Source: Lacibacter sp. H375 (GTDB lineage: Bacteria > Bacteroidota > Bacteroidia > Chitinophagales > Chitinophagaceae). From it: DNA of 64,000 nt. The DNA lies in contig NZ_JBBKTT010000001.1 in the NCBI RefSeq assembly GCF_037892425.1, positions 2,976,001 through 3,040,000 of the forward strand, in the 5' to 3' direction. Position numbers and translations under genes: made by a program. Below the pieces are notes generated by a model, which was not told the origin of the DNA, did no database searches, and saw only the letters and a program-made list of their open reading frames with translations. This document shows, in pieces, positions 1 to 64,000 of this stretch. How positions within the stretch are numbered: position 1 is the stretch's first letter; each line of letters starts with the position of its first letter.

Positions 1-1
1 T

Positions 2-520
2 TATTCAGGTGTTACATTATTGCAACATTCAATTGAAGCGGCACAGACAGCTGATGCTGCTTCTGTGGTTGTTGTTTTGGGTGCAAATGCTGATGTGATT
101 AAAACTGAATTAAACATTGAAACAGTTGAGTTAGTTGTCAATCCTGAATGGAAAGAAGGAATGGCTTCAACAATTCGCTTCGGTTTACAAACGTTGTTGA
201 AATTGAATCCGCAAGTTGAAGCCGTGGTATTCATGGTAGCTGATCAGCCGTTTGTAACAGCAGGGTTATTAAATGATTTGATGGAGTTGAACAAAAAAGA
301 ACAGCGCAGCATTGTTGCAAGTAAATATGGAACTACTTTTGGAACACCTGTTTTATTTACCAAACGTTTCTTTCCGGAGCTTTTGGAATTAGCAGGCGAT
401 GTTGGAGCAAAAAGCCTGGTTCGAAAGTATCAGAACGAAGCAGCATTTGTTCATTTTCCGAAAGGAGAGATAGATATTGACACATTGGAGGATTATCAGA
501 ATCTTTCAAAAGATGAATGA
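2..520 (+). CDS. MobA/MocA-like molybdopterin nucleotidyltransferase, 5' truncated by window edge
   Basis: The frame is open from base 2, before any start codon, so the N-terminus lies outside the window; the TTG at 20 is only an internal codon. What remains is the C-terminal three quarters of an NTP-transferase-like fold: a VVVVLGAN strand, the nucleotide/metal loop VADQPF, then GTPVLF and GDVGAKSLVRKY, all typical of the MocA/MobA group. Members of this group attach CMP or GMP to molybdopterin for molybdenum hydroxylases or oxidoreductases. The DQP form and the GDxGAKSL motif favour the MocA-like (cytidylyl) branch, but base specificity cannot be read here. It ends 48 bases before moeA in the same orientation, so it is probably the first visible gene of the cofactor operon. 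Confidence 0.85.
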   Translation, partial: YSGVTLLQHSIEAAQTADAASVVVVLGANADVIKTELNIETVELVVNPEWKEGMASTIRFGLQTLLKLNPQVEAVVFMVADQPFVTAGLLNDLMELNKKEQRSIVASKYGTTFGTPVLFTKRFFPELLELAGDVGAKSLVRKYQNEAAFVHFPKGEIDIDTLEDYQNLSKDE

Positions 521-568
521 AGTTATGTATCGTCTGACGCACTCGTCAGACAGGAAATTCAGCAAACA

Positions 569-1747
569 ATGATTACTGTAGCAGAAGCAAAACATATTAT
601 TTCAACAAACGTAACAGCATTAAATCCTGTTACTCTTTCCTTATTACAGGCAAGAGGAAAAGTATTGGCTGCAGATGTATTTGCAACAATTGATATTCCT
701 GCATTTCCACAATCTGCCATGGATGGCTATGCATTTGCATTTGATGATCTGCAAAAAGAATTGATCATTGATGGAGAGATGCCTGCAGGAAGTTCATCTG
801 CAATAGAAGTTGCAGATGGTAAAGCAATCCGCATCTTTACAGGTGCACCTGTACCTGCAGGAGCAGATACTGTGGTGATGCAGGAAAAAGTAAAAACAGA
901 AAATAGCATCTTAATTATTGACGATGAAAAGCTGCAACGTAACAGCAATGTTCGTCCCATTGGTTCTGAAATAAAAGCAGGCGAATTGGCTTTACCCAAA
1001 GAAAGTTTACTCACTGCAGCTGCTATTGGATTTTTAGCAGGGATTGGTGTTACTGAAATATCCGTTATTCCCGATCCTGTGATCAGCATCATCCTTACCG
1101 GCAACGAATTACAGGAGCCGGGCAAGCCATTGTCGTACGGACAAGTGTATGAATCCAACTCATTTGGTTTAACAGCAGCATTGGAATCGCTGCATCTTCC
1201 TGTTCATCATATTTACAAAGCAGAAGATGATCCGGAGGTATTAACGGCGATCTTACAACAGGCGTTGAATGAAAGTGATCTTATATTATTAACAGGTGGT
1301 GTAAGTGTTGGTGATTATGATTTTGTATTGCAGGCTGCAAATACATGTGGCGTTGTGCAACAGTTTCACAAAATAAAACAACGGCCGGGTAAACCTTTGT
1401 TCTTTGGAACGAAAGGAGATAAACTTGTTTTTGGCTTACCGGGTAATCCATCATCAGTGCTTACCTGTTTTTATGAATATGTAACAGAAGCATTGTCGCT
1501 GCAAACAAAACGCCCTTTGCAATTAAAGACTGTGCAAACTGTATTGGCGAAGGGTTGTAAAAAAGCTCCGGGATTGACACATTTTCAAAAAGCATATTAC
1601 GATGGGCAAACGGTGTTGCCTTTAACAGCACAGGAATCATACAAATTAAATTCGTTTGCAACGGCCAACTGTTTGCTGCAACTGGATGGCGAGAAAGAAG
1701 AGTATAAAGCAAATGATACCGTAACCATTCATCTTTTACCTGTTTAA
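569..1747 (+). CDS. moeA: Molybdopterin molybdenumtransferase MoeA
   Basis: A 392-residue protein of normal MoeA length. MoeA inserts molybdate into adenylylated molybdopterin in the cytoplasm. Visible hallmarks in order are FPQSAMDGYAF near residue 50, GADTVVMQEKV near 105, ILTGNELQEPG near 175, GGVSVGDYDFV near 245, the RPGKPLFFG stretch near 275 and GLPGNPSSVLTCFYEY near 295. These are the MoeA N-terminal, MoCF-binding and C-terminal domains. The ATG at 569 gives the expected start MITVAEAKHII. It is followed after 5 bases by a permease gene and sits with moaD, moeB, moaE and moaCB on one strand, which supports a single transcript. Only a general cofactor role can be assigned; the client enzyme is outside the window. 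Confidence 0.97.
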   Translation: MITVAEAKHIISTNVTALNPVTLSLLQARGKVLAADVFATIDIPAFPQSAMDGYAFAFDDLQKELIIDGEMPAGSSSAIEVADGKAIRIFTGAPVPAGADTVVMQEKVKTENSILIIDDEKLQRNSNVRPIGSEIKAGELALPKESLLTAAAIGFLAGIGVTEISVIPDPVISIILTGNELQEPGKPLSYGQVYESNSFGLTAALESLHLPVHHIYKAEDDPEVLTAILQQALNESDLILLTGGVSVGDYDFVLQAANTCGVVQQFHKIKQRPGKPLFFGTKGDKLVFGLPGNPSSVLTCFYEYVTEALSLQTKRPLQLKTVQTVLAKGCKKAPGLTHFQKAYYDGQTVLPLTAQESYKLNSFATANCLLQLDGEKEEYKANDTVTIHLLPV

Positions 1748-1752
1748 CTGCA

Positions 1753-2484
1753 ATGGATTTTATTTACTTGTTTTATATTCTTTTATTCCTTGTTGCACTT
1801 TTATATGCATCAGTAGGGCATGGCGGTGCAAGTGGTTACCTGGCATTGATGGCCATCTTCAGCATTGCACCTGATGTAATGAAACCAACAGCCTTGTTGC
1901 TGAATTTATTTGTATCACTTACATCATTCATCCAGTTTTATCGTGGTGGTTATTTTAAATGGAATGTGTTTTGGCCATTTGCTTTATTGTCGGTTCCAAT
2001 GGCCTATTTTGGCGGGAAGGTTGGTATTGATGCGGATGTTTATAAGAAAATTCTTGGCCTGCTTTTATTGATACCGGTTGCAAGATTTCTTTTCTTCAGC
2101 AATATCCAGGTAGATGAACCGAAGAAAGTAAACTCAGGGGCAGCTGTTGTAATTGGAGCTGTCATTGGTTTTCTTTCCGGGCTTATCGGTATTGGAGGAG
2201 GGATTATTCTTTCTCCAGTCCTTTTAATGCTGAAGTGGGCAAACATGAAACAAGCGGCAGCAATAAGCGCTTTGTTCATTTTCGTCAATTCGCTTTCAGG
2301 TTTGGCAGGACAACTGACCAAGGGCATTCAGTTTACAACGGACATGTACCTATTTGTAGTCACTGCTTTTGCAGGAGGATTGGCAGGCGCTTATTTCGGC
2401 TCAGTCAAGTTGAAACAGGGTATGTTGAAATATATGCTGGCAACGGTATTATTAATTGCTGCTGTAAAACTATTGGTAACCTGA
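1753..2484 (+). CDS. TauE/SafE (TSUP) family permease
   Basis: A 243-residue hydrophobic protein with about seven to eight predicted membrane segments. The two family repeats are recognisable: ASVGHGGASGYLAL near residue 20 and GLIGIGGGIILSPVLL near residue 145. TSUP proteins move small sulfur anions or related compounds such as sulfite, sulfoacetate or thiosulfate across the inner membrane. The start is 5 bases after the moeA stop and moaD follows within 30 bases, so the gene is embedded in the molybdenum cofactor operon. Export of sulfite linked to a molybdoenzyme, or movement of an oxyanion related to cofactor assembly, are both inferences from position. The sequence does not show the substrate. 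Confidence 0.85.
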   Translation: MDFIYLFYILLFLVALLYASVGHGGASGYLALMAIFSIAPDVMKPTALLLNLFVSLTSFIQFYRGGYFKWNVFWPFALLSVPMAYFGGKVGIDADVYKKILGLLLLIPVARFLFFSNIQVDEPKKVNSGAAVVIGAVIGFLSGLIGIGGGIILSPVLLMLKWANMKQAAAISALFIFVNSLSGLAGQLTKGIQFTTDMYLFVVTAFAGGLAGAYFGSVKLKQGMLKYMLATVLLIAAVKLLVT

Positions 2485-2513
2485 GTTGGGTTATTTTTGC
2501 TGCTTAAACAACA

Positions 2514-2747
2514 ATGATGCGTGTGGAGGTTTTGTTTTTTGGAAAGCTGGTTGACATTGCAGGTGCTTCGCTTGTACTGAATGATATAACATCAACTGAT
2601 GAACTGCTGGAGCAACTTCGTTTGCAGTACCCGGCACTTGCAACTGAAAAATTTATTATGGCAGTTGACAAAAAAACGATTTCAACCAATACTTCTTTAA
2701 CGGATAACAGCACAGTTGCTTTATTACCTCCTTTCTCCGGTGGATAA
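2514..2747 (+). CDS. moaD: Molybdopterin synthase small subunit MoaD
   Basis: A 77-residue beta-grasp protein ending in PPFSGG. The terminal Gly-Gly is the site that is adenylylated by MoeB and then thiocarboxylated, so the protein acts as sulfur donor in molybdopterin synthase with MoaE. The N-terminus RVEVLFFGKLVDIAG and the segment VALLPPFSGG are typical of MoaD. Two ATG codons lie next to each other at 2514 and 2517; either could be used. The gene ends 3 bases before moeB, its activating enzyme, and moaE follows directly, so all parts of the synthase cycle are encoded together. Confidence 0.95.
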   Translation: MMRVEVLFFGKLVDIAGASLVLNDITSTDELLEQLRLQYPALATEKFIMAVDKKTISTNTSLTDNSTVALLPPFSGG

Positions 2748-2750
2748 AAT

Positions 2751-3875
2751 ATGAACAACGACAGACTATATGAACGTTACCAACGCCAACTGATCCTGAA
2801 AGGATTTGGTGCAGAGGCGCAACAGAAACTGTTGGCTGCATCTGTATTGGTGATCGGCGCAGGTGGTTTGGGTTGTCCGCTGCTGCAATATCTCGTTGCA
2901 GCAGGTGTTGGTTCAATTGGTATTGTGGATGATGATGTGGTATCACTTTCAAACCTGCATCGGCAGGTGTTGTATAATGTGCAGATGATCGGTCGGTCAA
3001 AAACAGAATGTGCTGTTGAAGTTTTGCAGCAGTTGAATCCGCAGGTAAGGTTTACTGTTTACAATGAACGTTTGAAAAATAAAAATGCTTCAATTATTCT
3101 CTCCGCATTTGATGTAATAGTTGATGGCTCTGATAATTTCGCTACACGTTATTTAGTGAACGATGCCTGTGTGTTGTTGAATAAGCCCATGGTCTACGGT
3201 GCTATTTCGCAATACGAGGGACAGGTTGCTGTATTCAATGTGCAACAAAACAATGAACACTCAGCTAATTACCGTGATCTGTTTCCACATCCCCCAAAAG
3301 AAGGGGAAGTGTTGAACTGTGCTGAAGCGGGCGTGTTGGGGGTGTTGCCCGGTATCATCGGCAGTATGATGGCGAATGAAACCATTAAGCTGATTACCGG
3401 AACTGGTGTGTTGTTGTCGAACAAACTTTTTACCTATAACACACTCAATAATCAGACTTATGAATTTGAATTGAGCAAGCGAATAGAAACAGCATCACTC
3501 ATTCCTGCAACCATAGAAGCATTGCAAGAAACCGATTATGAATGGTTATGCAGTACTGCTACACTTGTAAATGAGATTGATGCAGCCGCCTTTAATGATA
3601 TTGTTGCTGATGGCAAAGCTGCTATTGTTGATGTGCGGGAAAAAGATGAAGTACCTGTTGTAACAGATTTCAGTCATATGCAGATTCCGTTGAACAGTTT
3701 ACTGCAACATACTGCATGGTTAACAGAAGATACCATTGTGGTATTTTGTTTATCAGGCAAACGAAGTGCAGCTGCAGCAAAGCAGTTGAACGAATTATTC
3801 GGCAGCTCAAAAAAAATCTATAGTTTAAAGGGTGGTATTCAGCAATGGATGCAGCAACAAAAACAAACCGTGTAA
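2751..3875 (+). CDS. moeB: MoeB/ThiF-type adenylyltransferase with C-terminal rhodanese domain
   Basis: A 374-residue fusion. Residues 1-250 form an E1-like adenylyltransferase: nucleotide loop GAGGLGCPLLQYL, the LHRQVLY arginine motif, DGSDNFATRYLVND, and the conserved cysteine C190 in NCAEAGVLGVLPG. Residues 280-374 form a rhodanese domain with DVREKDE and the active-site loop CLSGKRS (C333). The protein should adenylylate the MoaD C-terminus and may also pass sulfur to it. The two zinc-binding CxxC pairs of classical MoeB are not present: the first position reads NYRDLFP, and no CxxC occurs in the 240-260 region. The stop codon TAA overlaps the ATG chosen for moaE. A role in thiamine or tRNA thiolation cannot be excluded, but the neighbours favour Moco. 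Confidence 0.92.
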   Translation: MNNDRLYERYQRQLILKGFGAEAQQKLLAASVLVIGAGGLGCPLLQYLVAAGVGSIGIVDDDVVSLSNLHRQVLYNVQMIGRSKTECAVEVLQQLNPQVRFTVYNERLKNKNASIILSAFDVIVDGSDNFATRYLVNDACVLLNKPMVYGAISQYEGQVAVFNVQQNNEHSANYRDLFPHPPKEGEVLNCAEAGVLGVLPGIIGSMMANETIKLITGTGVLLSNKLFTYNTLNNQTYEFELSKRIETASLIPATIEALQETDYEWLCSTATLVNEIDAAAFNDIVADGKAAIVDVREKDEVPVVTDFSHMQIPLNSLLQHTAWLTEDTIVVFCLSGKRSAAAAKQLNELFGSSKKIYSLKGGIQQWMQQQKQTV

Positions 3876-4315
3876 TGGAACGTAAACCCAAGAATATATT
3901 TACGCAAGGAGCTATTGCACCCACATTTATTGCAGATAGTATTGCTAAGCACAGTTCAAAAACGAATATTGGCGGACATAGCATTTTCTTGGGACAGGTG
4001 AGGGCAGATGTAATTGACGAGAAGAAAGTAGCAGCAATTGATTACACTACTTACGAAGAACTGGCATTGGAAAAAATGCATTTCATCCGTGAAGAGACGT
4101 TTGCTAAATATGAACTCACCTGTATGCATGTGCATCACAGTTTGGGCACAGTAGCTGCAGGTGAAATTTGTCTATTTGTATTTACTTCGTCCGTACATCG
4201 CCGTGCAGCAATTGATGCATGCAATGAAGTAGTGGAACGCATTAAAACAGAATTGCCTGTTTGGGGCAAGGAATTATTTGAAGATGAAACACATCAATGG
4301 AAAGTAAATCAATAA
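3875..4315 (+). CDS. moaE: Molybdopterin synthase catalytic subunit MoaE
   Basis: The chosen start (MERKPKN) is the ATG that shares its A with the moeB stop codon, giving a TAATG overlap and a 146-residue protein. An in-frame ATG at 3845 would add ten residues but would lie deep inside moeB. MoaE binds precursor Z and two MoaD subunits and builds the dithiolene of molybdopterin. Family signatures are GGHSIFLGQVR, the TYEELA segment, the VHHSLGTVAAGE turn, FTSSVHRRAAIDAC and PVWGKELFED with the catalytic lysine K132. Length and motifs are complete. Translational coupling to moeB is likely from the overlap. Confidence 0.95.
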   Translation: MERKPKNIFTQGAIAPTFIADSIAKHSSKTNIGGHSIFLGQVRADVIDEKKVAAIDYTTYEELALEKMHFIREETFAKYELTCMHVHHSLGTVAAGEICLFVFTSSVHRRAAIDACNEVVERIKTELPVWGKELFEDETHQWKVNQ

Positions 4316-4318
4316 GCA

Positions 4319-5233
4319 ATGGTCGACATCACACATAAATCAACAACATTACGCCAGGCAATTGCTACAGCATTACTCACAGTTTCTAAGCAGGAAACTA
4401 TTGATGCGATTCAAAACAAAACTGTTCCTAAAGGGGATGTGTTTGAATTCTCCCGTGCAGCCGGTTTACTGGCAATCAAAAAAACAAGTGATGTTATTCC
4501 TGATTGTCATCCGTTACCGGTTGAGTTTGCTGCCATCAAACATACCATTGAAGGATTAAGCATTCTCATTTCAGTTGAAGTTCATACGATCTATAAAACA
4601 GGAGTGGAAGTAGAAGCTATGCATGGTGCAGCGATCACTGCACTAACGATGTATGACATGTTGAAGCCTCTGGATAAAGGCGTAGAAATTTCATCCATCA
4701 AACTCGAAAGCAAGAAAGGTGGTAAAACAGATTTTAAAGATGAGTTGAAAGAAAGCATCCGCACAGCAGTAATTGTTTGTTCCGATTCTGTTGCGGCAGG
4801 TACAAAGGAAGACGGTAGCGGTAAAGCAATTCTGCAAAAACTGGAACAACATCAACTCAAAGCATCAGTGTATGAAATTATTCCCGATGAGTTTGATGCT
4901 ATTCAAGCAAAAGCCAAACAATACAGCGAAGAAGGATATCATTTAATTCTCTTCACTGGGGGCACAGGTTTGTCGCCACGAGATATTACACCTGAAGCAA
5001 TTCAACCATTACTCGACAGGGAAATTCCCGGTATGATGGAAGCTGCACGCAACTATGGTCAGCAACGTACACCGTATGCTATGTTATCAAGAGGTGTTGC
5101 AGGCTTCATTAACAATTCACTTGTTATTACTTTGCCCGGTTCAAAAAAAGGTGCAGAAGAAACAATGGATGCTTTGTTTCCTTATGTGCTGCATCTGTTT
5201 CGTGTGGCAAAGGGTATGCGACATGATGCATAA
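4319..5233 (+). CDS. moaCB: Bifunctional MoaC-MoaB fusion (cyclic pyranopterin phosphate synthase / molybdopterin adenylyltransferase)
   Basis: A 304-residue fusion. Residues 1-140 match MoaC, which turns the MoaA product into cyclic pyranopterin monophosphate: MVDITHK start, [13 protein letters not shown] with a conserved lysine, [20 protein letters not shown] and the late lysine in SKKGGKT. Residues 148-304 match MoaB/Mog[36 protein letters not shown] and [12 protein letters not shown], which adenylylate molybdopterin before MoeA. The MoaC part starts very close to its first conserved block, so the N-terminus is short. It ends the operon, 10 bases from the converging Nudix gene. No moaA is visible in the window; it may lie upstream. 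Such fusions are known in Bacteroidota. Confidence 0.93.
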
Positions 5234-5243
5234 ATAAAATACA

Positions 5244-5678
5244 TCAACGTATAAAAACTGAACTGTCTTTGTTCAGCGCATCTGAAAGCCAGTAGGGATT
5301 TATGTTTGCAAGTTCACCTGGCAGTTGATCAGGAGAAAAGAATTTCAATTCCTGCGTTTCATTATTCGAAAAACCATCTGCTAAATCTGTTGTAAGCTTC
5401 GCTTCAAAGTACGAAGTAACATACTGTATTGTTCGGTCAGGGTAGTTGTATGTTTGAGACGCAGGTGAAGAATAAACGCCGATAAACCGAATAAGATCTG
5501 CTGTGCTGTTTGTTTCTTCTTCTATTTCACGTAACATGGCCTGTTCAATTGTTTCACCAAATTCTACGTGGCCCGATATAATGCACCATTGATTTACATC
5601 TTTTCTTCTTTGCAGTAGTATCTCGCCTTTCTCATTAAAAATAGCTGCTGCAACTGCAGGTAGTATTTGCTTATTCAT
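5244..5678 (-). CDS. Nudix hydrolase
   Basis: A 144-residue protein on the minus strand with a complete Nudix box: GHVEFGETIEQ followed by AMLREIEEE, matching G-x5-E-x7-RE-x2-EE. The N-terminus, LPAVAAAIFNEKGEILLQRRK, is the usual first strands of the fold. Such enzymes hydrolyse nucleoside diphosphates linked to another group and require Mg ions; the substrate cannot be assigned. The stop codon lies 10 bases from the moaCB stop on the other strand, with no room for a separate terminator. It appears to be transcribed alone, away from the cofactor operon, and its promoter should lie in the gap to its right. Confidence 0.85.
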   Translation of the reverse strand: MNKQILPAVAAAIFNEKGEILLQRRKDVNQWCIISGHVEFGETIEQAMLREIEEETNSTADLIRFIGVYSSPASQTYNYPDRTIQYVTSYFEAKLTTDLADGFSNNETQELKFFSPDQLPGELANINPYWLSDALNKDSSVFIR

Positions 5679-6149
5679 GCTTACGGTTTATAAGCTAAGA
5701 TACAAATGAGTCTTTAGCTTGCCTGCTGCGGCCATATTACAACGTTGTCGTTAGAATAATTGTCGTTTTAACTAATAAAAAACGCCGTTGGGTATAAGCG
5801 CTTTTTTTCGGTGAAAGCCTTGCCAGGTAAGCATTCTGGAAATCAGGATAGCATTTGGCGTCATAAAAACAACCTTATCTTGGTTTGATGGCTAAACACA
5901 GGTTCAATAGTTTTACATCATCAAATCAGGGGTTAAGAACTAAAAAGAAATAACTCTAAGATTTGAAAGCTCTACAACCAGATATTTAGAACTCTTTTTT
6001 TATATGGCAAGCAATCGTTAACGGTCACCTGTTTCTACAGATGACCTTTTTCTTTTATACCCTTTTCCAGGCAACTATTCTTGATCATTTTTTATTGTTA
6101 GTAAACCATCTGCTTAACCTTTTGCAGATAAACTCAGTGCAGAATAAGA
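5679..6149. other. Intergenic gap with possible small RNA
   Basis: No protein gene is seen here. The region carries a strong orphan terminator on the plus strand (6023-6056) with no coding sequence immediately before it. About 150 bases upstream, a TTTGG at 5854-5858 and TATCTTGG at 5875-5882 (seven of eight matches to TAnnTTTG) resemble a Bacteroidota promoter. A 9-bp stem with one G-U pair can form between 5882-5890 and 5919-5927, which partly overlaps the promoter match. A plus-strand non-coding transcript of roughly 170 bases is therefore possible but not proven. Confidence 0.3.
6023..6056 (+). terminator. Rho-independent terminator, orphan
   Basis: The arms GGTCACCTG (6023-6031) and CAGATGACC (6038-6046) pair over nine positions with one mismatch around a six-base loop. 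A nearly pure T tract follows (6047-6056). The nearest upstream gene on this strand is moaCB, 790 bases away, beyond the opposing Nudix gene. It therefore probably ends a non-coding transcript or stops read-through into the permease gene. Confidence 0.7.
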
Positions 6150-6157
6150 TATGTTTG
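6120..6157 (+). promoter_or_regulatory. Bacteroidota-type promoter of the EamA permease gene
   Basis: TATGTTTG at 6150-6157 is a perfect match to the -7 consensus TAnnTTTG. A TTTTG at 6120-6124 can serve as the -33 element, although the 25-base spacing is slightly long. Transcription would start near 6164. The -7 box overlaps the upstream in-frame ATG at 6151, so translation should start at the ATG at 6202 instead. Confidence 0.5.
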
Positions 6158-6201
6158 CAAAACGATCTCTTCAGAAAAAAGGATTATTTGTAACGCAAAA
6201 C

Positions 6202-7083
6202 ATGAACTGGAAATATATCGTTGCCGGAGTATTCTTTGCACTGTTATGGTCATCGGCAGCAACTGCTACAAAAATATCATTGCAATCTGCACAACCATTT
6301 GTGATAGCCGTAGCACGTTTCTTTATCGGGGGAGTGGGCATGTTGGTTTTTGCGCATCTTATCTGGCGTAAACGTTTACCACAAAAGAAAGAGTGGCTAT
6401 TTATTTCTGTGTATGGATTACTCAACATCAGTTTATACCTGGGCTTGTATGTAGTGGCAATGCAGGAAGTATCGGCAGGTTTGGGAAGCATGGCTGTGGC
6501 TGTGAACCCGGTACTCATCAGTATTCTTTCTGCCGCTTTGTTTGATCATAAGATGGGAATAAAACATTGGCTGAGTTTATTGCTTTGCAGTGCCGGGGTG
6601 GTTGTTGCAGCATGGCCATTGTTACAAAATAGTTTTGCAACAGTAAATGGTATTCTTATTATGTTAGGCAGTATGCTTGCTTATTCAGCTGGCGCAATTT
6701 ATTTTGCCCGCACTAAGTGGAGCGATCTGCATATACTTACCATTAACGGTTGGCAAACTTTAATCGGTGGTATAATACTATTTCCTGTGTTATTGATGAC
6801 TTATAAAAGTGAGCTCAACCGTTTCGATCTTAATTTCTACAGTGGTGTATTGTGGCTGGCAATTCCGGTTTCCATAGCTGCTGTACAGCTATGGTTATGG
6901 CTGTTAAAGCGAAATGCAGTCACGGCATCGTATTGGTTATTCCTTTGCCCGGTGTTCGGGTTCATCATAGCGGCAGTAAGCCTGAACGAACCGATCACTT
7001 TGTTTACTATTGCCGGTGTGCTGCTTGTAACCGCTGGTTTATATATGGTACAGCTGAATTTTGCCGGCAGAAGCAAAAATTGA
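6202..7083 (+). CDS. EamA/DMT-family permease
   Basis: A 293-residue integral membrane protein with about ten hydrophobic helices in two five-helix halves, the EamA arrangement (first half near residues 5-130, second near 140-285). Typical segments are ALLWSSAATATKISL, the VAVARFFIGG helix and GLGSMAVAVNPVL. Members export amino acids, metabolites or nucleotide sugars; the substrate cannot be told from sequence. The start was moved from an in-frame ATG at 6151 to the ATG at 6202 because a perfect -7 promoter element covers 6150-6157 and MNWKYIV leads directly into the first helix. It is followed by a non-coding gap and appears monocistronic. Confidence 0.85.
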   Translation: MNWKYIVAGVFFALLWSSAATATKISLQSAQPFVIAVARFFIGGVGMLVFAHLIWRKRLPQKKEWLFISVYGLLNISLYLGLYVVAMQEVSAGLGSMAVAVNPVLISILSAALFDHKMGIKHWLSLLLCSAGVVVAAWPLLQNSFATVNGILIMLGSMLAYSAGAIYFARTKWSDLHILTINGWQTLIGGIILFPVLLMTYKSELNRFDLNFYSGVLWLAIPVSIAAVQLWLWLLKRNAVTASYWLFLCPVFGFIIAAVSLNEPITLFTIAGVLLVTAGLYMVQLNFAGRSKN

Positions 7084-7286
7084 TAAAGGCTGCTGGCTTT
7101 TGGTCAGCTACCGCAACTCCATCACAATCCTTCAAATTTTCAGCAACGTGGCCGTAACTCTTCCACTTTAATCTTCAAAAGTGACTCAATCCTAAACCCA
7201 ATTCAATCGTCTCGACAGTTCGGGTTCCTGAAAACTAGAGCCAAATTGCCCCAAAAAGTCAATTTTTTACAGGATGATAGCCATTG

Positions 7287-7315
7287 TTAATAAAATTTTA
7301 TAAAACTTTTATTAA
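7287..7315. promoter_or_regulatory. Inverted repeat upstream of the ROK regulator, possible operator
   Basis: TTAATAAAA (7287-7295) and TTTTATTAA (7307-7315) form a perfect 9-bp inverted repeat with an 11-base spacer, about 60 bases before the ROK start codon. AT-rich palindromes of this kind are bound by ROK repressors such as NagC and Mlc, so autoregulation is plausible. The very AT-rich composition makes a chance origin possible. The remaining gap after the permease (7084-7286) shows no gene. Confidence 0.35.
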
Positions 7316-7377
7316 TTTTTTAAGAAGTTTCAAAAGTTTATTTATTTTAGATCTGCTGTTTAAATTGATTGCCACCC

Positions 7378-8598
7378 ATGCTGCTAAAGAACAACCGTTA
7401 TAAAAGACAGATTCAAAAGCATCTCTATTTTGAGAAGGAGCTTTCCTGCGCTGATTTGAGTTTGTTAACCGATAAAAGCCTTCCGCTTACAAACCGTGTA
7501 TTAAACGAGTTGATCGAAGATGGGTTGGTGGTAGAATCCGGTTACGCTAATTCTACAGGTGGTCGGCGGCCTTTGGTTTATTCACTCAAGGCTGATGTGC
7601 TTTACATAGTTTCAGTGGCGATGGATCAGTTGGTAACACGCATTGCTATTCTGGATATGCAGAATAATTACGTGTTGGAACCGCTGCGTATTGAACTTCC
7701 GTTGAGCAATAACCACAACGCATTAGCAGAACTCACACAGCATATCAATAGTTATATACTTTCTTCGGGTGTTTCCAAGCAAAATATAGCGGGTATTGGT
7801 ATAGGTATGCCTGGTTTTATAGATGTAACAAAAGGCATTAATCATTCATTTCTTAAAACAGAGAGCGGAAACAGCATTGTAAGTATTGTTGAGGCGGCTG
7901 TTGGTGTACCGGTATTTATAGATAACGATTCCAGTTTAATTGCATTAGCTGAATTGAAATTTGGTGCGGCCCGCAATAAGCAAACTGTAATGGTAATAAA
8001 TGTTGGTTGGGGTATTGGTTTGGGTATGATCGTTAAGGGTGAATTGTTTCGTGGCAACAATGGTTTTGCAGGCGAGTTCAGTCATATTCCTCTTTTCACC
8101 AATAACAAGATGTGCTCTTGCGGTAAGAGCGGTTGCTTAGAAACAGAATCATCTTTGTTTATTGTTACAGAAAAAGCCATACAAGGATTGAAACAGGGAA
8201 AAGTTTCAATGCTCAGGAACTTAACATTGGAAAACGCAGAAGATTCATCAAGGGCAATTATGGATGCAGCCATTAAAGGTGATAAATATGCCATTGAATT
8301 GTTGTCTGAATCCGCTTACAATATTGGCCGTGGTATTGCCATCCTTATTCACCTGCTCAACCCAGAGTTGATCATATTAAGCGGCCGGGGTTCTGTTGGT
8401 GGAAAGGTATGGTTGGCGCCAATACAGCAAGCAATCAATGAACATTGCATTCCTAAAATTGCCGAGAATACAGAATTGGAAATATCATCATTAGGATTTC
8501 AGGCCGAACTGATTGGAGCAGCTGCATTAGTTATGGATCATTTTGACTCGCTAGACAGGCGCAAAACCAAAAGTACCGGTAATGAAGTAGAACTATAA
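7378..8598 (+). CDS. ROK-family transcriptional regulator
   Basis: A 406-residue protein with an N-terminal winged helix-turn-helix (about residues 8-65, ending in the wing STGGRRPLVYSL) and a ROK sugar-binding/kinase fold (75-400). Seen are GIGIGMPGFID, the FIDNDSSLIALAE segment with the Asp that acts as base in ROK kinases, GEFSHIPLF, and the zinc motif CSCGKSGCLE. The N-terminal phosphate loop DxGxT of true kinases is replaced by MDQLVTRIAI, so it is more likely a sugar-sensing repressor than a kinase. The TTG at 7369 was rejected in favour of the ATG at 7378. It precedes susC by 70 bases with no terminator between, and probably controls PUL 1, perhaps sensing a released monosaccharide. 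Confidence 0.88.
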   Translation: MLLKNNRYKRQIQKHLYFEKELSCADLSLLTDKSLPLTNRVLNELIEDGLVVESGYANSTGGRRPLVYSLKADVLYIVSVAMDQLVTRIAILDMQNNYVLEPLRIELPLSNNHNALAELTQHINSYILSSGVSKQNIAGIGIGMPGFIDVTKGINHSFLKTESGNSIVSIVEAAVGVPVFIDNDSSLIALAELKFGAARNKQTVMVINVGWGIGLGMIVKGELFRGNNGFAGEFSHIPLFTNNKMCSCGKSGCLETESSLFIVTEKAIQGLKQGKVSMLRNLTLENAEDSSRAIMDAAIKGDKYAIELLSESAYNIGRGIAILIHLLNPELIILSGRGSVGGKVWLAPIQQAINEHCIPKIAENTELEISSLGFQAELIGAAALVMDHFDSLDRRKTKSTGNEVEL

Positions 8599-8668
8599 AA
8601 CACACCTCATACTGCTTACCCCATTATTCACTTGTTTCTTTATTTTTTAAACCCATAAACAAACTGCA

Positions 8669-11600
8669 ATGAAAATGTTGCTAAAACGTTTGCTGCTTTA
8701 TGCAATAACAGCAATGTGCTTTATCGAGGTAAATGCACAGGAAAAAAGACAGGTTACGGGAACGGTCAGGGATACGGATGGCAATCCTGTAGTGGCCGCA
8801 ACTGTTACAGAAAAGGGAACCACCAATTCGGTTACCACCGATTTTAAAGGTTTGTTCTCGATCAACGTTGCACCTTCTGCGACATTGTTAATTACTTCAG
8901 TTGGTTATAATGATCTGGAAATAAAAGCCGGATCAACCAGCATTAATGTTGAACTGCAATCTGTATCGAAAGAACTACAGGGTGTAGTTGTAACAGCACT
9001 TGGTATTAAGCGTCAGAAAAAATCGCTTGGTTATGCTGTGCAGGAAGTAAAAGGCAGCACACTTGTTGATGCACGTGAACCAAATCTTGCCAACACACTT
9101 ACCGGTGTGGTTGCTGGTTTACAGGTTGTGCGTTCAAGCAATGGTCCTGCCGGCTCATCAAAAATTATCCTGCGTGGTAGTAACTCCCTTACAGGTTCAA
9201 ACCAACCATTAATAGTGGTTGATGGCGTACCAGTTGACAACTTCACCGGTGGTAGTAATACCGATTACTGGAATCCTTCTTTGGATTATGGTAATGGTCT
9301 TGCCGATCTTAACCCAAGTGATATCGAATCAATTACTGTTTTGAAAGGACAAACAGCAGCTGCCTTGTACGGCTCACGTGCAGGTAACGGTGCTATTCTT
9401 GTTACAACTAAAACAGGTAAGAAACAGGCTGGTCTCGGTATGTCGTTCGCTACTACATTTGGTTTTGAAAGTGTGTTCACAAATCCTGAAATGCAAAATG
9501 TATTCGGACAGGGGAGCAATGGAACATTCGATGCTACATCAGGGTTAAGCTGGGGCCCAAAAATTACAGGACAACAAGTAACAAACTGGAATGGTAAACC
9601 TGAAAATCTAACTTATTACAATAATGTAAAGAATTTTTACGACAAAGGTTTCAACCAAAACTACAACCTTACGTTCCAGCAACAATTCAACAATATTTCG
9701 GTGTACAGCTCTTTCAACCGTTATGAAGATAAGAGTATGATACCCGGTGCAAAACTGTTACGTCACAACTTTACTACACGCAGTGTAGCGAAATTCGGCA
9801 GAGGCGATAAGTGGACAGCGGATATGAAAGTGCAATACTCAAACACAATGGCTCAAAATAGACCATTGGCAGGTAACAACAATAATAACGTTGCAAGGTT
9901 GTTGTACACATTCCCGCAGTCACTTGATATTACACAGTTCAAAGCAGGTACTGATCAATATGATAACATGATCTGGTGGAATAGTGCCGGTTCAACAGTC
10001 AATCCATATTGGAGGAGCAAGAATGCGTTGAACCAGGATAGCCGTGATCGTTTTATCTTGACAGGTTCTTTGAAGTATGATATTGCCAAGTGGTTAACTG
10101 CTGAAGTGAAAACCGGTGTGGATATGTACACAAACAATTATACAACGAAAGTTAGAGCAGGAAGTCCTATTGCAACCAATGGCCGTTATGGTACAGGTAA
10201 ATCTGTTTTCTCTGAAGCAAACTACAGCGGTATGTTGTCAGCTAAAAAAGATAATCTTATTTCGAAGCTGAGTGCAAATGCAATGGTTGGTGGTAACCTG
10301 ATGTTACGTAAAGGTTCTGGTATTGATGGTTCTGCAAACCTTGTTGTGCCAAATCTTTTCTCACTTGGTAATGCAGTTGGTAATCCTTCTATTTCAGAAT
10401 GGATCAGTGAAAAGCGTATTAACTCAGTATTTGGAACGGCTGGCGTTAACTGGGATGAATATCTCTACCTCGACGCAACCTTCCGTAACGATTGGTCTTC
10501 GGCCTTAGCAAAGGCAAACCGTTCTTATTTCTATCCTTCAATAAGTGCAGCAGTTGTTGTATCTGAAATGCTTGACAGAAGTAATTTAAAAATGCCGTCA
10601 TGGTTCAACTATGCAAAAATCAGGGCATCATACGCTTCAGTAGGTAACGATATGGATCCTTACCAATTGTATAATTCTTATTGGATCGGTCGTGATCCGA
10701 ATAATGCAACTACTGCCGGACGCAACAGTACTTTGTTTGATGAAAACGTAGTGAATGAGCTCATTAAATCAAAAGAAATCGGTGCTGAATTGAAATTCCT
10801 CAGCAACCGTGTTACAGTTGATTTCTCGTTGTATAAAAACAATGCTACAAACCAGTTGATCAATCTGCCGCTCGATGCAACAAGTGGATATACTTCTAAG
10901 AAGATTAATGCAGGTAACATTCAAAACAAAGGTTATGAGGTCATGGTTGATGCACGTGTGATCAATAAATCAGATTTCATTTGGAATGTTTCTGCAAACT
11001 TCTCTCATAACGATAACTCTATCATCGATATACTGAAAGATTCTGGTGTTACTAAATATGCGTTAGGTGGTTTCGATAACCTGGCTATTACTGCCACTGC
11101 AGGTGAAAAGTATGGTGCTATATATGGTACAACATTCAAACGTGTAACCGATGACAAGAGCCCTTACTATGGTCAGCTTATTCTGAATGGTACAACAGGT
11201 TTACCACAGGTGGGCGAATCAAATGTATTTCTTGGCAATCAGCAGGCTTATGGTTTGTTAGGTGTTACCAATACGTTCGGTTTTAAAGGAATTACACTTT
11301 CGTTCCTTGTTGATGCACGCTTTGGAGGTAAAATGTTCTCATCAACATTAGCTGCTATGCAGGCGAGTGGAACTGCTGCTGAAACAGTAGTGAACGGCGC
11401 AAGAGAAAATTTTGTGGTAGAAGGTGTGGTGCCAGATGGGTCCGGTTATAAAAAGAACACTGTTTCGGTTACTCCGCAAAACTATTGGACGACAGTTGCA
11501 ACAACAGGTAACCTTGGTATTATTGAAGCAAATATGTACGATGCTAGCAATGTGCGTTTAAGAAATGTTCAGCTTTCGTATCAATTGCCAAAATCGTTCT

Positions 11601-11788
11601 TGTCAAAAGCACGCATTCAAAAAGCTACCGTTGGTGTGTCTTGCAATAACGTATGGCTCATTTCAAGCCATATGAAAGGACTGGATCCTGAATCTGTGTT
11701 TGCAACAGGTACCAATGCATTGGGTTTTGAAAATGCAAGTCCTCCAACATCAAGAACAATCTTGTTTAACCTAACTCTCAATTTCTAA
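8669..11788 (+). CDS. SusC/RagA-type TonB-dependent outer membrane receptor (PUL 1)
   Basis: A 1039-residue receptor for glycan oligosaccharides. After a signal peptide ending in EVNAQ come a carboxypeptidase-regulatory-like beta-sandwich (about 28-105), the plug domain with LIVVDGVPVDN and the SusC signature SDIESITVLKGQTAAALYGS (near 215), and a long barrel ending in an aromatic residue (FNLTLNF). There is no STN domain, so signalling through an anti-sigma factor is not expected. The partner SusD-like lipoprotein gene begins 18 bases downstream. Regulation is probably by the upstream ROK protein or by the hybrid sensor at 28446. The co-located mannosidases, fucosidases and hexosaminidase suggest N-glycan-like ligands. 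Confidence 0.97.
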   Translation: MKMLLKRLLLYAITAMCFIEVNAQEKRQVTGTVRDTDGNPVVAATVTEKGTTNSVTTDFKGLFSINVAPSATLLITSVGYNDLEIKAGSTSINVELQSVSKELQGVVVTALGIKRQKKSLGYAVQEVKGSTLVDAREPNLANTLTGVVAGLQVVRSSNGPAGSSKIILRGSNSLTGSNQPLIVVDGVPVDNFTGGSNTDYWNPSLDYGNGLADLNPSDIESITVLKGQTAAALYGSRAGNGAILVTTKTGKKQAGLGMSFATTFGFESVFTNPEMQNVFGQGSNGTFDATSGLSWGPKITGQQVTNWNGKPENLTYYNNVKNFYDKGFNQNYNLTFQQQFNNISVYSSFNRYEDKSMIPGAKLLRHNFTTRSVAKFGRGDKWTADMKVQYSNTMAQNRPLAGNNNNNVARLLYTFPQSLDITQFKAGTDQYDNMIWWNSAGSTVNPYWRSKNALNQDSRDRFILTGSLKYDIAKWLTAEVKTGVDMYTNNYTTKVRAGSPIATNGRYGTGKSVFSEANYSGMLSAKKDNLISKLSANAMVGGNLMLRKGSGIDGSANLVVPNLFSLGNAVGNPSISEWISEKRINSVFGTAGVNWDEYLYLDATFRNDWSSALAKANRSYFYPSISAAVVVSEMLDRSNLKMPSWFNYAKIRASYASVGNDMDPYQLYNSYWIGRDPNNATTAGRNSTLFDENVVNELIKSKEIGAELKFLSNRVTVDFSLYKNNATNQLINLPLDATSGYTSKKINAGNIQNKGYEVMVDARVINKSDFIWNVSANFSHNDNSIIDILKDSGVTKYALGGFDNLAITATAGEKYGAIYGTTFKRVTDDKSPYYGQLILNGTTGLPQVGESNVFLGNQQAYGLLGVTNTFGFKGITLSFLVDARFGGKMFSSTLAAMQASGTAAETVVNGARENFVVEGVVPDGSGYKKNTVSVTPQNYWTTVATTGNLGIIEANMYDASNVRLRNVQLSYQLPKSFLSKARIQKATVGVSCNNVWLISSHMKGLDPESVFATGTNALGFENASPPTSRTILFNLTLNF

Positions 11789-11806
11789 TTTGATTAATTG
11801 ATCTAT

Positions 11807-13720
11807 ATGAAAAAAATATTCATAACAACAGGAATGATGCTGGCAATGGCAGCAATGATCCCTTCCTGTAAAAAATTCGATAGTCTGACAGTAAGCCCTA
11901 CCGCAGCTACATCCGACCAGGTGCAGGTAGAATACTTACTCACCAACTCAATAGTGGGTGCACAAATGGATCCGCATATTGCAGAACGTGTATTTGTGCT
12001 TTACTGGCGCAATGCATCTCACCAGCAGTTAGGCAGTACTGTTGCCATTGGTAATGATGATGATGGATGGACGAGCGATTACTACCGCTATATTTCAGAG
12101 TGGTTGAACAATGCAAACGCAGCTATCCAGGTAGCAAACGAAAAAATTGCAGCGGGCAACATCAAGCCTTATACAAATAACCTGCTTCAGATGTCAAGGA
12201 TCTGGAGAGCTTACCTGATGAGTGAAATGTCCGACAACTTCGGTCCTATTCCGATCAATGGTTTCCAAGGTGTAAATCCAACTTTCTCTGATGTGAAATC
12301 AGTTTATTATTATCTGTTGGATGAGTTGAAAGACGCATCAGCAAAATTGGAAACAGCTGTTACAGCAAAACCTGCAGATGCAAACGGTGATCCTGCTTAT
12401 GCATATAATTATGCAAAGTGGAAAAAGTATGCAAATTCAATGCGTATGCGTTTGGCCATGCGTTTAAGTGAAGTAGATGCAGGAAAAGCAAAAACTGAAT
12501 TTGAAGCTGCCGTTGCAGGTAGCGACTTTATTGCATCTTCAGCTGATTTCTTCCAGGTACAGGAGAAAGATGGTTGGGATCCTTTAACAGGTGTAATGAG
12601 TCGTGAATGGAACCCACAGATACTTTCTGCTTCTTTAAATAACTTGTACACCGGATTAGGCGGCATTCAAACAACAGCCCAATTACCTGCTTCGTTTCAT
12701 GCTTCAGTAAAGCCTTCAGATTATGTTGGTTTAAGATTGGTTGATCATTTTCCGACAACTACTAATAATCCCGTTGCTCCTTATTGGATGGATGGTTTGC
12801 CAAACAAAATCGACCCAAGGGCATACAAAGCTTTCGCAATTCCAGGGGACTTTACTGACGCTGGTTTTTGCTTCTATCCTTCATGGGATAATAGTGCAAG
12901 AACTACTGCCCGTACATTAACTGCAGGCGGAGCATCGAATGTTGCCGTAAATGTCAATGCCACCAATACATTCAATGGCTACAATGGTGGCGATTGGGGT
13001 GCAAAGGGTGGCAGAAATACAGTGAGAGCGTGGGGCGGTTCAATGCCACGTTTGAAACTTAATTTCAGAAACAGCAAAAATAAACGCATCTTCTTTGCTT
13101 CATGGGAAACTTACTTTCTCATTGCAGAAGCAGCAGTACGTGGCTGGACAGTTCCGATGGGCGGACAAGCTGCTTACGAAAAAGGTATTGAAGAAAGCTT
13201 CAGCTACTGGGGTGTAAGTTCTCACCTTGCTTCATATAAAGCATCAACTGATTATAACCGTTGTGGTACATCTGTAAGCTGGACACACGTTGCAGAACCA
13301 CCTGCCAGCTATTCAGCAAACTATGTTGATGGTTATACAAATACTCCAGGTTCAACAACCATTCTTTATCCTGTAAATACTATTTATAAAAATGGTGTGG
13401 TAAAGAATGATCTGTTGAACAAGATCATTACACAAAAATATATTGCACAAAGTCCATGGTTGCCATTGGAAGCATGGAGCGATCACAGAAGACTTGGACT
13501 TCCTTTCCTGGAGAATCCTTGTGTTGAGAGTGGTTCGTTGCCGAATAACCCCGCTTTAACATCGGCTACTTATATGACCAATGCTGCAAACTTCTTCCCG
13601 CAACGATTAAAATATCCTTCGGGTTTAAAGAACAGCAATGCAAAAGGATATACGCAAGCTGTTGCTGCACTGGGTGGTGCCGACAACTTGTTTACATCTT
13701 TATGGTGGGCTAAAAAGTAA
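11807..13720 (+). CDS. SusD-like outer membrane lipoprotein (SusD-like_2 type, PUL 1)
   Basis: A 637-residue surface glycan-binding lipoprotein. A lipoprotein signal ends in the lipobox IPSC with the lipidated cysteine at C21. The start EYLLTNSIVGAQ followed by RVFVLYWRNASHQQ and the helix RIWRAYLMSEMSDNFGPIPI belong to the SusD-like group typified by SusD/RagB nutrient-binding lipoproteins. ASWETYFLIAEAAVRGW near 450 is the conserved TPR-like stretch. An upstream TTG at 11798 was rejected for the ATG at 11807, which gives a normal MKKIF start. It should lid the SusC receptor. A strong terminator follows 46 bases after the stop, so susC and susD form their own transcription unit. Confidence 0.93.
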   Translation: MKKIFITTGMMLAMAAMIPSCKKFDSLTVSPTAATSDQVQVEYLLTNSIVGAQMDPHIAERVFVLYWRNASHQQLGSTVAIGNDDDGWTSDYYRYISEWLNNANAAIQVANEKIAAGNIKPYTNNLLQMSRIWRAYLMSEMSDNFGPIPINGFQGVNPTFSDVKSVYYYLLDELKDASAKLETAVTAKPADANGDPAYAYNYAKWKKYANSMRMRLAMRLSEVDAGKAKTEFEAAVAGSDFIASSADFFQVQEKDGWDPLTGVMSREWNPQILSASLNNLYTGLGGIQTTAQLPASFHASVKPSDYVGLRLVDHFPTTTNNPVAPYWMDGLPNKIDPRAYKAFAIPGDFTDAGFCFYPSWDNSARTTARTLTAGGASNVAVNVNATNTFNGYNGGDWGAKGGRNTVRAWGGSMPRLKLNFRNSKNKRIFFASWETYFLIAEAAVRGWTVPMGGQAAYEKGIEESFSYWGVSSHLASYKASTDYNRCGTSVSWTHVAEPPASYSANYVDGYTNTPGSTTILYPVNTIYKNGVVKNDLLNKIITQKYIAQSPWLPLEAWSDHRRLGLPFLENPCVESGSLPNNPALTSATYMTNAANFFPQRLKYPSGLKNSNAKGYTQAVAALGGADNLFTSLWWAKK

Positions 13721-13766
13721 ACAGCACTGTTTTTCATAATCAGTAGTTTTAGCATACAAAACTATC

Positions 13767-13797
13767 GGGCCGGCCATTCCTGGCTGGCCCTTTTTTT
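13767..13797 (+). terminator. Rho-independent terminator after susD of PUL 1
   Basis: GGGCCGGCC (13767-13775) pairs with GGCTGGCCC (13782-13790) over nine positions with one G-T pair and a six-base loop, followed by seven T residues. It separates susC-susD from the enzyme genes. This can give much higher receptor than enzyme expression from read-through. Confidence 0.9.
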
Positions 13798-13830
13798 AAC
13801 TACAGTGAGTATTTGGTCAATGGTTATTTT

Positions 13831-15825
13831 ATGAACAAAGGATTTCTGTTTTTACTATTACTTGTTTTTACAGCTGCAACAGCAACTTCACAATCTACTG
13901 TTCAGAGAGTACAACTGCATCAAAACTGGAAATTCAGTAAACAACATACAAATAAATGGTATGCTGCTAAAGTTCCCGGAACGGTTCATACCGATCTGTT
14001 TAACAACAAACTTATTCCCGATCCATATTATCGTGACAACGAAAAAAAACTTCAATGGATCGGACAAACAAACTGGGATTATCAAACAACATTTAAAACA
14101 GATGCTTCTGTTTTACAGAAGAAACAAATAGAACTTGTATTTGATGGATTGGATACTTATGCTGAAGTATATCTAAATGGTCAGCTTCTTTTTTCTGCTG
14201 ATAATATGTTCCGTCAGTGGAAGGCGGATGTGAAGCAACTGCTCAAGCCAAACAATACACTATTGATCCGTTTTGCATCAGCAAAAAATAAAGTAGACTC
14301 CATTGCAAAATCGAAATTGCCCTTTGTGTTGCCCGACAATGCAAGAGCTTATGCACGCAAAGCACAATATCATTTTGGTTGGGATTGGGGGCCGACTTTT
14401 ATTACCTGCGGCATCTGGAAAAGCCTGTACCTCGAAGCCTTTAATGAACGACCTGCAGAAGAAAAGTTTACTGCGGTTAATAAAGTTGAATTAGTGCAGC
14501 AGCCCGATGAATACGGTAAAACATTTTATTTTAAGATAGATGGTAAGACGGTGTACATGAAGGGGGCGAACTACATTCCTTCCGATATGTTCACCACACG
14601 TTTAACAAAAGAAGATTATCGTAAAATATTGATGCTTGCTAAAGATGCAAACATGAATATGCTGCGCATATGGGGTGGTGGTATTTATGAAGATGATGTG
14701 TTTTACGATCTCTGTGATGAATTGGGTATTTACATTTGGCAGGATTTTATGTTTGCGGGTGCAATGTTTCCTGGAGATGAAACATTTTTTAAAAATGTAA
14801 AAGAAGAAATCAAATATCAAATTAAGCGACTTCGACATCATAAATCAATTGTGGTGTGGTGTGGAAATAATGAAGTGGATGAAGCATGGCATCAGTGGGG
14901 ATGGCAAATACAATTCAACCTGCACGGTAATGATTCTGCAAGAGTTTGGAATGATTATGTGCGTTTGTTCCGTGACAGTATTGCTGCATGGGTAAACGAG
15001 TATGATGGTACTCGTCCATATGTAAGCACATCGCCCACTAACGGATGGGGACGTGCAAAAAGTATTACCGAAGGCGATAGCCATTACTGGGGTGTTTGGT
15101 GGGGATTAGAGCCTGTGGAAGTATTTGAGCAAAAGACCGGACGTTTTGTAAGTGAGTATGGTATGCAGGCAATGCCCAACTATTCCAGCATTGAAAAAAT
15201 TACATTGCCGCAGGATCGTTTTCTTTTTTCCGATGTCGTCAATCATCACCAGAAAGCAGGCAACGGATTTGCAAAAATTCAATCGTACCTGCATCGCTAT
15301 TTCCTCGACTCTGCAAAAGTGAAACAGCTTTCGTTGCAGGATTATACTTACCTCACACAATGTTTGCAGTATTATAGTTTTAAAAATGCCATTGCTATTC
15401 ATCGCAGTAAAGAGCCTTATAATATGGGTACCTTGTTGTGGCAGTTGAATGATTGTTGGCCTGTTGCCAGCTGGAGTATTACCGATTACAGCCGTGAACC
15501 CAAAGCTGCATGGTATGCCGTAAAAGAAGCGTATCGTGATGATGTGAAACCCGTAAGAGACAGTGTGTATCCGAAAAATCTTGCGTTGAAAAAGCCTTCA
15601 TTTGTAATGAAACATGAAGGAGAGAACCTGTTCAGTATTGTAAGTAATGTAGATGCGAAATATGTGTACTTGTATAAACAGCAATCGTTTTTTGATATCG
15701 ACGATAATTATTTTGATTTGAAAGCAGGGCAAAAGAAATACCTGCATGTAAAGAACAGGTATTTCAACACAGCTGAAATCAGCAGTATCCGCATCAAATC
15801 ATTATTCGATATTATCGGAAAATAA
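13831..15825 (+). CDS. GH2 beta-mannosidase lacking two Ig-like domains
   Basis: A 664-residue exported enzyme (signal peptide to about residue 20) that should remove terminal beta-mannose. The sugar-binding domain (25-205) ends in GIWKSLYLEAF and is followed directly, after NERPAEEKF, by KVELVQQPDEYGKTFYF, the beginning of the TIM barrel. The barrel carries the acid/base Glu of CGNNEVDEA (about 347) and the nucleophile of SEYGMQAMP (about 442). After NDCWPVASWSITDY and AVKEAYRDDVKP the protein jumps to the last sandwich domain (DDNYFDLKAGQKKYL). Relatives of about 860 residues have one Ig-like domain at each of the two jump points, so roughly 100 residues are missing at each, in frame. The ATG at 13831 was preferred to a TTG at 13813. 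First enzyme gene after the terminator. Confidence 0.9.
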   Translation: MNKGFLFLLLLVFTAATATSQSTVQRVQLHQNWKFSKQHTNKWYAAKVPGTVHTDLFNNKLIPDPYYRDNEKKLQWIGQTNWDYQTTFKTDASVLQKKQIELVFDGLDTYAEVYLNGQLLFSADNMFRQWKADVKQLLKPNNTLLIRFASAKNKVDSIAKSKLPFVLPDNARAYARKAQYHFGWDWGPTFITCGIWKSLYLEAFNERPAEEKFTAVNKVELVQQPDEYGKTFYFKIDGKTVYMKGANYIPSDMFTTRLTKEDYRKILMLAKDANMNMLRIWGGGIYEDDVFYDLCDELGIYIWQDFMFAGAMFPGDETFFKNVKEEIKYQIKRLRHHKSIVVWCGNNEVDEAWHQWGWQIQFNLHGNDSARVWNDYVRLFRDSIAAWVNEYDGTRPYVSTSPTNGWGRAKSITEGDSHYWGVWWGLEPVEVFEQKTGRFVSEYGMQAMPNYSSIEKITLPQDRFLFSDVVNHHQKAGNGFAKIQSYLHRYFLDSAKVKQLSLQDYTYLTQCLQYYSFKNAIAIHRSKEPYNMGTLLWQLNDCWPVASWSITDYSREPKAAWYAVKEAYRDDVKPVRDSVYPKNLALKKPSFVMKHEGENLFSIVSNVDAKYVYLYKQQSFFDIDDNYFDLKAGQKKYLHVKNRYFNTAEISSIRIKSLFDIIGK

Positions 15826-15846
15826 ATATTCATAGATCAATATAAA

Positions 15847-18783
15847 ATGAAACAAATGTGTAAGCGGTTTTTCTTTTTTACAGTGTTAAGTATTGTGTTT
15901 GGTTTAAGTGCGTTGGCACAAACAAATTATGCTAAGCTTGTAAATCCTTTTATTGGCACAGGTGGCCATGGTCATACTTATCCTGGTGCAAGCATGCCGT
16001 TTGGTATGATGCAGTTAAGTCCTGATACAAGATTGGAAGGTTGGGATGGTTGTGGTGGCTATCATTACAGCGACAGTATTATGTATGGATTTTCACACAC
16101 ACATTTAAGCGGTACGGGTATTGCCGATTACTGCGATTTGTTGCTGATGCCTTTTGCAGGTGAAGTAAAATGGAAGAACAGTGAATATGCTTCTCCCTTC
16201 TCACACAAAAATGAAAAAGCACATGCAGGTTATTACGAAGTGTTGCTCAAGAAACATAATATTCATGCAGCACTTACTACCTCTTTCCGTTCGGGTATAC
16301 ATCAATATACGTTTGATGCGGCTGCAACTGAAGGAAAGGTATTGCTCGATCTGAAACACAGGGATGAAGTGTTGGAATCATCTTTAGAAATAATCAATGA
16401 ATACGAAGTAAGAGGCATGCGCCGCAGCAAAAGCTGGGCAAGCAATCAAATCCTCTACTTCCATATGAAATTTGAAAAACCGATCAAAGAGTTTGGCATT
16501 GCGTTGAACGATGTGTTACAAAACAACATACGTTCTGCCAGCGGTAAAAACATCAAAGCCTATTTCAGTTTTGATGTAAGCGGCACTAAAACCGTACAGG
16601 TTAAAGTGGGTATTTCAGGCGTAAGTATGGAAAACGCAAAGCTTAATCTCGAAACAGAAATTCCGCATTGGAATTTTACAACGGTAAAACAACATGCGGA
16701 AGAAGCGTGGAACAAAGAGCTGGGAAAGATCGAGGTGAGAGGCGGTACACAGGATCAGCAGGTGGCATTTTATACGGCTTTGTATCATGCATCGTTGGCA
16801 CCGAATATTTATACAGATATAAATGGTGAATACCGTGGTACTGATTTGAAGGTGCACAAAGCGGAAGGCTTTACCAATTATTCTGTGTTTTCATTATGGG
16901 ATACGCACAGAGCGCTGCATCCGTTGATGTCGATCATCAATCAAAAAAGAACAGGCGACTGGATCAATACGTTTTTAGCACAATATAAAAATGGTGGTAT
17001 GTTGCCGGTGTGGGAGTTAAGTGGTAACGAAACCTTTTGTATGATCGGTTATCATTCGGTGCCTGTAATTGTAGATGCCTATCAGAAAGGAATTAAAGGG
17101 TTTGATACGAAGCTGGCGTTGGAAGCAATGACGAGTTATGCAGAAAGCAGTCGCTATGGTTTAACGCAATACGGCAGACAGGGTTTTGTAAGCAACGATT
17201 ACGATCATGAAAGTTCATCGAAGACTGTTGAATATGCGTATGATGATTGGTGTATTGCTGAATTTGCAAAATGGATCGGTAACGAAGCAGTCTACAAGAA
17301 ATATGCTGCACGTTCATTGAACTATCGCAACCTTTTTGATCCGACAACTTATCATATTCGTGGTAAAGTGCAGAGCTTTTGGTTTTCACCTTTCAATGCA
17401 ACAGAAGTCAATAACTTTTTCACCGAAGGTAATTCCTGGCATTATTCATTTTCTGCACAACAGGATATTGATGGGTTGATCAAATTATATGGCGGCAAAG
17501 AAAATTTCTTACGCAAACTCGAAGAACTGTTTACCACCAACCAAACACTGAGTGGTCGTGATCAGGCCGATGTAACAGGATTGATCGGTCAGTATGCACA
17601 TGGCAATGAACCAAGTCATCACATGGCTTATTTGTTCAACTATGCAGGCAAGCCCTGGCGTGCACAGGAACTCATCCATAAAATTTGCACAGAGTTTTAT
17701 CCCAATAATCCCGATGGTTTGATTGGTAATGAAGATTGCGGACAGATGAGTGCATGGTTTGTATTGAGTGCGATGGGTATTTATCAGCCAACACCCGGCA
17801 GTGGAGTATATGCATTAGGTACACCTTTGTTTGATGAAGTAAAGATTCATTTAGAGAATGGTAAAACGTTTTTCATTACAGCAAAGAACCGAACAGAAAA
17901 AAACTTTTATGTAAACAATGTGCTGTTGAATGGGAAAGCACATGCAGCTACATTTATCAAGAATACCGATGTGGAGAATGGTGGTGAACTGATTTTTGAA
18001 ATGAGTGCAACACCCAACAAAACACGTGGCACCAACAAAGCAGATATGCCATCATCTAAAGTGGATGATGAGCAGTTTGTCGCTGTTCCGTTATTTAACA
18101 TGAGCACGAATAAATTTAAAAACAGTTTGCCGGTTACATTAAAACATCTTGATCCGCAGGCTGAGATTTATTATGCAATTGTAAATGGCGAAGCAAAGCC
18201 GAGATATATCCGTTATGAAAAACCTTTTGCTTTAACTTCAAGTGCAAGGGTAGAGTTGTTTGCAAGTAAGAATGGCAAACAGAGTGCAAGAATTGCACAG
18301 CAATTCTACAAAGTACCCGGCGACAGAAGTATTACTGTGCTTAGTGCAGTGCATCCGATGTACACTGCCGGTGGTAAGGATGCATTGATTGATGGAATTA
18401 TTGGTGATGCTAACTGGAAAACGGGCGACTGGCAAAGCTATTATGCAAAAGATTTTGTAGCGATTATCGATCTGCAGAAGGTACGGCCGGTAAAATATGT
18501 TGGCGTACATGTACTGCAGGAAGTTAGTCCGTGGATTGTTTATCCGAAAGAAGTAGTGTTTGAAATCAGTAACGATGGTAAAACATTCAAGCCCTTAACA
18601 ACAGTTGAAAATAAAATTATAGCAGAATTAAGAGAGCCGGAAGTGCAGACTCTCGGCGCCGATGTTACTGCAACTGCACGTTATATTCGTGTGCGGGCAA
18701 AAACAGGCGGACAATTACCTGCATGGCATGAAAGTGCAGGCTCGCCATCACATATATTCATTGATGAAGTAATTGTAAAGTAG
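15847..18783 (+). CDS. GH92 exo-alpha-mannosidase with C-terminal F5/8 (CBM32-like) domain
   Basis: A 978-residue exported enzyme. GH92 enzymes are Ca-dependent inverting exo-alpha-mannosidases, many active on N-glycans. Family motifs are LVNPFIGTGGHGHTYPGAS at about 30, SPDTRLEGWDGCGGYHY, HTHLSGTGIADY, EGNSWHYSF (likely acid Glu, about 527), HGNEPSHHMAYLF and GNEDCGQMSAWF (base region, about 626). After the catalytic part (to about 730) there is a chitobiase-C-terminal-like sandwich and a discoidin domain (about 830-978: WQSYYAKDFVAIIDL, YPKEVVFEISNDGKTF, RYIRVRAK) probably binding sugar. The gene starts 21 bases after the GH2 stop. Linkage specificity (1,2; 1,3; 1,6; or mannose-phosphate) cannot be fixed from sequence. 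Confidence 0.95.
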   Translation: MKQMCKRFFFFTVLSIVFGLSALAQTNYAKLVNPFIGTGGHGHTYPGASMPFGMMQLSPDTRLEGWDGCGGYHYSDSIMYGFSHTHLSGTGIADYCDLLLMPFAGEVKWKNSEYASPFSHKNEKAHAGYYEVLLKKHNIHAALTTSFRSGIHQYTFDAAATEGKVLLDLKHRDEVLESSLEIINEYEVRGMRRSKSWASNQILYFHMKFEKPIKEFGIALNDVLQNNIRSASGKNIKAYFSFDVSGTKTVQVKVGISGVSMENAKLNLETEIPHWNFTTVKQHAEEAWNKELGKIEVRGGTQDQQVAFYTALYHASLAPNIYTDINGEYRGTDLKVHKAEGFTNYSVFSLWDTHRALHPLMSIINQKRTGDWINTFLAQYKNGGMLPVWELSGNETFCMIGYHSVPVIVDAYQKGIKGFDTKLALEAMTSYAESSRYGLTQYGRQGFVSNDYDHESSSKTVEYAYDDWCIAEFAKWIGNEAVYKKYAARSLNYRNLFDPTTYHIRGKVQSFWFSPFNATEVNNFFTEGNSWHYSFSAQQDIDGLIKLYGGKENFLRKLEELFTTNQTLSGRDQADVTGLIGQYAHGNEPSHHMAYLFNYAGKPWRAQELIHKICTEFYPNNPDGLIGNEDCGQMSAWFVLSAMGIYQPTPGSGVYALGTPLFDEVKIHLENGKTFFITAKNRTEKNFYVNNVLLNGKAHAATFIKNTDVENGGELIFEMSATPNKTRGTNKADMPSSKVDDEQFVAVPLFNMSTNKFKNSLPVTLKHLDPQAEIYYAIVNGEAKPRYIRYEKPFALTSSARVELFASKNGKQSARIAQQFYKVPGDRSITVLSAVHPMYTAGGKDALIDGIIGDANWKTGDWQSYYAKDFVAIIDLQKVRPVKYVGVHVLQEVSPWIVYPKEVVFEISNDGKTFKPLTTVENKIIAELREPEVQTLGADVTATARYIRVRAKTGGQLPAWHESAGSPSHIFIDEVIVK

Positions 18784-18842
18784 ATTCCAAAATCCAATAA
18801 TAAAAACACAAGTCAGAAATCATACATCCTAAATTTCTTGCC

Positions 18843-20978
18843 ATGATCAAAATAAGCGTGCGCTTTTATTTTTTACTGAGTCTTGTGCTGATGAGTAATA
18901 TCTTATTCGCACAATATCAACCCACCTGGGAGTCGTTGGATCAACGGCCGGTGCCGCAGTGGTTCAAAGATTCCAAGTTTGGCATCTTTATTCATTGGGG
19001 TGTATATGCAGTGCCCGGCTATTGCACCAAGGGAAATTATGCAGAATGGTATCAGCAGGGTTTGATGAATGGCGATACTGCTCGCATTAACTTTCATAAA
19101 AAGAAATTCGGCGACAGAACATATTACGATCTGGCAAATGATTTTAAAGCCGAATTATTTCAACCCGATGAATGGGCGAAACTGTTTGAGCAATCCGGCG
19201 CAAAGTATATTGTATTAACATCAAAGCATCACGATGGGTATTCGTTGTGGCCCGATGCAACGGCCAACAAAACATGGGGCTTTCCGTGGAATGCAAAAGA
19301 TATTGGTCCGAAGCGTGATCTCTTAGGCGATCTGTTTACTGCAGTGCGTAAAACTTCAGTTCGTGCAGGCATGTATTATTCATTATACGAATGGTTCAAT
19401 CCGCTGTGGAAGGCTGATCAGAAAAAATATGCTATAGAACACATGTGGCCGCAGGCGCAATATCTCATCAACACGTATCAGCCCGATGTATTCTGGACTG
19501 ATGGTGATTGGGATGCAAGCGCAGAAACATGGAAGAGCAAAGAACTGCTTGCATGGATGTATAATGAAAGCCCGGTGAAAGATAAAGTGGTGACGTATGA
19601 TCGCTGGGGTAGTGGCATTCGTTTTAAACATGGAAGTGTTTACACGCCCGAGTACCAGCCCGATCTTGATTTTGAAGATCATGCATGGGAAGAAAGTCGT
19701 GGCATGGGTTTCAGTTATGGTTACAACCGTGAAGAAGATGCGTGGGATTATAACTCAACACAAAGTTTGGTGTTGCAGTTGATTGATAAAGTGAGCAGAG
19801 GTGGAAACTTTTTGCTGGATATTGGTCCGGATGAACATGGGAAAATTCCACCCATTATGCAGGAACGTTTGTTGCAGATTGGTGATTGGTTGAATGTAAA
19901 CGGTGAAGCCATCTATAATACCGTTCGTTGGAAAACTACCTCGCAATGGAGCGAAGGGAGAAGAGATTATACCAGCAAGAGTGGTGATATGTTATTGAAA
20001 ATAACAATCGATCCCGATCCCGGCTATGCGGTAAAGGAAGTATTTTATGCTTACAACCCAACCAATAACGATCTGTATGCATTGTTGCCAAAGTTCCCCG
20101 ATAATAGAAAGATCGTATTAAAAGACATACAGTTGCCTGCAGGAACAGCCATCCGTTTCTTGTCAACCAAAGAACAATTGAAATGGAAACAGGTGGGCAA
20201 CAATGTGGAAGTTGAATTTCCGGAATACAATCCCAATAAGATCAAAGCACCGTATGCATATGCCATCAAGATCAGTGGATTTGGAAAGTTTACAGCAAAA
20301 CCAAAGATCAATCCAACTTATGCGAATGGATCCTTGCAGCCAACAGTGAGTATAGCATCTGCTGCAGATGAATTGGTATATTATACACTTGATGGTACAG
20401 AACCAACTGAGCAATCTACACTCTACAGCAAGTCATTTGTGTTAAACAAAACAGCAACCGTAAAAGCAAAAGCATTTAAGAAAGGTTTTATTGCCGGTGC
20501 TGTAGCTGAAGAAAAAATTACCCGTTACGAATGGCACAAAGCCCTTGCGGTTGCTAATGCTAAGCCGGGAATTGTTTACAACTATTTTGAGCCAGCTGGT
20601 AAGATAGATCTCAATGCGGTGAATGCAACTGCAACTAAGTCGGGTGTTGCTTCAGTTATTTCCGAAGAAGTGAAACAACGAAAAGAAAAATATGCGTTGT
20701 CGTTTGAAGGGTATGTGAAAGTAAATAAAGATGGCGTGTATCATTTTTATACCTTATCTGATGATGGCAGTAAGTTGTTTATTGATGATATAGAAGTAGT
20801 GAACAACGATGGTGAGCACGGTTCTGTTGAGAAAGAAGGTAAAGCGGTGTTGAAGAAAGGCTATCACAAAATAAAAGTTGTTTATTTCGATGGAGGTGGC
20901 GGTAATGAACTGAAAGTTTATTGGCAACCTGAAGGCGGAAAGAAAGAATTGATTCCTGCAACATTATTGTTTCATTAA
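18843..20978 (+). CDS. GH29 alpha-L-fucosidase with chitobiase-like and PA14 domains
   Basis: A 711-residue exported protein (signal peptide to about 22). The retaining GH29 barrel shows WFKDSKFGIFIHWGVYAVPG, LTSKHHDGYSLWPD and the nucleophile region VFWTDGDWD with D220. GNFLLDIGPDEHGKIP closes the barrel near 330. A fucosidase C-terminal sandwich follows, then a chitobiase-like segment with YYTLDGTEPTEQST (about 510), then a PA14 domain (about 575-711: FEGYVKVNKDGVYHFYTLS, DDGSKLFIDD). PA14 modules commonly bind carbohydrate, so it may anchor the enzyme to its substrate. It lies 59 bases after the GH92 gene. Core-fucose or antennary fucose removal from N-glycans would fit the neighbours. Confidence 0.95.
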   Translation: MIKISVRFYFLLSLVLMSNILFAQYQPTWESLDQRPVPQWFKDSKFGIFIHWGVYAVPGYCTKGNYAEWYQQGLMNGDTARINFHKKKFGDRTYYDLANDFKAELFQPDEWAKLFEQSGAKYIVLTSKHHDGYSLWPDATANKTWGFPWNAKDIGPKRDLLGDLFTAVRKTSVRAGMYYSLYEWFNPLWKADQKKYAIEHMWPQAQYLINTYQPDVFWTDGDWDASAETWKSKELLAWMYNESPVKDKVVTYDRWGSGIRFKHGSVYTPEYQPDLDFEDHAWEESRGMGFSYGYNREEDAWDYNSTQSLVLQLIDKVSRGGNFLLDIGPDEHGKIPPIMQERLLQIGDWLNVNGEAIYNTVRWKTTSQWSEGRRDYTSKSGDMLLKITIDPDPGYAVKEVFYAYNPTNNDLYALLPKFPDNRKIVLKDIQLPAGTAIRFLSTKEQLKWKQVGNNVEVEFPEYNPNKIKAPYAYAIKISGFGKFTAKPKINPTYANGSLQPTVSIASAADELVYYTLDGTEPTEQSTLYSKSFVLNKTATVKAKAFKKGFIAGAVAEEKITRYEWHKALAVANAKPGIVYNYFEPAGKIDLNAVNATATKSGVASVISEEVKQRKEKYALSFEGYVKVNKDGVYHFYTLSDDGSKLFIDDIEVVNNDGEHGSVEKEGKAVLKKGYHKIKVVYFDGGGGNELKVYWQPEGGKKELIPATLLFH

Positions 20979-21078
20979 ATGGAAATCCGTTCAAACGGTT
21001 GCACGTTTAAAAAACTAATAAAGGAAGTAAGTTTTGTCAGCATCATTCCGATTGTCAACTAACTCTCAATTTAAAGCT

Positions 21079-22155
21079 ATGCGTATTGTTTTCAGTTTCC
21101 TGTTTGTTCTCGTAATGTTTACAGGTTTTGCACAAAAGGCAGAAAACATTATCATTATTACAACGGATGGATTAAGATGGCAGGAGTTGTACAAAGGCAT
21201 GGATTCTGCCATTGCAAACAATAAGAAATTTCACAAAGGCGATAGTGCATACATCTATCAACATTATTGGGCTGCAACGCCTGAAGAAAGACGGAAAAAG
21301 TTAATGCCGTTCATTTGGTCAATTGTTGCAGCGAAAGGTCAATTGTATGGCAACAGAACGTATAACAATAAAGTGAACAACGCCAATCCATACTGGTTCA
21401 GTTATCCCGGCTATAGTGAGATCATGACGGGTTATGCAGATACAGCGATCAATTCAAATTCATACATGCCGAACCCACATGTAACCTTGCTTGAGTTTTT
21501 ACATGAGCAACCAAAATATAAAAACAAAGTGGCTGCTTTTGGAGCATGGGAAGCATTCGATCGTATATTAAACGAGGAGCGTAGTGGTTTTCCGGTTGTA
21601 TCGGCTTTTGATGTCGGAGGTACAGCAACAGCAGAGCAACGTCTTATAAATTCAATGCTGAAAGATTCTTACAAGCCTTGGCACGAAGATGAATGTCTTG
21701 ATGTGTTTACGCATTATGGAGCTATGGCACATCTCAAAACAAACAAACCAAACGTTTTGTATATCGCTTATGGCGAAACAGATGAATGGGCACATGCAGG
21801 TGAGTATCGTTCTTATCTTGATGCAACTCACCAGGTAGATGCATGGATTAAACAGTTATGGGATTATTTACAGAGCGATCCTGTTTATCGTAATAAGACG
21901 GCTATCTTTTTCACAACCGATCATGGTAGGGGTGACGCTGTAAAAGCTGAATGGACAAGCCATGGTAATTCTATTAAAGATGCTTCTGAAATATGGTTTG
22001 CAGCAGTAGGAGCCGGCGTTCCTGCAAAAGGAGAAATAAGAGCAGATCAGCAACTTTATCAGCAACAGTTTGCACAAACCATTGCGAAGTTGATAGGCGT
22101 CACTTATAAAGCGAAACATCCGATAGCAGATGCAATTAAGGAAGTGCAGCAATGA
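21079..22155 (+). CDS. Alkaline phosphatase superfamily phosphatase/phosphodiesterase, exported
   Basis: A 358-residue protein with signal peptide MRIVFSFLFVLVMFTGFAQ. The fold is shown by the first metal strand IIIITTDGLRW (about 25), FSYPGYSEIMTGY, AYGETDEWAH and the second metal site FFTTDHGRGD (about 275). The serine of FSYPG (S108) falls where NPP-type phosphodiesterases carry their nucleophilic Thr, so it is probably the nucleophile. The sulfatase CxPxR signature is absent, so it is not a formylglycine sulfatase. The TTG at 21034 was rejected for the ATG at 21079. Its place among mannosidase and fucosidase genes suggests removal of a phosphoryl substituent from a glycan, but this is inference; a nucleotide or phytate-type phosphatase is possible. 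Confidence 0.8.
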   Translation: MRIVFSFLFVLVMFTGFAQKAENIIIITTDGLRWQELYKGMDSAIANNKKFHKGDSAYIYQHYWAATPEERRKKLMPFIWSIVAAKGQLYGNRTYNNKVNNANPYWFSYPGYSEIMTGYADTAINSNSYMPNPHVTLLEFLHEQPKYKNKVAAFGAWEAFDRILNEERSGFPVVSAFDVGGTATAEQRLINSMLKDSYKPWHEDECLDVFTHYGAMAHLKTNKPNVLYIAYGETDEWAHAGEYRSYLDATHQVDAWIKQLWDYLQSDPVYRNKTAIFFTTDHGRGDAVKAEWTSHGNSIKDASEIWFAAVGAGVPAKGEIRADQQLYQQQFAQTIAKLIGVTYKAKHPIADAIKEVQQ

Positions 22156-22164
22156 AACTTTTTG

Positions 22165-22420
22165 CTATTCAAATATTCGTCCAAAATGATTTTCTAAGTG
22201 GTTACGCATACCATGCCTGAATTGTTCAGGCGTACCATTCTCTAAAGTCTCAACCAGCTCTTTGTGTGATACGAATGTTTTCAGTGTCATTTACTTTTTA
22301 AGTAATCCGCTGTTGTTTACATAGTCAAACACGGGTAATAACATCATCTGGAGCGTTACTCAAACGGATAAAGGAGATTTATTCAAAGGCCCTTTTCATT
22401 TGCCAAGGCAGGAATGGTAT
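22165..22420 (-). pseudogene. Decayed FadR/GntR-type (FCD domain) regulator, C-terminal remnant
   Basis: Read on the minus strand, bases 22290 to 22165 encode SHKELVETLENG, then FRHGMRNHLENHF and a stop; this is the C-terminal helix pair of FCD-domain regulators. One codon upstream is an in-frame TAA (22291-22293), and beyond it the same frame gives LQMMLLPVFDYVNNSGLLKK (22353-22294), another FCD segment. Further upstream the similarity hops frame: IRLSN (22369-22355), ANEKGL (22403-22386) and YHSCL (22419-22405). One nonsense codon and at least two frameshifts make this a dead gene. The N-terminal DNA-binding domain was not found between 22420 and 22560. It suggests PUL 1 once carried another regulator gene here. 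Confidence 0.7.
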
Positions 22421-22581
22421 TGTATGCAGTTATTAAATGAACATTCGTAATCTATTTCGAATCTTGCGCATACGGTTGAGCACTTGCCGAACAGTTTTAA
22501 TTTATAGTTTCAATCAACAATTTTTTAATTGCTCTCATCAATGAAAAGATTGTCATTCAGTTTACTTTTTAATTCCCTATG
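22421..22581. other. Intergenic remainder upstream of the terminator
   Basis: No intact gene is seen. A short plus-strand ORF begins at 22541 with MKRLSFSLLF, which resembles the start of a signal peptide, but it ends after 38 codons at 22657 and matches nothing recognisable. It may be another fragment of deleted DNA. Confidence 0.3.
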
Positions 22582-22617
22582 TTGCCATCGGACAAGTGTC
22601 GATGGCAATATTTTTTT
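22582..22617 (+). terminator. Rho-independent terminator between the phosphatase and GH95 genes
   Basis: TTGCCATCG (22582-22590) and CGATGGCAA (22600-22608) form a perfect 9-bp stem with a nine-base loop, followed by TA and seven T residues. It divides the PUL 1 enzyme genes into two transcription units, so a promoter for GH95 should lie between 22618 and 22799. No perfect -7 box was found there. Confidence 0.8.
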
Positions 22618-22799
22618 AAGCACCAGTGTTTGGCCTTCAATGAAAAAGAAATAAGTGAATCAATTATTCACAATAAACAGGTGTTAGTGAAATTGAAACA
22701 AAAGCCTGCCTATATTTAATATGGCCGACAGACGTTCAATAAGTTAAACCCGGTAAACGGAGAACAACTGCCGGTATCAACTTTTAAATTACTAGTCAA

Positions 22800-25175
22800 G
22801 TGAAGAAGATCAACATTGCATGTCTGCTTTTATTGATGCAGCAATTTCTGTTTGCACAACGTAACGACGTAACCATTCGTTTTAATACCCCTGCTACACA
22901 TTTCACCGAAAGTCTTCCATTAGGAAATGGACGTTTAGGCGCCATGATGTTTGGCGGCACAAAGAAAGAACGAATAGCACTTAATGAAATCTCATTGTGG
23001 AGTGGTGGCCCGCAGGATGCAGATATTGAAAATGCGTATCAATATCTAAAACCTATACAGGATCATTTGCTTGCAGGAAATAATAAAGCTGCACAGAGTC
23101 TTTTGCAGAAACATTTTATTTCCAAGGGAAGAGGTTCGGGTGGTGGAAGTGGAGCTAATGATAAGTATGGTTCTTATCAAACCATGGGCGACCTGTTCAT
23201 TAGCTGGAAGGACAGTGCGGCATCAGTAACGAATTACAAGCGTTGGCTTGATATTGAGCAAGCAAAAGCCATCACGCAGTTTACACGAAACGGCGTGATA
23301 TATACAGAAGAATGCTTTGTTGATTTTGTGAATGATATCACGTGGGTGAAACTTTCTTCTTCAAAAAAACAATCACTTAATGTGGTGCTTTCATTGTACA
23401 GGAAAGAAAACGCAACCTTCAAAACAAAAAAGAATACACTTGGAATGGTAGGTCAGTTACCTTCCGGAAGTGACAAGGGAATGCAGTTTGCAACCTTTGC
23501 TCAACCTGTGGTGAAAGATGGTAAAATAAAACAGGAAGGTAATGATCTTGTGATTGAAAATGCAACAGAATGCTGGATCAAAATTACTTCGGCTACGAAC
23601 TATAATGATGCAACAGGTGATCTTTCTTCAACAGATGTAGTTGAAAAAGCATTTCAATATCTTGACAAAACAAAGCCGTTGAATTTTGTAACAGCACAAC
23701 TGAAAAGTACGGCTGCCTATCAAAAATGGTTCAATCGTTGTCGCTGGAAAATGCAGGATAGTAAAGCAGCGGCTGCACTTACAACTAATCAGCGTTTGAT
23801 CAATTACAACAAAGGAGAAGAAGATCTGCAATTGCCTGTGTTGTATTTTAATTTCGGCAGATATTTGCTCATCAGTTCTTCACGTTCTGGTTTATTGCCT
23901 GCAAACCTGCAAGGACTGTGGGCTGTTGAATATCAAACACCTTGGAATGGCGATTATCATCTCAATATTAATATACAGATGAATTACTGGCCATCTGAAT
24001 TAACAAACTTAGGTGCATTGGCCGAGCCGATTCATCGTTTCACTTCTTCATTGGTAACGAACGGAAAAAAAACTGCAAAGGCATATTATAATGCAAATGG
24101 CTGGGTGGCGCATGTCATCAGCAATCCATGGTTCTTTACTTCACCAGGTGAAGGCGCTGCCTGGGGATCAACGTTGACAGGTGGTGCATGGTTGGTTGAA
24201 CATATCTGGGAACATTATCGTTTTACAAAAGATACTTCGTTCCTAAAAAAATATTATCCTGTAATAAAAGGTGCTGCACAGTTTTTACAATCGATCTTAA
24301 TTAAAGAACCAACACATGGCTGGTTGGTAACAGCACCATCTAACTCGCCGGAACATGCATATAAAATGCCGGATGGTTTTGTTGGTAATACATGTATGGG
24401 GCCAACAATGGATATGCAGATATGCAGGGAATTATTCAATGCATGTATCACTGCGTCGTCAGTTTTAGGTGTTGATGAAAAATGGCGTGCCGAGTTAAAC
24501 ACTACAGTAAAACAATTAGCGCCCAATCAAATTGGTGCCAAAGGCGATCTCGACGAATGGGTGAATGATTGGGAAGATGGCGAACCGCATCATCGTCATG
24601 TATCGCATTTGTATGGCTTACATCCTTACGATGAAATTTCAGTGAACAAAACACCTGCTCTTGCTGAAGCGGCAAAACAGACATTAATACAACGTGGCGA
24701 TGCAGGTACCGGTTGGAGTATGGCATGGAAAATAAATTTCTGGGCACGCTTACATGATGGTGAGCATGCATTGCAATTGTTTAAGCAATTACTGAAACCT
24801 GTTGCTGGCGCCGATGGAATTAAAATGAGTGGAGGTGGAACTTATCCGAATTTGTTTTGTGCCCATCCACCATTCCAGATCGATGGAAACTTTGGTGCAA
24901 CATCCGGTATTACAGAAATGCTTTTGCAAAGCAATGACGAAGAAATTGAATTGTTACCTGCTTTGCCTGCAGCATGGGGCACAGGGGGCATCAAAGGTTT
25001 GTGTGCAAGAGGTGGGTTTGATATAGGCATGGAATGGAAAGAAGGTAAACTTGTTTCTTTCACCGTTCTCTCAAAGAATGGAGGCAATTGTAATCTTCGT
25101 TATGGAAGCAAACAACTACATGTGAAAACCAGTAAAGGAAAGGTATATACGTATACTGTAAACAATTTTAAATAA
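22800..25175 (+). CDS. GH95 alpha-L-fucosidase / alpha-L-galactosidase
   Basis: A 791-residue exported enzyme. The start is GTG at 22800, the only one that keeps the signal peptide (KKINIACLLLLMQQFLFAQ). The N-terminal super-sandwich contains ESLPLGNGRLGAMMFGG and ALNEISLWSGG. The helical barrel carries NLQGLW, PWNGDYHLNINIQMNYWPSE (about 380-400, with the catalytic asparagine pair), APSNSPEH (acid Glu, about 517) and FQIDGNFGATSGITEML (about 693-708). GH95 enzymes invert and cleave alpha-1,2-linked L-fucose, and some L-galactose, so plant or animal fucosylated glycans are possible substrates. It follows the terminator at 22582 by 180 bases, and the SGNH esterase gene begins 14 bases after its stop. 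Confidence 0.94.
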   Translation: MKKINIACLLLLMQQFLFAQRNDVTIRFNTPATHFTESLPLGNGRLGAMMFGGTKKERIALNEISLWSGGPQDADIENAYQYLKPIQDHLLAGNNKAAQSLLQKHFISKGRGSGGGSGANDKYGSYQTMGDLFISWKDSAASVTNYKRWLDIEQAKAITQFTRNGVIYTEECFVDFVNDITWVKLSSSKKQSLNVVLSLYRKENATFKTKKNTLGMVGQLPSGSDKGMQFATFAQPVVKDGKIKQEGNDLVIENATECWIKITSATNYNDATGDLSSTDVVEKAFQYLDKTKPLNFVTAQLKSTAAYQKWFNRCRWKMQDSKAAAALTTNQRLINYNKGEEDLQLPVLYFNFGRYLLISSSRSGLLPANLQGLWAVEYQTPWNGDYHLNINIQMNYWPSELTNLGALAEPIHRFTSSLVTNGKKTAKAYYNANGWVAHVISNPWFFTSPGEGAAWGSTLTGGAWLVEHIWEHYRFTKDTSFLKKYYPVIKGAAQFLQSILIKEPTHGWLVTAPSNSPEHAYKMPDGFVGNTCMGPTMDMQICRELFNACITASSVLGVDEKWRAELNTTVKQLAPNQIGAKGDLDEWVNDWEDGEPHHRHVSHLYGLHPYDEISVNKTPALAEAAKQTLIQRGDAGTGWSMAWKINFWARLHDGEHALQLFKQLLKPVAGADGIKMSGGGTYPNLFCAHPPFQIDGNFGATSGITEMLLQSNDEEIELLPALPAAWGTGGIKGLCARGGFDIGMEWKEGKLVSFTVLSKNGGNCNLRYGSKQLHVKTSKGKVYTYTVNNFK

Positions 25176-25189
25176 AAGGGAAATATTGT

Positions 25190-25894
25190 ATGAGTAAAAG
25201 ATTTTTATTGCCGGTATTGGTCATGCTGTTGTTTTCAACTGTAGCTGCACAGGTAAAACTTCCGGTTTTGCACGACAGCTTGTTCTCCACCTACTATCAT
25301 CAACGGGTTTCTTTTTTTAAGGAGATGCCTGTAACAAAGGGGGAGATAATATTTCTTGGCAATAGCATAACTGATGGAGCGGAATGGGCACAACTCTTCA
25401 ACGATTTGCGTATGAAGAATCAAGGCATTAGTGGCGACGTCACAGCAGGTTTGTTACATCGGTTGGATGTTGTAACAGATCGTAAACCAGCAAAGATTTT
25501 TTTATTGATAGGGACAAATGATTTGGCAAGAGGTATCAGTGCCGATACGGTATTGCATAACATTTACCTTCTTGCTGATTATGTGAAACAACAATCTCCC
25601 AAAACTAAGCTGTATGTGCAAAGTATTCTGCCTGTAAATGATGTGTATGGCAAATTTGCAGGGCATACAAAGAACGGAGAGAAAATTAAAGCTGCAAATG
25701 AGTTGTTGAAATCAAATGCAACAGCACATAACTATCAGTATATCGATCTGTACAGTGCTTTTGTTGATGAAAATGGAAAGCTGAAAAAAGAGTTAAGCAA
25801 CGACGGCTTGCATTTGATGGGTAATGCTTACCTGTTGTGGAAACAGATTGTTTATCCTTACATATATAAGCGAAAGCTAAAAGTAAGTAATTGA
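25190..25894 (+). CDS. SGNH/GDSL-family hydrolase, exported
   Basis: A 234-residue protein with a signal peptide (to about residue 20). All four SGNH blocks are visible: FLGNSITDGAEW with nucleophile S59, NQGISGD, LLIGTNDLARG and DGLHLMG with D205 and H208. In PULs such enzymes usually remove acetyl groups from sugars, such as sialic acid, mannose or xylose, to expose the chain to glycosidases. It is closely linked to GH95 (14 bases) and precedes GH20 by 84 bases. The acyl group and sugar cannot be identified from the sequence; a lysophospholipase-like role is less likely in this setting. Confidence 0.88.
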   Translation: MSKRFLLPVLVMLLFSTVAAQVKLPVLHDSLFSTYYHQRVSFFKEMPVTKGEIIFLGNSITDGAEWAQLFNDLRMKNQGISGDVTAGLLHRLDVVTDRKPAKIFLLIGTNDLARGISADTVLHNIYLLADYVKQQSPKTKLYVQSILPVNDVYGKFAGHTKNGEKIKAANELLKSNATAHNYQYIDLYSAFVDENGKLKKELSNDGLHLMGNAYLLWKQIVYPYIYKRKLKVSN

Positions 25895-25978
25895 AGGTAA
25901 GAAGTAGAGGATCCTGCGAAATGGATATCTGCATTTGTGCATCTTTAATTATAATTAAACGATAAATCGTAATCGATC

Positions 25979-28285
25979 ATGCCTTTAAGATTTGTAAAAT
26001 CCCTGTTGTTGTTTGTTTGCCCTTTTTTCGTAAATGCACAGCTACAGAATCTCATTATTCCACAGCCTGTTCAATTGAAAATCAAGGAAGGATTTTTTGC
26101 AATCGATAAAAGTGCTTCGGTTCAGTATAACACATCGCAAACTGCATTAAAACCAGCTGTTGATTTTTTTCTGAATGCTGTTAAAGAAGTTTCAGGCGTT
26201 TCGTTGCCAGTGAATAAAACAGCAGCTAAAAAAATTGAATTCATTCTTGTAAATGATAAGCAACTTAACAACGAGGCTTACACGGTAAATGTATCTTCCT
26301 CTTATATTAAGATCAAGGGCAATAGCTATGCCGGTATTTTTTACGGCATCCAATCAATACTGCAAACATTACCACAGGTACGCACTAATGCAGCGTTGCA
26401 GGTGCCTTGCATACAGGTGATAGATGAGCCACGTTTTAAATGGAGAGGCATGCATCTCGATGTGAGCCGTCATTTCTTTTCTGCAGATGTGGTGAAACAA
26501 TACATCAACCTGATGGCGATGTATAAGATGAACACATTTCATTGGCATTTGGTTGATGACCAGGGCTGGCGTATTGAAATAAAAAAATATCCAAAGCTTA
26601 CTTCAACAGGTGCATGGCGTGTTGATCAGAATGATAAAGTGTGGGGTAGTCGTCCGCAGGCACAACCCGGCGAAGCTGCTACTTACGGTGGCTATTACAC
26701 GCAGGAACAGGTAAAAGAAATTGTTGCATACGCTAAAGCAAGAAACGTAACGGTGGTTCCTGAAATTGAAATGCCCGGTCATGTTGCGTCGGCCATTGCA
26801 GCATATCCGCAGTTGAGTTGTACGCAGCAACCGCAATTACCTTTGACTGGCGGCAACTATAATAATGTTTCTTCCAATTATTGCGCAGGTAAAGAAGAAG
26901 TGTTTTCATTTTTGCAGGATGTGTTAACAGAGGTAATTGCATTGTTTCCGTCAAAATACATTCATATTGGTGGCGATGAAGTGGATAAAGGTCCATGGAA
27001 AAAATGTGAGCGTTGCCAGGCACGTATGAAAAAAGAAGGATTAAAGAACGAAGAAGAGCTACAGAGTTATTTTATTAAACGCATGGAGAAATTCATCGTC
27101 AGCAAAAAAAGAAAGATGATCGGTTGGGATGAAATACTCGAAGGAGGACTTGCTCCCGAAGCAACCGTAATGAGCTGGCGTGGTGAAGCCGGTGGCATTG
27201 AAGCTGCAAAAATGAATCATGATGTGGTGATGACACCCGGTTCTCCTTGCTACTTCGATCATTACCAGGCAGGGCCGGAAGGTGAGCCACTTGCTATTGG
27301 TGGTTTTAATACGGTAAAGAAAGTGTACGACTACGAACCCATTCCAAAAGAATTAAGTGCAGAGCAACATAAATATGTATTAGGTGCACAAGGCAATGTG
27401 TGGACAGAATATATTTCTACAGCCGAACATCTCGAATACATGGTGCTGCCACGGATGCTGGCTTTGGCAGAAACAGTTTGGTCACCTGCTGTAAAAAAGG
27501 ACTGGAATGATTTCAACAGACGATTACAGTTTCATTTTAAAGCATTTGAAGCAAAAGGTTTACATTATTCGCCTGGCAATTTCACCGTAGATATTAAGCC
27601 TGCGTCTAAGAATGGTAAACTGGAAGTGGTGTTGTTTTCTGAAGTACCTACTGCTTCTATTCTTTATACAACTGATGGAACAGTGCCAACTGTATCAAGT
27701 ACTGTATTTACTCAACCCATTGCTGTTGCAAATTCACAAACCATTCGTGCAGTAACAATGCAGAACGGAAAGATCATGAACCTGCAGCCTGTTGAACAAC
27801 GTTTTGTGATGCATAAAGCAGTTGGCGCTAATGTGCAGTATGCGTTTGCTCCATCACGTTCATACATGGCCGATGGAATTAACTCCCTAACAGACGGCGT
27901 GCGTGGAAAATCAGCAGTAAATAAATTCTGGCATGGCTTTAATAAAAATAATCTCGTTGCAACAGTTGATCTGGGTACAGAAAAAACGATTAGCCAAATT
28001 ACACTCGGCTGTTTGCAGCATTACCGTGACTGGATCTTTTTACCAACTGCTGTAAAATTTGAAGTTTCGGCCGATGGGAAAACTTTTACTGAAGTAGCAT
28101 ACATCAACAACGATTTATCGGCCAATACACTTGCGCTCACCATCAAAGATTTTACGGCAAAGTTTGCTGCAGCAACAGTACGTTATGTTCGTGTAACTGC
28201 ATTTACACTGGAAGCCTGTCCCAAAGGTCATCCGGGAGAAGGTAAACCAGCATGGACCTTTGCAGATGAGTTGATTGTAGAGTAA
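25979..28285 (+). CDS. GH20 beta-N-acetylhexosaminidase with C-terminal F5/8 domain
   Basis: A 768-residue exported enzyme. A GH20b N-terminal domain (about 22-145) precedes the barrel: FKWRGMHLDVSRHFF, NTFHWHLVDDQGWRIEIKKY, PEIEMPGH and the catalytic pair D333-E334 in IGGDEVDKGPW. WDEILEGGLAP, VMSWRG and GAQGNVWTEYI complete the active site. After about residue 540 there is a chitobiase-like sandwich (SILYTTDGTVPTVSST) and then a discoidin domain (about 625-768) probably binding sugar. It releases terminal GlcNAc or GalNAc by substrate-assisted catalysis. The same two accessory modules occur at the end of the GH92 protein, which suggests the enzymes work at the same surface. The downstream hybrid sensor gene starts 160 bases later. 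Confidence 0.95.
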   Translation: MPLRFVKSLLLFVCPFFVNAQLQNLIIPQPVQLKIKEGFFAIDKSASVQYNTSQTALKPAVDFFLNAVKEVSGVSLPVNKTAAKKIEFILVNDKQLNNEAYTVNVSSSYIKIKGNSYAGIFYGIQSILQTLPQVRTNAALQVPCIQVIDEPRFKWRGMHLDVSRHFFSADVVKQYINLMAMYKMNTFHWHLVDDQGWRIEIKKYPKLTSTGAWRVDQNDKVWGSRPQAQPGEAATYGGYYTQEQVKEIVAYAKARNVTVVPEIEMPGHVASAIAAYPQLSCTQQPQLPLTGGNYNNVSSNYCAGKEEVFSFLQDVLTEVIALFPSKYIHIGGDEVDKGPWKKCERCQARMKKEGLKNEEELQSYFIKRMEKFIVSKKRKMIGWDEILEGGLAPEATVMSWRGEAGGIEAAKMNHDVVMTPGSPCYFDHYQAGPEGEPLAIGGFNTVKKVYDYEPIPKELSAEQHKYVLGAQGNVWTEYISTAEHLEYMVLPRMLALAETVWSPAVKKDWNDFNRRLQFHFKAFEAKGLHYSPGNFTVDIKPASKNGKLEVVLFSEVPTASILYTTDGTVPTVSSTVFTQPIAVANSQTIRAVTMQNGKIMNLQPVEQRFVMHKAVGANVQYAFAPSRSYMADGINSLTDGVRGKSAVNKFWHGFNKNNLVATVDLGTEKTISQITLGCLQHYRDWIFLPTAVKFEVSADGKTFTEVAYINNDLSANTLALTIKDFTAKFAAATVRYVRVTAFTLEACPKGHPGEGKPAWTFADELIVE

Positions 28286-28421
28286 ACAATCAACCAGAAA
28301 AAACATATGAATGATCACTAGTAAATTTTCAAAACAACTGATCTGTAATGACAAATCCAATAAGTGAAACGGGAGATACTATTAAAATTGTTTTCATGAC
28401 ATTTCTACATCAGTAATTACA

Positions 28422-28429
28422 TACTTTTG
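28422..28429 (+). promoter_or_regulatory. -7 element upstream of the first hybrid sensor gene
   Basis: TACTTTTG matches TAnnTTTG perfectly, 17 bases before the GTG start at 28446. This implies a very short leader. No convincing -33 element is seen at the usual distance. Confidence 0.4.
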
Positions 28430-28445
28430 GTGCAATTACAGATAT

Positions 28446-31400
28446 GTGAAGCGACTGTCGAACATTTATAGTTACTCTTTTCTATTGCTTGCTTTTCTGC
28501 TGATAGCAGGAAACGCAGCAGCTCTTCCACCCATTACCCGTTTAGGTATTGAAAAGGGACTTTCGAATAATTCTGTACGTGTCGTGTACCAGGATAAAAA
28601 AGGATTTATTTGGTTGGGTACGTATGACGGGTTGAATCGGTACGACGGAAACGAGTTCAAAGTTTTTAGGAATAAACTGAACGATAGTACATCTCTTCCA
28701 CACAACTATATTTATTCAATACACGAGGATGCCGATAATAATTTATGGGTAGGGACCGGCCAGGGTGTGGTAAAGTACGATCATACATATTCAAACTTCT
28801 CCGCATTATACGGTTATCCTTACCAGGCAAAGCAACCTGTAAAAATAACCATCAATGCAACTTCAATTAGGTCGGGTAATGATGGCTCGTTGCTGGTTGC
28901 AACGAATGGTTGGGGATTGATGGTAAAGAAAAAGAACGATGAGTATGCAAGAGAAGTGCCACTGCTAATTGGTAATCAGAAACTCACTGGATATAATGTA
29001 AGAGATATTGTTATTGATAAAAACATTGCTTGGCTATTTATTTCAGGAAGAGGGTTGTGCCTGTATGATGCAAAACTTGGTAATGTAACATTAGTAAATG
29101 CAGATGTTAAACAAGCCAACTGTATGTTGCAAAACAAAGCGGGCCAAATATGGATCGGTGGAGAAAGCGGTTTGCATTTATATGATCCAGGTGCAAATAA
29201 ATATATCAAAACATATACTGCCGGGAACGGACAGCTGAGTGCACATGATGTAATTACCATTTGCTTCGATAAACAAGACCAGCTTTGGGTAGGTACTGAT
29301 GGTGGTGCCATCAGTATTCTCAATACCACAACAGATGTTTTCTCCTATATTAATTCGGGAGATGAAAAAGACCAGGTTTCAAGTGAAGCAGTTTATTCCA
29401 TTATTCGTGATAAGGAAAACCGTATGTGGATCGGCACCATTAAAGGAGGTTGCAACGTGTTTGATGAACAGAAAAATAATTTTGTTACGATAGCGAGTGA
29501 TCCGCACAAATCAAACACCCTTTCGATCAATTTTATTTATTCTTTTTTTGAAGATAAGGCGGGAGATATTTTTATTGGAACAGAAGGTGGAGGACTCAGC
29601 ATCTGGAATCGTTCAAGCAATACATTTAAAAATTATCGTCATCAGTCAACGAATCCGTCTTCTATCAGCCACAACATTGTTTCGAGTATTCTGCAGGATC
29701 ATACTGGAACATTGTGGATGGCAACCTATGGCGGCGGTATCAATCGTTTTAATAAAACAACGGGTAGCTTCGAACGTTTTCGTTGTATCAATGATATAAC
29801 AGGAGAAGAAAACCGTAATGCATGGTTGATGTACGAAGACAAAGCCAAAACACTTTGGGCAACAACTTTTATAAATGGCCCGTTGTACTTCTTCGATCGT
29901 ACTGCAAACCGTTTTGTTGTATTTGATCATGAGGTGAATGATCTTGTGTCAATATTAGAAGACAGTAAAGGGCAGATGTGGGGTGGCAACACTGTTTCGT
30001 TTATTCGTATCGACCGAAAAAATAAGCAACATAAATTTTATGACCTGGGCAAACCCGTTCGGGCAATTTTCGAAGACAGTAAAAAGAATTTATGGATCGG
30101 TCTTGAAGGTGGAGGCTTGGTTTTGTTTGATGTAGCGAAGGGGGCGATCAAAAAACGTTACTCTTCAGCTGATGGGTTATGTAACAATGCTGTATTAAAT
30201 ATTGAAGAAGATGCAAAAGGCTTTCTGTGGCTTAGTACGTTTAATGGTCTTTCAAAATTCGATCCGGCAACGGGCAGCTTTAAAAACTTTTACGAAAGTG
30301 ATGGGTTGCAGAGTAGCCAGTTTTCGTACAATGCTTCTTACAAGCTGCGTTCAGGCGAAATGCTTTTTGGTGGTATAAGCGGTTTCAATGTATTTGTCCC
30401 CGAAAAAATCAACAGCCGCACTTTTACACCTCCGCTGCAGATCACGAATATTCTTATCAATAATAAAACGGTTTCAGAAGTAACTAAATATATAAAAGAG
30501 AAAAACGCAGGTATCTCAGAATTACGAATACCATTTAAAGAAGCAGTTCTGTTGTTTGAGTTTACAGCATTGGAATATACTTCTCCCGAGAAAATTTCTT
30601 ACGCTTATTACATGGAAGGATGGGATAAAGGCTGGAACTATTCCGGGAACATCCGCAACATCAACTACAATAATATCAGCGAAGGGAATTACAAGCTGCA
30701 TATAAAAAATACAAATGCTAATGGCGATTGGAATACTGACGAAGCTGTGTTGGCTATCACTATTCTTCCACCTTGGTACAGAAGCATTCTTGCGTATTTC
30801 ATCTATGTGTTGCTCGCCGTGTCAATTGTTTATTTATCGTATCGCTACAGGATTCAGCAGACAGACCTCAAGTATAAAGTAAAACTCGCCCAGGTAAATG
30901 CAGAAAAAGAAAAGGAGGTGAATGAAAAGCGCCAATCTTTCTTTACAAATATTACGCACGAATTTCGAACGCCGTTAACACTTATCATCAACCCGTTAAA
31001 AGACCTGCTTAAGCGTGATGATAATAAAGAAGAGAAAGATGAACTGAACGCCGTGTATCGTAATGCCCGCCGTTTATTAAGTTTGGTCGATCAGTTGTTG
31101 TTATTCCGGAAAACAGAGAGTGAAACAGGGAAACTGCAAGTAACTGCTATCAACCTTTTTGATCTTACACACGATACTTTCCTTTATTTCAAACAACAGG
31201 CGAAAGCGAGGCAAATTGATTATACGTTTGAATGTGAGAACAAATCATTAGAGTTGTTTGCAGATAAAGCAAAACTGGAGATTGTGTTTTATAATCTTTT
31301 GTCGAATGCGTTTAAATACACACCTGATAAAGGCAAGATCGTTTTCAACATACAAGAAGAGAGCAATCTGGTCTTGATAAAAATTTCAGATAGTGGTCAG

Positions 31401-32543
31401 GGCATTCCTGCGCATGTTGGCAATAAGATATTCGATAAGTTTTACCAGGTAAGTGAAGACAATGTGCCTACAAAGCCGGGCTTTGGAATTGGCCTGTACC
31501 TGGTTAAGCAATTGGTAGAAGATCATCACGGTTCTATTCAATACAATAGTAAGGAAGGAGAGGGTACGAGTTTTATCGTTGAGTTGAAAAAAGGAAAAGA
31601 GCATTTTGGTAAAGTAACTATTCAGGAATTTGCTTCGTTACAGGAAAACCTGTTGCTTGAAGAGATCAGTGCAGGAATGGAACCGATGGTTGCTGCAAAG
31701 AAATTGGGTACTGATGGCTTAGAGTCGATTGTAAGTGAAAATCTATCGATACTGGTTACGGATGATAATGAACAGTTGCGTAGTTACCTGGTGCAGGTAT
31801 TTAAAGGTGCCTTTATAGTTTACGAAGCCAAAAGTGCAGAAGAAGGATTAAAAATGGCAAAGCAGATTTTACCGGATGTGATCATCAGTGATATGGTGAT
31901 GGGCGAAATGTCGGGCATCGATTTTTGTAAGATCGTAAAAGAAACCCCCTCGCTGAATCATATACCTTTTATATTAATAACAGGAAGCTTCTCGCCTGAA
32001 TCGAAATTGAAAGGGATTGAAGTGGGGGCGGATGATTATATTACCAAGCCTTTTGAAAAGGATATGCTCGTGGCCAGGGTGCAAAGCCTCATCAAAAAAC
32101 AGGAAAACCTCCAGAAATATTTTTATAACGAGATCACCCATCAGCAAAATACACTCAACATTTCAGGTGAGTACAAAGAATTCCTGGAAGCATGTATTGC
32201 CGCAGTTGAAAAAAATCTAGACCGTGATGAATTCAATATCCAAACCCTGGCTTCAGAAATGGGCATGAGCCATAGCAAGCTCTACAAGAAGATCAAAACC
32301 ATTTCGGGACAAAGTGCCAACGCATTTATCCGGTTTATCAGGTTACGGAAAGCAGCCGAGTTGTTCATTAACTCCGATTATAACGTGAACGAAACCGCAT
32401 TTTATGTGGGCATTAAAGACATCAAATACTTCCGTGAGCAGTTTGCCAAAACCTTCGGGATGAAGCCATCCGAGTACATTGAAAAGTACCGGAAGAACCT
32501 GGGAAAAAATTACAAACTCAACGAAAAAGTAAAAAAGGACTAG
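28446..32543 (+). CDS. Hybrid two-component system regulator (HTCS) of PUL 1/PUL 2
   Basis: A 1365-residue single-protein signalling system. Order: signal peptide (GTG start, MKRLSNIYS), two seven-bladed propellers built of repeats such as GFIWLGTYDGLNRYDG (25-690), a Y_Y_Y Ig-like domain (about 690-775), one membrane helix (about 780-803), HisKA with phospho-acceptor His in ITHEFRTPLTLI (about 838), HATPase with DSGQGIPAHVGNKIFDKF, a receiver with Asp in IISDMVMGEMSG (about 1148), and an AraC-type DNA-binding domain (about 1255-1350). The periplasmic sensor binds a glycan fragment and the AraC domain activates PUL genes. It lies between PUL 1 enzymes and the relic susC-susD start of PUL 2. 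The paired C-tract sites downstream (32631, 35757) are candidate targets. Confidence 0.96.
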   Translation: MKRLSNIYSYSFLLLAFLLIAGNAAALPPITRLGIEKGLSNNSVRVVYQDKKGFIWLGTYDGLNRYDGNEFKVFRNKLNDSTSLPHNYIYSIHEDADNNLWVGTGQGVVKYDHTYSNFSALYGYPYQAKQPVKITINATSIRSGNDGSLLVATNGWGLMVKKKNDEYAREVPLLIGNQKLTGYNVRDIVIDKNIAWLFISGRGLCLYDAKLGNVTLVNADVKQANCMLQNKAGQIWIGGESGLHLYDPGANKYIKTYTAGNGQLSAHDVITICFDKQDQLWVGTDGGAISILNTTTDVFSYINSGDEKDQVSSEAVYSIIRDKENRMWIGTIKGGCNVFDEQKNNFVTIASDPHKSNTLSINFIYSFFEDKAGDIFIGTEGGGLSIWNRSSNTFKNYRHQSTNPSSISHNIVSSILQDHTGTLWMATYGGGINRFNKTTGSFERFRCINDITGEENRNAWLMYEDKAKTLWATTFINGPLYFFDRTANRFVVFDHEVNDLVSILEDSKGQMWGGNTVSFIRIDRKNKQHKFYDLGKPVRAIFEDSKKNLWIGLEGGGLVLFDVAKGAIKKRYSSADGLCNNAVLNIEEDAKGFLWLSTFNGLSKFDPATGSFKNFYESDGLQSSQFSYNASYKLRSGEMLFGGISGFNVFVPEKINSRTFTPPLQITNILINNKTVSEVTKYIKEKNAGISELRIPFKEAVLLFEFTALEYTSPEKISYAYYMEGWDKGWNYSGNIRNINYNNISEGNYKLHIKNTNANGDWNTDEAVLAITILPPWYRSILAYFIYVLLAVSIVYLSYRYRIQQTDLKYKVKLAQVNAEKEKEVNEKRQSFFTNITHEFRTPLTLIINPLKDLLKRDDNKEEKDELNAVYRNARRLLSLVDQLLLFRKTESETGKLQVTAINLFDLTHDTFLYFKQQAKARQIDYTFECENKSLELFADKAKLEIVFYNLLSNAFKYTPDKGKIVFNIQEESNLVLIKISDSGQGIPAHVGNKIFDKFYQVSEDNVPTKPGFGIGLYLVKQLVEDHHGSIQYNSKEGEGTSFIVELKKGKEHFGKVTIQEFASLQENLLLEEISAGMEPMVAAKKLGTDGLESIVSENLSILVTDDNEQLRSYLVQVFKGAFIVYEAKSAEEGLKMAKQILPDVIISDMVMGEMSGIDFCKIVKETPSLNHIPFILITGSFSPESKLKGIEVGADDYITKPFEKDMLVARVQSLIKKQENLQKYFYNEITHQQNTLNISGEYKEFLEACIAAVEKNLDRDEFNIQTLASEMGMSHSKLYKKIKTISGQSANAFIRFIRLRKAAELFINSDYNVNETAFYVGIKDIKYFREQFAKTFGMKPSEYIEKYRKNLGKNYKLNEKVKKD

Positions 32544-32630
32544 TGTAACCTCACATCGTTCCCTGTTTAATTTTCTGACTGCCACACACTCATTTTCTTG
32601 CCATTACCCGTGCTTTTAGGTTTAATATCC

Positions 32631-32693
32631 GAATTTACCCCCTTTTTGTACCAAGAATCCCCCATTTACGCCCTCATAAAAAGATAATTTTAG
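32631..32693 (+). promoter_or_regulatory. Paired C-tract direct repeat with 21-nt spacing, relic susC operator
   Basis: GAATTTACCCCCTT (32631-32644) is followed by AATCCCCC. The two C-runs start at 32638 and 32659, exactly 21 bases apart. A promoter-like TAATTTTA lies at 32685. The same arrangement occurs upstream of the intact susC at 35892. A 21-base period puts both half-sites on the same face of the helix, as expected for an AraC-type HTCS domain. Upstream, 32544-32630 shows nothing else. Confidence 0.5.
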
Positions 32694-32738
32694 CTCAGAA
32701 TTTCTAAAAATTTCGATTGCTAATTAAATAACTGCTGT

Positions 32739-32845
32739 ATGAGATTGTTCAATGCTTTATTCCCGGGCCTTTTCAGGATAACACAAAAGCGATACTCTGT
32801 CGCTCTCCCAATCAACCCTCCGTTACTTTTTTATAAGCCCATATA
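32739..32845 (+). other. Start-like ORF beside the relic SusD, possible remnant of a susC start
   Basis: The ATG at 32739 is preceded by AACTGCTGT, as is the ATG of the intact susC at 35892 (AACTGCTGTCAT). The short reading frame continues only to 32921 and has no recognisable domain. Together with the operator-like site before it and the SusD tail after it, this may be what is left of the beginning of a susC after an internal deletion. The assignment rests on position and a nine-base match only. Confidence 0.3.
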
Positions 32846-33141
32846 CCCGTCGATTATGACAATGTTACCAAAACGGTCGACACAGGTGCCAATTAAAGCC
32901 GTACTGAATCGGCTTAGATGATCATCGTTGGCATAATCTCCGAAGCAGGAAGATTACGCTGGTAACGAGTAACAAATTTGATAACGTGATGAAAATTATA
33001 AAAAACTCAAATGCCACATATACTTACAAACGACGATCATCAATTCGTCGTCATAACTTCCGTCCCGAAATGTATTTGATTCCTTTGCCTGATGCAGGGA
33101 TCAATAAAATGCCGGCCATGTTACAAAACCCGGGTTGGTAA
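32846..33141 (+). pseudogene. Remnant of a SusD-like gene (C-terminus, frameshifted)
   Basis: From 32911 to the stop at 33139-33141 one open frame encodes LDDHRWHNLRS, then FDNVMKII, and finally HNFRPEMYLIPLPD and INKMPAMLQNPGW. These are the SusD EGHRWFDLR-like motif and the typical SusD C-terminus (IPxxEINxNPxLxQNPGW). Just upstream, in a second frame, QVPIKAVLN (32883-32909) matches the segment before ERRxELAFEGHRW, and in the third frame PVDYDNVTKTVDT (32846-32884) matches the block before that. No start codon and three frames: this is a decayed end of a susD whose remainder and partner susC are gone. The functional pair at 35892-40564 lies 2.8 kb downstream. Confidence 0.8.
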
Positions 33142-33162
33142 ACATTAAATAAATTTGCGTTT

Positions 33163-35568
33163 ATGTTGAGTAAAAACTGTGGTTTGATTTTATCGTTGCT
33201 TGTACTATTACAATGTTTAGCAACAGCACAAACATCTTTTAATACTGCTGTAACTGTTACTGAAGTTGGTAAAGGGTGGTCTGGTAATTCTGTTAACACA
33301 GTTGTATTTCGAAAAAACTCATTGGCATCTTACAAAAACGTACAGTTTACCAGCTACTACGATGCCGATGGTTTTGTAGTGCTTGGTAAACGAAACATTG
33401 GTGAAAATAACTGGATTTTAAAACGTACAGTTTACAAAGGCAATATTAAAGATGCACATAACAGCATCAGTATTGCAATTGATGGAGATGGTTACCTGCA
33501 TATTGCATGGGATCATCATGCCAATCCTTTACGTTATGCAAAAAGTAAAGAACCATTGTCACTGGAGTTGACAGAAAAGATGCCGATGATGAACAAAGAT
33601 GAACAGAAAGTAACGTATCCTGAATTCTATAAAATGCCCAATGGCAATCTCCTGTTCTTTTACAGAGATGGTGCTTCCGGTAATGGCAACATGGTATTGA
33701 ATAAATACGATGTACAACAAAAGCAATGGAGCCGTTTACAAACCAATTTAATTGATGGTGAAAACAAACGCAATGCATATTGGCAGGCATGTGTTGATGC
33801 AAAAGGTGCTATCCATATTTCATGGGTTTGGCGTGAGAGCCCTGATGTAGCAAGTAACCATGACATGAGCTATGCTGTATCAAAAGACGGCGGTGTTACA
33901 TGGCAAAGATCAAACGGCCAGAAATATGTACTGCCAATTACAATGGCAACTGCAGAAAAAGTATTGACCATACCACAGAAAAGTGAGTTGATCAATCAAA
34001 CATCAATGAGTACCGATACAAAGGGAAATCCGATAATAGCAGGTTACTGGAACGATGGAAATGGAATACCGCAGTATCATGTTATTTATAAAACAACGAA
34101 GAGTTGGGCAGTAAAAGATCTTGCGTTCCGCACAACTGATTTTAGTTTAAGTGGAGCAGGTACAAAGAAAATCCCCATCTCTCGCCCACAGGTCATTTGT
34201 ATCGAATCAGGCAAAATCAAAAGCGCTGCTGTTATTTTTCGTGATGAAGAGCGTGGCAATAAAGTATCTGTTGCCTATGGCGGGCTCAATAGCAAATCAA
34301 AATGGAAACTTGCGGATCTGTTACAAACAAATACGGGTTCATGGGAGCCAACTTATGATATAGAATTATGGAAGCAACAAAAGCAATTGCATCTGTTTGT
34401 GCAGGATGTGCAGCAGGGCGATGGCGAAGGGGTATTAAAAGTTGAACCTCAACCTGTGCGTGTAATAGAGTGGTTGCCGATAGCTACAAAAAAACAAGCT
34501 GAACAAATTGTGAAGAAGAATGAACTGTTGCAGGTTATTCAAACAGTAAATAATTACTGGCAAAAAACAAATCCTGTTCATGGCCGGGCCTTCTGGGATA
34601 ATGCAGCTTATCATACCGGTAATATGGAGGCGTATGCGCTCACAAAAAATGAAACGTATAAAGATTATTCCGAAGCATGGGCCATCAAAAATGAATGGAA
34701 AGGAGCGAAGAGTACAAACAAAGCTGAATGGAAATTCAATTATGGTGAGAATGATGATTATGTATTGTTTGGTGATTGGCAGATATGTTTTCAAACCTAT
34801 ATTGATCTCTACAACCTGCAACCTGAAGAATTAAAAATTGCCCGTGCGAAAGAAGTGATGAGCTACCAGGTAAGTACAGCAGAAAATAAATACTGGTGGT
34901 GGGCTGATGGTCTTTATATGGTGATGCCGGTAATGACGAAGATGTATAAACTCACCGGTGACAAAATTTATCTTGATAAACTCTACGAGTATTACACTTA
35001 TGCCAACAGCATTATGTACGATGCAGACGAAAAGATCTACTACCGTGATGCCAAGTATGTATATCCCAACCACAAAAGTGTAAATGGGAAAAAAGATTTC
35101 TGGGCAAGGGGGAACGGATGGGTGTTTGCCGGCCTGGCAAAAGTGTTGCAGGATCTGCCGAAGAATGATGCTCATTACAATGAGTATGTAGAAAAATTCA
35201 AAGGCATGGCTGCAGCATTGAAAAAGCAGCAACAGTCAGAAGGGTATTGGACAAGAAGTTTACTCGATACTGCACATGCACCCGGTTATGAAACAAGCGG
35301 CACAGCATTTTTTACCTATTCTTATTTGTGGGGAATGAACAACGGTTATTTGGATAAAGCAGAATACACACCAGTTGCAGTAAAAGGCTGGAACTACTTA
35401 AAAAATATCGCCATGCAGCCCAACGGGAAAATTGGTTATGTGCAGCCTATTGGTGAACGTGCAATTCCCGGGCAAGTGGTTGATAAAAACTCAACTTCCA
35501 ATTTCGGCGTAGGTGCTTTCTTATTGGCAGCCTGCGAAATGGTTCGTTTCGCTGAAGTAGGAAAATAA
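33163..35568 (+). CDS. Fusion of BNR_4 beta-propeller (GH145/lyase-like) and GH105 unsaturated uronyl hydrolase
   Basis: An 801-residue exported protein. Residues 24-430 are a BNR_4-type propeller with KDAHNSISIAIDGDGYLHIAWDHH and PLRYAKS. This fold occurs in GH145 L-rhamnosyl-glucuronate hydrolases and in PL25-type lyases. Residues 450-801 are a GH105/GH88 (alpha/alpha)6 barrel with YWWWADGLYMVMPVM (catalytic D582), FWARGNGWVFAGLAK and YETSGTAFFTYSY. GH105 enzymes hydrate and remove unsaturated uronic acids made by lyases. A single chain that first cleaves a rhamnose- or uronate-capped end and then removes the unsaturated uronic acid is a sensible reading, but whether the propeller is hydrolase or lyase cannot be decided by eye. 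A terminator follows. It starts 21 bases after the relic SusD stop. Confidence 0.85.
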   Translation: MLSKNCGLILSLLVLLQCLATAQTSFNTAVTVTEVGKGWSGNSVNTVVFRKNSLASYKNVQFTSYYDADGFVVLGKRNIGENNWILKRTVYKGNIKDAHNSISIAIDGDGYLHIAWDHHANPLRYAKSKEPLSLELTEKMPMMNKDEQKVTYPEFYKMPNGNLLFFYRDGASGNGNMVLNKYDVQQKQWSRLQTNLIDGENKRNAYWQACVDAKGAIHISWVWRESPDVASNHDMSYAVSKDGGVTWQRSNGQKYVLPITMATAEKVLTIPQKSELINQTSMSTDTKGNPIIAGYWNDGNGIPQYHVIYKTTKSWAVKDLAFRTTDFSLSGAGTKKIPISRPQVICIESGKIKSAAVIFRDEERGNKVSVAYGGLNSKSKWKLADLLQTNTGSWEPTYDIELWKQQKQLHLFVQDVQQGDGEGVLKVEPQPVRVIEWLPIATKKQAEQIVKKNELLQVIQTVNNYWQKTNPVHGRAFWDNAAYHTGNMEAYALTKNETYKDYSEAWAIKNEWKGAKSTNKAEWKFNYGENDDYVLFGDWQICFQTYIDLYNLQPEELKIARAKEVMSYQVSTAENKYWWWADGLYMVMPVMTKMYKLTGDKIYLDKLYEYYTYANSIMYDADEKIYYRDAKYVYPNHKSVNGKKDFWARGNGWVFAGLAKVLQDLPKNDAHYNEYVEKFKGMAAALKKQQQSEGYWTRSLLDTAHAPGYETSGTAFFTYSYLWGMNNGYLDKAEYTPVAVKGWNYLKNIAMQPNGKIGYVQPIGERAIPGQVVDKNSTSNFGVGAFLLAACEMVRFAEVGK

Positions 35569-35603
35569 TTAAAGGAGCAATGTTATATCAGCAGTTAATC
35601 AAT

Positions 35604-35632
35604 AACCGGCTGTTTCTACAGCCGGTTTCTTT
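35604..35632 (+). terminator. Rho-independent terminator after the propeller-GH105 gene
   Basis: AACCGGCTGT (35604-35613) pairs with ACAGCCGGTT (35618-35627) across a TTCT loop, with further T-rich sequence after it. It isolates the fusion gene from the susC promoter region. Confidence 0.8.
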
Positions 35633-35756
35633 CATGGCCGGCTGAATGAATTTGCTTTCATGCAAAAGTATCACACCGGGAAAATATAAGCCAAGAGTAA
35701 TACACTGGTTTGGCAAGTCAATTAATTTAAATCAGGGGAAAAAAGCTTGCAAATAT

Positions 35757-35834
35757 GAATTTGTCCCCTTCTTTCTATCATTTATCCCCCCCGTAAAGCT
35801 GCAAACAGCTCCCAAATTTGGGCGTTAATTTTTT
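35757..35834 (+). promoter_or_regulatory. susC upstream region: 21-nt spaced C-tract repeat and palindromes
   Basis: GAATTTGTCCCCTTCTT begins at 35757 and a second half-site ATTTATCCCC follows; the C-runs start at 35765 and 35786, exactly 21 bases apart, as in the relic site at 32638/32659. Just downstream are a short hairpin AGCTG-CAAA-CAGCT (35797-35810) and a perfect 12-bp palindrome CCCAAATTTGGG (35811-35822), then a T-rich stretch with a TAATTTTT. The susC start is 35892. The region likely holds the HTCS operator and promoter. The rest of the gap from 35633 has no gene. Confidence 0.5.
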
Positions 35835-35891
35835 AATAACAGAGAAACAGTGATTTCGCTGTTCCTTTTTAACCTTTAAAACTGCTGTCAT

Positions 35892-38800
35892 ATGACTAAA
35901 AAGTACTGCTGCTTTTTTCGGGCTGCCTCCCGTAAGAAAGATACAAGGCAAAACAGCCTCAGGCATTTCATTGCAATTCTTTTGTTCTTCACACTTCCTT
36001 TTTGTTTATCGGCTCAGGATAAAACTGTGAGCGGTGTTATCACTGATTCTGAAAGCAACGAACCGGTTGTTGGTGCAACTGTAACCGTAAAAGGCAGAAA
36101 TGCTTCTGTTATTACAGATGTGCTGGGGTCATTCAAACTAAAAGCCGAAACAGGCGAAGTACTCCAGGTGTCGTATGTCGGTTACAGCCCTGTTGAAATA
36201 ACCATTCAATCGCAGGACGAGTTAGTACAGGTAAAGCTTACTGCAACCAATAAACAACTGAATGAAGTTGTAGTGGTGGGTTATGGTACAAAGAAGCGAT
36301 CAGATGTAACAGGTTCGGTAGTGTCAGTTCCTAAATCCAGGCTGGAAAGATTGCCAGTGACAAACATACTCCATGCAATAGAAGGCTCTGTAGCAGGTGT
36401 GAATATCAGCCAGGGATCATCAGTTCCCGGTAGTTCAGCAGGTATATTGGTGCGTGGACAAAATTCCATTTCAGCCAACACAAGTCCTCTTATTGTTGTG
36501 GATGGAATTCCGTTTAACAAATCGGGTGGCATTACCAATGATATCAATCCAAACGATATTGCTTCAATTGAAGTATTGAAAGATGCTTCTGCTACGGCAA
36601 TCTATGGTATGAACGGTTCAAACGGTGTAATCCTCATCACAACAAAAAGAGGTACCACAGGAAAACCTGTTATTCGTTATAGTGGCTACACAGGGGTTGA
36701 TAATGTCGTACAAACACTTACTCCACTAAGCCCCGAGCAATATGTACAGAAGTATACCGATTATAAAACACAAGTGCCAACTGCACCACAAACAGTATTA
36801 TGGAATGCATATGAAATTGCAAACTACAATGCAGGTAAAACCGTTGACTGGTTAAACGAAGTGAAGCGGCAGGGTGTTATTCAGGATCATAACATAAGTA
36901 TTTCAGGTGGTACTAAGGAGTTCAAATATTTCCTTTCAGGTGAATATTTAAAACAGTTGGGTGCCGTAAAAGGATACCAGTATCACAGGGCAAGTGTTCG
37001 TTCAAATATGGACATCAATCTTACTGATTATTTATCTGTGGGTACATCGTTGTTTTATGCAAATAACAACTACGATGGTGGCAGGGCCAACTTTTATCTT
37101 GCAGCAGCAATGAGTCCTTATGGAACATTGCGCAATGCAGCAGGTAACTATGAAATTTTTCCAATGAATCCTGAATTGCTTTATGAAAACCCATTGCTGG
37201 GTTTAAATACAGACAGGGTTGACAGAAGCAATAACCTTAATGGCAATGCATATGCTGAATTAAAGTTCAATGGTGTATTAAAAGGATTGAAGTACAGGCT
37301 TAATGTGGGTACAAATTACATTACAACACGTGCCGGCTCATATAGAGGACGAAATGCAAACAATACCATTGGTAGTGCAAGTACATCAAGTTCTGAAACA
37401 AACAGCTGGGTAGTTGAAAACATTCTGACTTATGCCAAAAGCTTTGGTGCACATCACTTCGACTTTACCGGTTTGTATAGTGCACAGCAAAGAAGGTATT
37501 TCACTTCAAGCGCAGGTGCAAGCAATTTCATTAATGATGAATTGTCATTCTACAATCTTGGAGCGGGTGCAACTCAAACAGCAGGTTCTTATCAGGACAG
37601 GTACAATATTGCTTCGCAAATGGCAAGGATCAACTATTCATACAACAGTAAATACCTGTTAACAGTAACTGCCCGTCGTGATGGCTCATCAGTAATGGGT
37701 GCAAATACCAGCAAGTATGGTGTGTTCCCTTCTGTTGCTCTTGCATGGAATATCAGCAATGAAGATTTTATGGGTAAAGCAAAGTTTGTCAACAACCTGA
37801 AGCTACGTACATCTTATGGTCACACAGGTAACGAAGCAATTGGTGTGTATGGAACTGTTACAACAGATGCATCCGTTCGTTATCCGTTCTCAGGTGTGAG
37901 TACTATTGGTGTATTAGCAAGTAACCTTGGTAATGCAAACCTGCATTGGGAAACTTCGAAAACATTCAATATAGGTGTTGATTTTGCGGTTCTGAATAGC
38001 AGAATATCAGGTTCGGTAGATTTTTACAATACCAGGACAACGGATATCATTCTTCGTCGTAACCTTCCTATTATTACCGGTTACAGTAATATTTTCGATA
38101 ACCTCGGTATAACACAGAACAGGGGTGTTGATATTGTGATCAACTCTGATAATATCTCGACTAAAGATTTCAAATGGCAAACAACTGCAAACTTTGCCGC
38201 CAACAAAAATAAACTCATCGATCTCTATGGCGACAGGAAAGATGACTTGGGAAACAGGTGGTTCATTGGTAAGCCAATTGGAGTGATCTATGATTATAAG
38301 ATGGTAGGAGTATGGCAGGTTGGTGAAGATCCAACAGGTTGGGATGCCGGGGCCAAACCAGGCGACCTGAAGTTTGCTGATACCAACGGCGATAAAAAAG
38401 TGGATGGTAACGATCGCATTATTCTTGGACAAACTGCTCCTAAATGGACAGGTGGCCTGATCAACACATTCTCGTATAAAAATTTAAGTCTTACTGTTTT
38501 CATACAAACTGTTCAGGGTGCAATTAAAAACAACGTTACACTTACTTATGCAGATGAAGCAGGACGTATGAATATTCCTGTTGAAACAGGTTACTGGACC
38601 GCTGCGAACAAAAGCAACTCGAGACCTTCATTGGGTTATACCAATACAAAAGGCTATGGTTATGCTTCTGATAACAGTTTTACAAGGATCAAAGACGTAT
38701 CTCTCAGTTACACTTTCGGAAAAAATGTATTGGATAAGATCAAACTGGGAAGTTTAACTGCTTACGTAAGTGGCAGAAACCTGCACACGTTTACAAACTG

Positions 38801-38912
38801 GATTGGTTGGGATCCCGAACATAACTATTCGTTCAGAGGTTCGGGCGACTGGACAAACAACTATCCCATTACAAGACAATTTGTGTTTGGTTTAAATGTA
38901 ACACTCCGTTAA
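35892..38912 (+). CDS. SusC-type TonB-dependent receptor (PUL 2)
   Basis: A 1006-residue outer membrane receptor. It begins with an unusually long leader (about 50 residues; hydrophobic core LRHFIAILLFFTLPFCLSAQ), then a carboxypeptidase-regulatory-like domain (GVITDSESNEPVVGATVTVKG, 53-130), the NEVVVVGYGTKKR box, the plug with PLIVVDGIPFN and the SusC signature DIASIEVLKDASATAIYG (about 228), and a barrel ending FGLNVTLR. There is no STN domain. susD begins 23 bases after it and shares its terminator. By its neighbours (beta-galactosidase, GH16, GH43, GH51, GH127, GH154) the ligand is probably an arabinogalactan fragment. A plainer signal-peptide start at a later Met was not found, so the ATG at 35892 was kept. 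Confidence 0.96.
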   Translation: MTKKYCCFFRAASRKKDTRQNSLRHFIAILLFFTLPFCLSAQDKTVSGVITDSESNEPVVGATVTVKGRNASVITDVLGSFKLKAETGEVLQVSYVGYSPVEITIQSQDELVQVKLTATNKQLNEVVVVGYGTKKRSDVTGSVVSVPKSRLERLPVTNILHAIEGSVAGVNISQGSSVPGSSAGILVRGQNSISANTSPLIVVDGIPFNKSGGITNDINPNDIASIEVLKDASATAIYGMNGSNGVILITTKRGTTGKPVIRYSGYTGVDNVVQTLTPLSPEQYVQKYTDYKTQVPTAPQTVLWNAYEIANYNAGKTVDWLNEVKRQGVIQDHNISISGGTKEFKYFLSGEYLKQLGAVKGYQYHRASVRSNMDINLTDYLSVGTSLFYANNNYDGGRANFYLAAAMSPYGTLRNAAGNYEIFPMNPELLYENPLLGLNTDRVDRSNNLNGNAYAELKFNGVLKGLKYRLNVGTNYITTRAGSYRGRNANNTIGSASTSSSETNSWVVENILTYAKSFGAHHFDFTGLYSAQQRRYFTSSAGASNFINDELSFYNLGAGATQTAGSYQDRYNIASQMARINYSYNSKYLLTVTARRDGSSVMGANTSKYGVFPSVALAWNISNEDFMGKAKFVNNLKLRTSYGHTGNEAIGVYGTVTTDASVRYPFSGVSTIGVLASNLGNANLHWETSKTFNIGVDFAVLNSRISGSVDFYNTRTTDIILRRNLPIITGYSNIFDNLGITQNRGVDIVINSDNISTKDFKWQTTANFAANKNKLIDLYGDRKDDLGNRWFIGKPIGVIYDYKMVGVWQVGEDPTGWDAGAKPGDLKFADTNGDKKVDGNDRIILGQTAPKWTGGLINTFSYKNLSLTVFIQTVQGAIKNNVTLTYADEAGRMNIPVETGYWTAANKSNSRPSLGYTNTKGYGYASDNSFTRIKDVSLSYTFGKNVLDKIKLGSLTAYVSGRNLHTFTNWIGWDPEHNYSFRGSGDWTNNYPITRQFVFGLNVTLR

Positions 38913-38935
38913 TTGACTATTAAAAAATTACTACG

Positions 38936-40564
38936 ATGAAGAAAACAAACTTAATTATATCGTCTGTTATTGCGGGTTGTTTGCTGATGTTCAGCGCCTG
39001 CAAAAAAACATACCTCGATGAGGAAGTGTACTCAGCTTATTCACCGCAAACGCTGAATGATTCATTGGGTTTTGAGGCATCTATTATAGGAATGCACAAC
39101 CACTTGAGCACATTCTTCAGCTACAGCGATCCGCAAGGTTGGCCAAGTGTATGGCATGCAGGAACAGATATTGCATTGGTTCCTCCAACACAACGCCAGG
39201 GAATTGAAATTCCTTACTATGATTACACACAGCTTATTGCAACCGATGGTGCTGCTTCATTTACATGGGGCTGGGCATACCGCATGATCAATAATGCCAA
39301 TATTATAATCAAGACCATTGAAAGCGGAAACACAGGTGCTATGACGGCTGCAAATAAGAACAGCATCAATGGTGAAGCAAAATTCTTCAGAGCTTATGCT
39401 TATAATATTCTTGCAACTTGTTTTGGCAGAGTGCCATTGGTGAAAGATCCATTGACAGCTCCCAAAACAGATTTTGTTCGAGCACCACTTGATAGTGTTA
39501 ATACACTCATTATTGATGATCTTACGTTTGCTGCAGCAAATCTTCCCGAGCCAGGTGGCTTTGGCTCAAGAACAAATACAAACGGTAAACCTACTGCACG
39601 TGCCAATAAATACCAGGCCATGCAGTTGCTTGCTGAAGTTTACCTGCGTGCGGGCAAACCTGCTTTGGCTGAAGCACAGTGTGATGCTATCATCAACAGT
39701 GGCAAGTTTGCATTAACAACGGCACGTTATGGAATTAAAGCATCTCAAGCCGGTGATGCATTCAACGATATGTTCTGGTATGGTAACCAGCGTCGTTATC
39801 AAGGCAACAGGGAAGCTATTTGGGTAATGGAATTTGAACATCCTTCAACAGTAGTTGGCGGTATTACAAACAACCCACAACAACGCCGTAACTGGGGTGC
39901 GGCTTATTATCAGATTGCCGGTATGATCATTTGCGATTCATTAGGTGGTCGTGGTATTGCACGTATGCGTTTAACAAACTGGGTGGTGTATGATCTGTAT
40001 GAAACAAACGATATGCGTAACTCACAATATAACCTGCGCAGAAAATTCTATTACAACGATCCTACTAAAGCAAACTATGGTCAGCAGATACCTTATGTTG
40101 GTGCTGATACAGTATTTAAGATATGTCCGCATACAACAAAATGGTTTCAGTATGATCCGAATGATGTATTTGGTTTTGCAATGATCAAAGATTTTATGTT
40201 GATGCGTTTAGGCGAAACTTATTTGTTGAAAGCAGAAGCACAGTTTAAACAAGGAAATACAGGAGGTGCTGCAACAACTATCAACGTCATCAGGGCAAGA
40301 GCAAATGCAACACCGGTTACTGGTGGTCAAATCACAATGGATTTTATTCTGGATGAACGTGCAAGAGAATTGCTTGCAGAAGAAAACAGGAGAATGACCT
40401 TGATGCGTACCGGGACGTTGGTTGAAAGAACAACAAGATTAAATGTACAAACTATAAATCCTGTAGTAGGTCTTGCTGCAAAACATTTGCTGATGCCGAT
40501 ACCACAAACAGAGATCAATTTGAATAAAGATGCTATTCTGGAGCAAAATACAGGATACAATTAG
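38936..40564 (+). CDS. SusD-like outer membrane lipoprotein (PUL 2)
   Basis: A 542-residue surface glycan-binding lipoprotein. The signal ends in the lipobox FSAC with a cysteine at about residue 22. Typical SusD features are NGEAKFFRAYAYNILATCFGRVPLV (about 145), RANKYQAMQLLAEVYLRAGK, FMLMRLGETYLLKAEAQFKQG, then INVIRARA and DERARELLAEENRR. The C-terminus LLMPIPQTEINLNKDAIL is the same element preserved in the relic at 33050-33141. It pairs with the SusC immediately upstream. A terminator 22 bases after the stop ends the susC-susD unit before the beta-galactosidase gene. Confidence 0.96.
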   Translation: MKKTNLIISSVIAGCLLMFSACKKTYLDEEVYSAYSPQTLNDSLGFEASIIGMHNHLSTFFSYSDPQGWPSVWHAGTDIALVPPTQRQGIEIPYYDYTQLIATDGAASFTWGWAYRMINNANIIIKTIESGNTGAMTAANKNSINGEAKFFRAYAYNILATCFGRVPLVKDPLTAPKTDFVRAPLDSVNTLIIDDLTFAAANLPEPGGFGSRTNTNGKPTARANKYQAMQLLAEVYLRAGKPALAEAQCDAIINSGKFALTTARYGIKASQAGDAFNDMFWYGNQRRYQGNREAIWVMEFEHPSTVVGGITNNPQQRRNWGAAYYQIAGMIICDSLGGRGIARMRLTNWVVYDLYETNDMRNSQYNLRRKFYYNDPTKANYGQQIPYVGADTVFKICPHTTKWFQYDPNDVFGFAMIKDFMLMRLGETYLLKAEAQFKQGNTGGAATTINVIRARANATPVTGGQITMDFILDERARELLAEENRRMTLMRTGTLVERTTRLNVQTINPVVGLAAKHLLMPIPQTEINLNKDAILEQNTGYN

Positions 40565-40585
40565 CAGTAGTTTTTGAGGGTCATG

Positions 40586-40615
40586 GCCGGGGAACATACC
40601 GTTCCCTGGCTTTTT
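40586..40615 (+). terminator. Rho-independent terminator after susD of PUL 2
   Basis: GCCGGGGAAC (40586-40595) pairs with GTTCCCTGGC (40601-40610) with one G-T pair and a five-base loop, followed by five T residues. As in PUL 1, it lies directly after susD and before the enzyme genes. Confidence 0.88.
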
Positions 40616-40709
40616 CCCTATTACAGACGCTCTTGTTTAATCCTATTCTTACGATATACACGGTTGATAAAATCCATAGAGCAACAAAACTTTTTTGAAA
40701 TACCGATAA

Positions 40710-43862
<3,153 letters not shown>

Positions 43863-43885
43863 TTTTAGTACATACTTCTAATATT

Positions 43886-43942
43886 TGTGTCTTTTATGTA
43901 TGATCTGTTTTATTTGTGTAACAGGGATGCATAAAAGACACA
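43886..43942. repeat. 13-bp perfect inverted repeat between the beta-galactosidase and GH16 genes
   Basis: TGTGTCTTTTATG (43886-43898) and CATAAAAGACACA (43930-43942) match exactly with a 31-base spacer. The spacing is too wide for an efficient terminator and no long T tract follows. It may be an operator with two distant half-sites, a transcript-stabilising structure or part of a promoter region for the GH16-GH154 row. Confidence 0.6.
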
Positions 43943-43975
43943 GTGTTAAGGGCTATTTATAAATCGGCTTCAATC

Positions 43976-44833
43976 ATGATCATCCGTTACAGCATTTATT
44001 TAGGTTTCATTCTGCTTGCTTTTGCCTGCAACAGGCACAAAGCAGTCAAAACGATACAAACAACTGTTACGCAAGATGGTTATACTTTAGTGTGGGCTGA
44101 TGAGTTTAACAACAAAGGAAGACCTGATTCAGCAAACTGGAATTACGAATATGGTTTTGTGCGCAATGAAGAGTTACAATGGTACCAACCGGAGAATGTA
44201 AGTGTTGGTAATGGTTTGTTGTTGATCGAAGCAAGGAAAGAAGAAAAACCAAATCCTGCTTATAAAGAAAACAGTAAAAGCTGGCGAACAAACCGGTCAA
44301 CAATTCAATACACATCATCTTGTTTGCTCACAAGAGGTAAGCAAAGCTGGTTGTATGGCCGTTTTGAATTGCGTGCAAAGATTGACATCAGTAATGGTAT
44401 GTGGCCTGCATGGTGGACATTGGGTGTTGATAAAGGTTGGCCGGGCAATGGCGAGATCGATATTATGGAATATTACCGGGGGATGTTGTTGGCAAATATT
44501 GCCTGCTTAGGAAGTGATCGTAAAGCGCAATGGTTCAGCAATACATTTAAAACTGATTCATTGGGTGGAGAAGCATGGGCGAGTAAATTTCATATTTGGC
44601 GGATGGATTGGACAGAAGAGTTTATTGCGTTGTATTGTGATGATCAGTTGTTGAATGAAGTAAGTTTGGATAAGTTGGTGAATAAGGATGGGAGTAATTT
44701 TAATCCCTTCAAACAAAAACATTACATGTTGCTCAATCTTGCAATGGGCGGTATGAATGGCGGTGATATTACAGGAACAACCTTTCCTCAGAAATTTGAA
44801 ATAGATTACGTTAGGGTATACCAGAAGAAATAA
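43976..44833 (+). CDS. GH16 endo-beta-glycanase, lipoprotein
   Basis: A 285-residue enzyme. The ATG at 43976 gives a lipoprotein signal with lipobox AFAC (C18), while the upstream GTG at 43943 would extend it without need. The jelly-roll shows LVWADEFNNKG, LYGRFELRAKIDISNGMWPAWWTLG and the catalytic motif GEIDIMEYYRG (E160, D162, E165), then FHIWRMDWTEEFIALYCDD and EIDYVRVYQ. The extra residue in ExDxxE is that of laminarinase-like enzymes, so beta-1,3-linked backbones (galactan or glucan) are the likely target. An endo-acting surface lipoprotein here would start the attack on arabinogalactan. It is followed after 6 bases by the double GH43 gene. Confidence 0.9.
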   Translation: MIIRYSIYLGFILLAFACNRHKAVKTIQTTVTQDGYTLVWADEFNNKGRPDSANWNYEYGFVRNEELQWYQPENVSVGNGLLLIEARKEEKPNPAYKENSKSWRTNRSTIQYTSSCLLTRGKQSWLYGRFELRAKIDISNGMWPAWWTLGVDKGWPGNGEIDIMEYYRGMLLANIACLGSDRKAQWFSNTFKTDSLGGEAWASKFHIWRMDWTEEFIALYCDDQLLNEVSLDKLVNKDGSNFNPFKQKHYMLLNLAMGGMNGGDITGTTFPQKFEIDYVRVYQKK

Positions 44834-44839
44834 TCAAGT

Positions 44840-46993
44840 ATGAATGTGAAGTACAGTAAGAGAATGTTAGCGATGCTTTGTGCCGTGGTTTTGTTTTCAG
44901 GCATTGCATCTGCACAATATAAAGCGTACCTGTTCACTTATTTTACAGGTAACGCAAAAGCTGATGAACAGATAAAATTTGCCATTAGTACCGATGGATA
45001 TAATTTTCGTGCATTGAACGGTAATAAACCTGTTATTCAATCGTCTGCAATCAGTGAAACAGGTGGTGTGCGTGATCCGCATATTCTGCGTGGTGCTGAT
45101 GGTAAAACATTTTACATGGTGGTAACCGATATGGTTTCTGCCAATGGCTGGAATTCAAACAGGGCAATGGTATTGCTCAAATCAACGGATCTTATTAACT
45201 GGTCGTCCAGCATCATCAATATGCAGAAACGTTTTGCAGGTAATGATAGCTTGTTACGTGTATGGGCGCCGCAAACCATTTATGATACTAAGGCGAAGAA
45301 GTATATGATCTATTGGTCGATGAAGCATGGCAAAGGTGCCGACATCATTTACTATGCATATGCCAATGCTGCGTTCACCGATCTGGAAACAGAGCCTAAA
45401 CAATTATTCTATAGCCCAACAAACGGATCATGCATTGATGGTGATATTGTTTTTAAAGATGGCAAGTATCATCTCTTCTTTAAAACAGAAGGTGAGGGGG
45501 CGGGTATTAAAATTGCAGTGTCAGATAAATTAACCGAAGGATATGTGTTGCAGGATAAATATGTGCAGCAAACAAAAGATCCGGTTGAAGGTGCGGGTGT
45601 GTTTAAACTGAACAATGGGGAAGGATACATTTTGATGTATGATGTGTATACCAAGGGCAGGTATCAATTCACAAAAACAAAAGACCTGAAAACATTTACA
45701 GTGATTGATGAGGAAGTGAATATGAACTTTCATCCACGTCATGGAACAGTAATGCCCATTACTGCAGCAGAAGCAGAACGTTTGATGAAGAAATGGGGAG
45801 CAGCTGAAGATGTGCTGGGTAACGCTACATCAAAACAAATTAAAAAGATCAACACAAGAGTTGATACCGTTAATAAAACTGTTTATCTCTCGGTGAAACC
45901 CGGCACAAATCTCAAAGCATTCAATCCTGCTTTCCGTTTATTGCCTGCAACAACAGTATCGCCTTCAACGCCACAGGATTTTACAAATGCTGCTGTGAAA
46001 TATGTACTGAACATTAAAGGACAGCAGCCACAAACATGGAAAGTAATTGCACAGGAAAATCATAACCCTGTATTGGAAGGTTTTTATGCTGATCCGGATG
46101 TGCTGTATTCAGAAAAAACAAAAAAGTATTATATCTATCCAACCAGTGATGGGTTTGATGGTTGGTCTGGAACTTATTTCAAAGCTTTTTCATCAACTGA
46201 TCTGGTAAGCTGGAAAGATGAAGGCATTATACTTGATCTCAATAAAGACGTAAGCTGGGCCAAACGCAATGCATGGGCGCCTTGCATTATTGAAAAGAAA
46301 GTAAATGGTCAGTACAAATACTTTTACTATTTCACGGCAGCGCAAAAAATTGGTGTTGCGGTTGCGGATGATCCTGCTGGTCCCTTTACAGATATGGGTA
46401 AGGCATTGATTGATAAAAAACCTGAAGGCGTTAGAGGCGGTCAGGAAATTGATCCCGAAGTGTTTACTGATCCGCAAACAGGAAAAAGTTATTTGTATTG
46501 GGGCAATGGCTACATGGCAGTTGCAGAGTTGAATGATGATATGATCTCGTTGAAAGAGGAAACGTTGAAGACGATCAAGGTTGACAGAACATTCCGAGAA
46601 GGAACAACCGTTTTCTTTCGCAATGGTATTTATTATTTCTTGTGGAGTGAGGATGATACAAGAAGTGAAAACTATCGGGTGCGTTACGGAACTTCAACAT
46701 CACCACTGGGCCCAATTACTATTCCAACAGAAAATTTAGTAATAGCAAAAGATCCTTCAACAGGTATTTACGGCACAGGACATAATTCAGTTTTACAACT
46801 TCCCGGTAAAGATGAATGGTATATCGTTTATCATCGTTTCAATTATCCAAAAGGAATTACGATGGGTGGTGCTGCCGGCTTCAACCGTGAAGTATGTATT
46901 GATAAAATGGAGTTCAATGTTGATGGAAGCATTAAGCTGGTAACACCAACACATAAAGGAATTAAACCACTATCTGTAACTTCAGGTAAATAA
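44840..46993 (+). CDS. Tandem double-GH43 arabinosidase/xylosidase-like protein with Ig-like linker
   Basis: A 717-residue exported protein with two five-bladed GH43 propellers. The first (25-320) has the base D79 in RDPHILRG, D200 in SCIDGDIVF and the acid E250 in DPVEGAGVF. The second (412-710) has D418 in FYADPDVLY, D538 in QEIDPEVF and E587 in FREGTTVF. Between them (330-405) is an Ig-like linker resembling DUF5018 repeats, with RVDTVNKTVYLSVKPGTN. Both catalytic triads appear complete, so the protein may carry two activities, probably exo-acting on arabinofuranose or beta-linked galactose or xylose. It lies 6 bases after GH16 and 13 before GH127, within one operon. Subfamily and linkage cannot be assigned by reading alone. 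Confidence 0.9.
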   Translation: MNVKYSKRMLAMLCAVVLFSGIASAQYKAYLFTYFTGNAKADEQIKFAISTDGYNFRALNGNKPVIQSSAISETGGVRDPHILRGADGKTFYMVVTDMVSANGWNSNRAMVLLKSTDLINWSSSIINMQKRFAGNDSLLRVWAPQTIYDTKAKKYMIYWSMKHGKGADIIYYAYANAAFTDLETEPKQLFYSPTNGSCIDGDIVFKDGKYHLFFKTEGEGAGIKIAVSDKLTEGYVLQDKYVQQTKDPVEGAGVFKLNNGEGYILMYDVYTKGRYQFTKTKDLKTFTVIDEEVNMNFHPRHGTVMPITAAEAERLMKKWGAAEDVLGNATSKQIKKINTRVDTVNKTVYLSVKPGTNLKAFNPAFRLLPATTVSPSTPQDFTNAAVKYVLNIKGQQPQTWKVIAQENHNPVLEGFYADPDVLYSEKTKKYYIYPTSDGFDGWSGTYFKAFSSTDLVSWKDEGIILDLNKDVSWAKRNAWAPCIIEKKVNGQYKYFYYFTAAQKIGVAVADDPAGPFTDMGKALIDKKPEGVRGGQEIDPEVFTDPQTGKSYLYWGNGYMAVAELNDDMISLKEETLKTIKVDRTFREGTTVFFRNGIYYFLWSEDDTRSENYRVRYGTSTSPLGPITIPTENLVIAKDPSTGIYGTGHNSVLQLPGKDEWYIVYHRFNYPKGITMGGAAGFNREVCIDKMEFNVDGSIKLVTPTHKGIKPLSVTSGK

Positions 46994-47006
46994 ATGCGAT
47001 TGTTTT

Positions 47007-49361
47007 ATGCAGAAAGTTTTTCTCAGCACTATTGTTTTATTCTTGCTAAGTGTTAATTGCTTTGCACAGAAAAGTAAACTAAAAATATTTCCACTTTCAG
47101 ATGTACGCTTGTTAAACAGTCCCTTTAAACAAGCGCAGGAAACGGATAAGAAATATATACTGTCGCTCGATGTTGATCGATTACTTGCACCTTTCTTAAA
47201 AGAAGCTGGAATTGAAACGAAAGCGATCAGTTATCCCAATTGGGAAAATTCCGGATTAGATGGACATATCGGCGGGCATTATATTTCTGCATTGGCAAAC
47301 ATGTACGCTGCAACAGGTGATACAGAAGTATTGAGACGACTTACCTACATGATCGATCTGCTGGAGAAATGTCAGCAGAAAGATGCAGATGGCTATGTTG
47401 GCGGTATACCCGGCGGTAAAAAAATGTGGCAGGATGTTGCTGCCGGAAAGATCAATGCGGGTGGATTTTCACTCAATGATAAATGGGTGCCGCTGTATAA
47501 TATTCACAAACTGTATGCAGGACTAATAGATGCATATACAATTGCAGGCAATCAAAAAGCAAAAACAATTCTTATAAAATTATCTGATTGGTTTTATACG
47601 ATTACATCAAAGCTGAGTGATGAGCAACTGCAAACGATACTCCGTAGCGAACATGGTGGCATGAATGAAGCCTTTGCAGATGTGGCAGCGATAACAGGTG
47701 AGAAAAAATATTTAGAACTTGCAAAACGCTTATCGCATCAGTTTATACTGAATCCATTGCTGCAACAAAAAGATGCACTCAATGGTTTGCATGCAAATAC
47801 ACAGATACCCAAAGTGATCGGCTTTGTGCGCATTGCAGAAATAGGAGGGGATAGCAGCTGGGCAAATGCAGCCAACTTCTTCTGGAATACAGTTGTAAAC
47901 CACAGAACAATTTCGATCGGCGGCAACAGTGTGCGTGAACATTTTCATCCTGCCAACGATTTTTCTTCGATGATCGATACCAAAGAAGGTCCTGAAACCT
48001 GCAACAGTTACAACATGCTTAAATTGTCGAAGCAGTTGTTTCTGGCGCATCCTTCTGCTTCATACATGGATTATTATGAACGAACCATGTACAATCATAT
48101 TCTTTCATCACAACATCCTGATGGCGGCTTTGTTTATTTCACACCCATCCGTCCACGGCATTACCGTGTGTATTCGCAACCACAAAAGGGTATGTGGTGT
48201 TGCGTAGGTACAGGTATGGAAAATCATGGTAAGTATGGCGAGTTGATCTATGCACATAATGCGAATGATCTGTACGTCAACTTCTTTATTCCTTCAAAAC
48301 TCAACTGGAAAGAAAAAGGTTTGCAGGTTGAACAGCAGACCACTTTTCCCAATAGTGAAACAACGAACTTAACGATCACTATTAAAAGGCCACATCAGTT
48401 TGCGATTCTATTCCGTTATCCATCATGGGTGAAGGACGGTGAGTTAAAAGCATTTGTAAATAAGAAGGCAGTGCAGGTGAAGCGCAATGAAAATTCGTAT
48501 GCTTCAATAACACGGATTTGGAAAACAGGTGATGTGTTGTCGATTCAATTGCCGATGGAAATAAAAGCAGAGTTTTTGCCCGACAGTTCATCGTGGGTTA
48601 GTTTTGTTCGTGGCCCTATTGTATTGGCTGCTGCAACAGATTCTACCAATACAACTGGATTAAAAGCTGATGACAGCCGTATGGGCCATATTGCTAATGG
48701 TGCGCTGTATCCGATCGAAGATGCACCTATGATTGTAACGGCTGATAAGAAAAACATTACTTCGTTGCAACCAGTAAAAGGTAAAATGTTTACCTATACT
48801 GCATCTTCCCTCGTATATCCGGCAAAGTATAAGAATCTGCAACTGGTTCCTTTTTATACAATTCATGACAGTCGTTACATGTTGTACTGGCGCTATGCAA
48901 CACCCGCACAACTGGAAACAATTAAAGAAGAGATAAGAAAGAAAGAAGAAGTAAGGCTGGCGTTAGAAAAAATAACTGTCGACCAGGTTGCGCCGGGTGA
49001 ACAGCAACCGGAATCAGATCATGCTTTCAAAGGAGAACAGACAGAAGCAGGTGTGAATAAAGATCGACACTGGCGTACAGCAAAGAAATGGTTCAGCTAT
49101 GAGTTGAAAAATGCCGATGCTGCTGCACGCACATTGCGTATTACTTATTTCGGGCAGGATCGTAACCGTTTGTTTGATATTTATGTGAATGATGTGTTGT
49201 TGCAAACAGTGGAGTTGAATGGTGCAAAAGGCGATCAGTTTTTTGATGTGAATTATGCATTGCCTGCAGAAGTAGCAAAAGAAAAAATAATCACCGTAAA
49301 GTTTGTGGCGAAAGAAAAGTCAACTGCGGGTGGTATTTATTATGTGCGGTTATTGAAATAA
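47007..49361 (+). CDS. GH127/GH146 beta-L-arabinofuranosidase (DUF1680)
   Basis: A 784-residue exported enzyme. The N-terminus has the family start LSDVRLLNSPFKQAQ and LDGHIGGHYISALANMYAATGD. The zinc and nucleophile residues are seen as GPETCNSYNML (E330, C332) and MWCCVGTGMENHGKYGE (C398, C399), which match the Glu-Cys-Cys-Cys set of GH127 beta-L-arabinofuranosidases. The barrel ends near 600. After 650 a beta-sandwich with RHWRTAKKWFSYELKNAD and YFGQDRNRLFDIYVND follows, as in larger GH146-type members. It should remove beta-L-arabinofuranose from arabinogalactan or pectin. It is the third gene of the GH16-GH154 row, and GH51 begins 20 bases downstream. Confidence 0.92.
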   Translation: MQKVFLSTIVLFLLSVNCFAQKSKLKIFPLSDVRLLNSPFKQAQETDKKYILSLDVDRLLAPFLKEAGIETKAISYPNWENSGLDGHIGGHYISALANMYAATGDTEVLRRLTYMIDLLEKCQQKDADGYVGGIPGGKKMWQDVAAGKINAGGFSLNDKWVPLYNIHKLYAGLIDAYTIAGNQKAKTILIKLSDWFYTITSKLSDEQLQTILRSEHGGMNEAFADVAAITGEKKYLELAKRLSHQFILNPLLQQKDALNGLHANTQIPKVIGFVRIAEIGGDSSWANAANFFWNTVVNHRTISIGGNSVREHFHPANDFSSMIDTKEGPETCNSYNMLKLSKQLFLAHPSASYMDYYERTMYNHILSSQHPDGGFVYFTPIRPRHYRVYSQPQKGMWCCVGTGMENHGKYGELIYAHNANDLYVNFFIPSKLNWKEKGLQVEQQTTFPNSETTNLTITIKRPHQFAILFRYPSWVKDGELKAFVNKKAVQVKRNENSYASITRIWKTGDVLSIQLPMEIKAEFLPDSSSWVSFVRGPIVLAAATDSTNTTGLKADDSRMGHIANGALYPIEDAPMIVTADKKNITSLQPVKGKMFTYTASSLVYPAKYKNLQLVPFYTIHDSRYMLYWRYATPAQLETIKEEIRKKEEVRLALEKITVDQVAPGEQQPESDHAFKGEQTEAGVNKDRHWRTAKKWFSYELKNADAAARTLRITYFGQDRNRLFDIYVNDVLLQTVELNGAKGDQFFDVNYALPAEVAKEKIITVKFVAKEKSTAGGIYYVRLLK

Positions 49362-49381
49362 AATCATTTAAAAACCGATAG

Positions 49382-51778
49382 ATGAAAAAAAAGTTATTAC
49401 TGGCTCTGTTTTTAATGGTGGGGTACTGCTGCGCTTTTGCACACGAGCCCGATTCAGTTTTGGTAAAAGGTTATACTACGGGCAAGAACGATAATAAAAA
49501 CGGACTTCACATTGCTTATAGCTTTGATGGCAAAACGTGGATAAGCATCGGCAATGAGTTTTCTTTTTTAAGAAGTGATTACGGCAGATGGGGGTCAAGT
49601 AAAAAAATGTACGATCCTGTTTTGGTAAAGAACAGCAGCACAGAATGGGCCTGTTATTTTTTTACAGAAGCTGAACACAAAGTGGTAGGCGTTGCAACTA
49701 CCAGCGATCTTGTTTTGTGGAAACCCCAGGATTATTTCCTGTATGATGAAGTAAAAATAAAATTTCCTGCAATTAATAAAGCATTGAGCAATGCTGCAGT
49801 CATTTATAAACAACCGTGGAGTTTTGTACAGGCGTTGATCAACCATGCCGACCTTGAAGCATATCGAAATATGCTATACAGTGTAACTGCGCAAAGTTTT
49901 GCAGAGAAGAATGCGTCACTAAAACCGTTTAATGTTTCATTATCCATCAATATGGAGAACAAAAAAAAGATCAGCGATAAACTGATTGGTGTTTTTTTTG
50001 AAGATCTGAATTATGCTGCTGATGGCGGTTTGTATGGAGAGCTGATCCAGAACAGGGATTTTGAATATACTTCAAAAGATAGACGAGAATGGAACAGCAC
50101 AACCAACTGGAAAAGCAAAAATGGAAAGCTTGTTATTGAAAGTATACAACCCATTACTAAAAACAATCTTCACTATGCAGTATTGCAAAGCGGTGATGAA
50201 ATAAGTAATAATGGATTTGATGGTATTGCTGTTACAGCAGGAGAGAAGTATGATCTTTCCTTTTTTGCACGTTCGGCAAACAAAGGCAGTTTAGCCATTG
50301 TGTTGACTGACAGTAATGGCGCTAAAGTTTCAAACGAAATTACAATTGCAGTCAATGCATCAAACTGGAAACAATATCAAAGCGTATTCACTGCAAAGAC
50401 TTCTGTAAAACATGCAAAGCTTTCGATCACCGCAAAAAAGCAGGAGACAGCAATTGATCTTATCTCTCTCTTTCCACAAAAGACATTTAAGAACAGGAAG
50501 AATGGTTTAAGAGCTGATCTTGCACAAGCCATTGCCGATCTCAAACCACGCTTTATGCGTTTCCCCGGCGGTTGTTTGGCGCATGGTAATGGTCTTGATA
50601 ATATTTATCAATGGAAAAATTCAATTGGGAAATTGGAAGAGCGTAAACCCGATTTTAATTTATGGGGCTATCATCAAACAATGGGACTTGGTTATTACGA
50701 GTACTTTCAGTTTTGTGAAGACATCGGCGCAGAACCATTGCCTGTACTTGCTGCAGGTGTTCCCTGTCAGAATTCAAGTCATCATCATCAGACAGGCATT
50801 GCAGGTCAGCAAGGTGGTATTCCACTCAATGAAATGGATGAGTATATTCAGGACATTCTCGATTTGATAGAATGGGCCAATGCTGATAAAAATACAACAT
50901 GGGGCAAACTTCGTGCAGCAGCAGGACATCCGACGCCTTTCAATTTAAAATACATTGGTATCGGTAACGAAGACCTGATATCGGAAGTGTTTAAAGAACG
51001 CTTTGCGATGATCTATAAAGCCATTAAAGCAAAATATCCTGCAATCATAGTAATAGGAACAGTAGGTCCTTTTTACGAAGGAAGCGATTATAGTTTCGGT
51101 TGGGACTTCGCTTCCGAAATGGGTGTGCCGATGGTTGATGAACATTATTATGTGCCACCTGCATGGTTGATCAATAACCAGGATTACTATGATAAGTATG
51201 ATCGCAAAAAGCCGAAAGTGTATCTCGGTGAATATGCGGCGCATGTGAAAGGGCGACCTAACAACATAGAAACTGCATTGGCAGAAGCATTGTATTTGTG
51301 CAGTGTTGAACGAAACGGTGATGTAGTTGAAATGACCTCTTACGCACCATTGCTGGCAAGAGAGGGTAATACACAATGGAATCCTGATATGATTTACTTT
51401 AATAACAGCGATGTGAAACTCACGCCGGGTTATGAAGTGCAGAAAATGTTTGGCAACAACGCCGGTGATGAATACATCGAAAGCAGCTTTACCCTTGATA
51501 ACACGAATGCTGATATACAAAAGCGTATTGCAAAGTCGGTTGTAAGAGATGCAAAAACAGGTGATTTGATTATTAAACTCGTTAATCTTTTACCGGTTGA
51601 AGCAACTGTTGATTTTAAAGATCTGAACTTTAGTAATTACAGCATAGCGAAAATAGTCTTACAGGGAAATCCTGATGAGAAGAATGTAAAACCTGTAACC
51701 ACAACTGATGTTGTGCTCAACAATAAACTGGTTTTGCCAAAATACTCTTTTACTGTTTTAAGAATAAAAGCGAAGTAA
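49382..51778 (+). CDS. GH51 alpha-L-arabinofuranosidase with N-terminal partial propeller
   Basis: A 798-residue exported enzyme. Residues 25-160 resemble the first blades of a GH43-type propeller (GLHIAYSFDGKTWISIGNEF, YDPVLVKNSSTEWACYFF) but no complete propeller or catalytic triad is present. From about 190 the GH51 fold begins: DKLIGVFFEDLNYAADGGLYGE, with an inserted carbohydrate-binding-like sandwich (about 240-370), then RFMRFPGGCLAHGN, acid/base E530 in IGIGNED and nucleophile E617 in YLGEYAAH. The C-terminal sandwich ends FTVLRIKAK. It removes alpha-L-arabinofuranose. The N-terminal half-propeller may be a targeting or oligomerisation module, or a relic of a fused GH43. It sits between GH127 and GH154 with 8-20 base gaps. 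Confidence 0.92.
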   Translation: MKKKLLLALFLMVGYCCAFAHEPDSVLVKGYTTGKNDNKNGLHIAYSFDGKTWISIGNEFSFLRSDYGRWGSSKKMYDPVLVKNSSTEWACYFFTEAEHKVVGVATTSDLVLWKPQDYFLYDEVKIKFPAINKALSNAAVIYKQPWSFVQALINHADLEAYRNMLYSVTAQSFAEKNASLKPFNVSLSINMENKKKISDKLIGVFFEDLNYAADGGLYGELIQNRDFEYTSKDRREWNSTTNWKSKNGKLVIESIQPITKNNLHYAVLQSGDEISNNGFDGIAVTAGEKYDLSFFARSANKGSLAIVLTDSNGAKVSNEITIAVNASNWKQYQSVFTAKTSVKHAKLSITAKKQETAIDLISLFPQKTFKNRKNGLRADLAQAIADLKPRFMRFPGGCLAHGNGLDNIYQWKNSIGKLEERKPDFNLWGYHQTMGLGYYEYFQFCEDIGAEPLPVLAAGVPCQNSSHHHQTGIAGQQGGIPLNEMDEYIQDILDLIEWANADKNTTWGKLRAAAGHPTPFNLKYIGIGNEDLISEVFKERFAMIYKAIKAKYPAIIVIGTVGPFYEGSDYSFGWDFASEMGVPMVDEHYYVPPAWLINNQDYYDKYDRKKPKVYLGEYAAHVKGRPNNIETALAEALYLCSVERNGDVVEMTSYAPLLAREGNTQWNPDMIYFNNSDVKLTPGYEVQKMFGNNAGDEYIESSFTLDNTNADIQKRIAKSVVRDAKTGDLIIKLVNLLPVEATVDFKDLNFSNYSIAKIVLQGNPDEKNVKPVTTTDVVLNNKLVLPKYSFTVLRIKAK

Positions 51779-51786
51779 ACAATTGA

Positions 51787-53817
51787 ATGAAAAATAGCTT
51801 CATACTTTTTCTGCTTTTAGCTATAAGCTTTAATACAATTGCGCAGAATAAAGTACATAATCCGGCTTACTCAACACAGGTAAATGGCAAAACAGTTTTT
51901 AAGTTAGATAAGCCTGATTTTAAGAAGAGTCCGCTTACTGGTATGACGAGAAAGCATTGGAAAGATGCAGCAATGTATTTGCTGGAAGGTGCGTTCAGTT
52001 ATATCCATTCGCTGGACGATCCGATGAAATTTCCCAAACAGCCGGGCAAAAGTTACCCAAGAAGTGAAGCACAGGTGCCAACTGAAAAACTGGAAGGTTT
52101 GGTGCGCACTTTATTCATTGCTGCTCCGTTGCTGAAAGAAGATTCGAATCTCGTTATCAGCAATATTAAAGTGGCTGATTATTATCGTCACCAGATATTG
52201 AATTTGCTTGATCCGAAACATCCATCTTATATTAAACCGCAGGCAAAGGGCGGGGGGCCAAGCCAGATATTGGTTGAGTTTGGTGCATTATCTGTATCGA
52301 TGTTTTATGCGCCGGAAGTATTGTTCGATCCGTTGACAAAAAAACAGAAAGATGCATTGGCTGCAACCATGTTGAGTTATGGTGATGGAAAAACTGTTGC
52401 ATCGAACTGGAAGTTCTTCAACATTTTCGTATTGAGTTTTTTCAAGAGTAGAGGTTATGAGATCAATGAAAAATTGTTGATCGAATATCTTGATAAATCA
52501 TTAGCGCATTATCATGGTAGTGGATGGTATAACGATGCGCCTGCATACGATTACTACAGTATGTGGGCTTTTCAGATGTATGGCCCGGTATGGAGTGAAT
52601 ACTTTGGAAAGAAATATTATCCCGAGTATGCTAAGAAGTTCATGAATAATTTTAATGATGTAAAGAACAACTATCCTTATCTCTTTAGTCGTGATGGAAA
52701 GATGCTGATGTGGGGCAGGAGTATGAGTTACCGTATCGGTTCCATAGCACCATTTCCGTTAATGGGTTATGAAAATGATCCTACGATCAATTATGGTTGG
52801 ATGCGCAGAATATCTTCTTCTGTTATGTTACAGTTCTTACAGCATCCGGAATTTATGCAGGACAATGTGCCGACGCTTGGTTTTTACGGAGCATTTGAAC
52901 CGGCTGTACAACCATACAGTTGCAGAGGTTCGGCTTACTGGATGGGTAAAGCATTTGTAGCGTTGATGATTCCTGAAGACAATCCATTCTGGACAGCAAC
53001 TGAAAACGAAGGTGCATGGGAAAAAGAATTAAAGAAAGGAAACGTGTATAACAAATACCAAGACAGTTCGCATATCCTCATCACCGATTATCCAAACATC
53101 GGCGCATCGGAAATAAGAGCATGGTGTAAAGTAAAAGCTATTGGTGCAAACGAACCTTTCCGTGCAAGTGAAAATTATAATCGTCTTTCGTATAACAGTG
53201 CTTTTCCCTGGCAGGCTGATAGTGTGGCAGGTGTTGTAGCCATGAACTATATCGTACTCAATAAAAAGAATGAATGGGAGCCGCTGCGCTTGTATGATTT
53301 TAAAAAGTTTGAGAATGGAATCTATTATCGTGATGTCGTTCTTGAAACAAACAACAATATCAAATTTCAACTTGCTGACATGCCTTTACCCAACGGTATT
53401 CTCCGTGTTGATAAAGTAACGAGCGATACAATAACAGAAATTCGTTTGGGGCATTATGCTTTGCCAAAGTTGAACACGCCCATTAAAACTACTTTACGAA
53501 AAGTAAAAAACTATACTGCAACCATTATCGACAATGGTGAGTACCAGTTGGCATTAGTACCAGTGCAAGAATGGAAGTCTGCAAAAGCAATAGCAACAAC
53601 CAATGTGCATCCGCAGAGTAAAGAAAGCATGGTAATTAATGCATCGCAGCAATTGAATCCAAAGAAAGGTTCTGTTTTTATAACACTGATGTTGTGGAAA
53701 AAGAGTGGTGACAAATGGACGGATGATGAGTTGGTGCCTGTAACGAATGTGAATGTAACAGCGGGAAAGGTAGAAGTGAAAATGAGAAACGGGAGTACAT
53801 TGTTTGATGTGAATTGA
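51787..53817 (+). CDS. DUF2264 / GH154-family protein, probable beta-glucuronidase
   Basis: A 676-residue exported protein. The (alpha/alpha)6-type N-terminal domain shows PLTGMTRKHWKDAAMYLLEGAF, LEGLVRTLFIAAPLL, NWKFFNIFVLSFFKSRGYE, GSGWYNDAPAYDYYSMWAFQMY and WGRSMSYRIGS, all features of DUF2264. The family was recast as GH154 after an arabinogalactan-PUL member from Bacteroides was shown to remove terminal glucuronic acid. A C-terminal beta-sandwich (about 420-676) follows. Here it follows arabinofuranosidases, and removal of uronic acid caps would suit an arabinogalactan. It is the last gene of the row, 8 bases after GH51, with a terminator 15 bases beyond. Catalytic residues were not identified by eye. 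Confidence 0.87.
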   Translation: MKNSFILFLLLAISFNTIAQNKVHNPAYSTQVNGKTVFKLDKPDFKKSPLTGMTRKHWKDAAMYLLEGAFSYIHSLDDPMKFPKQPGKSYPRSEAQVPTEKLEGLVRTLFIAAPLLKEDSNLVISNIKVADYYRHQILNLLDPKHPSYIKPQAKGGGPSQILVEFGALSVSMFYAPEVLFDPLTKKQKDALAATMLSYGDGKTVASNWKFFNIFVLSFFKSRGYEINEKLLIEYLDKSLAHYHGSGWYNDAPAYDYYSMWAFQMYGPVWSEYFGKKYYPEYAKKFMNNFNDVKNNYPYLFSRDGKMLMWGRSMSYRIGSIAPFPLMGYENDPTINYGWMRRISSSVMLQFLQHPEFMQDNVPTLGFYGAFEPAVQPYSCRGSAYWMGKAFVALMIPEDNPFWTATENEGAWEKELKKGNVYNKYQDSSHILITDYPNIGASEIRAWCKVKAIGANEPFRASENYNRLSYNSAFPWQADSVAGVVAMNYIVLNKKNEWEPLRLYDFKKFENGIYYRDVVLETNNNIKFQLADMPLPNGILRVDKVTSDTITEIRLGHYALPKLNTPIKTTLRKVKNYTATIIDNGEYQLALVPVQEWKSAKAIATTNVHPQSKESMVINASQQLNPKKGSVFITLMLWKKSGDKWTDDELVPVTNVNVTAGKVEVKMRNGSTLFDVN

Positions 53818-53832
53818 TAGATCTGATTATTG

Positions 53833-53868
53833 AAAAGGGCGATTCGATTCGAAGTGCCCTTATTTTTT
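53833..53868 (+). terminator. Terminator between PUL 2 enzymes and the converging sensor gene
   Basis: AAGGGC (53835-53840) and GCCCTT (53856-53861) pair around an inner ATTCGATTCGAA-like loop, with A residues before and T residues after (63-68), so it can work in either direction. It lies 17 bases after the GH154 stop and 115 bases from the end of the opposite sensor gene. Confidence 0.7.
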
Positions 53869-53981
53869 AAATGCATTGTCCTCAGCATGCTGATGTGATA
53901 TTTTATGCTTGGAACTTGGTCGGGTTGCAAACTTATAAATCACACAATCTTTTTTCATTGCCCTCTTTGAGCATTTGTTTC

Positions 53982-56900
53982 TCATTCCGGTTTGCCTTTT
54001 TTTCTCATCTTAGTCATATACTCCGACGGCAGCATGTTGAATTTTGCTTTGAATGATTTTGCAAAATAGGTAGGCGTTGAGAATCCAACAGAGTATGCTA
54101 CTTCCGCAATAGTCAACTCAGTTTTCTCCAGCAACTGTGCTGCTTTGTCAAGTTTAACAGAACGTATAAATTCAACCGGCGTTTGTCCCGTTAGCTCGAG
54201 CAATTTGCTATAGAGAGTACTTCTGCTCATGCCAACATGTCGACTTAGTGTTTCAACAGATAGTTGGGTGTCGGTGAGGTTATCTTCAATATAGAAAACG
54301 ATTTTTTGAATTAGCTTATCAGTTGATGATTCTACTTCAACTTTTGGCGTAAGCACTTCAATTCTTTTTGTATAAGTATTCTTTAATGAATCATTTAAAG
54401 CCAACAGGTTTTTGATCTTGGCATTCAACACTTCAAAATTAAATGGCTTTGTGATATAGTCGCTTGCCCCTGTTTTCAAACCTTTGATTTGATTTTTTTC
54501 TTCCGTTAAGGCCGTCAAAAGTATTACAGGTATATGGCTGGTTCTTTTGTCTGCTTTAATTTTATTACACAATTGAATGCCATCCATGTGTGGCATGCTG
54601 ATGTCGCTAACAATAAGACTTGGATGTATGGATAATGCTTTCTGCCAGCCTTCTAACCCGTTTGTAGCTTCAATAACTTTGTATTTTAAGCGCAGGTTTT
54701 CTTTAAGATAAAATCGGAAATCATCGTTATCTTCTACAAGCAGTATAGATGGTATAATTGATCCGTCATACGCTAATGCTTCTTCAACTCTCTCTTCATC
54801 TGGTTCTGGAGTATCTGATGCGGGTTCAACAGATGAAGCCTGTTCTTGCTGTTCTTCGACTTGGTCAGGTACTATTAACTCTGTATATGGAATCCGAATG
54901 ATGAATGTACTTCCTTTCTCGGGCACGCTTTCTACAGCTATTGTGCCGCCATGCATTCTTACAAATTCTTTAGTGATAGATAGCCCGATCCCTGAGCCTT
55001 GGTTAAGAATAGAAGCGGCTGTAGTATTCTGAAAAAAGCGTTCGAAAATTACTTCTTGTTTATCGTATGGTATTCCAATTCCGGTGTCGTGAACCTTCAT
55101 TGAAATAAGTGCGTCGGAATTGTTGTGGTTGCTTTCATGCTTTTCTATTTCAAGCTTGATAGTTCCTCCTTCAAGTGTAAATTTGAATGCATTTGATAGG
55201 AGATTGAATAATATACGTTCTGTTTTATCATGATCAAAAACCGTATAAAACTTTTCAACATTCGTTGAGAAAGAGAAATTGATTTTCTTTCTTTCAGACA
55301 GATCAAGGAAAGAGTCAAATACTTCTTTTAAAAAGAAAATCAGATCGCCTTCTTTTGTCTGCAATTTCAATTCCTGTTCTTCCATCTTACGGAAGTCGAG
55401 CAGTTGGTTTACCAGGTTCAACAATCGTTTGCCATTGCGTTTGATCATATTCAACTGTACCTGGAAAGCATTATTCTTTTCCTGCGCAATAAGATTATCT
55501 ACAGGACCAAGTATCAGAGAGATTGGCGTACGGAATTCATGGCTGAGGTTTGTCAGGAACTTTAACTTTAATTGATCCAGTTCATGAATTCGTTCCGCTT
55601 CTTTGCGTTCCTGCTCTGCATGGAAGCTTTCCTGCTCAAGTATATACTTACGTCTGATTTTTTCAATACCTCTGTGCCGGAAATAGATAAGCCCTCCCAC
55701 AACGATCAGCGTATATAATATGTACGCATAAATTGTTCGCCAAAATGGGGGATGTACATTTATCTTAATAGATGTTCCTTCTTTATTCCATACGCCATTA
55801 TTGTTACTTGCCCTTACCCGGAAAATGTATTGTCCGGGAGATATATTTGTATACGATACTGTTGATGCATTGCCGATATTGATCCAGTCCTTATCAAACC
55901 CCTCCAGCTTGTATTCATATTGATTTTGTTCAGGAGCTGTATAATTTAAACCCACAAAACTTAAAGCAAAGTTTTGTTTGTGATCAAGATTTATTTCATT
56001 GGCAGTAATAATATTTTCTTTTATGGGGCCGTGTTCAGAAGGAACTACCGACCTGTTAGAAATTTTAAGGTCAGTAATTATTACAGGTGGTACAGTTTTA
56101 TTCTTTTGCAGATTTGAAGGATTGAAATAGTTGAAGCCTTCGAGTCCTCCAAAAAACAAATCCCCGTTTCTTAACCTCAACCCTGATCCAAGAATAAACG
56201 TATTATGCTGAATGCCGTTGTGATAACTGTAATTGTTGATTTTTTTTGTTTGTGTATCAAAGCTGGTCAGCCCTTTATTTGTGCTGATCCAAAGAAGACC
56301 ATTACTATCTTCAATTATTTTGTAAATATTATTATTGTTTAGTCCGTCTTTTTCTGAATAGGAAATAAACTGATTAGTCTTCCCGTTAAATAATCCCAAG
56401 CCCCCGCCAAACGTACCAGCCCATACATTTCCATGCATGTCTTCTAATAATGTAAGAACTTTATCGTTGGGTAATTTGCTGTTATAAGTTGTGTAGATTG
56501 TAAATTTTCTTGAAGAAGGATTATAAACCGCAATTCCTCCACCGTGGGTGGCAATCCAGATGTCGCCATTTTTAGTTTCTACAATATCACGTATGTATCC
56601 ATTGATGGGTAGGCTGATGTCATTTGATAACGTTGGGTTGGGTGTTAGTTTAAATAGTACTCTATTGTCACTACTTAAAACAATAATGCCATCCCCATTG
56701 GTGCCTATCCATCGGTTGCCTTTTCTATCTTCTTTAATGCAATAGATATGGTTTGAATTAATATCGGTAGTTTTTGTTCCCTGCAACAGCTGTTCATATC
56801 TACCGGAAGATTGATCATAAACAAAATATCCATCACCAAAAGTGCCAATCAATAATTGATCATTCCTCGCCATTGTTAACGTTATGATCGAAAGCCGTTT

Positions 56901-58130
56901 TCCCTCCGGACGCCTTGACTTGATATTGATTTGCTGAAATAATTTTGTTTCAGGATCAAACAAACTAAGGCCACCATCATCTGTACCCACAAAAACTTTT
57001 CCGTCTTTTGTTTCTGCAAAAGATGTAACGATAGGAGAATTCAACCCTTGTTTGTCAAATGGGTTGCTCTGTACTAAATTAAAAAGCGTAAGATTCTTAT
57101 CATACTTGCTCACCCCGCCCAGAAAAGTACCGATCCAACAAATACCTTCTTTGGCAACATAAGCACAACGAATACTGTTGCTTGAAAGGCCATTTTTATT
57201 TCGGGGGTCAAAAGTGTAGCCAGTAAAATGTTTTGTTTTGGTATCAAGTATATTCAGGCCTTTTGATGTACCGATCCACAGTTTACTTGACTCGTCAGTA
57301 ACTAATGAATAAATGACGTTGCTGTTGATTGTTTGCCGGGTTCCTTCGATATGTTTAAACCTCGTAAATTCTTTTCCATTCCCGTTCAGGATATTCAATC
57401 CATCGTTTGTGCCGATCCATATATTGCCGGCTTTGTCTTCCGTAATTGAAAGCACATGATTGTTGCTTAAACTTGCCGGATCATTTGCGGAATAAAGAAA
57501 TGGCGTGAGGGTGTTTGTTTCTCTTATATATTGGAACAAGCCTGCAGAAGTTCCAATCCACATCCTGTGTTTGCTGTCTTCAAAAAGAATATTACAATGT
57601 TGTTTAAAACGAGACCGGTTACCGGTAGTAAAATCAGAGATGCGCTGAGTTTTTTTATCCATAATACTTATGCCATCATAATGACCGATCCATAAATTCC
57701 CCTGGAAGTCGGTGCAGAGGCTCAGTATTACATTATTTCGAATGGCATTTTCAGCAGGTTTAGACGGAAAGTTGAAGAAGGCATCTTTTTTTCGGTTGTA
57801 TAAACTAAGGGAGCCGCTGCTTGTACCAACCCATAAATCACCCTCCTTATCCTCATGAAGCGATAAAATTTCGTTGGCTTGGAGGCTTGTAGAATCAGTT
57901 TGCTTGTTTCTATAAACTTTAATGTTGGCTCCGTCGAACCTGTTTAAACCATCGTCGGTGGCAAACCACATAAACCCATACCTGTCTTTTATTATCGCAT
58001 TTACATTATTTGAAGACAGACCATCTTTGGTAGTCAGGGTGGTAAAATTAATATCCTCTTGTGCTGTGGCAATTGACAGCCAGGTAAACAAACATATGCA
58101 GGAAAGTAAGAGAGCCTTATTTTTTGACAT
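53982..58130 (-). CDS. Hybrid two-component system regulator (HTCS), second copy
   Basis: A 1382-residue protein on the minus strand. Signal peptide LLLSCICLFTWLSIATAQ, propeller repeats (for example FMWFATDDGLNRFDGANI and WIGTNDGLNIL) to about residue 700, a Y_Y_Y domain (PPVIITDLKISNRS, 715-795), a membrane helix (about 805-825), HisKA with LSHEFRTPISLI (about 863), HATPase with HDTGIGIPYDKQEVIFERFF, an acidic linker rich in E and Q, a receiver with VSDISMPHMDG (about 1175) and an AraC domain (about 1280-1375). Same architecture as the protein at 28446 but clearly divergent, so it is not a recent copy. Its gene converges on the PUL 2 enzyme row; its target could be PUL 2 or the following PUL 3. 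Confidence 0.96.
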   Translation of the reverse strand: MSKNKALLLSCICLFTWLSIATAQEDINFTTLTTKDGLSSNNVNAIIKDRYGFMWFATDDGLNRFDGANIKVYRNKQTDSTSLQANEILSLHEDKEGDLWVGTSSGSLSLYNRKKDAFFNFPSKPAENAIRNNVILSLCTDFQGNLWIGHYDGISIMDKKTQRISDFTTGNRSRFKQHCNILFEDSKHRMWIGTSAGLFQYIRETNTLTPFLYSANDPASLSNNHVLSITEDKAGNIWIGTNDGLNILNGNGKEFTRFKHIEGTRQTINSNVIYSLVTDESSKLWIGTSKGLNILDTKTKHFTGYTFDPRNKNGLSSNSIRCAYVAKEGICWIGTFLGGVSKYDKNLTLFNLVQSNPFDKQGLNSPIVTSFAETKDGKVFVGTDDGGLSLFDPETKLFQQINIKSRRPEGKRLSIITLTMARNDQLLIGTFGDGYFVYDQSSGRYEQLLQGTKTTDINSNHIYCIKEDRKGNRWIGTNGDGIIVLSSDNRVLFKLTPNPTLSNDISLPINGYIRDIVETKNGDIWIATHGGGIAVYNPSSRKFTIYTTYNSKLPNDKVLTLLEDMHGNVWAGTFGGGLGLFNGKTNQFISYSEKDGLNNNNIYKIIEDSNGLLWISTNKGLTSFDTQTKKINNYSYHNGIQHNTFILGSGLRLRNGDLFFGGLEGFNYFNPSNLQKNKTVPPVIITDLKISNRSVVPSEHGPIKENIITANEINLDHKQNFALSFVGLNYTAPEQNQYEYKLEGFDKDWINIGNASTVSYTNISPGQYIFRVRASNNNGVWNKEGTSIKINVHPPFWRTIYAYILYTLIVVGGLIYFRHRGIEKIRRKYILEQESFHAEQERKEAERIHELDQLKLKFLTNLSHEFRTPISLILGPVDNLIAQEKNNAFQVQLNMIKRNGKRLLNLVNQLLDFRKMEEQELKLQTKEGDLIFFLKEVFDSFLDLSERKKINFSFSTNVEKFYTVFDHDKTERILFNLLSNAFKFTLEGGTIKLEIEKHESNHNNSDALISMKVHDTGIGIPYDKQEVIFERFFQNTTAASILNQGSGIGLSITKEFVRMHGGTIAVESVPEKGSTFIIRIPYTELIVPDQVEEQQEQASSVEPASDTPEPDEERVEEALAYDGSIIPSILLVEDNDDFRFYLKENLRLKYKVIEATNGLEGWQKALSIHPSLIVSDISMPHMDGIQLCNKIKADKRTSHIPVILLTALTEEKNQIKGLKTGASDYITKPFNFEVLNAKIKNLLALNDSLKNTYTKRIEVLTPKVEVESSTDKLIQKIVFYIEDNLTDTQLSVETLSRHVGMSRSTLYSKLLELTGQTPVEFIRSVKLDKAAQLLEKTELTIAEVAYSVGFSTPTYFAKSFKAKFNMLPSEYMTKMRKKGKPE

Positions 58131-58868
58131 TTGGAAGCAGCAAGCAATTGATTTAATGGTTACACAAAAAAGCAGTAATGCTACTGCAACTCACGGTTTT
58201 TCTAATATACGATCATTTCTTTCGTAAGACATCTTTGACGTTCGTTCCTTGTAATCCTTTTGCTTGAATTGAAAGAAGATTTCTGTTCTGTCAAAATGCT
58301 GCTTGGTAGTAGAATTTTGAATACCTGCACTTATAATCTGAAACAAAACCTTCTCCAAATCTGAATGCAAAACGCATCCTGAAATAGCACTATTAAATTC
58401 AATTCAAATAAGTGATTACAACTGCTAATGTAAAACTAGTTTTTAGAATAATCATCAATCCTTAAAAATAGTCAAAAATGCAACTAATTGATAATCAATC
58501 AATCTAATCGGTTGCATAAAATCACAATTGAACATTTGTTCTATAAGTTTCAACAAATGAGCCAGCTCAGGATATATTCAAAAATTAGCTTTGATTCATT
58601 AGAAATTTTTTATGCAATGATGACAAGCTTGAACATTCGCTGTTGAATTGCTTGAAGAATTTTTGAAAATGTATGATGGTAGGTAACGCAAAAACAAAGG
58701 AGCAAAACAAAATATTTGAATTCATTGTAAAAGCCAGATTTTGACCGCATTCATACGATTGTTTAGTTAACCCATATACCAAATATGAATTAACTGCTTT
58801 GGAATTAACATAGAATTTCTGTGTGGTGCCATTGTATGTAATTCAGGATTACCACTACTGATTGCCAT
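58131..58868. other. AT-rich divergent intergenic region
   Basis: This 738-base region lies between the divergent sensor and sigma-factor genes and should hold their promoters. It is AT-rich with several homopolymer runs. Near the sensor start, GCAGTA-ATGC-TACTGC (58172-58187) forms a six-base hairpin. No protein remnant was recognised in either strand, and no perfect -7 box with a matching -33 element was found. Confidence 0.4.
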
Positions 58869-59444
58869 ATGGAAGAGATAAAAGATTTGCAACGCCAGTT
58901 TGCCGTGCATGAGGACATGAAGGCATATAAAGAACTATATATGCTCCTGTTTGATGGCCTTCATCGATTTTCATATTCCCTCGTTAAGTCCCGTGAAGGT
59001 GCAGAAGAGATTGTTTCCGATTCATTTATTAAGTTATGGCAGATAAGGGGCCAGCTGCATTGCATTGATAATCTCAAGGGTTATCTCTATACTACTACAC
59101 GAAATCTTTCGCTTAATTACCTGGCAAAAAAATTAAGAGACCCTCTTTACTATTTAAACGATATAGACTTAGAAACGGTTATTGAATTCAATACCCCGGA
59201 AGATCTGTTTATTTCAAATGAAACAATAAAAGGAATCGAGCAGGCCGTACATGGGCTTCCTCCACAATGCAAAATGGTTTTTCAGCTTGTAAGAGAGCAA
59301 GGATTAAAATACAAAGAAGTAGCCACTGAATTGAATATTTCTGTTTTCACAGTACGCAATCAAATGACCATTGCTAATAAAAAAATTGGAGATGCACTGT
59401 CGTACGGTGCTACTCGCCGGTTTGGAATAGCGGTTACTACTTAG
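58869..59444 (+). CDS. ECF-type RNA polymerase sigma factor
   Basis: A 191-residue sigma-70 group 4 factor. Region 2 includes DGLHRFSYSLVKSREGAEEIVSDSFIKLWQIRG (about 30-63) and region 4 runs from ETIKGIEQAVHGLPPQCKMVFQLVREQGLKYKEVATELNISVFTVRNQM (about 118-170). Bacteroidota factors of this type usually control a susC-susD pair through a FecR-type anti-sigma. Here no FecR gene is seen; the next protein gene of any size is susC 660 bases downstream, and that SusC lacks an STN domain. The start at 58869 (MEEIKDL) follows the AT-rich gap. Likely it drives the third PUL. Confidence 0.9.
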   Translation: MEEIKDLQRQFAVHEDMKAYKELYMLLFDGLHRFSYSLVKSREGAEEIVSDSFIKLWQIRGQLHCIDNLKGYLYTTTRNLSLNYLAKKLRDPLYYLNDIDLETVIEFNTPEDLFISNETIKGIEQAVHGLPPQCKMVFQLVREQGLKYKEVATELNISVFTVRNQMTIANKKIGDALSYGATRRFGIAVTT

Positions 59445-59725
59445 AGGCAGGTGTCCATCACAAAGGCTAACAGAGTTTAGTATAAGTGGTTGTAGTGCCG
59501 TTCATTCATCAGTTTTTGCTCTTTGTAATAGTAAAAGTTCTTTTAATAATGTTTAAAACGTCTTTGGTACATTTTCAAATCTCTGTTGTCTATTCTAACA
59601 GGGGGCTCCTACTGTTTTGAAATCAACGACTTTGATAATAGTTCGGCCAAAGAAACAAAGCAAAACAGGTAAAAAAATGAGACTCAATACATCTTCTGAA
59701 TTACAATTCTGATTTTTTAAATCGC
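59445..59725. other. Intergenic stretch after the sigma-factor gene
   Basis: No gene or relic is recognised. The sequence is AT-rich, with TAATGTTTA and TTTGGTACATTTTC fragments that resemble but do not match promoter elements. It does not contain the anti-sigma gene that commonly follows such a sigma factor. Confidence 0.4.
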
Positions 59726-59971
59726 ATGATGATGATAGAAAAGTTAGATAACGAGCAAGAAGAGGGTTCAGATCAAAGAAAAGAACAGGCTTACAAAAAA
59801 CACCTTAAACGATTGATCAACCATATATCCATCGCTCCGGATCAATCTGACACAGAGAACGAAAAAGTTGAACCGGGAAGGGGTGAAAAGAAAACGGCAA
59901 CACAAGAAGATAATAAGCCTGGATCAAATGGATCTATCGCAATGTTCGTCTTTTTATGTTTTTGGTTATAA
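59726..59971 (+). CDS. Small hypothetical protein with C-terminal hydrophobic segment
   Basis: An 81-residue ORF between the sigma-factor and susC genes. It is highly charged for about 65 residues (EKLDNEQEEGSDQRKEQ, KKHLKRLINH) and ends in a short hydrophobic tail SIAMFVFLCFWL. Three ATG codons stand at the start. It matches no family that can be recognised. The arrangement, a soluble charged N-terminus then a membrane segment, is like the cytoplasmic part of an anti-sigma factor, but it is much shorter than FecR (over 250 residues), and similarity is not shown. It may not be a real gene. Confidence 0.35.
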   Translation: MMMIEKLDNEQEEGSDQRKEQAYKKHLKRLINHISIAPDQSDTENEKVEPGRGEKKTATQEDNKPGSNGSIAMFVFLCFWL

Positions 59972-60104
59972 CGAATTTAAAACAAGAGAGAGAAAAATAA
60001 CATCGATTGCAACTACTTCCTAAATAAAAAACCATTGAGCATTCAGCAAAGAATGTTTGATTATTAATGAAATCAAAGCTTTCTATAAATTAAAAAAATC
60101 AAGT

Positions 60105-63100
60105 ATGAAATGCGTGGCCAAAAACTCGCTGCAAAAGCTAATAATTGCTCTTTTCTGCATTTTATTGACGGGAGTACCGGTGACGGCACAAGAAAATTCC
60201 CGAACGGTTTCAGGCTCAATTAAAGATTCATCTGGTGTTGTTCTTTCCGGTGCTACCGTAAAGGTAAAAGGCACAGCTATTGCAACCACTTCAGATGCGT
60301 CAGGCAATTTCAAAATAACTGTTCCCACAAAAAGTAGAACGCTTGTGATAAGTTATGTTGGAATGGAAGAAATGGAAATTACTGTAGCTGAACAAAGTAT
60401 TATAGAAGTAAGGTTGGGCGTTGCCCGATCTACCTTGGAAGACGTTGTTGTGGTGGGTTACGGAAGGCAGAAGAAAGAGAGTGTGGTGGCAGCCATCAGT
60501 CAAACTACCGGCAAGGTGCTGCAACGGGCGGGAGGTGTGTCAAATATTGGTGCTGCACTCACCGGCAATGTGCCTGGCGTTATAACCGTACAGGGAACAG
60601 GTGTACCAGGTGGCGAGGATCCCACCATTTATATCAGGGGGCAGGGTACGTGGAATAGTTCAAGTCCTTTGGTGTTAGTAGATGGAATCGAACGTCCGAT
60701 GAATGGTGTTGATATTGGCTCTGTTGAAAGTGTTTCTATTTTAAAAGATGCATCGGCCACTGCGGTGTTTGGTGTAAAGGGCGCCAATGGTGTTATTCTT
60801 ATTACTACTAAAAGAGGTGTTGAAGGTAAGGCGAACATAAATTTCACCTATAACTCTACAATGAAGATGCCTTCCCGTCTTCCGCAGAAATATGATGCTT
60901 ACGATGCGTTACAAATTCGCAATATGGCGATCGAGCGGGAATTAGCAATCAGTCCCGCATCATGGGCGGACTACACCCCCCAGGCAATAATTAATAAATA
61001 TCGTTTTCCCGCAAATGAGCAGGAGGCACAACGGTATCCCAATATTGACTGGCAAGAGGAGTCGCTAAAAAAACTGGCCTGGGCTCAAAATGCTAACGTC
61101 AATATTTCAGGCGGATCCGGGTTTGTAAAATATTTTACTTCAGTTGATGTGCTTCACGAAGGCGACATTATGAAAATACCGGACAATGGTAAAGGTTATA
61201 AGACGGGATTTTTTTATGACAGGTTAAACATTCGTGCAAATCTCGATTTCAAATTAACAAAGACCACGAACCTTTCAGTAAACCTGGCCGGGCTACACGG
61301 AAACAAACAGAATTCACGTAGCGGTTTTGAGTATTCGTGGTACCAGGGCATATATGGGAATGCACCTGATCTTTTTTATCCTAAATACAGCGACGGTTCT
61401 TACGGTTATTATCCGCTCGACCCGGTTTCAACCAATAACCCTGCCCTGATACTTGGAAACAATGGTGTTTTGAATACCAAGACCACCCAAATGTCAACCG
61501 ATTTTGTGCTTAACCAGGACCTAAGCTTTTTGATCAAAAACCTTAGCTTCAGAGGCTCTTATTCGCTTGATAATACTTTTGTTGCAAACGGGGGAATAAC
61601 TGACCCTGCAGCTCCAAATGCGGTTACTAAATGGATCAACCCAGTTACCGGGGAAGTTTTATATGGAAATACGGCAGGAGCAAACCAGTTTGACTTTGTA
61701 CTACCGCAGTGGGCAGGAGCATCTGATGTATTTAACAATGGGGGAACAAGGAGACAGAAGGTGTATCAACTGCAACTAAACCATTCCGCTAAAATAGGCA
61801 GGCACAATATTACAGCAATGGGCTTATTCATGCGTAACGAAAATGCTACAGGTAGCAATTTCGCAAATTATCGTGAGGATTGGGTCGGCAGGGTTACTTA
61901 CAATTTTGCCAGCAGGTATTTTGCTGAATTTAACGGAGCATACAATGGCTCACAAAAGTTTGGCCCCGATTACAGGTTCGACTTTTTTCCTTCGGCAGCA
62001 ATTGGATGGACAATAACGAATGAAAAATTCATGAACAAACTTCCATGGGTATCGTCTCTTAAACTCCGTGGTTCTTATGGTTTGGTAGGAAATGATAATG
62101 TAGGTGATAATTTTCTGTATGTGACGCAGTGGGGCTATGGAGGACAAACCCGCATGGGTGATAACAATGCCGCCAGCCCGTATGTAAATTACAGAGAGAG
62201 GACGATCGGCAACCCAAATGTACATTGGGAAACAGTGGCTAAGACAAATATCGGTTTAGACTTTTCAATATTCAGAGGACTTTTTGAAGGTACTGTTGAA
62301 CTGTATAAAGATCATCGCACAGACGTTCTAATAAATGGTAACCAACGGGCAGTACCTGCCTATTACGGAGGTACTCCGCCAATTTCCAATCTTGGTGAGA
62401 CAGTGGTAAAGGGATATGAAGTGGAACTCAAGTTTAATAAAAGGTTTAAAAGGAATATGCGCATATGGGTGAACACCGCAATGACCTACGCCAAGGATGA
62501 GGTAATTGATCGGGACGATCCCCAATTGCTGGATGCATATCGTAAACAGGCGGGATACCAGATCGGGCAGGCGAGGTCTTATATTCGTACAGGGTACTAT
62601 AATACATGGGATGAAGTGTACGGCAGCGGTATTTTAAATGAAAACGACAATAACAAAATGCCCGGGAACTTCAACCTCGTTGACTTTAATGGCGATGGAA
62701 GAATTGATGAGGCGGATATTGTGCCATTCGCATACCCGGCGAGACCTCAAAATACATATACCGCTACTTTAGGTTTCGACTACAAGCGTTTAACCGTGAT
62801 GATTCAATTCTATGCGGTAAATAATGTAACACGGGAACTCACTCAAACGAATTTCAATGCAAAGCTGAATTCTGTTTACAAGCAGGGAGATTATTGGTCA
62901 AAAGATAATACCGATGCTCAATCTCCTTTACCCAGATGGAAATCGTTACGATCTAACAGCGCTTATGGAGATTTTTTCCTATATGATGGTTCTTATGTAC
63001 GTTTAAAGACAGCAGAAGTAGCTTATACTGTTGATCCGTTATGGTTAAAAAAGACAGGAATTCAATCGATGCGATTATTTATTAACGGAAACAATCTTTT

Positions 63101-63218
63101 TTTCTGGAGTAAAATGCCTGACGATCGTGAAGCAAACATCGGCAACGGCAATACTTCGGGACAGGGCGCTTATCCAACTGTTCGCCGCATCAATTTTGGT
63201 TTCAATCTTAGTTTATAA
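60105..63218 (+). CDS. SusC-type TonB-dependent receptor (PUL 3)
   Basis: A 1037-residue outer membrane receptor. The TTG at 60057 was rejected for the ATG at 60105, which opens the signal peptide MKCVAKNSLQKLIIALFCI, ending VTAQ. A carboxypeptidase-regulatory-like domain (GSIKDSSGVVLSGATVKVKG, 35-115) is followed by DVVVVGYGRQKKE, a plug with PLVLVDGIERPMN and VESVSILKDASATAVFG (about 215), and a barrel ending INFGFNLSL. There is no STN domain, so it cannot signal to the upstream ECF factor in the classical way. susD begins 17 bases downstream. The sequence is more divergent from the two other SusC proteins than they are in layout, and the substrate is unknown. Confidence 0.95.
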   Translation: MKCVAKNSLQKLIIALFCILLTGVPVTAQENSRTVSGSIKDSSGVVLSGATVKVKGTAIATTSDASGNFKITVPTKSRTLVISYVGMEEMEITVAEQSIIEVRLGVARSTLEDVVVVGYGRQKKESVVAAISQTTGKVLQRAGGVSNIGAALTGNVPGVITVQGTGVPGGEDPTIYIRGQGTWNSSSPLVLVDGIERPMNGVDIGSVESVSILKDASATAVFGVKGANGVILITTKRGVEGKANINFTYNSTMKMPSRLPQKYDAYDALQIRNMAIERELAISPASWADYTPQAIINKYRFPANEQEAQRYPNIDWQEESLKKLAWAQNANVNISGGSGFVKYFTSVDVLHEGDIMKIPDNGKGYKTGFFYDRLNIRANLDFKLTKTTNLSVNLAGLHGNKQNSRSGFEYSWYQGIYGNAPDLFYPKYSDGSYGYYPLDPVSTNNPALILGNNGVLNTKTTQMSTDFVLNQDLSFLIKNLSFRGSYSLDNTFVANGGITDPAAPNAVTKWINPVTGEVLYGNTAGANQFDFVLPQWAGASDVFNNGGTRRQKVYQLQLNHSAKIGRHNITAMGLFMRNENATGSNFANYREDWVGRVTYNFASRYFAEFNGAYNGSQKFGPDYRFDFFPSAAIGWTITNEKFMNKLPWVSSLKLRGSYGLVGNDNVGDNFLYVTQWGYGGQTRMGDNNAASPYVNYRERTIGNPNVHWETVAKTNIGLDFSIFRGLFEGTVELYKDHRTDVLINGNQRAVPAYYGGTPPISNLGETVVKGYEVELKFNKRFKRNMRIWVNTAMTYAKDEVIDRDDPQLLDAYRKQAGYQIGQARSYIRTGYYNTWDEVYGSGILNENDNNKMPGNFNLVDFNGDGRIDEADIVPFAYPARPQNTYTATLGFDYKRLTVMIQFYAVNNVTRELTQTNFNAKLNSVYKQGDYWSKDNTDAQSPLPRWKSLRSNSAYGDFFLYDGSYVRLKTAEVAYTVDPLWLKKTGIQSMRLFINGNNLFFWSKMPDDREANIGNGNTSGQGAYPTVRRINFGFNLSL

Positions 63219-63235
63219 ACGATTAAAAGTTGAAT

Positions 63236-64000
63236 ATGAAAAAGTCAATAAAAATAACTTTATCTGTGGCTGTACTGTTCGCAGTTTTAGCAACAGTATC
63301 TTGTAAGCGATATCTCGACAGGCCATTGGAAGCCACAATCACGGAAAAAGATGTTTTTCTGAATTTCCGGAGTTTCCAGGGGTTTACCGAAGAGTTACAC
63401 AATTGCCTTCCTGATATGTCAAAGGCTACCTGGAACAGTGAGTGGAATACGGGAGATGATGTACTGTCAACTACGAATGCAAACTACAGGCTGAACGCTG
63501 AATTTGATAATGGTAATTACAGGGCCTGGCAAACCGGTGGTGGTGGCTGGGACAATAGCTGGCTCGACGATAATGGCGCCGGTGCCGATAATCTTGGGAA
63601 TAACCATCAACGTAAGGGACTATGGCCTTTAGCGTGGTATGGAATTCGAAAAGCAAACCTTGGCCTGGCTAATATCGATAAAATGGTGAATGCCACACAG
63701 GAAGAACGAGATGTTATTAAAGGACAGCTGTTGTTTTTCCGTGGGTTTTTCCATTTCCAGTTAATGAGCTTTTGGGGAGGGCTTCCTTATATTGATACAG
63801 TGCTGTCAAGCAGTGCAAAATTAGAGTTGCCAAGGCTCAACTATCGCCAGACATCTCTTAAGGCTGCGAAAGATTTCGAGGATGCTGCGGCCTTACTGCC
63901 CTCTAATTGGGACAATACGGCCGTTGGACAGTTGACCCTCGGAAATAACCAGCAGCGTATAACCAAAGTTGCGGCGCTTGGATTCAAGGGTAAAACTTTG
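63236..64000 (+). CDS. SusD-like lipoprotein (PUL 3), 3' truncated by window edge
   Basis: Reading from the ATG at 63236 gives an open frame of 255 codons to the last base, so the C-terminus is outside the window. The lipoprotein signal MKKSIKITLSVAVLFAVLA ends in the lipobox TVSC with a cysteine at about residue 23. The stretch GQLLFFRGFFHFQLMSFWGGLPYID (about 164-188) is the SusD helix that lines the ligand face; PLAWYGIRKANLGL precedes it. It pairs with the SusC gene 17 bases upstream. Only about half of a typical SusD is visible. Confidence 0.92.
   Translation, partial: MKKSIKITLSVAVLFAVLATVSCKRYLDRPLEATITEKDVFLNFRSFQGFTEELHNCLPDMSKATWNSEWNTGDDVLSTTNANYRLNAEFDNGNYRAWQTGGGGWDNSWLDDNGAGADNLGNNHQRKGLWPLAWYGIRKANLGLANIDKMVNATQEERDVIKGQLLFFRGFFHFQLMSFWGGLPYIDTVLSSSAKLELPRLNYRQTSLKAAKDFEDAAALLPSNWDNTAVGQLTLGNNQQRITKVAALGFKGKTL

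What the first reader, a model, noticed from the sequence alone, without database searches (positions are those of the whole stretch)
32846..33141. Relic of a deleted susC-susD pair ahead of PUL 2
Between the first HTCS gene and the propeller-GH105 gene, three reading frames carry consecutive SusD segments ending in INKMPAMLQNPGW and a stop. An ATG with the same AACTGCTGT leader as the intact susC lies 107 bases upstream at 32739, and an operator-like repeat precedes that. The scar seems to have lost nearly all of susC and most of susD while keeping the two ends, as expected from an internal deletion followed by decay. It implies that PUL 2, or an older PUL that owned the propeller-GH105 gene, once had another receptor here. 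This ORF-free gap would be unannotated by standard pipelines.
Basis: seen in the sequence. Interest (0 to 1): 0.75.

Follow-up and report, generated by a model that had tools for sequence, protein, structure and literature searches.

The report
Scar of a deleted sugar-receptor operon
A bacterium has lost four genes for taking up a sugar polymer, leaving a 400-base scar that still carries the old switch and now sits in front of an enzyme gene, while a different receptor pair lies close by.

Summary
Window 32739-32882 is the first 48 codons of a susC; ~32891-33141 is the last ~83 codons of a susD; they meet at 32883-32890. The ends come from different receptor pairs. In three congeneric genomes (Lacibacter; G001-G003) the same slot, between orthologous HTCS and propeller/GH105 genes, holds four intact genes: susC1-susD1-susC2-susD2. 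The window therefore lost about 9.2 kb, from inside susC1 to inside susD2; no close copy was found elsewhere in its genome. The susD2 remnant has a frameshift and a stop, and its branch shows mostly non-synonymous changes (14 of 23, against 103 of 358 in neighbouring genes; p 0.002). A ~21-bp direct-repeat operator (32634-32663) survives; its only other match in the window precedes the present susC (35760-35789). The present susC-susD pair is only distantly related to the lost ones. A relative (G006) carries that pair inside the old slot, so replacement probably happened twice. Best model: receptor exchange in an arabinogalactan-type PUL, with the scar leaving the old promoter ahead of propeller-GH105 (promoter function inferred). 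SusCD exchange is known; this is a well-preserved case.

The parts
28446..32543 (+). Hybrid two-component regulator (HTCS), intact; orthologue of the HTCS that precedes susC1 in G001-G003 and susCw in G006
   Evidence: Pfam Reg_prop, Y_Y_Y, HisKA, HATPase_c, Response_reg, HTH_18; 91% aa identity to G003, 78% to G001 and G002, 79% to the G006 fragment
32634..32663 (+). Direct-repeat operator, spacing about 21 bp (TTTACCCCC-N12-GAATCCCCC), kept upstream of the scar
   Evidence: One of two matches in the window, 0 in 100 shuffles; aligned in all 7 Lacibacter promoters compared. HTCS binding itself is inferred
32739..32882 (+). susC1 remnant: start codon and first 48 codons, open
   Evidence: 78.5% DNA identity to G003 susC1 over 144 bases
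32883..32890 (+). Deletion junction (about 9.2 kb removed relative to G003)
   Evidence: susC1 homology ends at 32882; susD2 homology starts about 32891
32891..33141 (+). susD2 remnant: last ~83 codons with one stop, one 1-base deletion after 32913, then 75 codons in frame to the original stop
   Evidence: 81.6% DNA identity to G003 susD2; PF07980 C-terminus 6.4e-9; relaxed constraint
33163..35568 (+). Propeller (BNR_4) - GH105 (Glyco_hydro_88) fusion gene, intact; its orthologues follow susD2 in G001-G003
   Evidence: Pfam; 89% aa identity to G003
35604..35627 (+). Terminator-like hairpin after propeller-GH105; similar sequence read by eye in G003 (one stem change), G001 and G006
35760..35789 (+). 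Second match to the same operator pattern, ahead of the present susC
35892..38912 (+). susCw: present SusC, 24-29% aa identity to susC1/susC2
38936..40564 (+). susDw: present SusD; close orthologues in G005 (84%) and G006 (96% and 90% over two fragments), not in G001-G003
40719..43862 (+). GH2 gene, next gene after propeller/GH105 in G003, G001 and G006

Best explanation
The feature is the scar of an internal deletion of about 9.2 kb that removed a tandem double SusCD receptor module (susC1-susD1-susC2-susD2) from an HTCS-controlled PUL. It left the upstream region, the first 48 codons of susC1 and the last ~83 codons of susD2. The coding remnants are now pseudogene sequence. The uptake function appears to have passed to another receptor pair (susCw-susDw) that sits 2.7 kb downstream behind an operator of the same type, so the resident HTCS could drive it without rewiring. 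The deletion left the old operator about 0.5 kb ahead of propeller-GH105, which is followed by a terminator-like hairpin, so that enzyme probably stays under HTCS control as a one-gene operon. Shown: the deletion, its ends, the gene loss, the decay, the operator sequence before both receptors, and the different placing of susCw-susDw in G006. Inferred: HTCS binding, transcription from the scar, the order and direction of gain and loss of susCw-susDw, and the substrate (arabinogalactan-like).
For: Split DNA match of the 619-base query to G003, 9.2 kb apart. Intact C1-D1-C2-D2 between orthologous HTCS and propeller/GH105 in G001, G002 and G003. No close copy elsewhere: the best own-genome hits by E-value are 35% identical for SusD2 (the 77%-identical remnant itself aside) and 32% for SusC1. 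PF07980 match of the remnant. Window-branch changes in the remnant are 9 syn/14 nonsyn over 75 codons, against 255/103 pooled over HTCS, propeller and GH105 halves; Fisher p 0.002. The operator pattern lies before both scar and susCw and nowhere else in the window. G006 has HTCS-susCw-susDw on one contig and susDw-propeller-GH105-GH2 on another. The rpoB tree pairs the window with G003 (100/99) and puts G006 with G002 and G001 (93/95), which suggests two separate losses of C1-D2.
Against: Against the deletion itself: nothing found. Against the wider model: the operator pattern was written from these same promoters, so its specificity is partly circular; my genome-wide test of it failed because I wrote the pattern wrongly, and none of the 12 stretches from other genera match the fixed pattern, only a looser form does (7 of 11 upstreams). 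The operator in the scar could be leftover rather than selected. The two receptor kinds are not mutually exclusive in the family: 14 of the 34 genomes with a SusDw relative also have a SusD2 relative at my cut-offs. Only 23 changes could be polarised in the remnant, and the contrast with the G003 branch (6 syn/1 nonsyn) is not significant (p 0.08). The species tree rests on rpoB alone, the G006 forks have 89-93% bootstrap and the deeper forks are unresolved. G006 is fragmented, with a contig gap inside susDw.
Confidence: 0.9

Rival explanations
1. Same deletion, but the scar is wholly inert: propeller-GH105 is transcribed from another start or not at all, and the operator is only leftover sequence.
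For: No expression data; the susD2 remnant decays; the scar as a whole (upstream, susC1 and susD2 parts) is only 76-82% identical to G003, below the 84-87% of the neighbouring genes.
Against: Propeller-GH105 is intact and 89% identical to G003, with 94 syn/50 nonsyn changes summed over both halves on the window branch; the operator core TTTACCCCCTTTTTGTACCA is unchanged relative to G003 and its spacing is that of G001/G002.
Confidence: 0.35
2. The relatives gained the four genes by insertion; the short form in the window is ancestral.
For: The window form is shorter.
Against: The short form holds a susC start and a susD end that match the outer ends of two different genes in the right order, with a stop and frameshift; insertion would not be expected to produce this. 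The window is sister to G003, and G001/G002 also have the block.
Confidence: 0.01
3. The fragment is a functional small gene or fused SusC-SusD peptide.
For: 77 open codons, 77% aa identity to SusD2.
Against: Frame differs from the susC1 start, with a stop and a 1-base deletion between them; non-synonymous changes outnumber synonymous ones on its branch; a SusD C-terminus without signal peptide has no role known to me (general knowledge).
Confidence: 0.02
4. Assembly or sequencing artefact.
For: Tandem paralogous pairs can be collapsed by assemblers (general knowledge).
Against: susC1 and susD2 are different gene families, so collapse should not join them; the remnant carries its own substitutions and an indel; the contig is 4.8 Mb in a 3-contig genome listed as 100% complete.
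Confidence: 0.01

Closest known systems
SusC/SusD exchange in the fructan PUL of Bacteroides thetaiotaomicron (Joglekar et al. 2018, PMC5967196; abstract and passages seen)
   Same: [quoted passage not shown] transfer of the pair gave inulin use
   Different: There the two strains have alternative pairs in the fructan PUL. Here a double pair was deleted leaving both outer ends, and the other pair sits in another slot in the window but in the old slot in G006
HTCS direct-repeat operators of B. thetaiotaomicron (Ravcheev et al. 2013, PMC3878776; passages seen)
   Same: Direct repeat of two sites, average distance 21 bp, upstream of PUL operons
   Different: Here C-rich (TTTACCCCC) and in Chitinophagaceae (family recalled from the genus name); binding not tested
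PULs with tandem susCD pairs (recalled)
   Same: Two susCD pairs in one operon
   Different: Here both pairs were lost, most simply in one event

Membership tests
SusD/RagB pseudogene (PF07980) | Profile match to the SusD_RagB domain | tested here: met
   6.4e-9, profile positions 225-297 of 297 only
SusD/RagB pseudogene (PF07980) | Loss of an intact reading frame present in relatives | tested here: met
   590-codon susD2 in G001-G003; here ~83 codons with stop and frameshift
SusD/RagB pseudogene (PF07980) | Relaxed selection | tested here: met
   14 nonsyn of 23 against 103 of 358, p 0.002; against the G003 branch 1 of 7, p 0.08
SusC (TonB-dependent transporter) pseudogene | Match to the SusC start of orthologues | tested here: met
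   144 bases, 78.5% identity to G003 susC1; not scanned with Pfam
HTCS operator | Direct repeat with ~21-bp spacing upstream of PUL genes | tested here: met
HTCS operator | Bound by the HTCS | not testable with these tools
   needs a DNA-binding assay
PUL receptor exchange | Backbone genes orthologous while the SusCD pair is not | tested here: met
   HTCS 91%, propeller-GH105 89% to G003; susCw/susDw 24-29% to the lost genes where they align
PUL receptor exchange | Changed glycan specificity | not testable with these tools
   needs binding or growth assays

The most novel reading that the evidence does not exclude
Two distantly related receptor modules (susC1-D1-C2-D2 and susCw-susDw) act as interchangeable plug-ins of one enzyme set because both carry the same 21-bp-repeat operator. 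The swap happened independently in two Lacibacter lineages, and in the window the deletion at the same time turned the old receptor promoter into the private promoter of the propeller-GH105 enzyme.
Probability: 0.4. Interest if true: 0.55.

Novelty: new member of a known kind. Interest (0 to 1): 0.42.

Why it matters
Receptor exchange in PULs is usually inferred from comparing intact loci. Here the step is caught in the DNA: old receptor genes removed, both ends still readable, regulator and operator kept, another receptor next door, and a relative with that receptor in the old place. It gives a concrete, testable example of how a shared operator may let unlike receptors be swapped without rewiring regulation, and shows that short gaps in PULs can hold readable scars.

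Tried and rejected
RNA family scan of 32400-33300: one match, far below its gathering score; no RNA element claimed. Sigma-70-type promoter scan of 32500-36000 found 5 sites against 10.3 expected in shuffles; not informative. A 10-base repeat TCATGGCCGG at 35632 and 40581, on either side of susCw-susDw, looked like an insertion mark, but a third copy lies at 34578 inside the GH105 gene, so I make no claim from it. No shared word of 6 to 12 bases was found between the two 70-base breakpoint regions of G003, so no mechanism for the deletion is proposed. A first set of trees mixed strands and was discarded; one search repeats it with strands corrected. My first count of changes in the susD2 remnant (9 syn/16 nonsyn over 77 codons, p 0.0005 and, against G003, 0.033) included two codons on the wrong side of the 1-base deletion; one search drops them (9/14 over 75 codons, p 0.002 and 0.08) and its figures are used here. 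Rejected: insertion in relatives, functional small gene, assembly artefact (see rivals).

Full report
Where it is. The window is G000 C1:2976001-3040000, a 5.08-Mb genome in 3 contigs. Its genus is taken as Lacibacter, because contig C11 of the congeneric G002 has the length of, and a match at the same place as, a contig of Lacibacter luteus TTM-7. Gene order around the finding: HTCS 28446-32543, gap, propeller(BNR_4)-GH105 33163-35568, susCw 35892-38912, susDw 38936-40564, then GH2, GH16, GH43, GH127, an arabinofuranosidase (ASD1_dom, Alpha-L-AF_C), a DUF2264 protein, and a second HTCS on the other strand.

The observation. Translation of the gap shows the C-terminal SusD text ending in INKMPAMLQNPGW and a stop. 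The open 77-codon piece 32908-33138 hits PF07980 at 6.4e-9 over profile positions 225-297 of 297. Of the 14 genomes of the genus searched with the 619-base gap, 5 had a match, the window's own genome included. In G003 the match is split: gap positions 52-339 and 348-605 lie 9.2 kb apart on one strand (E 2.8e-65 and 2.2e-64). G001 and G002 also show two matches 9-10 kb apart, but their left match covers only gap positions 50-210, that is the upstream region and the first susC1 codons. G004 has a 33-base match only.

What was there. In G003, G002 and G001 the interval between the orthologous HTCS and propeller/GH105 (one fused gene in G003, two genes in G001 and G002) holds four intact genes: susC1 (962-969 aa), susD1 (586-587), susC2 (1041-1042) and susD2 (590). 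The left scar piece is susC1 from its ATG (32739) to codon 48 (32882); the right piece is the last ~83 codons of susD2. No sign that the block moved elsewhere: the best own-genome hits by E-value to G003 SusD2 and SusC1 are 35% and 32% identical, apart from the remnant itself at 77% over its 77 codons (SusD1 and SusC2 were not searched separately).

Decay. Between the junction and the last frame lie one stop and one single-base deletion, after 32913. On the 75 codons behind that deletion, changes polarised with G001/G002 are 9 synonymous and 14 non-synonymous on the window branch, and 6 and 1 on the G003 branch; 10 sites were unresolved and left out. Window-branch controls are HTCS 161/53, propeller half 53/30 and GH105 half 41/20, with 183, 70 and 44 sites left out as unresolved. 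Fisher p is 0.002 against the pooled controls and 0.08 against the G003 branch. An earlier count with two misplaced codons gave stronger values and is withdrawn (see Tried and rejected). The susC1 remnant differs from G003 by 10 synonymous and 21 non-synonymous changes, not polarised.

The other receptor. susCw and susDw are 24-29% identical to the lost genes where they align; susDw did not align to susD1 at E 1e-5. In the genus (14 genomes), SusDw has close orthologues only in G005 (84%) and G006 (96% and 90% over two fragments), while SusD2 has close orthologues only in G001-G003 (88% or more); the next hits in both lists are far weaker. In G006 one contig reads HTCS (79% to the window's) - susCw - start of susDw, and another end of susDw - propeller - GH105 - GH2. 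If these contigs are neighbours, as the split susDw suggests, susCw-susDw occupies the slot where G001-G003 have C1-D2. In G005 a 45%-identical HTCS precedes susCw-susDw, directly followed by relatives of the window's GH2 and GH16 genes, without propeller-GH105. The rpoB tree pairs the window with G003 (100/99) and places G006 with G002 (89/92) in a clade with G001 (93/95); deeper forks are unresolved. The GH2 tree also pairs G006 with G002 (100/100). The window's loss is later than its split from G003. If G006 belongs with G001 and G002, its lack of C1-D2 is a second loss and the two placings of susCw-susDw are two gains. susCw and susDw are also more alike between window and G006 (81.6%, 86.5% DNA) than are HTCS (74.4%) and GH2 (76.2%), though the GH105 half is at 80.5%; this fits lateral entry but gene-specific rates could also give it. 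Against a one-or-the-other rule: in 294 family genomes drawn evenly from a larger group, 46 hold a SusD2 relative (E up to 1e-110) and 34 a SusDw relative (E up to 1e-80), and 14 hold both (overlap counted by hand from the two lists). In the 12 stretches that I fetched from other genera, C1-D1-C2-D2 stand together in 4 of 4 SusD2 stretches (susC1 cut by the end of one), and susCw stands beside susDw in 8 of 8 SusDw stretches; in G017 the two modules lie in separate places.

The operator. All 7 Lacibacter promoters compared (4 susC1 type including the scar, 3 susCw type) share TTTACCCCC or TTTGTCCCC followed at about 21 bp (22 in G003) by a second C-run. A loose form of this (spacing 20-22) is present in 7 of 11 upstream stretches from other genera: 5 of 8 susCw and 2 of 3 susC1. 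Dinucleotide shuffles of the same stretches would give 0.06 of 11, and 5 of 600 random stretches of these loci have it. The 4 misses are G138, G263 and G017 susCw and G183 susC1; for some the true start may lie outside the bases read. The fixed pattern occurs twice in the 64-kb window, at the scar and before susCw, and in none of 100 shuffles. A slightly looser fixed pattern occurs in 17 of 156 fetched loci; by their coordinates these are copies of the 7 Lacibacter sites, and the 12 other-genus stretches do not match it. The patterns were written from these sites, so this is a consistency check, not independent proof. HTCS motifs in B. thetaiotaomicron are direct repeats with an average distance of 21 bp (Ravcheev 2013, PMC3878776, passages seen). 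In G006 the susCw upstream is susC1-like up to TTTACCCCCTTAT (46 bases at 87% to G002) and ends like a susCw upstream, which suggests that the operator itself was the join.

How it probably works now. The scar keeps operator, leader and start of the old operon; propeller-GH105 starts 21 bases after the susD2 stop and is followed by a terminator-like hairpin. I infer a one-gene HTCS-controlled unit. By sequence the propeller half matches solved chains 4irt, 5muk, 5mum and 5mvh (E about 2e-145 or better; names uncharacterized protein, Neuraminidase, BACINT_00347, BACCELL_00856) and L-rhamnose-alpha-1,4-D-glucuronate lyases (7esk and others, 3e-32 and weaker), and weakly ulvan lyases (7e-9 and weaker). 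That the first group belongs to GH145 is recalled. With GH105, GH2, GH16 and GH43 this points to rhamnose-glucuronate caps of arabinogalactan; the substrate is inferred.

Known or new. SusCD exchange behind a conserved promoter is known (Joglekar 2018, PMC5967196, abstract and passages seen). Searches for Lacibacter with polysaccharide utilization (2 papers) and for SusCD, gene loss, recombination and arabinogalactan (3 papers at 4 of 5 terms) listed none whose title or abstract start concerns this case; only listings were seen, and most subscription papers are not held. I file it as a new member of a known kind.

Noticed in passing
window 34578, 35632, 40581: The 10-base word TCATGGCCGG occurs three times on the + strand; two copies flank susCw-susDw and one of these is where identity to G003 stops, but the third lies inside GH105, so it may be chance.
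   Followed up: yes
window 40719-43862: The GH2 gene is 77.5% identical to G003 while HTCS, propeller-GH105, GH16 and GH43 genes are 84-90%; its tree pairs the window with G001 (97/99), unlike rpoB, so it may have been exchanged, perhaps with the receptor pair.
   Followed up: partly
G006:C191 upstream of susCw (L093): Upstream region looks chimeric: susC1-type left half, susCw-type right half, joined inside the operator.
   Followed up: partly
window 33163-35568 versus L040, L041, L094: Propeller and GH105 are one gene in the window and G003 but two separate genes in G001, G002 and G006.
   Followed up: no
L153-L156: susC1-D1-C2-D2 stands as a four-gene unit in genomes of other genera (G099, G263, G183, G017), suggesting two receptors that work together.
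   Followed up: no
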